From IMG/VR virus record IMGVR_UViG_3300022752_000425, positions 1-22,410 of that record: a stretch of 22,410 nt of DNA. One strand, written 5' to 3'. Positions within the stretch are counted from its first letter, which is position 1; the number at the start of each line of letters is the position of its first letter. The notes below the pieces were generated by a model. The model was given only the letters and a program-made list of their open reading frames with translations. It was not told where the DNA came from and did not search any database. This DNA comes from a virus. This document shows positions 1 through 22,410 of the stretch, in pieces. A program made the position numbers and the translations under genes.

Positions 1-576
1 GAATGCCTCAATCTCAGGATGACGACAGTCGATCGTAAGCATGAGTGCACCGCGACGTCCACCCTGTGCGACCTCACGGGTGGAGTTGGAGAACCTCTCC
101 ATGAAGACGCCGATACCGTCGGTGGTTCGGGCAGCGTTAGTGGTTGGCTGGCCTTTTGGACGAATTGTGGAGACGTCGAATCCAACTCCACCACGCCTCT
201 TCATGATCTGGACCTGTTCCTGGTCCGTGAAGAGAATGCCACCGTACGAGTCGTGTGGCTGGTCCACAACGAAACAGTTGGAGAGGCTCTGAAGCTGGTA
301 ATAGTTTCCAATGCCAGACATTGGAGAACCCTGCGGGACAACGTCCTTGAAGTCCTTCAGGAGGTCGTAGATCTCATCCTCACTCATCGGATTGGGATAC
401 TTTGCCTCAATACGAGCAAACTCTCTCGCAAGACGACGGTGCATCTGGTCAGGAAGAGTTTCCATCAGATTGTCATTAGAGTCACGAAGCGCATACTTCA
501 TGAAGACGTCTGGAGCTAGTTCGTCACCTCCGAAGTAGTCACTCAGTCCCTTCTGTATCTGCTCATTGTTTCTCAT
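1..576 (-). CDS. Ribonucleotide reductase large (catalytic) subunit, N-terminal fragment
   Basis: Only the first 192 residues are present; the gene continues past the left edge. The enzyme reduces ribonucleotides to deoxyribonucleotides and would supply precursors for phage DNA synthesis in the cytoplasm. Visible hallmarks are a conserved Cys in LSNCFVV (C101, likely one of the redox-active cysteines), QIMKRRGGVGFDVS (about 123-136), the RPKG loop (139-142) and GGRRGALMLTI (172-182). These blocks resemble B12-dependent class II (NrdJ) enzymes and their close class I relatives. The class cannot be settled because the C-terminal cysteines and the glycyl/radical features are outside the window. 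The ATG directly follows the TAG of the helicase gene with no intervening base, and a GGAG about 9 bases upstream lies inside the helicase end, so translation is probably coupled. Confidence 0.9.
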   Translation of the reverse strand, partial: MRNNEQIQKGLSDYFGGDELAPDVFMKYALRDSNDNLMETLPDQMHRRLAREFARIEAKYPNPMSEDEIYDLLKDFKDVVPQGSPMSGIGNYYQLQSLSNCFVVDQPHDSYGGILFTDQEQVQIMKRRGGVGFDVSTIRPKGQPTTNAARTTDGIGVFMERFSNSTREVAQGGRRGALMLTIDCRHPEIEAF

Positions 577-1953
577 CTACTTTGCTCCCATTACTTGGTT
601 CCACTTCTCTTTGAGAACTTTCTTGCGATCACTTTCGTCCTGCTGAAGACTCTCAGACAGTGTCAAGCTGTTCTCATCCAAGATTCGAATCTTAGAACGT
701 GCAGTGTCAATGTGAACAGGGAAGAGTATTCCATCCCTTCCTGCGCGATTTTTTGCGACAAATAGTCTACCCTGGCCTGTCGCCTTCTCAGTTGGCTTTC
801 GAGAAAGTGAGAGGACAACGTCAGCAACCATTGCCTTGCCGTAAGACTCTGACATGTTCTCAAGCCCTACGATGTCAGAATTGGAAGAGTCACGGTTGGC
901 CTGTGAAGCAGTCCAGATTGGGATGGCCCTCTCCATGGCGAGGTTGCGAAGATCCTCGTAGATAAGCTTCAGTTCGAGGCGGAGAGCATCGTACTCACGA
1001 CTGGATCGCATGATGTCTGCGTAGTCAATGATTATCACGTTAGGCACGAATCCCCGTAGCGCCAACTTCTCGAGGTGGTTTCTGATTGTCGCCACAGAAC
1101 AGCTTCCTGTCGGGTACTCCTTGATGATGAGCCTTCCCATCTCCATCTCTGAGTACTTCTGCATGACCTCCTGCTTGGCGTCTTGCACCTCGTTCGAAGG
1201 AATGTTGGTGAGGTTGGAGTCGTAACGAATCCCTACAGCAGTCTCAGTCAGCTCGAACGTGTAGTGCAGGACATTCTTACCGAGACGTAGTGCATGGGCA
1301 CCGAGCTGAACCAGCATGTGGCTCTTTCCAACGCCAGTGTTCGCAGCAATCACACCGAGTTCACCCTTGCCGAGACCACCGTTGAGAACTGTCTTCTCGT
1401 CAATCTCATCAATTCCAGTGGGACAAGCAAGACGGTTGATCTTCACAAACCTCGCCTCTGCATCCTCAAAGAAGTCATGACCGACAGAAGTGGGAAGACC
1501 GACTGAGACTGCCTGTTTCATAGTGTCCAAGACAGCGTCGTACTTGTCCTGGGAGATTAGCTCAACCGACTTCTCAAGCGCCTCCTTCATTGCCTGCTTT
1601 CGGCAGAAGTCAAGGCTCTTCTCCTTGATGTACTCAAGGTCACCAGTGCTGGGATTAGAGCGCAGACGACTGAGGAACTCTACCACCTGTTCTCGGAGGA
1701 CTGCGTTGTTGTCGGCCTTGAGCTCATCCTTGATGATGGAGATGAGGAGCTGCATCGTTGGGAAACAGCGATACTTCTGGTGGTACTTGAAGTACTTGTC
1801 GCTGAGGTATGCGAGATAGCGTAGATCGAAATAATCAGGCTGCATCACCTCAGAGATCTGAGCAGCCCATGTATGATCTGTCAACAGACCCGCAAAGATT
1901 CCCTCCTGGAAGTGCTTTCCATACGACTTGAAGAGGGCTTCGTTCTCACTCAT
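577..1953 (-). CDS. dnaB: Replicative DNA helicase, DnaB/T4 gp41 type
   Basis: This 458-residue hexameric-helicase protein would unwind the replication fork 5'-3' and recruit a primase. The N-terminal 160 residues form a helical domain of the DnaB N-terminal kind. The RecA-like motor follows: Walker A AANTGVGKS (203-211, K210), a catalytic Glu region in YTFELTE (231-237), Walker B NVIIIDYADIM (305-315, D310) and the TASQANRDS motif (348-356) typical of DnaB. The length matches the family (about 450-480). Its ATG overlaps the TAA of the exonuclease gene (TAATG), and GGGAAG lies a few bases upstream. It forms one run with the exonuclease and ribonucleotide reductase, a sensible fork and precursor group. 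No primase is visible in the window. Identification is secure; whether it is closer to DnaB or gp41 is not decided. Confidence 0.95.
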   Translation of the reverse strand: MSENEALFKSYGKHFQEGIFAGLLTDHTWAAQISEVMQPDYFDLRYLAYLSDKYFKYHQKYRCFPTMQLLISIIKDELKADNNAVLREQVVEFLSRLRSNPSTGDLEYIKEKSLDFCRKQAMKEALEKSVELISQDKYDAVLDTMKQAVSVGLPTSVGHDFFEDAEARFVKINRLACPTGIDEIDEKTVLNGGLGKGELGVIAANTGVGKSHMLVQLGAHALRLGKNVLHYTFELTETAVGIRYDSNLTNIPSNEVQDAKQEVMQKYSEMEMGRLIIKEYPTGSCSVATIRNHLEKLALRGFVPNVIIIDYADIMRSSREYDALRLELKLIYEDLRNLAMERAIPIWTASQANRDSSNSDIVGLENMSESYGKAMVADVVLSLSRKPTEKATGQGRLFVAKNRAGRDGILFPVHIDTARSKIRILDENSLTLSESLQQDESDRKKVLKEKWNQVMGAK

Positions 1954-2837
1954 TATGACTTCCCGATGTTTGCTGTGACTTGTAAGTAGAATCTATCAAT
2001 GTCGAACGTTTTTACACCGCACCTGACCAGCGTGCGAGTAAGCTCAAATTTGTTTGCGTGAGGCAGGCTAATCTCGTAGGAAGACTGCAACTTGCCAAGC
2101 TGTGAACCACTAAGATTCGAGATATCGAGGTGCATCAGCCTCCAGTTTCTCAGTGCTATCTCAGAGTGGTCAACTATTTCCTGTATGACTTTCACTCTAT
2201 TTCTGTGGGGATGAGATTTTGCAGCTTCTACTATCTCTTCCACCGTGACATCCCTGTCTTCAGCAAGTGCAGGGAATCTCTTGAGGAGTGTCTTGAAACC
2301 GAGCCCCTTCAGGCCAGGCAGGGAGTCAGAAGAGTCTCCTGAGAAGCACCTGGCTACGCAAAGGTTTCTGGGCATTACTCCGTACCTTCCTTTCACCCAC
2401 TCTACGTCAACGTCATCTTTTAGGGTAGGAGACCAGACTGTAACCCTATCACTGACAAGCTGGAGGTAGTCGTGATCCGAAGAAACTATCTTCACGCGCT
2501 TGTCTGAGTAGTGATACTTTGCGAGATACCCAATAACATCGTCAGCCTCACAGTCAGAGATATAGATCTGTCTGATTGGAAGACACTTGAGACAGGCTAT
2601 GAGAGACTTGACTTGCCAGTTCCTATTCTCCACTGTGTCAGGTATGTCACCTTCGTGGAACCTATTGAGCTTCACGGGCTTTCGCCTGCTCTTGTACTCC
2701 GGGTAGATGGCCCTCCTCCTGAGAGAACCACCACCTTCCCATACGATGACGCACTCTGTTGGTCTCAATCTCCACATCAGTGCGCCGAGAGACTGCAAGA
2801 ACCCTACAATTCCTCCAACGTGGTTTCCATCCGCCAT
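1953..2837 (-). CDS. 5'-3' exonuclease / flap nuclease (RNase H-like), open part of the frame
   Basis: This is a FEN/PIN-type 5' nuclease, the enzyme that removes RNA primers and flaps. From the ATG at 2837 it has 294 residues. Acidic metal-site blocks are present: an EGGGS segment (about 34-38, where many relatives have Asp), CEADDVIGY (about 96-104), SSDHDYLQL (about 118-126) and the helix-hairpin-helix-type stretch GDSSDSLPGLKGLGFKTLL (168-186). The family's first block, an N-terminal Asp-Gly followed by an N-L-F helix, lies upstream of this ATG in the same frame but is separated by a TAG at 2879-2877. The ATG at 2837 has no recognisable ribosome site and would start after the catalytic Asp. 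So the gene is either broken, decoded unusually, or misread in sequencing. It overlaps the helicase start by one base. Confidence 0.85.
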   Translation of the reverse strand: MADGNHVGGIVGFLQSLGALMWRLRPTECVIVWEGGGSLRRRAIYPEYKSRRKPVKLNRFHEGDIPDTVENRNWQVKSLIACLKCLPIRQIYISDCEADDVIGYLAKYHYSDKRVKIVSSDHDYLQLVSDRVTVWSPTLKDDVDVEWVKGRYGVMPRNLCVARCFSGDSSDSLPGLKGLGFKTLLKRFPALAEDRDVTVEEIVEAAKSHPHRNRVKVIQEIVDHSEIALRNWRLMHLDISNLSGSQLGKLQSSYEISLPHANKFELTRTLVRCGVKTFDIDRFYLQVTANIGKS

Positions 2838-2915
2838 GAGAGGGTTGGCAGTGAAGTTACGAATGAAGAGGTTGAACTAAAGACCATCAAGTAGAAGCAC
2901 TGGCCTCTCGTTGAT
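2838..2915 (-). other. In-frame N-terminal segment of the exonuclease interrupted by an amber codon
   Basis: Reading the exonuclease frame upstream of 2837 gives INERPVLLLDGL, then TAG (2879-2877), then FNLFIRNFTANPL, then the annotated ATG. The flanks look like one conserved 5'-nuclease N-terminus in which a continuous DG(L/M)N-L/T-F-I/L-R would be expected. Relative to that pattern there is an extra six bases (TAG plus one sense codon). The Asp of LLLDG is the expected first metal ligand. The segment overlaps the last residues of the homing endonuclease gene. Possible in-frame starts are ATC at 2915, GTG at 2921 or GTG at 2900; none is an ATG. Confidence 0.75.
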
Positions 2916-3885
2916 GGTCACCTCCTCTATATCTTGAAATGACATTCTCGATTGCTCCGTGAAAGTCAAAAGTTAGATCATACTGCCATATCACATCGAT
3001 ATTATACCCACGAGATTTTGCAAGTTCAAGCTTCGCAGAGTCTCTCTCCCAAATCTCGGAGGCTTCCACTCCTCTGTGCTTGTCGTAGTGATCTGCTTCA
3101 TAGATTGAGGGATTGAGGTGCCAGTAGTCGCCATTGACCTCAATGAGAAGATTGAGCTCTTCTATGAAGATGTCATAAACTCTTCCCAAGACCCTGTAAG
3201 AGTGTCTGCACTTGTAGCGAGAGGAGATCTCATCAAAAACTTTCATTTCTAGTTTGCTTCTCCACAAACCATTCCCACTATCAAACGCTCCACGTTCCCA
3301 CATTTTCTTTGCAGCGTGTGACATAAGCACTTTTGAAGCGTCTGAGTGTTTCTTCCCCAAGTTCCAATTTTGACCACCTCTCACATAGAACCTCTTTCTA
3401 GAGAGACTCATCTTTTCTTTCGTCTCAGCTGAGTGTGAGACCCTTTTTCTGCCTTTCATCTTTTCAGAAAAAGACTTATAGACACCACTCTTGATCTTGG
3501 TTTCTTTTGCGAGAGATGCTCCTCTGAGATATGACTCTTTGGTTCTCAAGGGACCTTGCGTAGCGATGCGTTCTCTAAGTGAAAGTGAGATTTTTTGTTT
3601 TGTCGTCTCGTTTCTGATCTTCCCAGAATTTCCCTTGGATATCTTAGACTTTGTATCATCAGACATGGGACCACGAGTGCTGCCAAGATTTGCTTTGGCA
3701 GCAGCAGTAGTGAACCTGGTTATTCTCGTCTTTTTTGCTATCTCAGCATAGCACTCAGCACCGAGACTCTCCTTGAGAACTTTAACAGTCTTGTTCCTTC
3801 CACACTTCCACAGGACTCTAACCTCTTCGATTGTTGAGCCCTGTGAAAATTTCAGAATCCCTAGTGCAAGTTCTTCTTCAGTCAT
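2887..3885 (-). CDS. Free-standing homing endonuclease, NUMOD3 repeats plus Vsr-like nuclease domain
   Basis: This 332-residue selfish nuclease would cut a sequence in related phages lacking it and spread by repair. The N-terminal 60 residues look like a helix-turn-helix recognition segment. Residues about 70-195 hold at least three lysine/serine-rich NUMOD3-type DNA-binding repeats (MSDDTKSKISKGNSGK at 74-89, HSAETKEKMSLSRK at 151-164, KHSDASKVLMSHAAKK at 179-194). The C-terminal 120 residues carry a Vsr/EDxHD-type nuclease core: SKLEMKV (E213), VYDIFIEE (D238) and LLIEVNGDYWH (E249, D253, H256). AGGAG lies 7 bases before the ATG. The gene fills the space between uvsX and the exonuclease, appears more AT-rich than its neighbours, and its 3' end overlaps the exonuclease N-terminal frame. 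I saw no second exon upstream, so it is not obviously intron-borne. Confidence 0.85.
   Translation of the reverse strand: MTEEELALGILKFSQGSTIEEVRVLWKCGRNKTVKVLKESLGAECYAEIAKKTRITRFTTAAAKANLGSTRGPMSDDTKSKISKGNSGKIRNETTKQKISLSLRERIATQGPLRTKESYLRGASLAKETKIKSGVYKSFSEKMKGRKRVSHSAETKEKMSLSRKRFYVRGGQNWNLGKKHSDASKVLMSHAAKKMWERGAFDSGNGLWRSKLEMKVFDEISSRYKCRHSYRVLGRVYDIFIEELNLLIEVNGDYWHLNPSIYEADHYDKHRGVEASEIWERDSAKLELAKSRGYNIDVIWQYDLTFDFHGAIENVISRYRGGDHQREASAST
2918..2926 (-). promoter_or_regulatory. Near-perfect Shine-Dalgarno AGGAGGTGA before the exonuclease N-terminal segment
   Basis: On the minus strand AGGAGGTGA matches nine bases complementary to the 3' end of bacterial 16S rRNA. The core GGAGG is 5 bases from ATC at 2915, which occupies the place where a start codon would be expected in the exonuclease frame. 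It lies inside the end of the homing endonuclease gene, so it probably predates that gene's arrival as the exonuclease ribosome site. Confidence 0.7.
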
Positions 3886-3937
3886 TCTTCTACTCCTGTC
3901 GTAAGTATTAGAAAGAACAACTAGAAACTAACTTATG

Positions 3938-5152
3938 TCACTCCGGAGAAACCATCTCTCCACCCTCGATAAGGAGATCAGCTACGGCCTTCACCTCCTC
4001 ATAAGACTCGGGGTCGATGTCAACATTCTCACTGTTAGAACTAGTCCTCACCATGGCCTTCTCAAGGAGGCCATCCACCCAAGGCTTGTATTGTGGGTCG
4101 TTCATGATTTCCTTGAAGTCAGACTTGTAGAACTTCTTCTCTACAATCTTCACATTCTTCTCGTTGACGACCTCCAACTTCTTCCAAGAACCTGTGCCTT
4201 CCACAGTGACCTGATGATCGTTGACCATGTCAGGACCGTGCTCACGGAGAAGATCAAACAGTTCCTCGTGCTCCTCGATCCCCTTTCCGAAGATGATCCT
4301 GAAGTTTGCAGAACGGAAAGGGAAGGCGACCTTGTTCTTGATGGTCTTCGCAGAGACGTGAATGCCGAGAACCTCCTCCTTGGGACCCTTGATCTGTTGA
4401 CCGGCACCGAGCTTGATTCGAACCGATGAGTGGAAGGGCACTGCATTACCGCCAGGCGTCGTGGTGGGGTCACCGTACATCACGCCGATCTTCGTGCGAA
4501 TCTGGTTGAGGATGACGAAGAGAACGTTCTGATCACCGATGACACCCGTGATCTTTCGCATACCCTTCGAAAGCACACGGGCCTGGAGACCGATCGTGTT
4601 CTGGTCGTACTCTCCGTCAAGCTCAGCCTTCGGGCTAGTGGCTGCAAGAGAGTCCCAGATGATGGTGATCGGGACATCCTTTGCCATTGTCTTTGCCTTC
4701 AGGATAGTCTTCTCTGCGATATCAAAGACCTCCTCAGTGCAGTGTGTGTCAACGTAGACGAAACGCTTTGAGATGTCAACACCGAGTGCCTGGAGGTTGT
4801 CCGGGTTAGTGGCATTCTCGGTGTCGATGTAGACAGCGATCCCGCCCATCTTTTGGGTGGAACGGCAGACTTGCGCAGCAAAGTGGCTCTTTCCGATGGA
4901 AGGCGGACCAAAGACCTCCACAATTCGACCTTCGGGAAGTCCTCCATTTGAACGGTTAGAGATGATATAGTCGAGCCCTCTCGAACCTGTAGAGATCCAA
5001 CGCTTCACGTGTGTTGGTGACTGGTCGGAGGCCAGGTTGTATGCGACCTTGTGACCGAGATCACGATTAAGAGAATTGATGAGGTCAGCGGTGAAGTCTT
5101 CCTGCTGCTGATGCACACCGTCGCTATCAATCACTACCTTCTTCTTTGCCAT
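3938..5152 (-). CDS. uvsX: RecA/UvsX recombinase
   Basis: This 404-residue strand-exchange ATPase supports recombination-dependent replication and repair, working on ssDNA coated by the gp32-type SSB encoded just upstream. Walker A is GPPSIGKS (82-89; RecA usually has GPESSGKT), the catalytic Glu lies in DTENATNP (E112), Walker B is TIIWDS (163-168). The DNA-binding L2 region NQIRTKIGVMYG...TTPGGNA (216-237) is very close to bacterial RecA. In these motifs it looks more RecA-like than T4 UvsX does. The C-terminus is acidic. AGGAGA sits 5-6 bases from the ATG, confirming the start. A promoter lies directly upstream and a terminator separates it from ssb. It ends with TGA, 52 bases before the homing endonuclease. 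Confidence 0.95.
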   Translation of the reverse strand: MAKKKVVIDSDGVHQQQEDFTADLINSLNRDLGHKVAYNLASDQSPTHVKRWISTGSRGLDYIISNRSNGGLPEGRIVEVFGPPSIGKSHFAAQVCRSTQKMGGIAVYIDTENATNPDNLQALGVDISKRFVYVDTHCTEEVFDIAEKTILKAKTMAKDVPITIIWDSLAATSPKAELDGEYDQNTIGLQARVLSKGMRKITGVIGDQNVLFVILNQIRTKIGVMYGDPTTTPGGNAVPFHSSVRIKLGAGQQIKGPKEEVLGIHVSAKTIKNKVAFPFRSANFRIIFGKGIEEHEELFDLLREHGPDMVNDHQVTVEGTGSWKKLEVVNEKNVKIVEKKFYKSDFKEIMNDPQYKPWVDGLLEKAMVRTSSNSENVDIDPESYEEVKAVADLLIEGGEMVSPE

Positions 5153-5169
5153 ATGATTCTCCTAACAAG

Positions 5170-5197
5170 ATACTATACACAACTCGAGCATGTTCAA
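5170..5197 (-). promoter_or_regulatory. Sigma70-like promoter for uvsX
   Basis: TTGAAC (5197-5192), a 16-base spacer, and TAGTAT (5175-5170). The predicted start, about 7 bases after the -10, falls on the first base of the AGGAGA ribosome site, giving a leader of only about 11 bases. The -35 lies in the tail of the preceding terminator. The same TTGAAC box with a 16-base spacer occurs before the HD-domain gene. Confidence 0.55.
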
Positions 5198-5229
5198 AAA
5201 CACGAACGCCTCGGAGCAAGTCCGAGGCG
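5196..5229 (-). terminator. Rho-independent terminator after the SSB gene
   Basis: Perfect 9-bp GC-rich stem CGCCTCGGA/TCCGAGGCG (5229-5207) with a 5-base loop, followed on the minus strand by TTCGTGTTTTT. It lies 20 bases past the SSB stop codon and separates ssb from uvsX. Confidence 0.85.
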
Positions 5230-5248
5230 ACGTGGATTCTACTTGAAA

Positions 5249-6070
5249 CTACTCTAGATCTGCGAAGGCATCCTCGATGTCATCGAAAGACTTCTTCGTG
5301 TCCTTCTTCGGAGCCGGCTTCGTGTTGGAACGAAGCTCCGAGATGTCCTCATCTGCAGTCTCAGCCTTGCCTCGAACTGTGCCTACGGAATCGTTCTTGG
5401 CGTCCGAAGTGCCACCGCCGAGCCACTCGTTGACTCGCCTCTCGATCTCCTCTGCAGGAAGGATCTCCTCGTAGTCATCGATCTTCGGGATGGCAGTGAG
5501 CCACGTCTTCACCTGGTCACTGTCCTTCGAGAGCGGAGAGGGATTTGCACGAGGCTGGATCTTGGTGTCCGCGAACTGCTTGCCAGGCTGCTTCGTGACA
5601 GTGACCTTGATGTCTCGTCCCTGGGAAGGATCCGTGACGTCGCCATAGTCCTCGTCCAGCATGAGGCGGAGGAGGTCCTGGTAGATCATCTTACCGAAGG
5701 CCCAGAGGCGTACTCCCTTGTCCTCCTCCCCACGAACCACGACTGCAGCGTAGGTGCGCATCTTCGGGTAGAGCTTCTTGGCCAGCTCACGGCTGGCATC
5801 TGAGCCATCCTCACGGAGCTTGTTGATGAGGTCCTGGATCGGATCCTTCTTCCCGAACTGGTGGGGAGCCAGGATCGCGCCGGCCTTGTCACCGCCGATG
5901 CCGTAGTAGTACCAGCGGTCAACGAACGGCTGACCATCGTTATTGGGAATGGCAATGATTCGGACATTGTAGTCCTTGCCTTCCTCGGGGCGCCACATGA
6001 TGGCTGACTTCTTGTTCTGGCCACTGAGCTGACCGAGCTTCTTACGGAGTGCTTCGAAATCGATTGGCAT
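5249..6070 (-). CDS. Single-stranded DNA-binding protein, T4 gp32-like
   Basis: This 273-residue protein would coat ssDNA at the fork and during recombination with UvsX. The basic N-terminus (FEALRKKLGQLSGQNKK, about 5-21) matches the cooperativity region of gp32. The OB-fold core includes WRPEEGKDYNVRIIAIP (26-42) and RTYAAVVVRGEEDKGVRLWAFGK (105-127 in part). The tail is acidic, ending DDIEDAFADLE, as in phage and bacterial SSBs that use it to bind partners. T4 gp32 holds a zinc through one His and three Cys; this protein has no cysteine, and only H70 (APHQFGKKDP) remains near that place. The start at 6070 is chosen because AGAGGA lies 5-6 bases upstream. A longer in-frame GTG start at 6145 would add 25 residues without family features. 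Stop is TAG. Confidence 0.85.
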   Translation of the reverse strand: MPIDFEALRKKLGQLSGQNKKSAIMWRPEEGKDYNVRIIAIPNNDGQPFVDRWYYYGIGGDKAGAILAPHQFGKKDPIQDLINKLREDGSDASRELAKKLYPKMRTYAAVVVRGEEDKGVRLWAFGKMIYQDLLRLMLDEDYGDVTDPSQGRDIKVTVTKQPGKQFADTKIQPRANPSPLSKDSDQVKTWLTAIPKIDDYEEILPAEEIERRVNEWLGGGTSDAKNDSVGTVRGKAETADEDISELRSNTKPAPKKDTKKSFDDIEDAFADLE

Positions 6071-6151
6071 GATTTTCCTCTTGACTTTGTTGTTAGAGTA
6101 TCCCAGAGCGTCTCCCCCCTGAGATACCTCATTGTGGCTTACCACATTGAG
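6071..6151 (-). promoter_or_regulatory. Possible structured leader of the SSB mRNA
   Basis: From the predicted start near 6145 there are about 75 untranslated bases. They hold a 5-bp hairpin TGTGG/CCACA (6146-6133) almost at the 5' end and partly complementary GAGGTATC and GATACTC segments flanking a G-run. T4 gp32 represses its own mRNA by binding a leader, so an analogous role is possible but only inferred. Confidence 0.3.
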
Positions 6152-6179
6152 ATTGTATGATTCGTGTGATAATGTTCAG
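6152..6179 (-). promoter_or_regulatory. Sigma70-like promoter for the SSB gene
   Basis: CTGAAC (6179-6174), 16-base spacer, TACAAT (6157-6152) on the minus strand. The -35 forms one arm end of a perfect palindrome (6174-6194). Spacer length and -35 resemble the promoters of uvsX and the HD-domain gene. Confidence 0.55.
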
Positions 6180-6194
6180 GACAGTGTCCTGAAC
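6174..6194. repeat. 21-base perfect palindrome overlapping the SSB promoter -35
   Basis: Arms GTTCAGGACA and TGTCCTGAAC around a single central base. It starts 2 bases after the HD-domain gene stop and includes the whole -35 of the SSB promoter. It could be an operator for a dimeric regulator, or form an RNA hairpin at the end of the upstream message. No T-tract follows on the minus strand, so it is a poor terminator. Confidence 0.7.
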
Positions 6195-6196
6195 CA

Positions 6197-6763
6197 TTAA
6201 TTATTCAGCTTTCCCAGCCACTGTCTCGACTGATTGAGCAGAAACGCGAGTGGAGGTTCGGACCCGATGTAGAACCTGTTCTCCTCACGATGCATTCCAC
6301 CGGAGAGTGAGATAGCAGTCCACTCCTCCGATGTCAGTCTGACACCGAAATGCTGGATGAGATACAGTGATCGGTGAGCAACAGGCATCTTGGGAATGTT
6401 CTCATTGTACTTGTACAGTGTACCTCTCTTCCTATGCCAGTCAGAGTCCTGTTCCAGAAGGTAGGGTCTCTCGAGATCACCAATCATCCCGATGTTGTGT
6501 AGCAGCCCCGTGACGATAATGGAGTCGACAGGAACTTCTACACCGACAGATTTGGAGATTGCTCTCATCCGAGATGTGACCTCCAGGCTTGTCTCTACAA
6601 GCCCACCTGGGCCACAACCGGGTAACGTGACATCAGTCGAAGCAGAGCACATTAGTATCTTCTCACCAATGTTCTCGATGAGAAGCTCAATTCCGTCTCT
6701 TCCTGCACGGCCAGCCAACTTTGTGTATGACGACCAGATTGTCTCTAGTTCTCTTTCCTTCAT
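6197..6763 (-). CDS. HD-domain phosphohydrolase-like protein with lost metal ligands
   Basis: The 188 residues follow the layout of the metal-dependent HD phosphohydrolase proteins found in many T4-like and marine phages: GGLVETSLEV (53-62, relatives GGLxEHSL), TGLLHNIGMIGD (85-96, relatives LLHDxGKxGD), DSDWHRKRGTLYKYNE (106-121), PVAHRSLYLIQHFGV (127-141), EEWTAISLSGG (146-156, relatives end in HDG) and PLAFLLNQSR (171-180, relatives LLHQAD). At each place where the family uses His or Asp for metal binding, this protein has something else: T58, N90 (H89 remains), S154-G155 and N177/S179. It is therefore probably not a hydrolase, but a structural or regulatory descendant. It has its own promoter; no Shine-Dalgarno precedes the ATG. 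Stop is TAA. Confidence 0.65.
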   Translation of the reverse strand: MKERELETIWSSYTKLAGRAGRDGIELLIENIGEKILMCSASTDVTLPGCGPGGLVETSLEVTSRMRAISKSVGVEVPVDSIIVTGLLHNIGMIGDLERPYLLEQDSDWHRKRGTLYKYNENIPKMPVAHRSLYLIQHFGVRLTSEEWTAISLSGGMHREENRFYIGSEPPLAFLLNQSRQWLGKLNN

Positions 6764-6769
6764 AAGAGA

Positions 6770-6797
6770 ACTATACGAAATGAGAGTGAGTGTTCAA
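6770..6797 (-). promoter_or_regulatory. Sigma70-like promoter placing the start at the HD-gene ATG
   Basis: TTGAAC (6797-6792), 16-base spacer, TATAGT (6775-6770) on the minus strand, then 6 bases, then ATG at 6763. A usual start, 7 bases after the -10 hexamer, would be the A of the ATG, predicting a leaderless mRNA. The lack of a Shine-Dalgarno in TATAGTTCTCTTATG agrees. Confidence 0.55.
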
Positions 6798-7274
6798 TCA
6801 CTTCATCGTGATAACAACATACTCACCGGTGAGATGTCTTACGGGAGATGCACTCTCGTCGTACTTGATTTTTCCAGCACCTGAAGCGGCCACGAGAATT
6901 GCCTTGAGATAATGACCGAGCTTAGAGGTCGGTATCCGCGCCTTAGACTCGCCGTCTACCTCGTCCTTCGTTACGACAACTCTGATATCGTTTCCTACTG
7001 CATCGACAGATTCGACAGCGAGAGTAAAGTCCTCGGAGTTGAGCGATAGGCTCTTGATCCTGAGAAGCAGTGCAGCTGCCTTTGCGGCCTGTGTGGACCC
7101 TGTTGGTGTGTAGTCCTTGATCCCAAATTTCTCCATGACAACACCTGGGTTTTTCTTCGCGAAGGCAACCTGCTCCTTCACTTCTTCGAATCCCTTGCCG
7201 CCAGAAATCCTACGCTCACCTTTCTCGGTGAGGATCTTTCTCACCTGCTGTCTTATGAAGCTCAAGTCGTCCAT
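6798..7274 (-). CDS. Unknown 158-residue phage protein
   Basis: I do not recognise this protein. It begins with a charged amphipathic helix (SFIRQQVRKILTEKGER, about 5-21) that resembles the (K)LRxIIREE-type N-terminal helix of the 264-residue protein at 21429-22223. The middle is alanine-rich (TQAAKAAALLLRIKSL, about 60-75) and the rest looks like a compact beta domain (VAVGNDIRVVV-like stretch about 90-100; GEYVVITMK at the end). No signal peptide, membrane segment or cysteine. The ATG starts 3 bases after the TAG of the polymerase gene, with a GGAG about 13 bases upstream, so it is probably translated by coupling. The next gene has its own promoter, so this one likely closes the tail/polymerase operon. 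Its position beside a polymerase hints at a replication role, but nothing in the sequence proves it. Confidence 0.75.
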   Translation of the reverse strand: MDDLSFIRQQVRKILTEKGERRISGGKGFEEVKEQVAFAKKNPGVVMEKFGIKDYTPTGSTQAAKAAALLLRIKSLSLNSEDFTLAVESVDAVGNDIRVVVTKDEVDGESKARIPTSKLGHYLKAILVAASGAGKIKYDESASPVRHLTGEYVVITMK

Positions 7275-7277
7275 GTT

Positions 7278-8414
7278 CTAGGTATTCTCCATCTCTAGTG
7301 TCTTAACACTGAGATAGAACTTCCCGAGAGGCTCGACTTCAACTTCAAGGCCTGTCTTTGATAGCTCTGAAAGGAGATCTTTCTCTGCGTCTACGACAAG
7401 TGCATCGTGGATGACGAACAAGGGCACCATCTCAGCAAACCTATTCAGGACTTTTGAGAATCCTGTCAGTGCAACATCAACAGCGGTAGATTGGACAAAG
7501 TACGGGAGTTTCAGTCGTTCATCGTCGACCACCAGCTTTCGACCATATAGGTTACCCAATTCCCATCCGCTCAGATATCTCTCGTGTATCTGCGGTACTC
7601 GGAAGAACCTTCCGATGACTGAGGAAGGAATGGAGGATTCGCCTCTCTGTCCATAGAGAGCAGAGATCGTCGCAACCTTGAGCTGTGCACGGGTGTGCTG
7701 GGAACCTATCTCAGCTCGCATTGCCTCGTAGATGTCCTGTGGTGCTTCAGGACGAGTGAGGAGAAGTGCTGTACGAGGCTCAAGGGAAACGAAGTCTATG
7801 AAACCAATCGTCCCCTTCCTGAAACGTGACTTGAGTATGTCACGGTGATCCCTGCTAAGGTTGAGAATCTTTGGACCAGATGAGACAGTGAGCCTCCCAG
7901 TCGCAGTGTCATGTGAGTATCTCACTGGACGACAAACCTCACCATCAACTGGTCTGAAAGACTCGAGGAAACCGTTATAGCCCGAAGAAAGTTTCCTCTC
8001 GAGTATCTCGTTGTCAACTAGGGCTGGTTGCAATCTCGTTAGGACGTCCCTGGTCTTCTTTAGCTGCGTAAGATACTTCTCTTCAAGAATCTCGTCTATT
8101 GCTGATCCGCAGTCAGTTGCAACTCTCTTTAGGGCACGAACAAATCGATCCTTACCAAGTGCAAGTGACCAGTCAACTTTCTCACCTGGTCTGACTGACT
8201 CATGCGACTTGCGAATCGCTGGGTTCACGAGATGAGGAACCTCCTGTCCAAAGACAGGAAAGACATCTTCTACTGAGAAGTGTCTTGTCTCATCATCTCC
8301 AAGGACAAAGTCTTCTGTGGAAGGAAGACCCTCGAATTTCCGAAGAGAGTTTCCTGATATCCTGACAGAGTATCCGGTCCCCAAAGCATGGGAAGAGATG
8401 ACGAGACTTGACAT
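7278..8414 (-). CDS. Minimal family A DNA polymerase (polymerase domain only)
   Basis: From the ATG at 8414 this is 378 residues, about the size of the thumb-palm-fingers domain of E. coli Pol I alone. The thumb/palm motif reads HDTATGRLTVSS (about 168-179). Motif A is DFVSLEPR (207-214, catalytic D207). Motif B is RAQLKVATISALYG (242-255) with Arg, Lys and Tyr spaced exactly as in Pol I R754, K758 and Y766. FVQSTAVDVAL (306-316) matches the QGSAAD block, and motif C is VIHDALVVD (334-342, D337). There is no 3'-5' exonuclease or 5' nuclease domain; the 5' nuclease is separate at 1953-2915 and proofreading would need another gene. The position of Pol I F762 is Ile here, and the residue after the motif C Asp is Ala, not Glu. 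No good ribosome site is seen; in-frame TTG starts at 8498 or near 8435 are alternatives. Confidence 0.85.
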   Translation of the reverse strand: MSSLVISSHALGTGYSVRISGNSLRKFEGLPSTEDFVLGDDETRHFSVEDVFPVFGQEVPHLVNPAIRKSHESVRPGEKVDWSLALGKDRFVRALKRVATDCGSAIDEILEEKYLTQLKKTRDVLTRLQPALVDNEILERKLSSGYNGFLESFRPVDGEVCRPVRYSHDTATGRLTVSSGPKILNLSRDHRDILKSRFRKGTIGFIDFVSLEPRTALLLTRPEAPQDIYEAMRAEIGSQHTRAQLKVATISALYGQRGESSIPSSVIGRFFRVPQIHERYLSGWELGNLYGRKLVVDDERLKLPYFVQSTAVDVALTGFSKVLNRFAEMVPLFVIHDALVVDAEKDLLSELSKTGLEVEVEPLGKFYLSVKTLEMENT

Positions 8415-8443
8415 GTAACATTGTAACAGCGTGCAAGAAATTT

Positions 8444-11400
8444 TCAACTCAATTTCGAGTACTCTTCCCACTCGCCCGGTTCTCCTGCATTGAGCCAAAC
8501 CATGAGTGAAGCAGGATCCAACGGAGTCGCCAACCAGGTGTAAAGATTCCCCATGATCTCCTTCTCCCTGTTAGCACCTTGCGCATCGTAGACTCTGCAC
8601 TTCATATTGCCGTTCTTTCCCGGGCGAAGACCGAACATGCTCACTAGGGCGTAGCTCGAGGGATTCGATGGTGAAACGAACGCCAAGACCTCCTTCGGAA
8701 TGTTCTGCACACTCGCTGGTCCCCACACATTCACGACAGTCTTGTTCACGTAGTCAATGCACACGATGCATCCTTCGTTCATCTTCTTGATTTGTTCAGG
8801 CGTGAATGCAAGAATGCTGAAGAACTTGTCTTTCACAGTCCGAGCAAGAACGCTGTCACTGACTGCAGAGTTCACTCCTGGAGGCAGACTGGCTGAACCT
8901 ATTGGAGCGGCCCCACCGGAGCCGCTGCCTCCACCCCCTCCGCCTCCACCACTTCCTCCCGAAGAGCCTCTCGAGGAAGTTCCAACACCCGAAGGAGGCT
9001 TTGGTCGCGAAGGCGCCTTCTTTTCTGCAGGTGGGAGGCCGAGTGCAGCCCTGAGCAAGTCTGACTGGATTTCCAGTTTCTTCTTGGGTGACTCATACTC
9101 TGCGTAGGCATCAGCAGGTGCAGTCAACTTGAGTGAGGTAGTAAACTCACCTGCTGATATCTTGTGCTCTATTCCTGTAATCGCGTAAATGTTGTCTGCA
9201 GTGGTGCCTGTGCTAAAGTCCATGAAGACATACTGCATGTACTGGACTATTGGAAGACCGAGCATTTCGACACTCACCTCGGTGGGTGCAATTCTAAGCG
9301 GAAGCCCTCTGCTTCTGGACAACTCCGGAGTTGCTGAGTTCTCTTTGCTCATTCTCATCATGTTGACAGTCGCCAGCTGTGGGTCGTTCAGTGATGTGAG
9401 GCCTGCGCTTGTGACCATGCCTGATCCCCTGCCGAAGAGTATCGTCGGCAATCCTTGTGAGACGAATCTCTTCGTCTTTTCGATACTCTTGCCCTCCAGC
9501 AACTTCCCGACATCGATCTCGACTGTCACTGCGTCACCTGTCTGTGTCTGCGAGCTGTCAGGTGGACTCTCGTTGACCACTCTAGTGACGACTTCTTTCT
9601 CGATCATCTTCTCGAGGACTGCCTTTCTGTTGGCGTACGTCTTTGTAGAGTTAGTCTCTGGTGCCTTTGTCAGCAACGGGTGCGTCGGACTGTTCATAAG
9701 ACCGAATGCTGTGATGTCACCTGACCTGTTTGCCTTGATGAGATCGAAGAGTGTCCCGAAGGAGGAAGAGGTCTCATCGATGACGTGCATTCTTAGTATT
9801 GACTTTTTGCTATCGGAGTTGGCAGGAATACACTCTGGGTACACTGTGACTTTGGGCATCTTGAACTTTCCATTTGGAATGCCTGCCTTGGAAATGACGT
9901 AGTTCTCGTAGTCAGACTGGTAGACCCTGTAGGCTTCTTGCTTCTTCTCGTCATCAGTGTCTATAGTTCTTCTCTCGTACCCTCCCGTAAGATTGCCATC
10001 GTCGTCTTTCGCAGGCTCATAGAGCTGTCTGAAACCGTAAGGGACAGCAGAGGGGTCGTTGATGAACTCGACAAGAAGTTGCATGACCTGCATGCAGCTC
10101 ACCTTCATGTTAGTCTTGAGAACCTCCTTGAGCTTTTCGTCAAGCTCTGCCTTCGCTATCGGATATTTCGCGATAGAGAGGTCTCTCATGAAAGTAGAGT
10201 ACTCGTTGAAAGTATGAAAGATGAACTGCACCTCATCATACTTGCCAGACTTTGCAAGGGGCTTGCCGACCAGACCGAGAAGAAGCTTTCCGAAAGAAAT
10301 AGAGTTCTCTACTGTGGCATCGCTGGGAGAATCCGATATGTCGCCAATAGTGACTTTCTTCAGTGAAGGGCTCCCAGCCTGTGAGTCAGTGCAAGGAAAT
10401 ATCTCATTTCCATTGAAGATCTCCTTGATCTGTTCGTCTACTGCTGCATCGACAGACTTCTTGTAGATCTGCACCTCACCGTTCACACCAATAAGTCTCT
10501 CTATGTCTTCAACGAGTGTCTTGTCTGCGTCTTTTGACTTCTTTAGCGAACTGAGCTTCACCTGAAGAGTCTTTAGCGCTTCCTCGTCGAGTGACAGTGC
10601 GGAAGACTCTGAGCTCACTGCATTGAGTATTGTTTCATCGTACAGTCTATTGAACTTTTCGCCGCCCTTGCCTCTCAGCTCTTCTATTTTCTTGGAGATG
10701 CTCACTATGGCCTCTTTCAGTGCCTGAGAGGCGCTCTGAGTTTTTGCCATTGAGACGTCCACCGTCTGTAGTGCAGAAGCGCCCTTCATGGCTAACGTCA
10801 GCGAGATATTGACCTGTCCAGCATCGTCAAAGCTAAAGGAGGCATTTACTATCGCGTACTTCTCTCTCACCTTCAGACCATCCAAGAAAACTCCAACAGG
10901 ATTTTCTTCTGCAGCTGTGCCTGCATTTCCCGAAGGGTGACTCCATCCATACTCTATGTCGAACTCTGTTCCCTGGTATATGTCTGGTTTTATGAACGGT
11001 GCTATCTGTGCAAGTCTGCTTCTGTCATGCAGGGTGATCTCCATCTGTGCTGTCTTGTAAGACAGCCACCCTGTAGTGGGTGAAACGTTGAAACTCAGTG
11101 AGTTCAACGACATAAAGGGTCTGAAGCGATCAAGGGCTCTCGTATACCCAGAAGTTGGATTAAAGGCGTGAGAATTAGGAGGCGAAACCAAGGTCTGGGG
11201 AGATGTAAAGACTTCCATCGAGGAGACTTGTGAAAGTATCTCATTGTCGACCTTCCTCTCCAGCATAATCATGTCAAACACATTCTCACCGGCGTCGCCG
11301 ACAGCAAGAGACTGGATCGATCCGGCTCCATTCAGATACGTGACGAGTGATAGTCCCTGCAGTCTGCCTACGGAGTCTATGGGACTTGATCCGCTGACAG

Positions 11401-12004
11401 TTATCCTCGTGTTGATGTATGGTACACACCGGGACATTTCTACTGTGGAGATGAGTGATGTGAATATGCTGAGAGGTGCAGCATCACGAGTAGTCATTCC
11501 AAGACGAGGGTTTATCAGCTCTATCGCGTACAGTGTAGGTGACTTCTTGGACTCAGGGACACTGCACTTTTCTTTCGTAGAAGGCAGAACGTTCTCGTTG
11601 TTCATCAGACCGGCATACGCAAGCGTAAATTCTGTGTTGTCGCCACCGTAGAGCTGTTTGGAATTGACGTAGCAGGGAAGGTCTGCCTTTTTGTCGACAT
11701 TCGTCTCGTACGGGAAAGTTATTCTGAGAAACCCTTTGACTGCCTCTTTCGTGTCCTTGTCATCACCGATGAAATCGTCCATCGATTTTGCAAACTCACT
11801 TACAAACACGCCACCCTTTACGACAGAGACGAGATTATCAGCGAGTTTCTCTAATTTTGCATCCAGTGTGGTCTCGGCAACACCTGCATTGGAACCAGTA
11901 GCTAGCAGTGCTGAAAGGAGTGCCTTGTCGCTAGAAGAGTCGGTGTACCCTCGCAACCTGGAGACTGCATCGTCGAATCTCGCGTTCTTATTTGCAATGC
12001 TCAT
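8444..12004 (-). CDS. Large baseplate/tail hub-like structural protein
   Basis: A 1186-residue protein I assign to the baseplate from position and style. Residues about 300-410 contain a beta-rich core (SLNSLSFNVSPTTGWLSYKT, an FDIEYGWSHP segment, and VNASFSFDDAGQVNISLTLA) like that in hub-type proteins of large phages. A charged coiled-coil-prone region follows (about 425-530). Near 1012-1031 is a Ser/Gly linker with a run of eight glycines (+ strand 8910-8970), followed by a separate C-terminal module of about 155 residues (1032-1186, containing CIVCIDY and NGNMKCRVYDAQG). I do not recognise that module. The ATG overlaps the TGA of the 94-residue gene (ATGA). No terminator separates its end from the polymerase gene. 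A virion role is fairly sure; a gp27-type hub role is a guess. Confidence 0.7.
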   Translation of the reverse strand: MSIANKNARFDDAVSRLRGYTDSSSDKALLSALLATGSNAGVAETTLDAKLEKLADNLVSVVKGGVFVSEFAKSMDDFIGDDKDTKEAVKGFLRITFPYETNVDKKADLPCYVNSKQLYGGDNTEFTLAYAGLMNNENVLPSTKEKCSVPESKKSPTLYAIELINPRLGMTTRDAAPLSIFTSLISTVEMSRCVPYINTRITVSGSSPIDSVGRLQGLSLVTYLNGAGSIQSLAVGDAGENVFDMIMLERKVDNEILSQVSSMEVFTSPQTLVSPPNSHAFNPTSGYTRALDRFRPFMSLNSLSFNVSPTTGWLSYKTAQMEITLHDRSRLAQIAPFIKPDIYQGTEFDIEYGWSHPSGNAGTAAEENPVGVFLDGLKVREKYAIVNASFSFDDAGQVNISLTLAMKGASALQTVDVSMAKTQSASQALKEAIVSISKKIEELRGKGGEKFNRLYDETILNAVSSESSALSLDEEALKTLQVKLSSLKKSKDADKTLVEDIERLIGVNGEVQIYKKSVDAAVDEQIKEIFNGNEIFPCTDSQAGSPSLKKVTIGDISDSPSDATVENSISFGKLLLGLVGKPLAKSGKYDEVQFIFHTFNEYSTFMRDLSIAKYPIAKAELDEKLKEVLKTNMKVSCMQVMQLLVEFINDPSAVPYGFRQLYEPAKDDDGNLTGGYERRTIDTDDEKKQEAYRVYQSDYENYVISKAGIPNGKFKMPKVTVYPECIPANSDSKKSILRMHVIDETSSSFGTLFDLIKANRSGDITAFGLMNSPTHPLLTKAPETNSTKTYANRKAVLEKMIEKEVVTRVVNESPPDSSQTQTGDAVTVEIDVGKLLEGKSIEKTKRFVSQGLPTILFGRGSGMVTSAGLTSLNDPQLATVNMMRMSKENSATPELSRSRGLPLRIAPTEVSVEMLGLPIVQYMQYVFMDFSTGTTADNIYAITGIEHKISAGEFTTSLKLTAPADAYAEYESPKKKLEIQSDLLRAALGLPPAEKKAPSRPKPPSGVGTSSRGSSGGSGGGGGGGGSGSGGAAPIGSASLPPGVNSAVSDSVLARTVKDKFFSILAFTPEQIKKMNEGCIVCIDYVNKTVVNVWGPASVQNIPKEVLAFVSPSNPSSYALVSMFGLRPGKNGNMKCRVYDAQGANREKEIMGNLYTWLATPLDPASLMVWLNAGEPGEWEEYSKLS

Positions 12005-12285
12005 ATGACCCTGTTGACATCCTGCATGTCAGGTATCCTGAGAAGGGTCCCAGGAGGAACTTGTAGAGACCAACCTATGTTTGATGCAGCAGCAATGACC
12101 CACCAGAGTGTAGAGTCTCCGTACTCGATTCCTGCTATCATGTCAAGACGTTGTGATTCTTGCAGAGTTCGTGTCACGAACCTGATAGCGCCAGAGGAGA
12201 TTCCTATTCTGATATTGTGAACAGTGTTGGAAGTGCCTCTTGCTCTTCCAACACTTATGAGTGGTGCTGTAACGTAACGATTCAT
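12001..12285 (-). CDS. Small LysM/gp53-like or tail protein X-like baseplate protein
   Basis: The 94 residues end with the pattern RLDMIAGIEYGDSTLWWVIA (46-65), then NIGWSLQVPPGTLLRIP (about 69-85). That pattern (a Tyr-Gly-Asp, Leu-Trp-Trp, then VPPGTxLxIP) is shared by LysM-type tail proteins such as P2 gpX and by T4 gp53-like baseplate wedge proteins, which lie next to hub genes. In the virion it probably clamps hub and wedge or binds peptidoglycan. It is linked to both neighbours by overlap: its ATG shares a base with the TAA of the 997-residue gene and its TGA overlaps the hub ATG. The family assignment is from memory of the motif. Confidence 0.7.
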   Translation of the reverse strand: MNRYVTAPLISVGRARGTSNTVHNIRIGISSGAIRFVTRTLQESQRLDMIAGIEYGDSTLWWVIAAASNIGWSLQVPPGTLLRIPDMQDVNRVI

Positions 12286-15278
12286 TAGAGTGAACCAGTG
12301 TTGTAGAACAGTGAATTGATGTGTCTTCCGACGGGGTAGGCAGGTGCACGCATAAAGCCATTGTGGTCGAGGCCCATTGGTATGTCATGGATGGGTGCAA
12401 ACTGTATTGAGACCTTGCACATCATCGGTGCCTTGGCGTTAGTGTCAGTCTCCCATGGTGTGCTATCGTCGTACCACGTGTACTGGAGACTAGTTATGAC
12501 TCCTGCAAGTCCTTTGCCTCCTGCAGCCTCGAAACTACGCACGATAGAGTTCCCCTTGAAGTTTTTGAGTGAATCAACAGAAGTGGTGCTAGGTTCTTTT
12601 TCAGATTTTACAAAGACTTTCTGCACCGAGGATACAGGAACTTTGACATAGTTGAGAGTTTTGCTCTGACCATCTAGAGAAACTTTGATCTCCTTTCCTT
12701 CAGGAAGCTTGTAGATTGTATTGTCGCTCTTTGCAAGTGGGTCCTTCACTAGCTCAGTATTGCTATTCAAGAGAATCCTGTATGGCTTTGAAGTGCTACC
12801 GAGCGCGCTGATGTTAAGTGGAATTCCCTCATAAGCATTCACTTCTATCGATTGGCCAGTGAAATAGTATTTGTATTGTCCGCCGAGGTCATCGACTGGG
12901 TCTTTCGGCTCGGTGGGGAGCTCATCGACCACGATGTCATTGAACGAAGTGTTCTCAAAGAATAGAGCATTTTTCTTTTGAGAGTCTCCTGTTTCGCTTG
13001 ATGAGTCTCCCAGTCCAAATATCCTCGCAAGGTTGAAACGAGAATAGTTGCTCCTTATGAGATCACCGACCCTAAGTCTTATGAGAGGAGAAGACCCTGG
13101 GACTTGCGAAAAGGGTTGGATGAATGAGACCTCGCTAGACCCTCCTGAAGATCCGGCGCCCGTTATCTCTGTGCCCTTGGTCCACTCTGGGTAGACGAGA
13201 GTTGTCAGCTTGTTGATGGAAAACCACATTGCGTCAAAGTCTTCTCTGCTTGTCGCGACAAGCATGAATGTCATGCTGATAGATCGTGTCGTTCCCTTGT
13301 ATATTTGCACAGGATCCATTCTGCCGTAGGCTGCGACAGACGTGTATTCAGGAGAGTAAGAGTCGCTCAGATCTTCTATGAATGCGTGAAAGTTAAGGAT
13401 CTCATTTGTCCTGAGATCCTGCATGTAGAAAGGAACGTACTCGGCATCCAACTTGCTCTCGAGTGTATCAACTTCATCTTTGCCCAGTCTATTTGTGTGA
13501 AGCCTGAAGTCTTTACCTAACCTTCTTATGTCTTCATCACTGCTAACCACAATCTTTCTGGCGGTCATGAATGAAGCTGGCATGAGGTACGCACCTGAGC
13601 TATTCGCCTCCCTAAACCCCCATGCAAGTGTCTTTCCATTTTCTCTTGCTCTTGATCTTGAGACCCTGAGGGCTGCATCACTCTCTGATCTTGCAGTGTC
13701 TGAACTCGGAGACATGTTGGAAAGCTTTTGCTCATTCAATCTCTGGTACTCCTGCACTGCTCCCAGCCTTGCGAGAGTATCCACGAATCTCACTATCCTG
13801 CTCTTTCTCAGGATGTCGATAAAGGTTGCAAGTGACTCAATTCCTGAGACTGCACCGCCGCCGGTGCTAAATTGCCTCCCAATGTCTGCTAAGCCCTCGC
13901 CGAGGATCTCTAGATTTCTGACGATACTTCTGGATGTTACGACGTAGTACCCTGAGCTTCCCAGAAGACTGAGAACAGAGCCGAGAACGTTACCTGGGAC
14001 TGTGCCACCTGCCTTCAGGACATTTATCTGGTCATCAGAGAACCCTGTGTAGCTAGCTGCTCCCTTTGCGACAAGCGTGACGTAGTCATCGTCGTAGGGA
14101 CGCATGAGACCGAGGAAGTCAGTAAAGAATTTCCTGACTGAGTCACCCTTGCCTATCGAGTCAGGATTCCTTTCGCTTCCCTGCGTTCCTATCTCACCAT
14201 GTGCAAAGTCTACCCTGTTAGAGGCCCTAACGAGAAGCGAGAGGAGAAAGCCGAGCGCTAGCGCGGCGACTATCGAGGCGACTAGCAGTATGACCATGTT
14301 GAGGATCATTGAGATCGGGAGGATACCGTCGAAGGGATTGAGATACGTGTTGAGTGTTCCGTAAGACCCTGCGTTGTATTGAGATTCTCTCACTCCTTCC
14401 TCTTCTCCTGCACCCAGGTCGAGGATCTCGTTCCCAAGGAAGGCAAGGCGACGAGAATGTGTAGAACCAGTCCCGTCCTCTCTCTCGGTGGTGTTCTGGA
14501 GCGCCTCTGTGAACCTCATGTTTTCAGAGGGAATCTTGACAATTCCACCTGCGAGACTCTCCGGTGTCACTAGCGCTCTTTCTGCACCTGTATCAAGAAC
14601 ATTTTCACTCGGCTCTACGCCTGATGCTCTCAGAAGTATCTTTAGACCCTCGTCTCTCATTCTCCTGTAGGCGCTGGACGATGCAGAAGAGGGATCAACC
14701 TGGTTCTCGTTGGAACCGAGACGCATCTGTCCGTCGTTGTAGTTTAGGACAGGAATGTTCTGGATGCCTGGGTCTCCGTTGGTCGAGACCAATACCCTTC
14801 TGTCTGTGAATCTGTTTCTTGAGAGGACGCTGCTTATCGATTGTGATATCTTCCGTGAGGCCGGATTTGGACTGGACTCTCCTGAACTTTCGTCTATGTC
14901 ATAGAGTGCCCTTTGTCTGTCAGTGTTGCTGAGTGAAGGATCGGAAGTCAGGGTCTTGGCGTCCTCGAATCTCTTCAAGTCCTCCTGGTTTCTGACAAAG
15001 GCAGGTTGGTTGTTTGAAGTTGGATCGACAATTGTCCCACCGTCTGTCACGCCCACGTCAGGTGAGATAGGGAATGCATTAGACGTAGGTGGAGTGTACG
15101 TGTAATCGTCGGGACCTGTCGCAACGGTGCCGTTCAGGATCGTGGTGCTAGTCGCCTTACCGAGGTCTGAAGACTTGGACGTCGTCTGGGAAAGGTATTG
15201 TCCCAGTGTCCTTCTCGCGGGAATCTTTATGTCACCCGTCTCGGGATCCACTACGTAGAGTGTCGGATCGAACGGCAT
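12285..15278 (-). CDS. Large baseplate structural protein with one hydrophobic segment
   Basis: A 997-residue protein. Residues 1-310 are Ser/Thr/Asn/Asp-rich and look disordered. A strongly hydrophobic stretch spans about 319-350 (ILNMVILLVASIVAALALGF within it), long enough for a transmembrane helix. Residues about 612-700 hold a block seen in structural proteins of large myophages: VPFYMQDLRTNEILNFHAFI (615-634), SYSPEYTSVAAYGRMDPV (640-657), then TTRSISMTFMLVA and MWFSINKLTTLVYPEW. The C-terminus contains a further beta-rich domain (PMMCKVSIQFAPIHDIP). Gene position after the tape measure and before the LysM-like protein fits a baseplate wedge or hub part. The start follows the TGA of the 74-residue gene by 8 bases, with a weak GAGAAG site. 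Exact T4 counterpart unknown. Confidence 0.65.
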   Translation of the reverse strand: MPFDPTLYVVDPETGDIKIPARRTLGQYLSQTTSKSSDLGKATSTTILNGTVATGPDDYTYTPPTSNAFPISPDVGVTDGGTIVDPTSNNQPAFVRNQEDLKRFEDAKTLTSDPSLSNTDRQRALYDIDESSGESSPNPASRKISQSISSVLSRNRFTDRRVLVSTNGDPGIQNIPVLNYNDGQMRLGSNENQVDPSSASSSAYRRMRDEGLKILLRASGVEPSENVLDTGAERALVTPESLAGGIVKIPSENMRFTEALQNTTEREDGTGSTHSRRLAFLGNEILDLGAGEEEGVRESQYNAGSYGTLNTYLNPFDGILPISMILNMVILLVASIVAALALGFLLSLLVRASNRVDFAHGEIGTQGSERNPDSIGKGDSVRKFFTDFLGLMRPYDDDYVTLVAKGAASYTGFSDDQINVLKAGGTVPGNVLGSVLSLLGSSGYYVVTSRSIVRNLEILGEGLADIGRQFSTGGGAVSGIESLATFIDILRKSRIVRFVDTLARLGAVQEYQRLNEQKLSNMSPSSDTARSESDAALRVSRSRARENGKTLAWGFREANSSGAYLMPASFMTARKIVVSSDEDIRRLGKDFRLHTNRLGKDEVDTLESKLDAEYVPFYMQDLRTNEILNFHAFIEDLSDSYSPEYTSVAAYGRMDPVQIYKGTTRSISMTFMLVATSREDFDAMWFSINKLTTLVYPEWTKGTEITGAGSSGGSSEVSFIQPFSQVPGSSPLIRLRVGDLIRSNYSRFNLARIFGLGDSSSETGDSQKKNALFFENTSFNDIVVDELPTEPKDPVDDLGGQYKYYFTGQSIEVNAYEGIPLNISALGSTSKPYRILLNSNTELVKDPLAKSDNTIYKLPEGKEIKVSLDGQSKTLNYVKVPVSSVQKVFVKSEKEPSTTSVDSLKNFKGNSIVRSFEAAGGKGLAGVITSLQYTWYDDSTPWETDTNAKAPMMCKVSIQFAPIHDIPMGLDHNGFMRAPAYPVGRHINSLFYNTGSL

Positions 15279-15286
15279 TTATCTTC

Positions 15287-15511
15287 TCACTTCTTTGGCT
15301 TGTGATCTGAGACAGCCCTCGCTATCTCCTCGGGTGTGAAGCTCTGGTTCGCGAATGACTGTGCAAAATTTGCAATCACGCTCTCCATTCTCGAGGTGAG
15401 AGACCTCGAGAACTCCTCCAGCTTCTTCTTCTCCTCTTCGTTGAGCTTCTGCAGTGACTCAATGTACTCTGGTCTCTCGATGAGCTGTTGATATATCGTC
15501 TTTTGCGTCAT
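15287..15511 (-). CDS. Small helical protein after the tape measure
   Basis: Unrecognised 74-residue, highly charged protein that looks mostly alpha-helical (EYIESLQKLNEEEKKKLEEF, about 15-34, coiled-coil prone) with a C-terminal Lys-rich tail (DHKPKK). Its ATG overlaps the tape measure stop (ATGA), so it is translated by coupling. Small helical proteins next to tape measures are often assembly factors, but no motif proves that here. Confidence 0.75.
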   Translation of the reverse strand: MTQKTIYQQLIERPEYIESLQKLNEEEKKKLEEFSRSLTSRMESVIANFAQSFANQSFTPEEIARAVSDHKPKK

Positions 15512-18500
15512 GACCTACCCAGGAAGTCTTGTACTGTGTTGTAGAGCTTTGAGTTGCTCTTTAGCGTGGCCTTGTGAGAGACCTCAAGGATCTCCTTGGC
15601 AATGTCCTCTGCCTTCATTGTGAGATTGAGGTTCACAGTCATCTGAATCGGTTTTCTCTCGATGTTAAGGACTTCTGTCTTCAGTTTGAGCGCATCACCG
15701 AGATGGTCGATAGTAGAGTTCACGTCGATGTCTCCGAGATCTGCGAGAGCATCATTCACTGCCTTGATATCTTCGACGATAGCATTGACGACACCACCGA
15801 GCTGGACGTCCCTGTAAGACTGAAGTTCGTCTGCTATTGCTGCGATGTTGCTTATCCTCGACATCTGGTTCTCGAGGACTGTGAGATTATATGTGCCAGA
15901 AGCGTCTAGCGGTTCACCTGCAAACCGGCTTAGCGATGAAGAGATCTGGTTTATCTGTGAGAACACATTTCTCACTGTGTCGATCTTGCCTCTGTCCGCA
16001 AGTGAGGAATCAGCTATTGCTGAGACTGAGTTAGCAATGCCTGTAGGTCCTGTCAACCCGATTCTCAGAATGTTCAGAGAAGACTCAATTCCCGTGATAG
16101 TTTCTCTGAGGCTCTCTACAGAGTTGTCACTGAACCATCCCGTGTCCATCTCCTGGAATGTCTTGGTCATGCTCTGGAACTGTGAAGCTATCGTCTGGAT
16201 TGCACTCACGGTTCTCAGCAAGCCCTTTGCCTCGTCTTCACTGAGTGACTGTTGTGCAGAGCTCTTGACTGAGGAGATGAGATCAGGCAGTAGAAGGGAC
16301 ATCGATCTCATCATCCTGGAGAGACCACCCACAATTGCGTCTGTCTTGGAGGCAGCGCTCTCGTCAAAGAAACCGACTTCAACACCAGCCAGAGCAGTGA
16401 GAGGCTCCATGAGAGAAGATGCGAGTCCAGCAATCGCTCCAATGACATTTGCTAGAGTCTCGACCTTCTTTAGCTCATCTTCACTCCACGTGAGTGCCAT
16501 TCCCACGAGTGAATTGACGACGTCCTTGATCGAGTCAGTCGAGGTCTTGAGGAACCCTCCAAGAGATTCAACGACTGTGGGTAGGTCGGTGCTCCCGAAC
16601 AGGCTGTTCACTGCAGGAAGCTTACCGACATCTATTGCTATCTTCGCAAAGTTTCCAACAGACTCAATGATAGACCTGAATATGTTCGCCTTCTTTTCTG
16701 TAACAGCAGGGTCTGCCATGTCTATGGAGTTCAGGGTCGAGATGATAGTGACTATGGAAGAGGCAGTGGCCATCATGAAGTCGCCGATGGCTCGAATTCC
16801 ATCACCGGTTGGACTGAGTGCTCTTCTGATCTTCAATATCTGCGTAGTGAGACCTACCACGCCTGTGAGGGCCTCAACAGCCTTTATCACAATGTCAAAG
16901 ATCTTGTTGGCCTTTTCCATGTCGAAACCTGCAGCTTCACTTTCAACGAGATCGACCATCTTGGAGATGCCGATTGCGAAAGCTGCAATACCACCTGTCA
17001 TGAATACAACAGCTCCTGCGAGGCCGGCTATGATAGGAAGTATCAGCCCAGACTGGAAGAGTAGCACTGCACCTGCGCCGACTGCTACAAGAGCAATGGT
17101 AGCAAGTATCGCAAGTCCGACAGTCTTAAAGAGGTCTTCGACTTTCTGGAATGGGGTGTCACCCATCGCCCATATGCCTGCACGGACTGCAGCAGCGAAA
17201 GCAACAAGTCCAACTCCGACCAGCAGTGCAGCACCGAGCACGCCGAGCAGCGCCTTACCTATTGAAGCAGGACTAACCTTGTCTGCTATTTTTGACATTC
17301 CTATCGCAGCAAGAAGCCCGACAGTTGCATTTACCCAGACCATGGCAGCGCTTTCCCAAGATACACCTTGCATAGCTTCAACAGCAAACTTAGTGGCGTA
17401 AGCGAATCCAACAACAGCCACGCTGATGAACGCAATCAGTGCTACGCCGATGGCAAGTGCCTTGACTATGTCAGGATACTTTATCTTCTGCAGTGCATCG
17501 ACCATCTTTCCAAGACCATCGGTGCTCTCAGCCGCCTTTGCAGAAGCCTTCTCTGCACCCTCTGGAACTGGTGGTGCAAATAGCTTTGGTGCTATCTTCT
17601 TGAGAGCAGCTGCAACCAGCCCAGTCGCAACCGATTTGATCAGCGAAGTCGCGAACGCTACTGCAAGATTGTAGGTCAGCAACGCTATGCCGACATTTCT
17701 TATGTAGGGACCTGCAAGCTTGAATAGCTCCCACAGGACTTCCTTGAGTGCCTCCCACATTGCAGGACCAGCTTCGGTGATAGCCTGTAACAGTGGTCCC
17801 ATTATCGATTCGCCTGCACCACCGATTGCAGAGTTCACAGAGCTAGGGTCTTTCAGGTAAGCGCTGAGAGACTTCAGTGCGTCTGTAGCTCCCTCGATGA
17901 GGTACCTTCCGATGCCTCCAAGAACGCCAGCGATAACCTTCCCGAACAAGTCCAGGCCGCCGAGGAACTTCTTTGCACCGTCACCGTCCTTGTCGAAGAA
18001 CCCGAAGAACTTCTCCTTCATTGTCTTCATGAAGTCGCTAACTGCCTTCACTGGGTCTTTGCTGAGATCTCCAAAGAACTTCTTAAATTCCACACCGAGC
18101 TCTTTCAGGAACCCAGAGAATCTCCCTGGTTCGAAGAAGTCTGCGAGACCTCCGAACATGTCCTTCACGCCTGGGAAGACGTCCATGATCATCTTTCCGA
18201 CTTCCATACCGAAGTGCATCGTAAGTTCGAGTGCCCTGGCGAGGTTTCTCATGAGACGCTGGAACTCTGGCGTCCTCGAGAATCCCTTCATGAGACCGTT
18301 GAAGAACTGCGTCATGAAACTGCCGCTCGTCTGTAGTGCCTCAGTCATTCTCTTGATGTTCAAAGAGAGCTTGTCCATGACTTCAGCCTGGCTGAGCTGT
18401 TTCTTGTTGCTCTTGTCAGCCTCCTTCTGGATGTCCTCGTAAGACTTGCCCATGTTCTTGTTGGACAAGGCAAGTGAGACCATGTTCTCATCCAAGCCTG

Positions 18501-19809
18501 CAGACTGTGCAAGCATCGCCTTTTCCTGGCGGCTCATGCTCTCGATTGACTTGCCTGTCGCAGCGAACGCCTGTCGCAACATGTCCAATCTCTTGGCAGG
18601 ATCTTGCTCCTTCATCATCTTCATCGCGTCGATTGTCATGCCAAAGCCTTGGGCAAGCTTTGCAGCATTCTGAGCGGCGTCCTCGAAGTTGTCGAAGGCA
18701 CCCATGAGACCCTCGATATCCTTGATCTCTAGACCTAATTTTCTGACGTACACCGCAGAAGTTATCATCTGCGTCTTCGTCATTGACCCGAACTTGCCCA
18801 TGTTCGTGGCCATGTAACCAAGATCCTTGCCGAGAAGCTTGGAAGAGATTCCGAACTTACTTCCCATCTGAAGCGCAAGATTTCCCATCTCCTGCATCAT
18901 CTGGGTAAGATCTCCGCCCGTTGCTATTGCTATCTGCCCTAGAGCCTTCATTTCCTCGTTTCCGAGACCGAGACCCTTCTGCATGATGAGAATCTTGTCA
19001 GCATTCTGCTCGAATTGACCTTGCAAGACCCCGAAGACCGGCCCCATCGCAGCAGCCGTCTCATTGAGCTCATTCAATGCTGCAGCAAGACCTTCAGGAC
19101 CGTGACCATAAATTCTGGATAGTGAAAGTCCAGTACCAGCTAGATCTCCTCCTGATTTTTGCAGGTCGTTGAAACTGTCGATTACTCCCTTCGCTTCTGC
19201 CTTGTTAAGGTCGCCAAACGTCTCCCTAACATTCTCGTAAGCCTCTCTCAGTGCAGTTGAGCTGTTACTGAGCTCCGCTGCCTTTTCTGTGAGAATCCCA
19301 AAGACTTTTAGCGGTATCGAGAGTAGTGCTGAGCCCATACCAAAGATAGAGCTTGTTATCGAACCCAACATAGAGAAAAGACTGTCCATTTGAGCGCCAG
19401 TCTTCTCGAAAGCATCTCCTAGCTTTTCCCCAAGCGCCTCAGCGGCTTCCTCAGCGGTCTTTGCTTCTTTTCCTACCCTTCTTAGGCCTCTCGCGGCTCC
19501 AAGTGATGCTGGATATATCTCTTTGATAGCAGACTCGGCTCCTTTTGCCGCAGCAGCAACGGCACTGACGGCACCAGACGCTTGGTCTGCTCCACTAGTG
19601 ACCTGTTTCAGACCCTTGTTGATCTCAGCAATATTCTTGACGACATCTTCAAGGTTTTCGCCTCTCATCAGTCTCTGGAACTCAATTGCAAGGGAAAGCT
19701 GTCCCTTCATGAGCTCAGTCTGCTTTACGAGCAGTGCGTTACGAGCAGTGATGGCCTCGTTTATGGCCTTTTGGACTTCAAGATTGCCCGTACCTGTCTC
19801 TTCAGCCAT
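15508..19809 (-). CDS. Tail tape measure protein
   Basis: At 1433 residues this is by far the longest gene, in the tail cassette, with the usual composition: Ala/Gly/Lys/Met-rich, long helices, few Cys. The N-terminal 100 residues are coiled-coil-like (ITARNALLVKQTELMKGQL). Hydrophobic stretches appear near 144-172, 703-740, 776-813, 850-880 and 893-953 (LAILATIALVAVGAGAVLLF in the last), as expected for a protein that enters or lines a membrane channel during DNA ejection. It sets tail length and acts as a scaffold bound by chaperones; by the common rule of about 0.15 nm per residue the tail would be about 215 nm. The ribosome site is weak: the ATG is preceded by GGTGATCAAGA. A terminator precedes the gene; the 74-residue gene overlaps its end. 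Confidence 0.9.
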   Translation of the reverse strand: MAEETGTGNLEVQKAINEAITARNALLVKQTELMKGQLSLAIEFQRLMRGENLEDVVKNIAEINKGLKQVTSGADQASGAVSAVAAAAKGAESAIKEIYPASLGAARGLRRVGKEAKTAEEAAEALGEKLGDAFEKTGAQMDSLFSMLGSITSSIFGMGSALLSIPLKVFGILTEKAAELSNSSTALREAYENVRETFGDLNKAEAKGVIDSFNDLQKSGGDLAGTGLSLSRIYGHGPEGLAAALNELNETAAAMGPVFGVLQGQFEQNADKILIMQKGLGLGNEEMKALGQIAIATGGDLTQMMQEMGNLALQMGSKFGISSKLLGKDLGYMATNMGKFGSMTKTQMITSAVYVRKLGLEIKDIEGLMGAFDNFEDAAQNAAKLAQGFGMTIDAMKMMKEQDPAKRLDMLRQAFAATGKSIESMSRQEKAMLAQSAGLDENMVSLALSNKNMGKSYEDIQKEADKSNKKQLSQAEVMDKLSLNIKRMTEALQTSGSFMTQFFNGLMKGFSRTPEFQRLMRNLARALELTMHFGMEVGKMIMDVFPGVKDMFGGLADFFEPGRFSGFLKELGVEFKKFFGDLSKDPVKAVSDFMKTMKEKFFGFFDKDGDGAKKFLGGLDLFGKVIAGVLGGIGRYLIEGATDALKSLSAYLKDPSSVNSAIGGAGESIMGPLLQAITEAGPAMWEALKEVLWELFKLAGPYIRNVGIALLTYNLAVAFATSLIKSVATGLVAAALKKIAPKLFAPPVPEGAEKASAKAAESTDGLGKMVDALQKIKYPDIVKALAIGVALIAFISVAVVGFAYATKFAVEAMQGVSWESAAMVWVNATVGLLAAIGMSKIADKVSPASIGKALLGVLGAALLVGVGLVAFAAAVRAGIWAMGDTPFQKVEDLFKTVGLAILATIALVAVGAGAVLLFQSGLILPIIAGLAGAVVFMTGGIAAFAIGISKMVDLVESEAAGFDMEKANKIFDIVIKAVEALTGVVGLTTQILKIRRALSPTGDGIRAIGDFMMATASSIVTIISTLNSIDMADPAVTEKKANIFRSIIESVGNFAKIAIDVGKLPAVNSLFGSTDLPTVVESLGGFLKTSTDSIKDVVNSLVGMALTWSEDELKKVETLANVIGAIAGLASSLMEPLTALAGVEVGFFDESAASKTDAIVGGLSRMMRSMSLLLPDLISSVKSSAQQSLSEDEAKGLLRTVSAIQTIASQFQSMTKTFQEMDTGWFSDNSVESLRETITGIESSLNILRIGLTGPTGIANSVSAIADSSLADRGKIDTVRNVFSQINQISSSLSRFAGEPLDASGTYNLTVLENQMSRISNIAAIADELQSYRDVQLGGVVNAIVEDIKAVNDALADLGDIDVNSTIDHLGDALKLKTEVLNIERKPIQMTVNLNLTMKAEDIAKEILEVSHKATLKSNSKLYNTVQDFLGRS

Positions 19810-19840
19810 TCTTGATCACCAGGACCTCACATCTATCTAT

Positions 19841-19873
19841 TCAAAACACGAAGAGCTCGCCGTAAAGGCGAGC
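19841..19873 (-). terminator. Rho-independent terminator before the tape measure gene
   Basis: Stem GCTCGCC/GGCGAGC (19873-19855) with a 5-base loop, followed on the minus strand by TCTTCGTGTTTTG. It ends the message of the 78-residue gene. The tail TTCGTGTTTT is the same as that of the terminator at 5196-5229. Confidence 0.75.
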
Positions 19874-19899
19874 CCCAATTTCCGTGAAAGACAAGAGAG

Positions 19900-19928
19900 G
19901 TTCTCAACGAGTCTCCAGGGTCGAGAAC
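19900..19928 (-). other. Second inverted repeat upstream of the tape measure
   Basis: Arms GTTCTCGAC and GTTGAGAAC (9 pairs including one G-U) around an 11-base loop, followed by CTCTCTTGTCTTTC. It lies 24 bases past the 78-residue gene stop. It could be a weak terminator or an mRNA processing/stability hairpin in tandem with the one at 19855-19873. The rest of the 143-base gap holds no gene I can support. Confidence 0.45.
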
Positions 19929-19952
19929 ACTTCGGTCTGACACCTGCTATCC

Positions 19953-20189
19953 TCAGATACTCCACTTCTGTGAAGTGTATTGCTCAAAGATCCTAACTGC
20001 CTCTTTCTTCCTGTGAAGAGCCTCTTTCACTCTTTCTGTCTCACCAGACTCAAGTGCGAGAACAAGTTCTCTAGAAGACATTGTAGCTTCGTGGATCACG
20101 GCAAGAGTCTTGGGAGGACCGTGAATTTCAATCTCACTCGTCTTCCCAAGAACAAACTCAACAATCTTTCTCTTTAGTCTCTTGTCCAT
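19953..20189 (-). CDS. Unknown 78-residue tail-cassette protein
   Basis: Small charged protein (MDKRLKRKIVEFVLGKTSEI at the start; EALHRKKEAVRIFEQY near the end) that looks alpha/beta or mainly helical. I do not recognise it. Its place between the baseplate-assembly pair and the tape measure suggests a tail assembly role. The ATG lies 5 bases after a TATAAATA element with no Shine-Dalgarno, so its mRNA may be nearly leaderless. It ends with TGA and is followed by two hairpins. Confidence 0.75.
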   Translation of the reverse strand: MDKRLKRKIVEFVLGKTSEIEIHGPPKTLAVIHEATMSSRELVLALESGETERVKEALHRKKEAVRIFEQYTSQKWSI

Positions 20190-20194
20190 GGCTC

Positions 20195-20202
20195 TATTTA
20201 TA
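20195..20202 (-). promoter_or_regulatory. TATAAATA element, T4-type late promoter candidate
   Basis: Exact match to the T4 late promoter -10 octamer TATAAATA on the minus strand, in the short gap between the 93- and 78-residue frames. Transcription would begin at about the ATG at 20189. T4 late promoters need a gp55-like sigma and no -35. I found no second exact copy upstream of another gene here, so chance is possible. Confidence 0.45.
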
Positions 20203-20205
20203 ACG

Positions 20206-20487
20206 CTACGTGAACCGCCTGAGCTTTGCAGGTACCTGTTGTCTTGACCTGTTCATCATGGCACGTGCCTCTGCGCCATTGTCATGAGCAGCGCGTGTAT
20301 TGCCACCGCTCTTTTCGTTCGACTTCTTGATCTCCTCTCCCAGCCTTCTCAGGAACCACGCACGGTACTGTATCGGCATGTTGTAGCACTCCCAGTAACT
20401 GAAGCCCATGTAGTACATGAGAAGAAAGGAGTGCTCGAGGTAGATCTCTCTATCGCCCGGTGTCAGGCCAAAAGAATGTCGCCCCAA
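20206..20487 (-). CDS. Small tail assembly protein; separate TTG-start gene or frameshift extension
   Basis: The frame has 93 codons counted from a TTG at 20487. The core (REIYLEHSFLLMYYMGFSYW at 13-32, then ECYNMPIQYRAWFLRRLGEE at 33-52) has the FS-YxMP-xxR-WF-L pattern of small proteins that act with gp26-type baseplate or tail chaperone proteins; the last 40 residues are polar and probably disordered. It overlaps the upstream gene by 38 bases in the +1 frame. No ATG occurs before codon 24 (20418). GGAGGTGA at 20504-20497 is 12 bases from the TTG core but perfectly spaced for an ATG (20494) that is in the upstream gene's frame. The frame therefore may be entered by a +1 shift at CGA-TAG instead of from the TTG. 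Confidence 0.65.
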   Translation of the reverse strand: MGRHSFGLTPGDREIYLEHSFLLMYYMGFSYWECYNMPIQYRAWFLRRLGEEIKKSNEKSGGNTRAAHDNGAEARAMMNRSRQQVPAKLRRFT

Positions 20488-21301
20488 GGGGCATTCTCAC
20501 CTCCGACGTCTCATTGCAGGAGGGACAGTCCATGAAACTCTTCATCTCGATTCCTGGTTCATTCCTGTCGATAAACTGCCTGAGCTGTAGTGAGTCCTTG
20601 GCAGGCATGTTCCTGATGAATGAAGAGATCAGCGCCTTGTCAGTCTTTCCATCTACAGAGACAAGGGAGAACTGTAGTCTCGTGGTGACGAGATTATCAG
20701 AAAGTGCACCAGCCTTCTTCTTCCTCTCCTGGATCTGTAGGATCTCCTCCTCATCAGAACCAGTGAGAAAACGGAACCTGATGACCTTCTTGGTCACGGG
20801 AAGCGTGAACTCAAAGAGGTTCTGCCCGACCTCAACAGGCTGTATCTCAAGCGACTTGATGGGAAGCTGTGAAAGGTCAAACTCCTGCTTTGACTTGGTC
20901 GCACACAATGGGCAATCGACCTCCGCTGTGTACTCTGAGCCGTAACCGGTGATCCTGAGTGCCACCATGATTGCATTTCTGTCGCCAGAGATCATCTTGT
21001 TGACGTCAATTCTCTTGTCGATGAGGCAAGACTGGAGAAGTGTTGTGATGACAGTTCCCTTCTTGATGAGAGCCCTTGACGTGAGGATGTCCTCCTCCCT
21101 GGCCGTCATTGCACGAATGTCAATAGTCTCCTGTCCATGTAGTGCGTTGTCTGTTGGGTAGACGATACCCTTGGAGGGGAGGGGAACAGACTCAACGGGA
21201 ATCTCGAACCCGAAGTCGTCCTTCATTACGTCCCTTGCGGGAATGGGGCTTGATGGCGATCCACCGCCGAATACTGAGTTCTTATCGCTACGGTCTGACA
21301 A
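20450..21301 (-). CDS. T4 gp26/gp51-type baseplate assembly protein with two CxxC knuckles
   Basis: The 283 residues match the phage T4 baseplate protein family (Pfam T4_baseplate, from memory): VPLPSKGIVYP (39-49), IDIRAMTAREEDILTS (60-75), KKGTVITTLLQSCLID (80-95) and SGDRNAIMVALRITGYG (105-121). Two Cys pairs, CPLC (130-133) and CPSC (259-262), probably bind one zinc. The gene occupies the place, upstream of the tape measure, where many phages have their tail assembly chaperone. Translation starts at TTG (21301): AGGAG lies 8 bases upstream and no in-frame ATG is near. The end, FFWPDTGR then TAG, overlaps the next frame. A strong Shine-Dalgarno plus ATG (20494) lies inside the last 14 codons. 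A terminator and leader of about 70 bases precede it. Confidence 0.85.
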   Translation of the reverse strand: MSDRSDKNSVFGGGSPSSPIPARDVMKDDFGFEIPVESVPLPSKGIVYPTDNALHGQETIDIRAMTAREEDILTSRALIKKGTVITTLLQSCLIDKRIDVNKMISGDRNAIMVALRITGYGSEYTAEVDCPLCATKSKQEFDLSQLPIKSLEIQPVEVGQNLFEFTLPVTKKVIRFRFLTGSDEEEILQIQERKKKAGALSDNLVTTRLQFSLVSVDGKTDKALISSFIRNMPAKDSLQLRQFIDRNEPGIEMKSFMDCPSCNETSEVRMPLGATFFWPDTGR

Positions 21302-21370
21302 GTGAAACTCTCCTGTGTTGTTGTTACACCATATCGATTATCACGGTGACGCATAAGAGGTAAACATAAC

Positions 21371-21406
21371 AAAAATGCGAAAGGCTCGGCTTTGTGCCGA
21401 GCCTTT
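21371..21406 (-). terminator. Rho-independent terminator after the 264-residue gene
   Basis: Perfect 11-bp stem AAAGGCTCGGC/GCCGAGCCTTT (21406-21380) with a 5-base loop, followed by CGCATTTTTG on the minus strand. It is the strongest hairpin in the window and isolates the baseplate-assembly gene from the one before it. The following 69 bases to the TTG start show a weak GTTTAC/GATAAT promoter-like pair only. Confidence 0.9.
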
Positions 21407-21428
21407 GCAAGAGGTGTGATTGGAGCTT

Positions 21429-22223
21429 CTATCTCTTTAGAAACTTGTTCCTGGCATAGCCACCACTCTCGCCCTCTTCGTCCTCGAAGTCGATGTCGTC
21501 CACCTCATCCCAGTTCTCGTAGTCAGGAAGTGTGGTGAAAGGTGTTGTGCCGATTCCTAACCTATGCATTAGGAGGACGGCGGCGCCTCCGACAACAATG
21601 TCGTCACCGTAACTAACAACTCCAGCAAGGGATTCAGGCATGTCGTAGAATGAATGATATTCTGCGTGGTACGCGTCACTTGGGTTGACCTTTCCCGGTA
21701 TAGATTGCTGCTTGTACCAACCATGGACTGCAAAGTGATTGGCAAGCTTCTTGAGTGCAGCTTTCTCTGCAGGCGTGCCTCTCACTCTGCTAAACTCACC
21801 CTGGGAAGGAGGCGCGGTTGGGGAGACGGTGACCTGGGAGCGCTGCTTCGTGCCCTGTGCCATCCACTTCTCGTCATGTGCAGCCTCAAGCTCCTCGGCG
21901 TGGTCCTGATAGATCTCCTCAAAAGCCCTTGTGTACTCACGACGTGCAGCATCGGTATCTCTATACCGGAGAGCGAAGTCACTCCAGTTTGGAGATGGGA
22001 TCCCGACCTTCTCCATCGCGTCCTTCATCTGCATACGCCAACCGTCGTACTGCCAGTACTTGCCCTGGCCTGGCCCGGTGTCAGCCTCCTGCTTGGCTGC
22101 AGCAAGCGACTTCCACCAGCGATTCACTCCATCTGCACCGACAGACTCAAGAAGCCTTCCTATTCCCTTGATCTCTTCGCGAATGATCCCACGAAGCTTA
22201 GACTCAGTGATCCGAAGTGACAT
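21429..22223 (-). CDS. Unknown 264-residue protein with an IREE-type N-terminal helix
   Basis: I do not recognise the main fold. It opens with SLRITESKLRGIIREEIKGI (2-21), a helix of the ITExxLRxIIREE kind that I recall at the N-terminus of several unrelated hypothetical proteins of large marine phages. A Trp/Tyr-rich region follows (GKYWQYDGWRMQMKDAMEKV, 54-73), then charged helices, a Ser/Pro linker, a block with HFAVHGWYKQQ and DAYHAEYHSFYDMPE, a hydrophobic patch (GVVSYGDDIVVGGAAVLLMH) and an acidic tail (DEVDDIDFEDEEGE). The start is supported by AGGAAAAAG just before the ATG. It is a single-gene unit with its own promoter and terminator, between tail tube and baseplate-assembly genes; virion or assembly roles are possible. 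Stop is TAG. Confidence 0.8.
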   Translation of the reverse strand: MSLRITESKLRGIIREEIKGIGRLLESVGADGVNRWWKSLAAAKQEADTGPGQGKYWQYDGWRMQMKDAMEKVGIPSPNWSDFALRYRDTDAARREYTRAFEEIYQDHAEELEAAHDEKWMAQGTKQRSQVTVSPTAPPSQGEFSRVRGTPAEKAALKKLANHFAVHGWYKQQSIPGKVNPSDAYHAEYHSFYDMPESLAGVVSYGDDIVVGGAAVLLMHRLGIGTTPFTTLPDYENWDEVDDIDFEDEEGESGGYARNKFLKR

Positions 22224-22240
22224 TCTTTTTCCTATAGAAC

Positions 22241-22268
22241 AGTATAACTATAACTTCGATAAAAACAA
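22241..22268 (-). promoter_or_regulatory. Sigma70-like promoter for the 264-residue gene
   Basis: TTGTTT (22268-22263), 16-base spacer, TATACT (22246-22241) on the minus strand. The -35 lies within the T-rich tail of the preceding terminator, the same arrangement as upstream of uvsX. The leader would be about 10-12 bases with AGGAAAAAGA before ATG. Confidence 0.5.
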
Positions 22269-22298
22269 CAGCGGCCTGACATTTTTTGCCAGACCGCT
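22259..22298 (-). terminator. Rho-independent terminator after the tail tube gene
   Basis: Stem AGCGGTCTG/CAGGCCGCT (22298-22270; one mismatch) with an A-rich loop, followed by GTTGTTTTTATC on the minus strand. Confidence 0.75.
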
Positions 22299-22303
22299 GA
22301 GTC

Positions 22304-22319
22304 AGATTCTCAAGAATCT
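22304..22319. repeat. Short palindrome just after the tail tube gene
   Basis: Perfect arms AGATTCT/AGAATCT around two bases, 10 bases past the stop codon. It may form a small hairpin ahead of the main terminator; no T-tract of its own. Confidence 0.4.
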
Positions 22320-22329
22320 CTGTGATAGC

Positions 22330-22410
22330 TCAATATTGGAGCACACAGTTATCCATCTGCAGTGTCAGTGCAATCTCAGTGGGCTCCTCACCGGAGTAGT
22401 CGAGGTCACC
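22330..22410 (-). CDS. C-terminal end of a probable tail tube protein
   Basis: Only the last 26 residues are inside the window, ending EIALTLQMDNCVLQY then TGA. Their beta-strand pattern (polar/hydrophobic alternation ending in a Tyr-terminated strand, preceded by a DLDYSGEEP turn) is like the end of T4 gp19-type tail tube proteins, and the place upstream of baseplate-assembly and tape measure genes fits. With so few residues this is a probable, not certain, assignment; it could be another virion protein. Confidence 0.55.
   Translation of the reverse strand, partial: GDLDYSGEEPTEIALTLQMDNCVLQY

Follow-up and report, generated by a model that had tools for sequence, protein, structure and literature searches.

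Efficient natural bypassing by ribosomes is so far known essentially from gene 60 of phage T4 and from some yeast mitochondria. Gene 60 is a topoisomerase gene with a 50-nt out-of-frame gap and GGA codons, found in T4 only, and the homing endonuclease gene (HEG) beside it is mobA (PMC5009743, PMC3014915, PMC2988022); the idea has been reported that the gene 60 insert protects against the nuclease of this HEG (PMC5009743). Synthetic stop hops feature matched codons around a stop, with nine nucleotides decoded as one amino acid (Weiss et al. 1987, as described in PMC5009743). A 2016 review recorded in-frame stop hopping from synthetic constructs and no known natural occurrences (PMC5009743), and we found no later reports of natural stop hops in the open-access literature.

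The window analyzed here, a 22,410-nt stretch of viral DNA (IMG/VR record IMGVR_UViG_3300022752_000425), carries on its minus strand genes for a gp32-like protein, UvsX, an HEG, an exonuclease and a dnaB-like helicase, in this order, with all parts of an interrupted exonuclease locus on that strand (Table 1). The exonuclease starts at an ATG (2945-2943) within the 3' end of the HEG, and the segment that codes for its DG motif runs into an amber codon, as the initial annotation had recognized: read from this ATG, LLLDGL is followed by TAG, TTC and AAC (Asn, 2873-2871), after which the frame stays open to 1953. A GTG at 2921 was rejected as an alternative start, as it is not conserved in the related locus L067. 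Once six nucleotides are skipped, the hallmarks of the 5'-3' exonuclease/FEN-like family are all present: the N-terminal DG, an Arg seven residues on and an EADD motif. In nucleases of this family, the Asp of the DG segment is a metal-site residue. The view that six bases had been inserted likewise held: relatives without the TAG lack exactly those six nucleotides (TAG and TTC), and in 24 HEG-less relatives, which came from an unbiased search and whose exonucleases are 43-96% identical, the D(G/A/S)x-N motif is uninterrupted. That annotation had missed the hairpin, the actual ATG within the HEG, the recurrence elsewhere and the many HEG-less carriers described below.

Table 1. Features of the interrupted exonuclease locus in the window
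Feature	Position	Strand	Remarks
uvsX/RecA-like gene	3938..5152	(-)	Pfam RecA, E=1.7e-65; immediately upstream of cassette
Inferred mobile cassette	2874..3937	(-)	1064 nt, from just past uvsX stop to landing codon; drawn from L079/L070, L002 and L326/L306
HEG	2887..3885	(-)	NUMOD3 repeats, E=1.4e-9; phrog_3339 homing endonuclease, E=3.6e-6; putative C-terminal EDxHD/Vsr-like domain (alignment A1)
Exonuclease, first part	2877..2945	(-)	ATG + 22 codons MSFQDIEEVTINERPVLLLDGL to ..LLLDGL, then TAG; overlaps HEG 3' end
Hairpin, 5' arm	2911..2919	(-)	GACCAUCAA; fold z = -4.7; covariation
Hairpin, 3' arm	2882..2890	(-)	UUGAUGGUC; includes first base of take-off codon
Take-off codon CTT (putative)	2880..2882	(-)	Leu of DGL motif
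In-frame stop TAG	2877..2879	(-)	interrupts exonuclease frame
Landing codon TTC (putative)	2874..2876	(-)	CTN in 38/39 representatives; window the exception, with one mismatch to the Leu anticodon
Exonuclease, body	1953..2873	(-)	resumes at AAC (Asn); Pfam PF02739, 5'-3' exonuclease N-terminal domain, E=2.4e-24; phrog_107 exonuclease

In all, 80 loci of environmental T4-like phages were found to be interrupted in this way at this codon; they comprise 39 non-redundant exonuclease genes (hereafter representatives), and 117 loci lack the interruption. Homologs of the window's HEG (47-51% identical) in other phages adjoin exonucleases with this interruption; degenerate DNA scans then revealed it in many T4-like gp32-uvsX-exonuclease-dnaB loci. 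It is a minority allele, present at 2 of 80 loci in a profile search independent of the motif, and the nearest INPHARED phage records (Microcystis phage Mel-JY01, Flavobacterium phage immuto and LR756508) lack the stop. In 37 of the 39 representatives, the stop is preceded by an in-frame ATG; the remaining two have little sequence on that side. A scan of bacterial and archaeal genomes with the motif gave 93 matches, with none in an exonuclease context among the matches listed. When 2.2 Mb were scanned blindly for XYN-stop-XYN preceded by a flush stem of at least 8 bp, 36 of the 40 sites were the exonuclease site, all with the CU box, the scanned loci having been collected partly for the motif. 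Chance does not account for the interruption: its position, its stop-plus-codon arrangement and a conserved hairpin upstream are shared by divergent phages, which come from many separate samples.

The codons flanking the stop are strongly constrained. With search patterns that demanded a CTN take-off codon, this codon was CTT in 35 representatives, CTG in three and CTC in one; a separate scan demanding TTA or TTG in its place returned 22 contigs, none with an exonuclease. The stop itself varies (TAG 21, TGA 10, TAA 8). The landing codon, for which the patterns imposed no CTN restriction and allowed TTA and TTG, was CTC in 13, CTT in 12, CTG in eight, CTA in five and TTC in one, namely the window; an additional locus (L328) has GTA. 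Thus, take-off and landing codons share the CUN box in 38 of 39 cases and are identical in 15. A C follows the stop in 38 of 39, and the residue after the landing codon is Asn in all 39. Whereas 38% of uninterrupted genes use TTA or TTG for the homologous Leu, the landing codon never does (P about 8e-9 over the 39 representatives and about 7e-6 over 25 lineages). This constraint follows the codon box and thus points not to the amino acid but to a single tRNA family that re-pairs. The window, reading CUU-UAG-UUC-AAC with U rather than C after the stop, is a less typical member than most on account of its UUC landing codon, and its copy of the site could be weak or in decay.

Directly upstream of the take-off codon lies a hairpin. 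A flush stem of at least 6 bp precedes this codon in 41 of 44 distinct interrupted loci, as judged by their upstream sequences, against 17 of 106 loci without the stop; stems reach 18 bp in the former, while 89 of the 106 uninterrupted genes have 5 bp or less. Pairs 1-5 are formed in 38 of 38 sequences, and pairs 0, 3, 6 and 8 covary, a signal on which controls by shuffling and by sliding agree, though the positions of the arms had themselves been chosen by pairing. Compensatory changes are seen at one stem pair, which is A-U in L027, G-U in L029 and G-C in L028. In L028, the compensatory change GATTGA to GATCGA at the 3' end of the HEG (about 3994-4236) abolishes the HEG stop and lengthens its frame by some 80 codons.

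Several further features of this region were noted. Within 2865-2927 (minus strand) of the window, GAGGAGGU, 5' of the hairpin, has a second potential pairing partner in ACCUCUUC past the landing site; this pairing would enclose the stop. Eight uninterrupted genes (L228, L230, L232, L236, L237, L247, L250 and L021) have stems of 12-14 bp just before the DG(L) codon, which may be remnants of a stop since lost or may form a hairpin that serves some other role. A search with the hairpin pattern by itself otherwise matched unrelated genes. The length from start to stop varies and the sequences differ between lineages, with no common nascent peptide of the gene 60 kind to be seen. A Shine-Dalgarno-like AGGAGG before the hairpin was discarded as a general signal, being present in the window-type group and missing from others. 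Suppression of synonymous change before the stop was strong in the group with HNH HEGs (pS 0.125 vs 0.73) and absent from an HEG-less clade (0.55 vs 0.53); we read it as recent co-transfer and not as RNA constraint.

The interruption is linked to HEGs. The HEG alignment A1 displays an invariant E-N-G-D-Y-W-H block, with no match to the Pfam EDxHD model or to PDB entries. Among carriers, 18 of 35 have a same-strand HEG in the gap before the exonuclease versus 1 of 84 others (Fisher P = 8e-11), and these HEGs are of at least two kinds, EDxHD-like and HNH/NUMOD3. Of the uninterrupted genes, L233 alone has an HNH HEG on the same strand in this gap (620 nt), and the frame of that HEG looks shortened. 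Three pairs of sequences indicate the limits of the cassette. Phages L079 and L070 are otherwise about 84% identical, but over the stretch that begins at the uvsX stop and ends with the landing codon they are 99.5% identical; a tract spanning -1076 to +7, numbered from the stop, has five differences, against about 16% of positions on both flanks, the first downstream difference falling at +8, the third base of the Asn codon. In L326 versus L306, homology begins exactly at the landing codon. A blastn alignment of the window with the uninterrupted L002 covers uvsX, breaks off shortly after its stop and resumes at the Asn codon, with nothing aligned between. By the tract shared between L079 and L070 and by the linkage to HEGs, the HEG and the putative bypass site move as one unit. 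On the exonuclease tree, a quick method required 25 changes of state, 18 of them forced by well-supported branches.

At least 13 interrupted representatives have no adjacent HEG, and thus the HEG is not needed for the stop to persist. These HEG-less carriers mostly have a normal gap, with 85-118 nt between the uvsX stop and the recoding stop, and a clade of six such representatives has kept the stop, its flanks and the stems though about half of its synonymous sites differ. The suggestion that the six bases are a scar of endonuclease invasion therefore stands in so far as they form the 3' edge of a cassette, and fails in that carriers devoid of an HEG retain them. Other arrangements of the region were also seen. 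A TAAGTTA motif after the uvsX stop marks the left edge of window-type cassettes (3928-3937 in the window; also L027, L030, L067 and L070). In nine loci (L035, L038, L046, L049, L052, L053, L054, L059 and L061), uvsX is split at residue ~225-237 by related HEG sequence, which suggests an intron or intein. Upstream of the uninterrupted exonucleases of L031, L032 and L033, a related HEG is found in reverse orientation.

The best explanation for this locus, which we consider probable on comparative grounds, is a mobile HEG cassette with a programmed in-frame stop hop at its 3' end; comparative data likewise favor, among the options raised in the initial annotation, the short bypass modeled on T4 gene 60, here of six nucleotides. 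The cassette, inserted with uvsX on one side and the exonuclease's conserved active-site codons on the other, would comprise the HEG, its own copy of the 5' end of the exonuclease, the hairpin, the stop and the landing codon, with the six nucleotides as its 3' edge. The peptidyl-tRNA-Leu of the ribosome would hop six nucleotides in frame over the stop, from CUN to CUN, as we infer by comparing sequences. Folding of the hairpin would perhaps act in the way suggested for the gene 60 5' stem-loop (PMC5009743). By analogy with gene 60, the insertion would probably also split the target site of a presumably active HEG and so protect the allele that carries it. Somewhat less firmly, we think it likely that this is the first natural in-frame stop hop, on a mobile cassette that spread among environmental T4-like phages with at least two kinds of HEG, put a stop and a codon into the active-site segment of the replication exonuclease, was tolerated by way of the hop and persists without an HEG, perhaps as a resistance allele.

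Downstream of the stop, the bodies of interrupted genes have dN/dS of 0.04-0.24, at synonymous divergence up to saturation, indicating purifying selection. An Arg follows the Asp by seven residues in 39 of 39 interrupted genes after removal of the six nucleotides and in all uninterrupted genes; the same spacing is seen in Taq and other solved relatives, with which the N-terminal segment of L002 aligns without gaps. Only a six-nucleotide skip restores this spacing. Programmed readthrough, by which a near-cognate or suppressor tRNA would read the stop and add two residues (DGL-X-L-N), is on this account unlikely, as the added residues would break it. It does fit the RNA structure and the Leu or Phe codon that always comes next in the representatives; a stop followed by CU is a leaky-termination context exploitable by readthrough, and the prevalent C after the stop is itself a weak termination context. 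Yet the flanks do not change with the stop, be it UAG, UAA or UGA, and the absence of TTA and TTG on both sides is not explained by a constraint on the amino acid. Further, no suppressor tRNA was found in two phage contigs, the 171.5-kb L079 phage, with 20 tRNAs, and the 102-kb contig of L099, in which no tRNAs were found; all three stops end long frames in both. Amber readthrough, as initially envisaged, is thus in conflict with the three stop types, the codon-box constraint and the active-site spacing.

Expression in two parts, with termination followed by re-initiation to give either a split enzyme or a shortened nuclease without the N-terminal Asp, has the window's ATG at 2837 to recommend it, 14 codons past the stop. 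That start, considered earlier, is not conserved: depending on lineage, 3 to 132 codons separate the stop from the next in-frame ATG, which is often well inside the nuclease domain, and the upstream DG segment, with its presumed metal-site Asp, is intact and hairpin-paired, making this reading highly improbable. Slighter still is the chance of a pseudogene, the exonuclease having been inactivated by HEG invasion; the stop does fall within the active-site segment, with an HEG adjacent in about half of the cases, but for the family as a whole recurrence and purifying selection exclude it, and stop and hairpin persist in the HEG-less clade of six. HEGs are often housed in group I introns, and splicing could remove the HEG region from the RNA; against this, there is no Rfam match around the gene, no upstream exon (the 5' end of the exonuclease lies downstream of the HEG), and the gap in HEG-less carriers is short, leaving an intron hardly credible. 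An equally negligible chance attaches to a sequencing or assembly error in the window. The exact window junction has no other copy in IMG/VR and is known from a single contig; the same architecture nonetheless occurs in independent assemblies, including near-identical interrupted contigs from separate samples, and this recurrence excludes an assembly error for the family.

Should the mobile cassette with its stop hop be borne out, the rules of hopping could be tested by comparing its dozens of natural variants, which differ in take-off codon, stop, landing codon, stem and loop, and annotation pipelines will miscall interrupted exonucleases as truncated. The RF2 gene (prfB) has a frameshift site, CUU UGA C, at which a +1 shift is aided by a Shine-Dalgarno sequence. 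The exonuclease site shares its P-site codon and stop context, but would achieve a net +6 and has a hairpin instead. As in the synthetic stop hops, matched codons flank the stop and nine nucleotides would yield one amino acid; the synthetic cases were engineered reporter constructs. Like the byp elements of Magnusiomyces mitochondria, the six-nucleotide inserts would be bypassed within genes and occur in many copies; the byp elements differ in being mitochondrial, in numbering 81 across many genes, and in their unused A-site codon, independence of context and near-matched codons (PMC5009743). The resemblance to T4 gene 60 and mobA extends to an in-gene insert beside an HEG in a T4-like phage, a stop after the take-off codon, matched take-off and landing codons, an upstream stem-loop and the idea of a protective insert. 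Unlike gene 60, the insert described here is of six nucleotides and in frame, uses Leu CUN codons, lies in an exonuclease gene and is found in dozens of phages, with varied N-terminal peptides and other HEG families. Were the stop hop borne out, the alliance of an HEG with a bypass typified by gene 60 would have arisen elsewhere too.

Follow-up and report, generated by a model that had tools for sequence, protein, structure and literature searches.

A +1 ribosomal frameshift almost certainly extends a tail-assembly chaperone of the T4 gp26/gp51 family in a viral genome fragment

On the minus strand of the window, by which we refer to the entire 22,410-base fragment of an uncultivated, T4-like phage that was analysed, the 3' end of a gene in the tail region is overlapped by a second open frame, raising the question of how the sequence encoded in this frame is expressed. 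The order on this strand comprises the final portion of a probable tail tube gene (assigned from its last residues), a 264-aa ORF, the gene in question (gene 1), the extension in its +1 frame, a 78-aa ORF and the probable tape measure gene, with annotated tape measures of relatives located downstream at the position of the 1433-aa ORF of the window (Table 1). Gene 1 matches the PF12322 family containing T4 gp26 and gp51 with 66.4 bits (curated cut-off 24.5, E 3.8e-18) and phrog_150 with an E-value of 3.4e-22 (hmmscan). It ends with CGA TAG at 20455-20450, and the +1 frame is open through this stop as far as 20206, predicting a fusion protein of 364 residues. The CGA TAG end and the fusion of about 364 residues had been recognized in a first-pass annotation, as had the lack of an ATG in the +1 frame ahead of its conserved region and the presence of GGAGGTGA at 20504-20497, whose spacing fits a frame-0 ATG at 20494 that is followed by the TAG after 14 codons, and all of them are confirmed by our inspection. 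The sole candidate for an alternative start in the window is a TTG at 20487. No tRNA genes were found in the 22,410-base fragment. As explanation for the overlap, we propose a programmed +1 ribosomal frameshift, which almost certainly produces the longer of two versions of a tail-assembly chaperone.

Table 1. Features of the chaperone locus in the window.
Feature	Coordinates	Strand	Basis
Gene 1, TAC-N ('G'-like), 283 aa, TTG start	20450..21301	-	PF12322 T4_baseplate / phrog_150 (hmmscan)
Conserved shift region TTC TTT TGG CCT GAC ACC	20459..20476	-	Conservation in relatives
C-terminal ('T') domain in +1 frame, 87 aa plus stop, predicted tail of TAC-NC	20206..20469	-	Conserved in relatives; helix-short helix-helix model
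Shine-Dalgarno-like GGAGG, 26 nt upstream of slip codon	20500..20504	-	Position conserved
Probable tape measure protein, 1433 aa, expected chaperone client	15508..19809	-	Weak phrog_10613 match (E 0.0063) and position of relatives' annotation

To characterize the conservation of the junction, we compared the window with 80 relatives of gene 1, which provided 79 loci with a complete junction and two more that run off their contig, and calculated codon statistics on 46 non-redundant loci. In each of the 79 loci, the window included, gene 1 contains an in-frame TTY TTT TGG CCT whose TTT TGG precedes the stop by 15-21 nt. In all of them, the +1 frame also continues without a stop codon through the junction and beyond the end of gene 1, encoding a conserved domain, an arrangement that is far beyond chance. 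Since the arrangement is shared by independent assemblies, a one-base sequencing error fusing the two frames, considered initially, is ruled out. The invariant motif, found 21 nt before the stop in the window, is absent from the first-pass annotation, which had placed the shift at CGA-TAG. Whereas its general proposal of a chaperone pair resembling lambda G/GT and joined by a +1 shift is strongly supported, CGA-TAG was dropped as the shift point because it is not conserved: the stop and the codons preceding it vary freely and CGA TAG is found in only 5/79 loci, whereas TTT-TGG-CCT is unchanged in 46/46 non-redundant loci. Within this motif, the second phenylalanine is always encoded by TTT (46/46, usage 56%) and the first by either TTT (34) or TTC (12), the proline by CCT (46/46, usage 31%) and the following aspartate by GAC (38/38, usage 41%), while the next-best columns for Phe, Pro and Asp reach just 0.76, 0.48 and 0.52. 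Codons upstream of the site vary among synonyms, in contrast to the fixed TTT, CCT and GAC, so that the constraint switches from a single frame to two frames at the TTT. Probabilities based on these usage values are uncorrected for shared ancestry, and part of the constraint on the three codons is imposed by two-frame coding and not by slipping itself. The conserved residues of the +1 frame begin at GGC-CTG, with the GGC directly following TTT-T. No conserved RNA structure was detected near the shift site (-1.56 kcal/mol, no compensatory changes).

Related sites are found in other lineages. In a second clade, typified by the Flavobacterium phage immuto (38% identity) and about 36% identical, a TTT-YTW-TGG-CCT motif is kept in 78/79 loci (as TTT-TTT, TTT-CTT or TTT-CTA), and the remaining one contains TTT CTT TAC. 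In four loci of this clade TGG is preceded by CTA, and there the slip would thus occur one codon earlier. Rhodothermus RM378 and Microcystis Mel-JY01 both contain TTT TTT TGG. In more distant Gram-positive and actinophage relatives, too, a site containing TTT is followed by an extension in the +1 frame, with a slip codon that can be placed only approximately. In the jumbo-phage relatives PA5oct, Paride and Atu_ph07, the extension is found in the -1 frame, with a T_TTT_TTC heptamer at the same Phe-Phe. In jumbo-phage loci (L181, L182, L184 and L085) this heptamer stands in place of the +1 site, and LR756511 either resembles the -1-type jumbo-phage relatives or uses a separate ATG. A search for plasmid homologues of two relatives did not return any.

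Considered as a whole, the locus is best explained by one chaperone produced in two forms through a +1 slip at UUC_UUU_UGG, an interpretation that we hold with high confidence. Its foundations, comprising the dual coding, the invariant slip site, the absence of alternative starts, the family membership and the homology of the T domain to the tail of gp51, are established at the level of sequence. The site, UUC_UUU_UGG_CCU in the window, is located 21 nt upstream of the gene 1 stop, with the slippery UUU_U at 20473-20470. We envisage that the majority of ribosomes would terminate at 20450, resulting in the short form TAC-N, while a presumed minority would pause at UUC_UUU_UGG with a tRNA on UUU that is likely tRNA-Phe. 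This tRNA would then slip from the UUU at 20473-20471 onto the overlapping UUU at 20472-20470, so that GGC-CUG-ACA would be decoded next in the +1 frame, leading to the 364-residue long form TAC-NC with its predicted helical C-terminal domain. By analogy to lambda gpG and gpGT, which are both needed in a set ratio, the short form might serve to coat the product of the downstream tape measure gene, and subunits of the tail tube might be recruited by the C-terminal domain.

Alternatively, the domain in the +1 frame could be the product of a separate overlapping gene with a non-ATG start, namely the TTG at 20487, preceded by the Shine-Dalgarno-like GGAGG at 20504. Both the TTG and GGAGGTGA are present in the window and public records carry shortened ORF annotations in this frame. 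However, the 'odd TTG start' initially considered for the second frame fails as an alternative, since an upstream ATG, GTG or TTG in the +1 frame is absent from 44/79 loci (28/46 non-redundant ones), and 19/46 non-redundant loci also lack CTG and ATH. Approximately 17 conserved residues would be lost on initiation at the usual first downstream in-frame ATG, which lies about 55 nt 3' of the slip, and in the second clade there is no apparent start codon just 3' of the Shine-Dalgarno-like element. We thus regard a separate gene as very unlikely. The GGAGG itself is found exactly at -26 from the slip codon in 32/46 loci of the window clade, against a per-position frequency of 0.0009 in the rest of the gene. 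In 22/30 representatives of the second clade it occupies -28 or -29 (background 0.0002), and two codon registers are represented there. A shared start codon following this element is not apparent in relatives of either clade, and its placement points to selection at the level of RNA. Known Shine-Dalgarno stimulators of frameshifting are located closer to the shift codon. It is a tentative and rather doubtful proposal that GGAGG would act as a new type of long-spaced +1 stimulator and that, within the family, one and the same Phe-Phe would have seen the shift change its direction between +1 and -1.

The change of frame could in principle also result from a -2 shift, which would lead to an identical product frame and which has been reported for the tail genes of phage Mu, but re-pairing at UUC_UUU would be poor, whereas it would be perfect for a +1 movement from UUU to UUU, making this mechanism highly improbable. 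Finally, a mixed mRNA pool originating from slippage of the polymerase on a run of T, present with seven residues in many relatives, is of very low probability, as such slippage generally requires longer runs and 12 non-redundant loci, among them the window, contain TTC TTT T with a run of only four, while 17/30 second-clade representatives contain TTTCTTTGG.

Further insight into the long form predicted from the +1 slip was obtained from its relation to the proteins of T4. T4 gp26 matches the entire PF12322 profile and gp51 matches it via residues 1-201 of 249. In an alignment of nine T4-type phages, gp51 consists of a gp26-like domain followed by about 45-50 residues that are absent from gp26, with the end of T4 gp26 coinciding with the slip position and gp51 running on into a T-like tail. 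A profile of diverse T domains aligns to residues 204-248 of gp51 with an hhalign score of 26.4 (null maximum 16.3 in 300 column shuffles) but does not match gp26; this profile was chosen after the T profile of the window clade alone had failed to match gp51. As gp51 is composed of a gp26-like part and a C-terminal extension with homology to the domain in the shifted frame, T4 has a gene of its own for each of the two forms, short and long. This is not the arrangement found in the window and 78 relatives, where the gene is continued by a +1 extension, and no second gp26/gp51 gene was identified among the eight ORFs scanned in the window, which is a fragment. AlphaFold provides a moderate model of the isolated 87-residue T domain (pLDDT 74.5, pTM 0.51) with helices at 4-21, 25-30 and 33-53, whereas those in the tail of a gp51 homologue (pLDDT 84.5) are predicted at 206-221, 226-231 and 234-248. 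The helix order, on which the comparison of the two models is based, is alike in both. The gp51-homologue model matched other phage baseplate proteins, including that of SP-15, in BFVD and nothing significant in the PDB, where no solved structure is related in sequence to T4 gp51 either. DUF6760 was rejected as the identity of the T domain, as the match in the window reaches just E 0.036 and is absent from other T domains scanned.

The proposed system resembles lambda gpG/gpGT in that a single gene, located immediately before the tape measure, would give rise to a short and a frameshifted long product, with the shift near the 3' end of this gene, where the window clade and the second clade both contain their conserved site. 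Unlike in lambda, where the shift is -1, it would proceed by +1 at UUU_UGG in a protein of the PF12322 family. The X_XXY_YYZ heptamer with -1 shift of the lambda type is thus not that of the window, and a -1 pattern is instead found in the relatives PA5oct, Paride and Atu_ph07. In prfB (RF2), too, the slip is by +1 and leads to an overlapping codon rich in U, and the CUU_U of the second clade bears likeness to this site. In prfB, however, the A site contains a stop codon instead of UGG, and its Shine-Dalgarno stimulator is directly adjacent to the shift site and not 26-29 nt away. A +1 direction is described as very likely for the tail frameshift of the haloarchaeal myovirus HSTV-2 in a passage of a 2016 review, which also refers to the G/GT frameshift as general in long-tailed phages 'except T4' (PMC5009743). 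The identification of T4-like chaperone genes with a mechanism other than frameshifting is indicated by the title of Vladimirov et al., 2022 (Virology; reference 76 of PMC12846349). In the open-access papers searched, we did not find a prior report of a +1 site at UUU_UGG. The window and its related lineages would thus show the T4 chaperone family to employ a frameshift, in +1 direction, with the two-gene form of T4 as an alternative solution, and they offer, for reporter tests, a compact +1 site that is made up of sense codons and deeply conserved.

By their coordinates, small annotated 'hypothetical' ORFs coincide with the T-domain frame in L081 (3339-3449), L087 (3255-3374), L088 (3240-3395), L089 (3192-3374), L182 (2888-3010) and L183 (3201-3377). 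Each of these probably represents a fragment of the frameshifted protein, which suggests that several such entries in public phage records represent the tail of a fusion protein. Elsewhere in the window, a 332-aa ORF between replication-type genes (2887-3885) has the look of a homing endonuclease by eye. The ORF at 7278-8498, which contains an HDA motif and was judged by eye to be similar to family A DNA polymerases, shares a 55-base overlap with a 1186-aa ORF at 8444-12004. The 94-aa product of positions 12001-12285 is baseplate wedge-like, with a match to phrog_7145 at E 7.6e-8.
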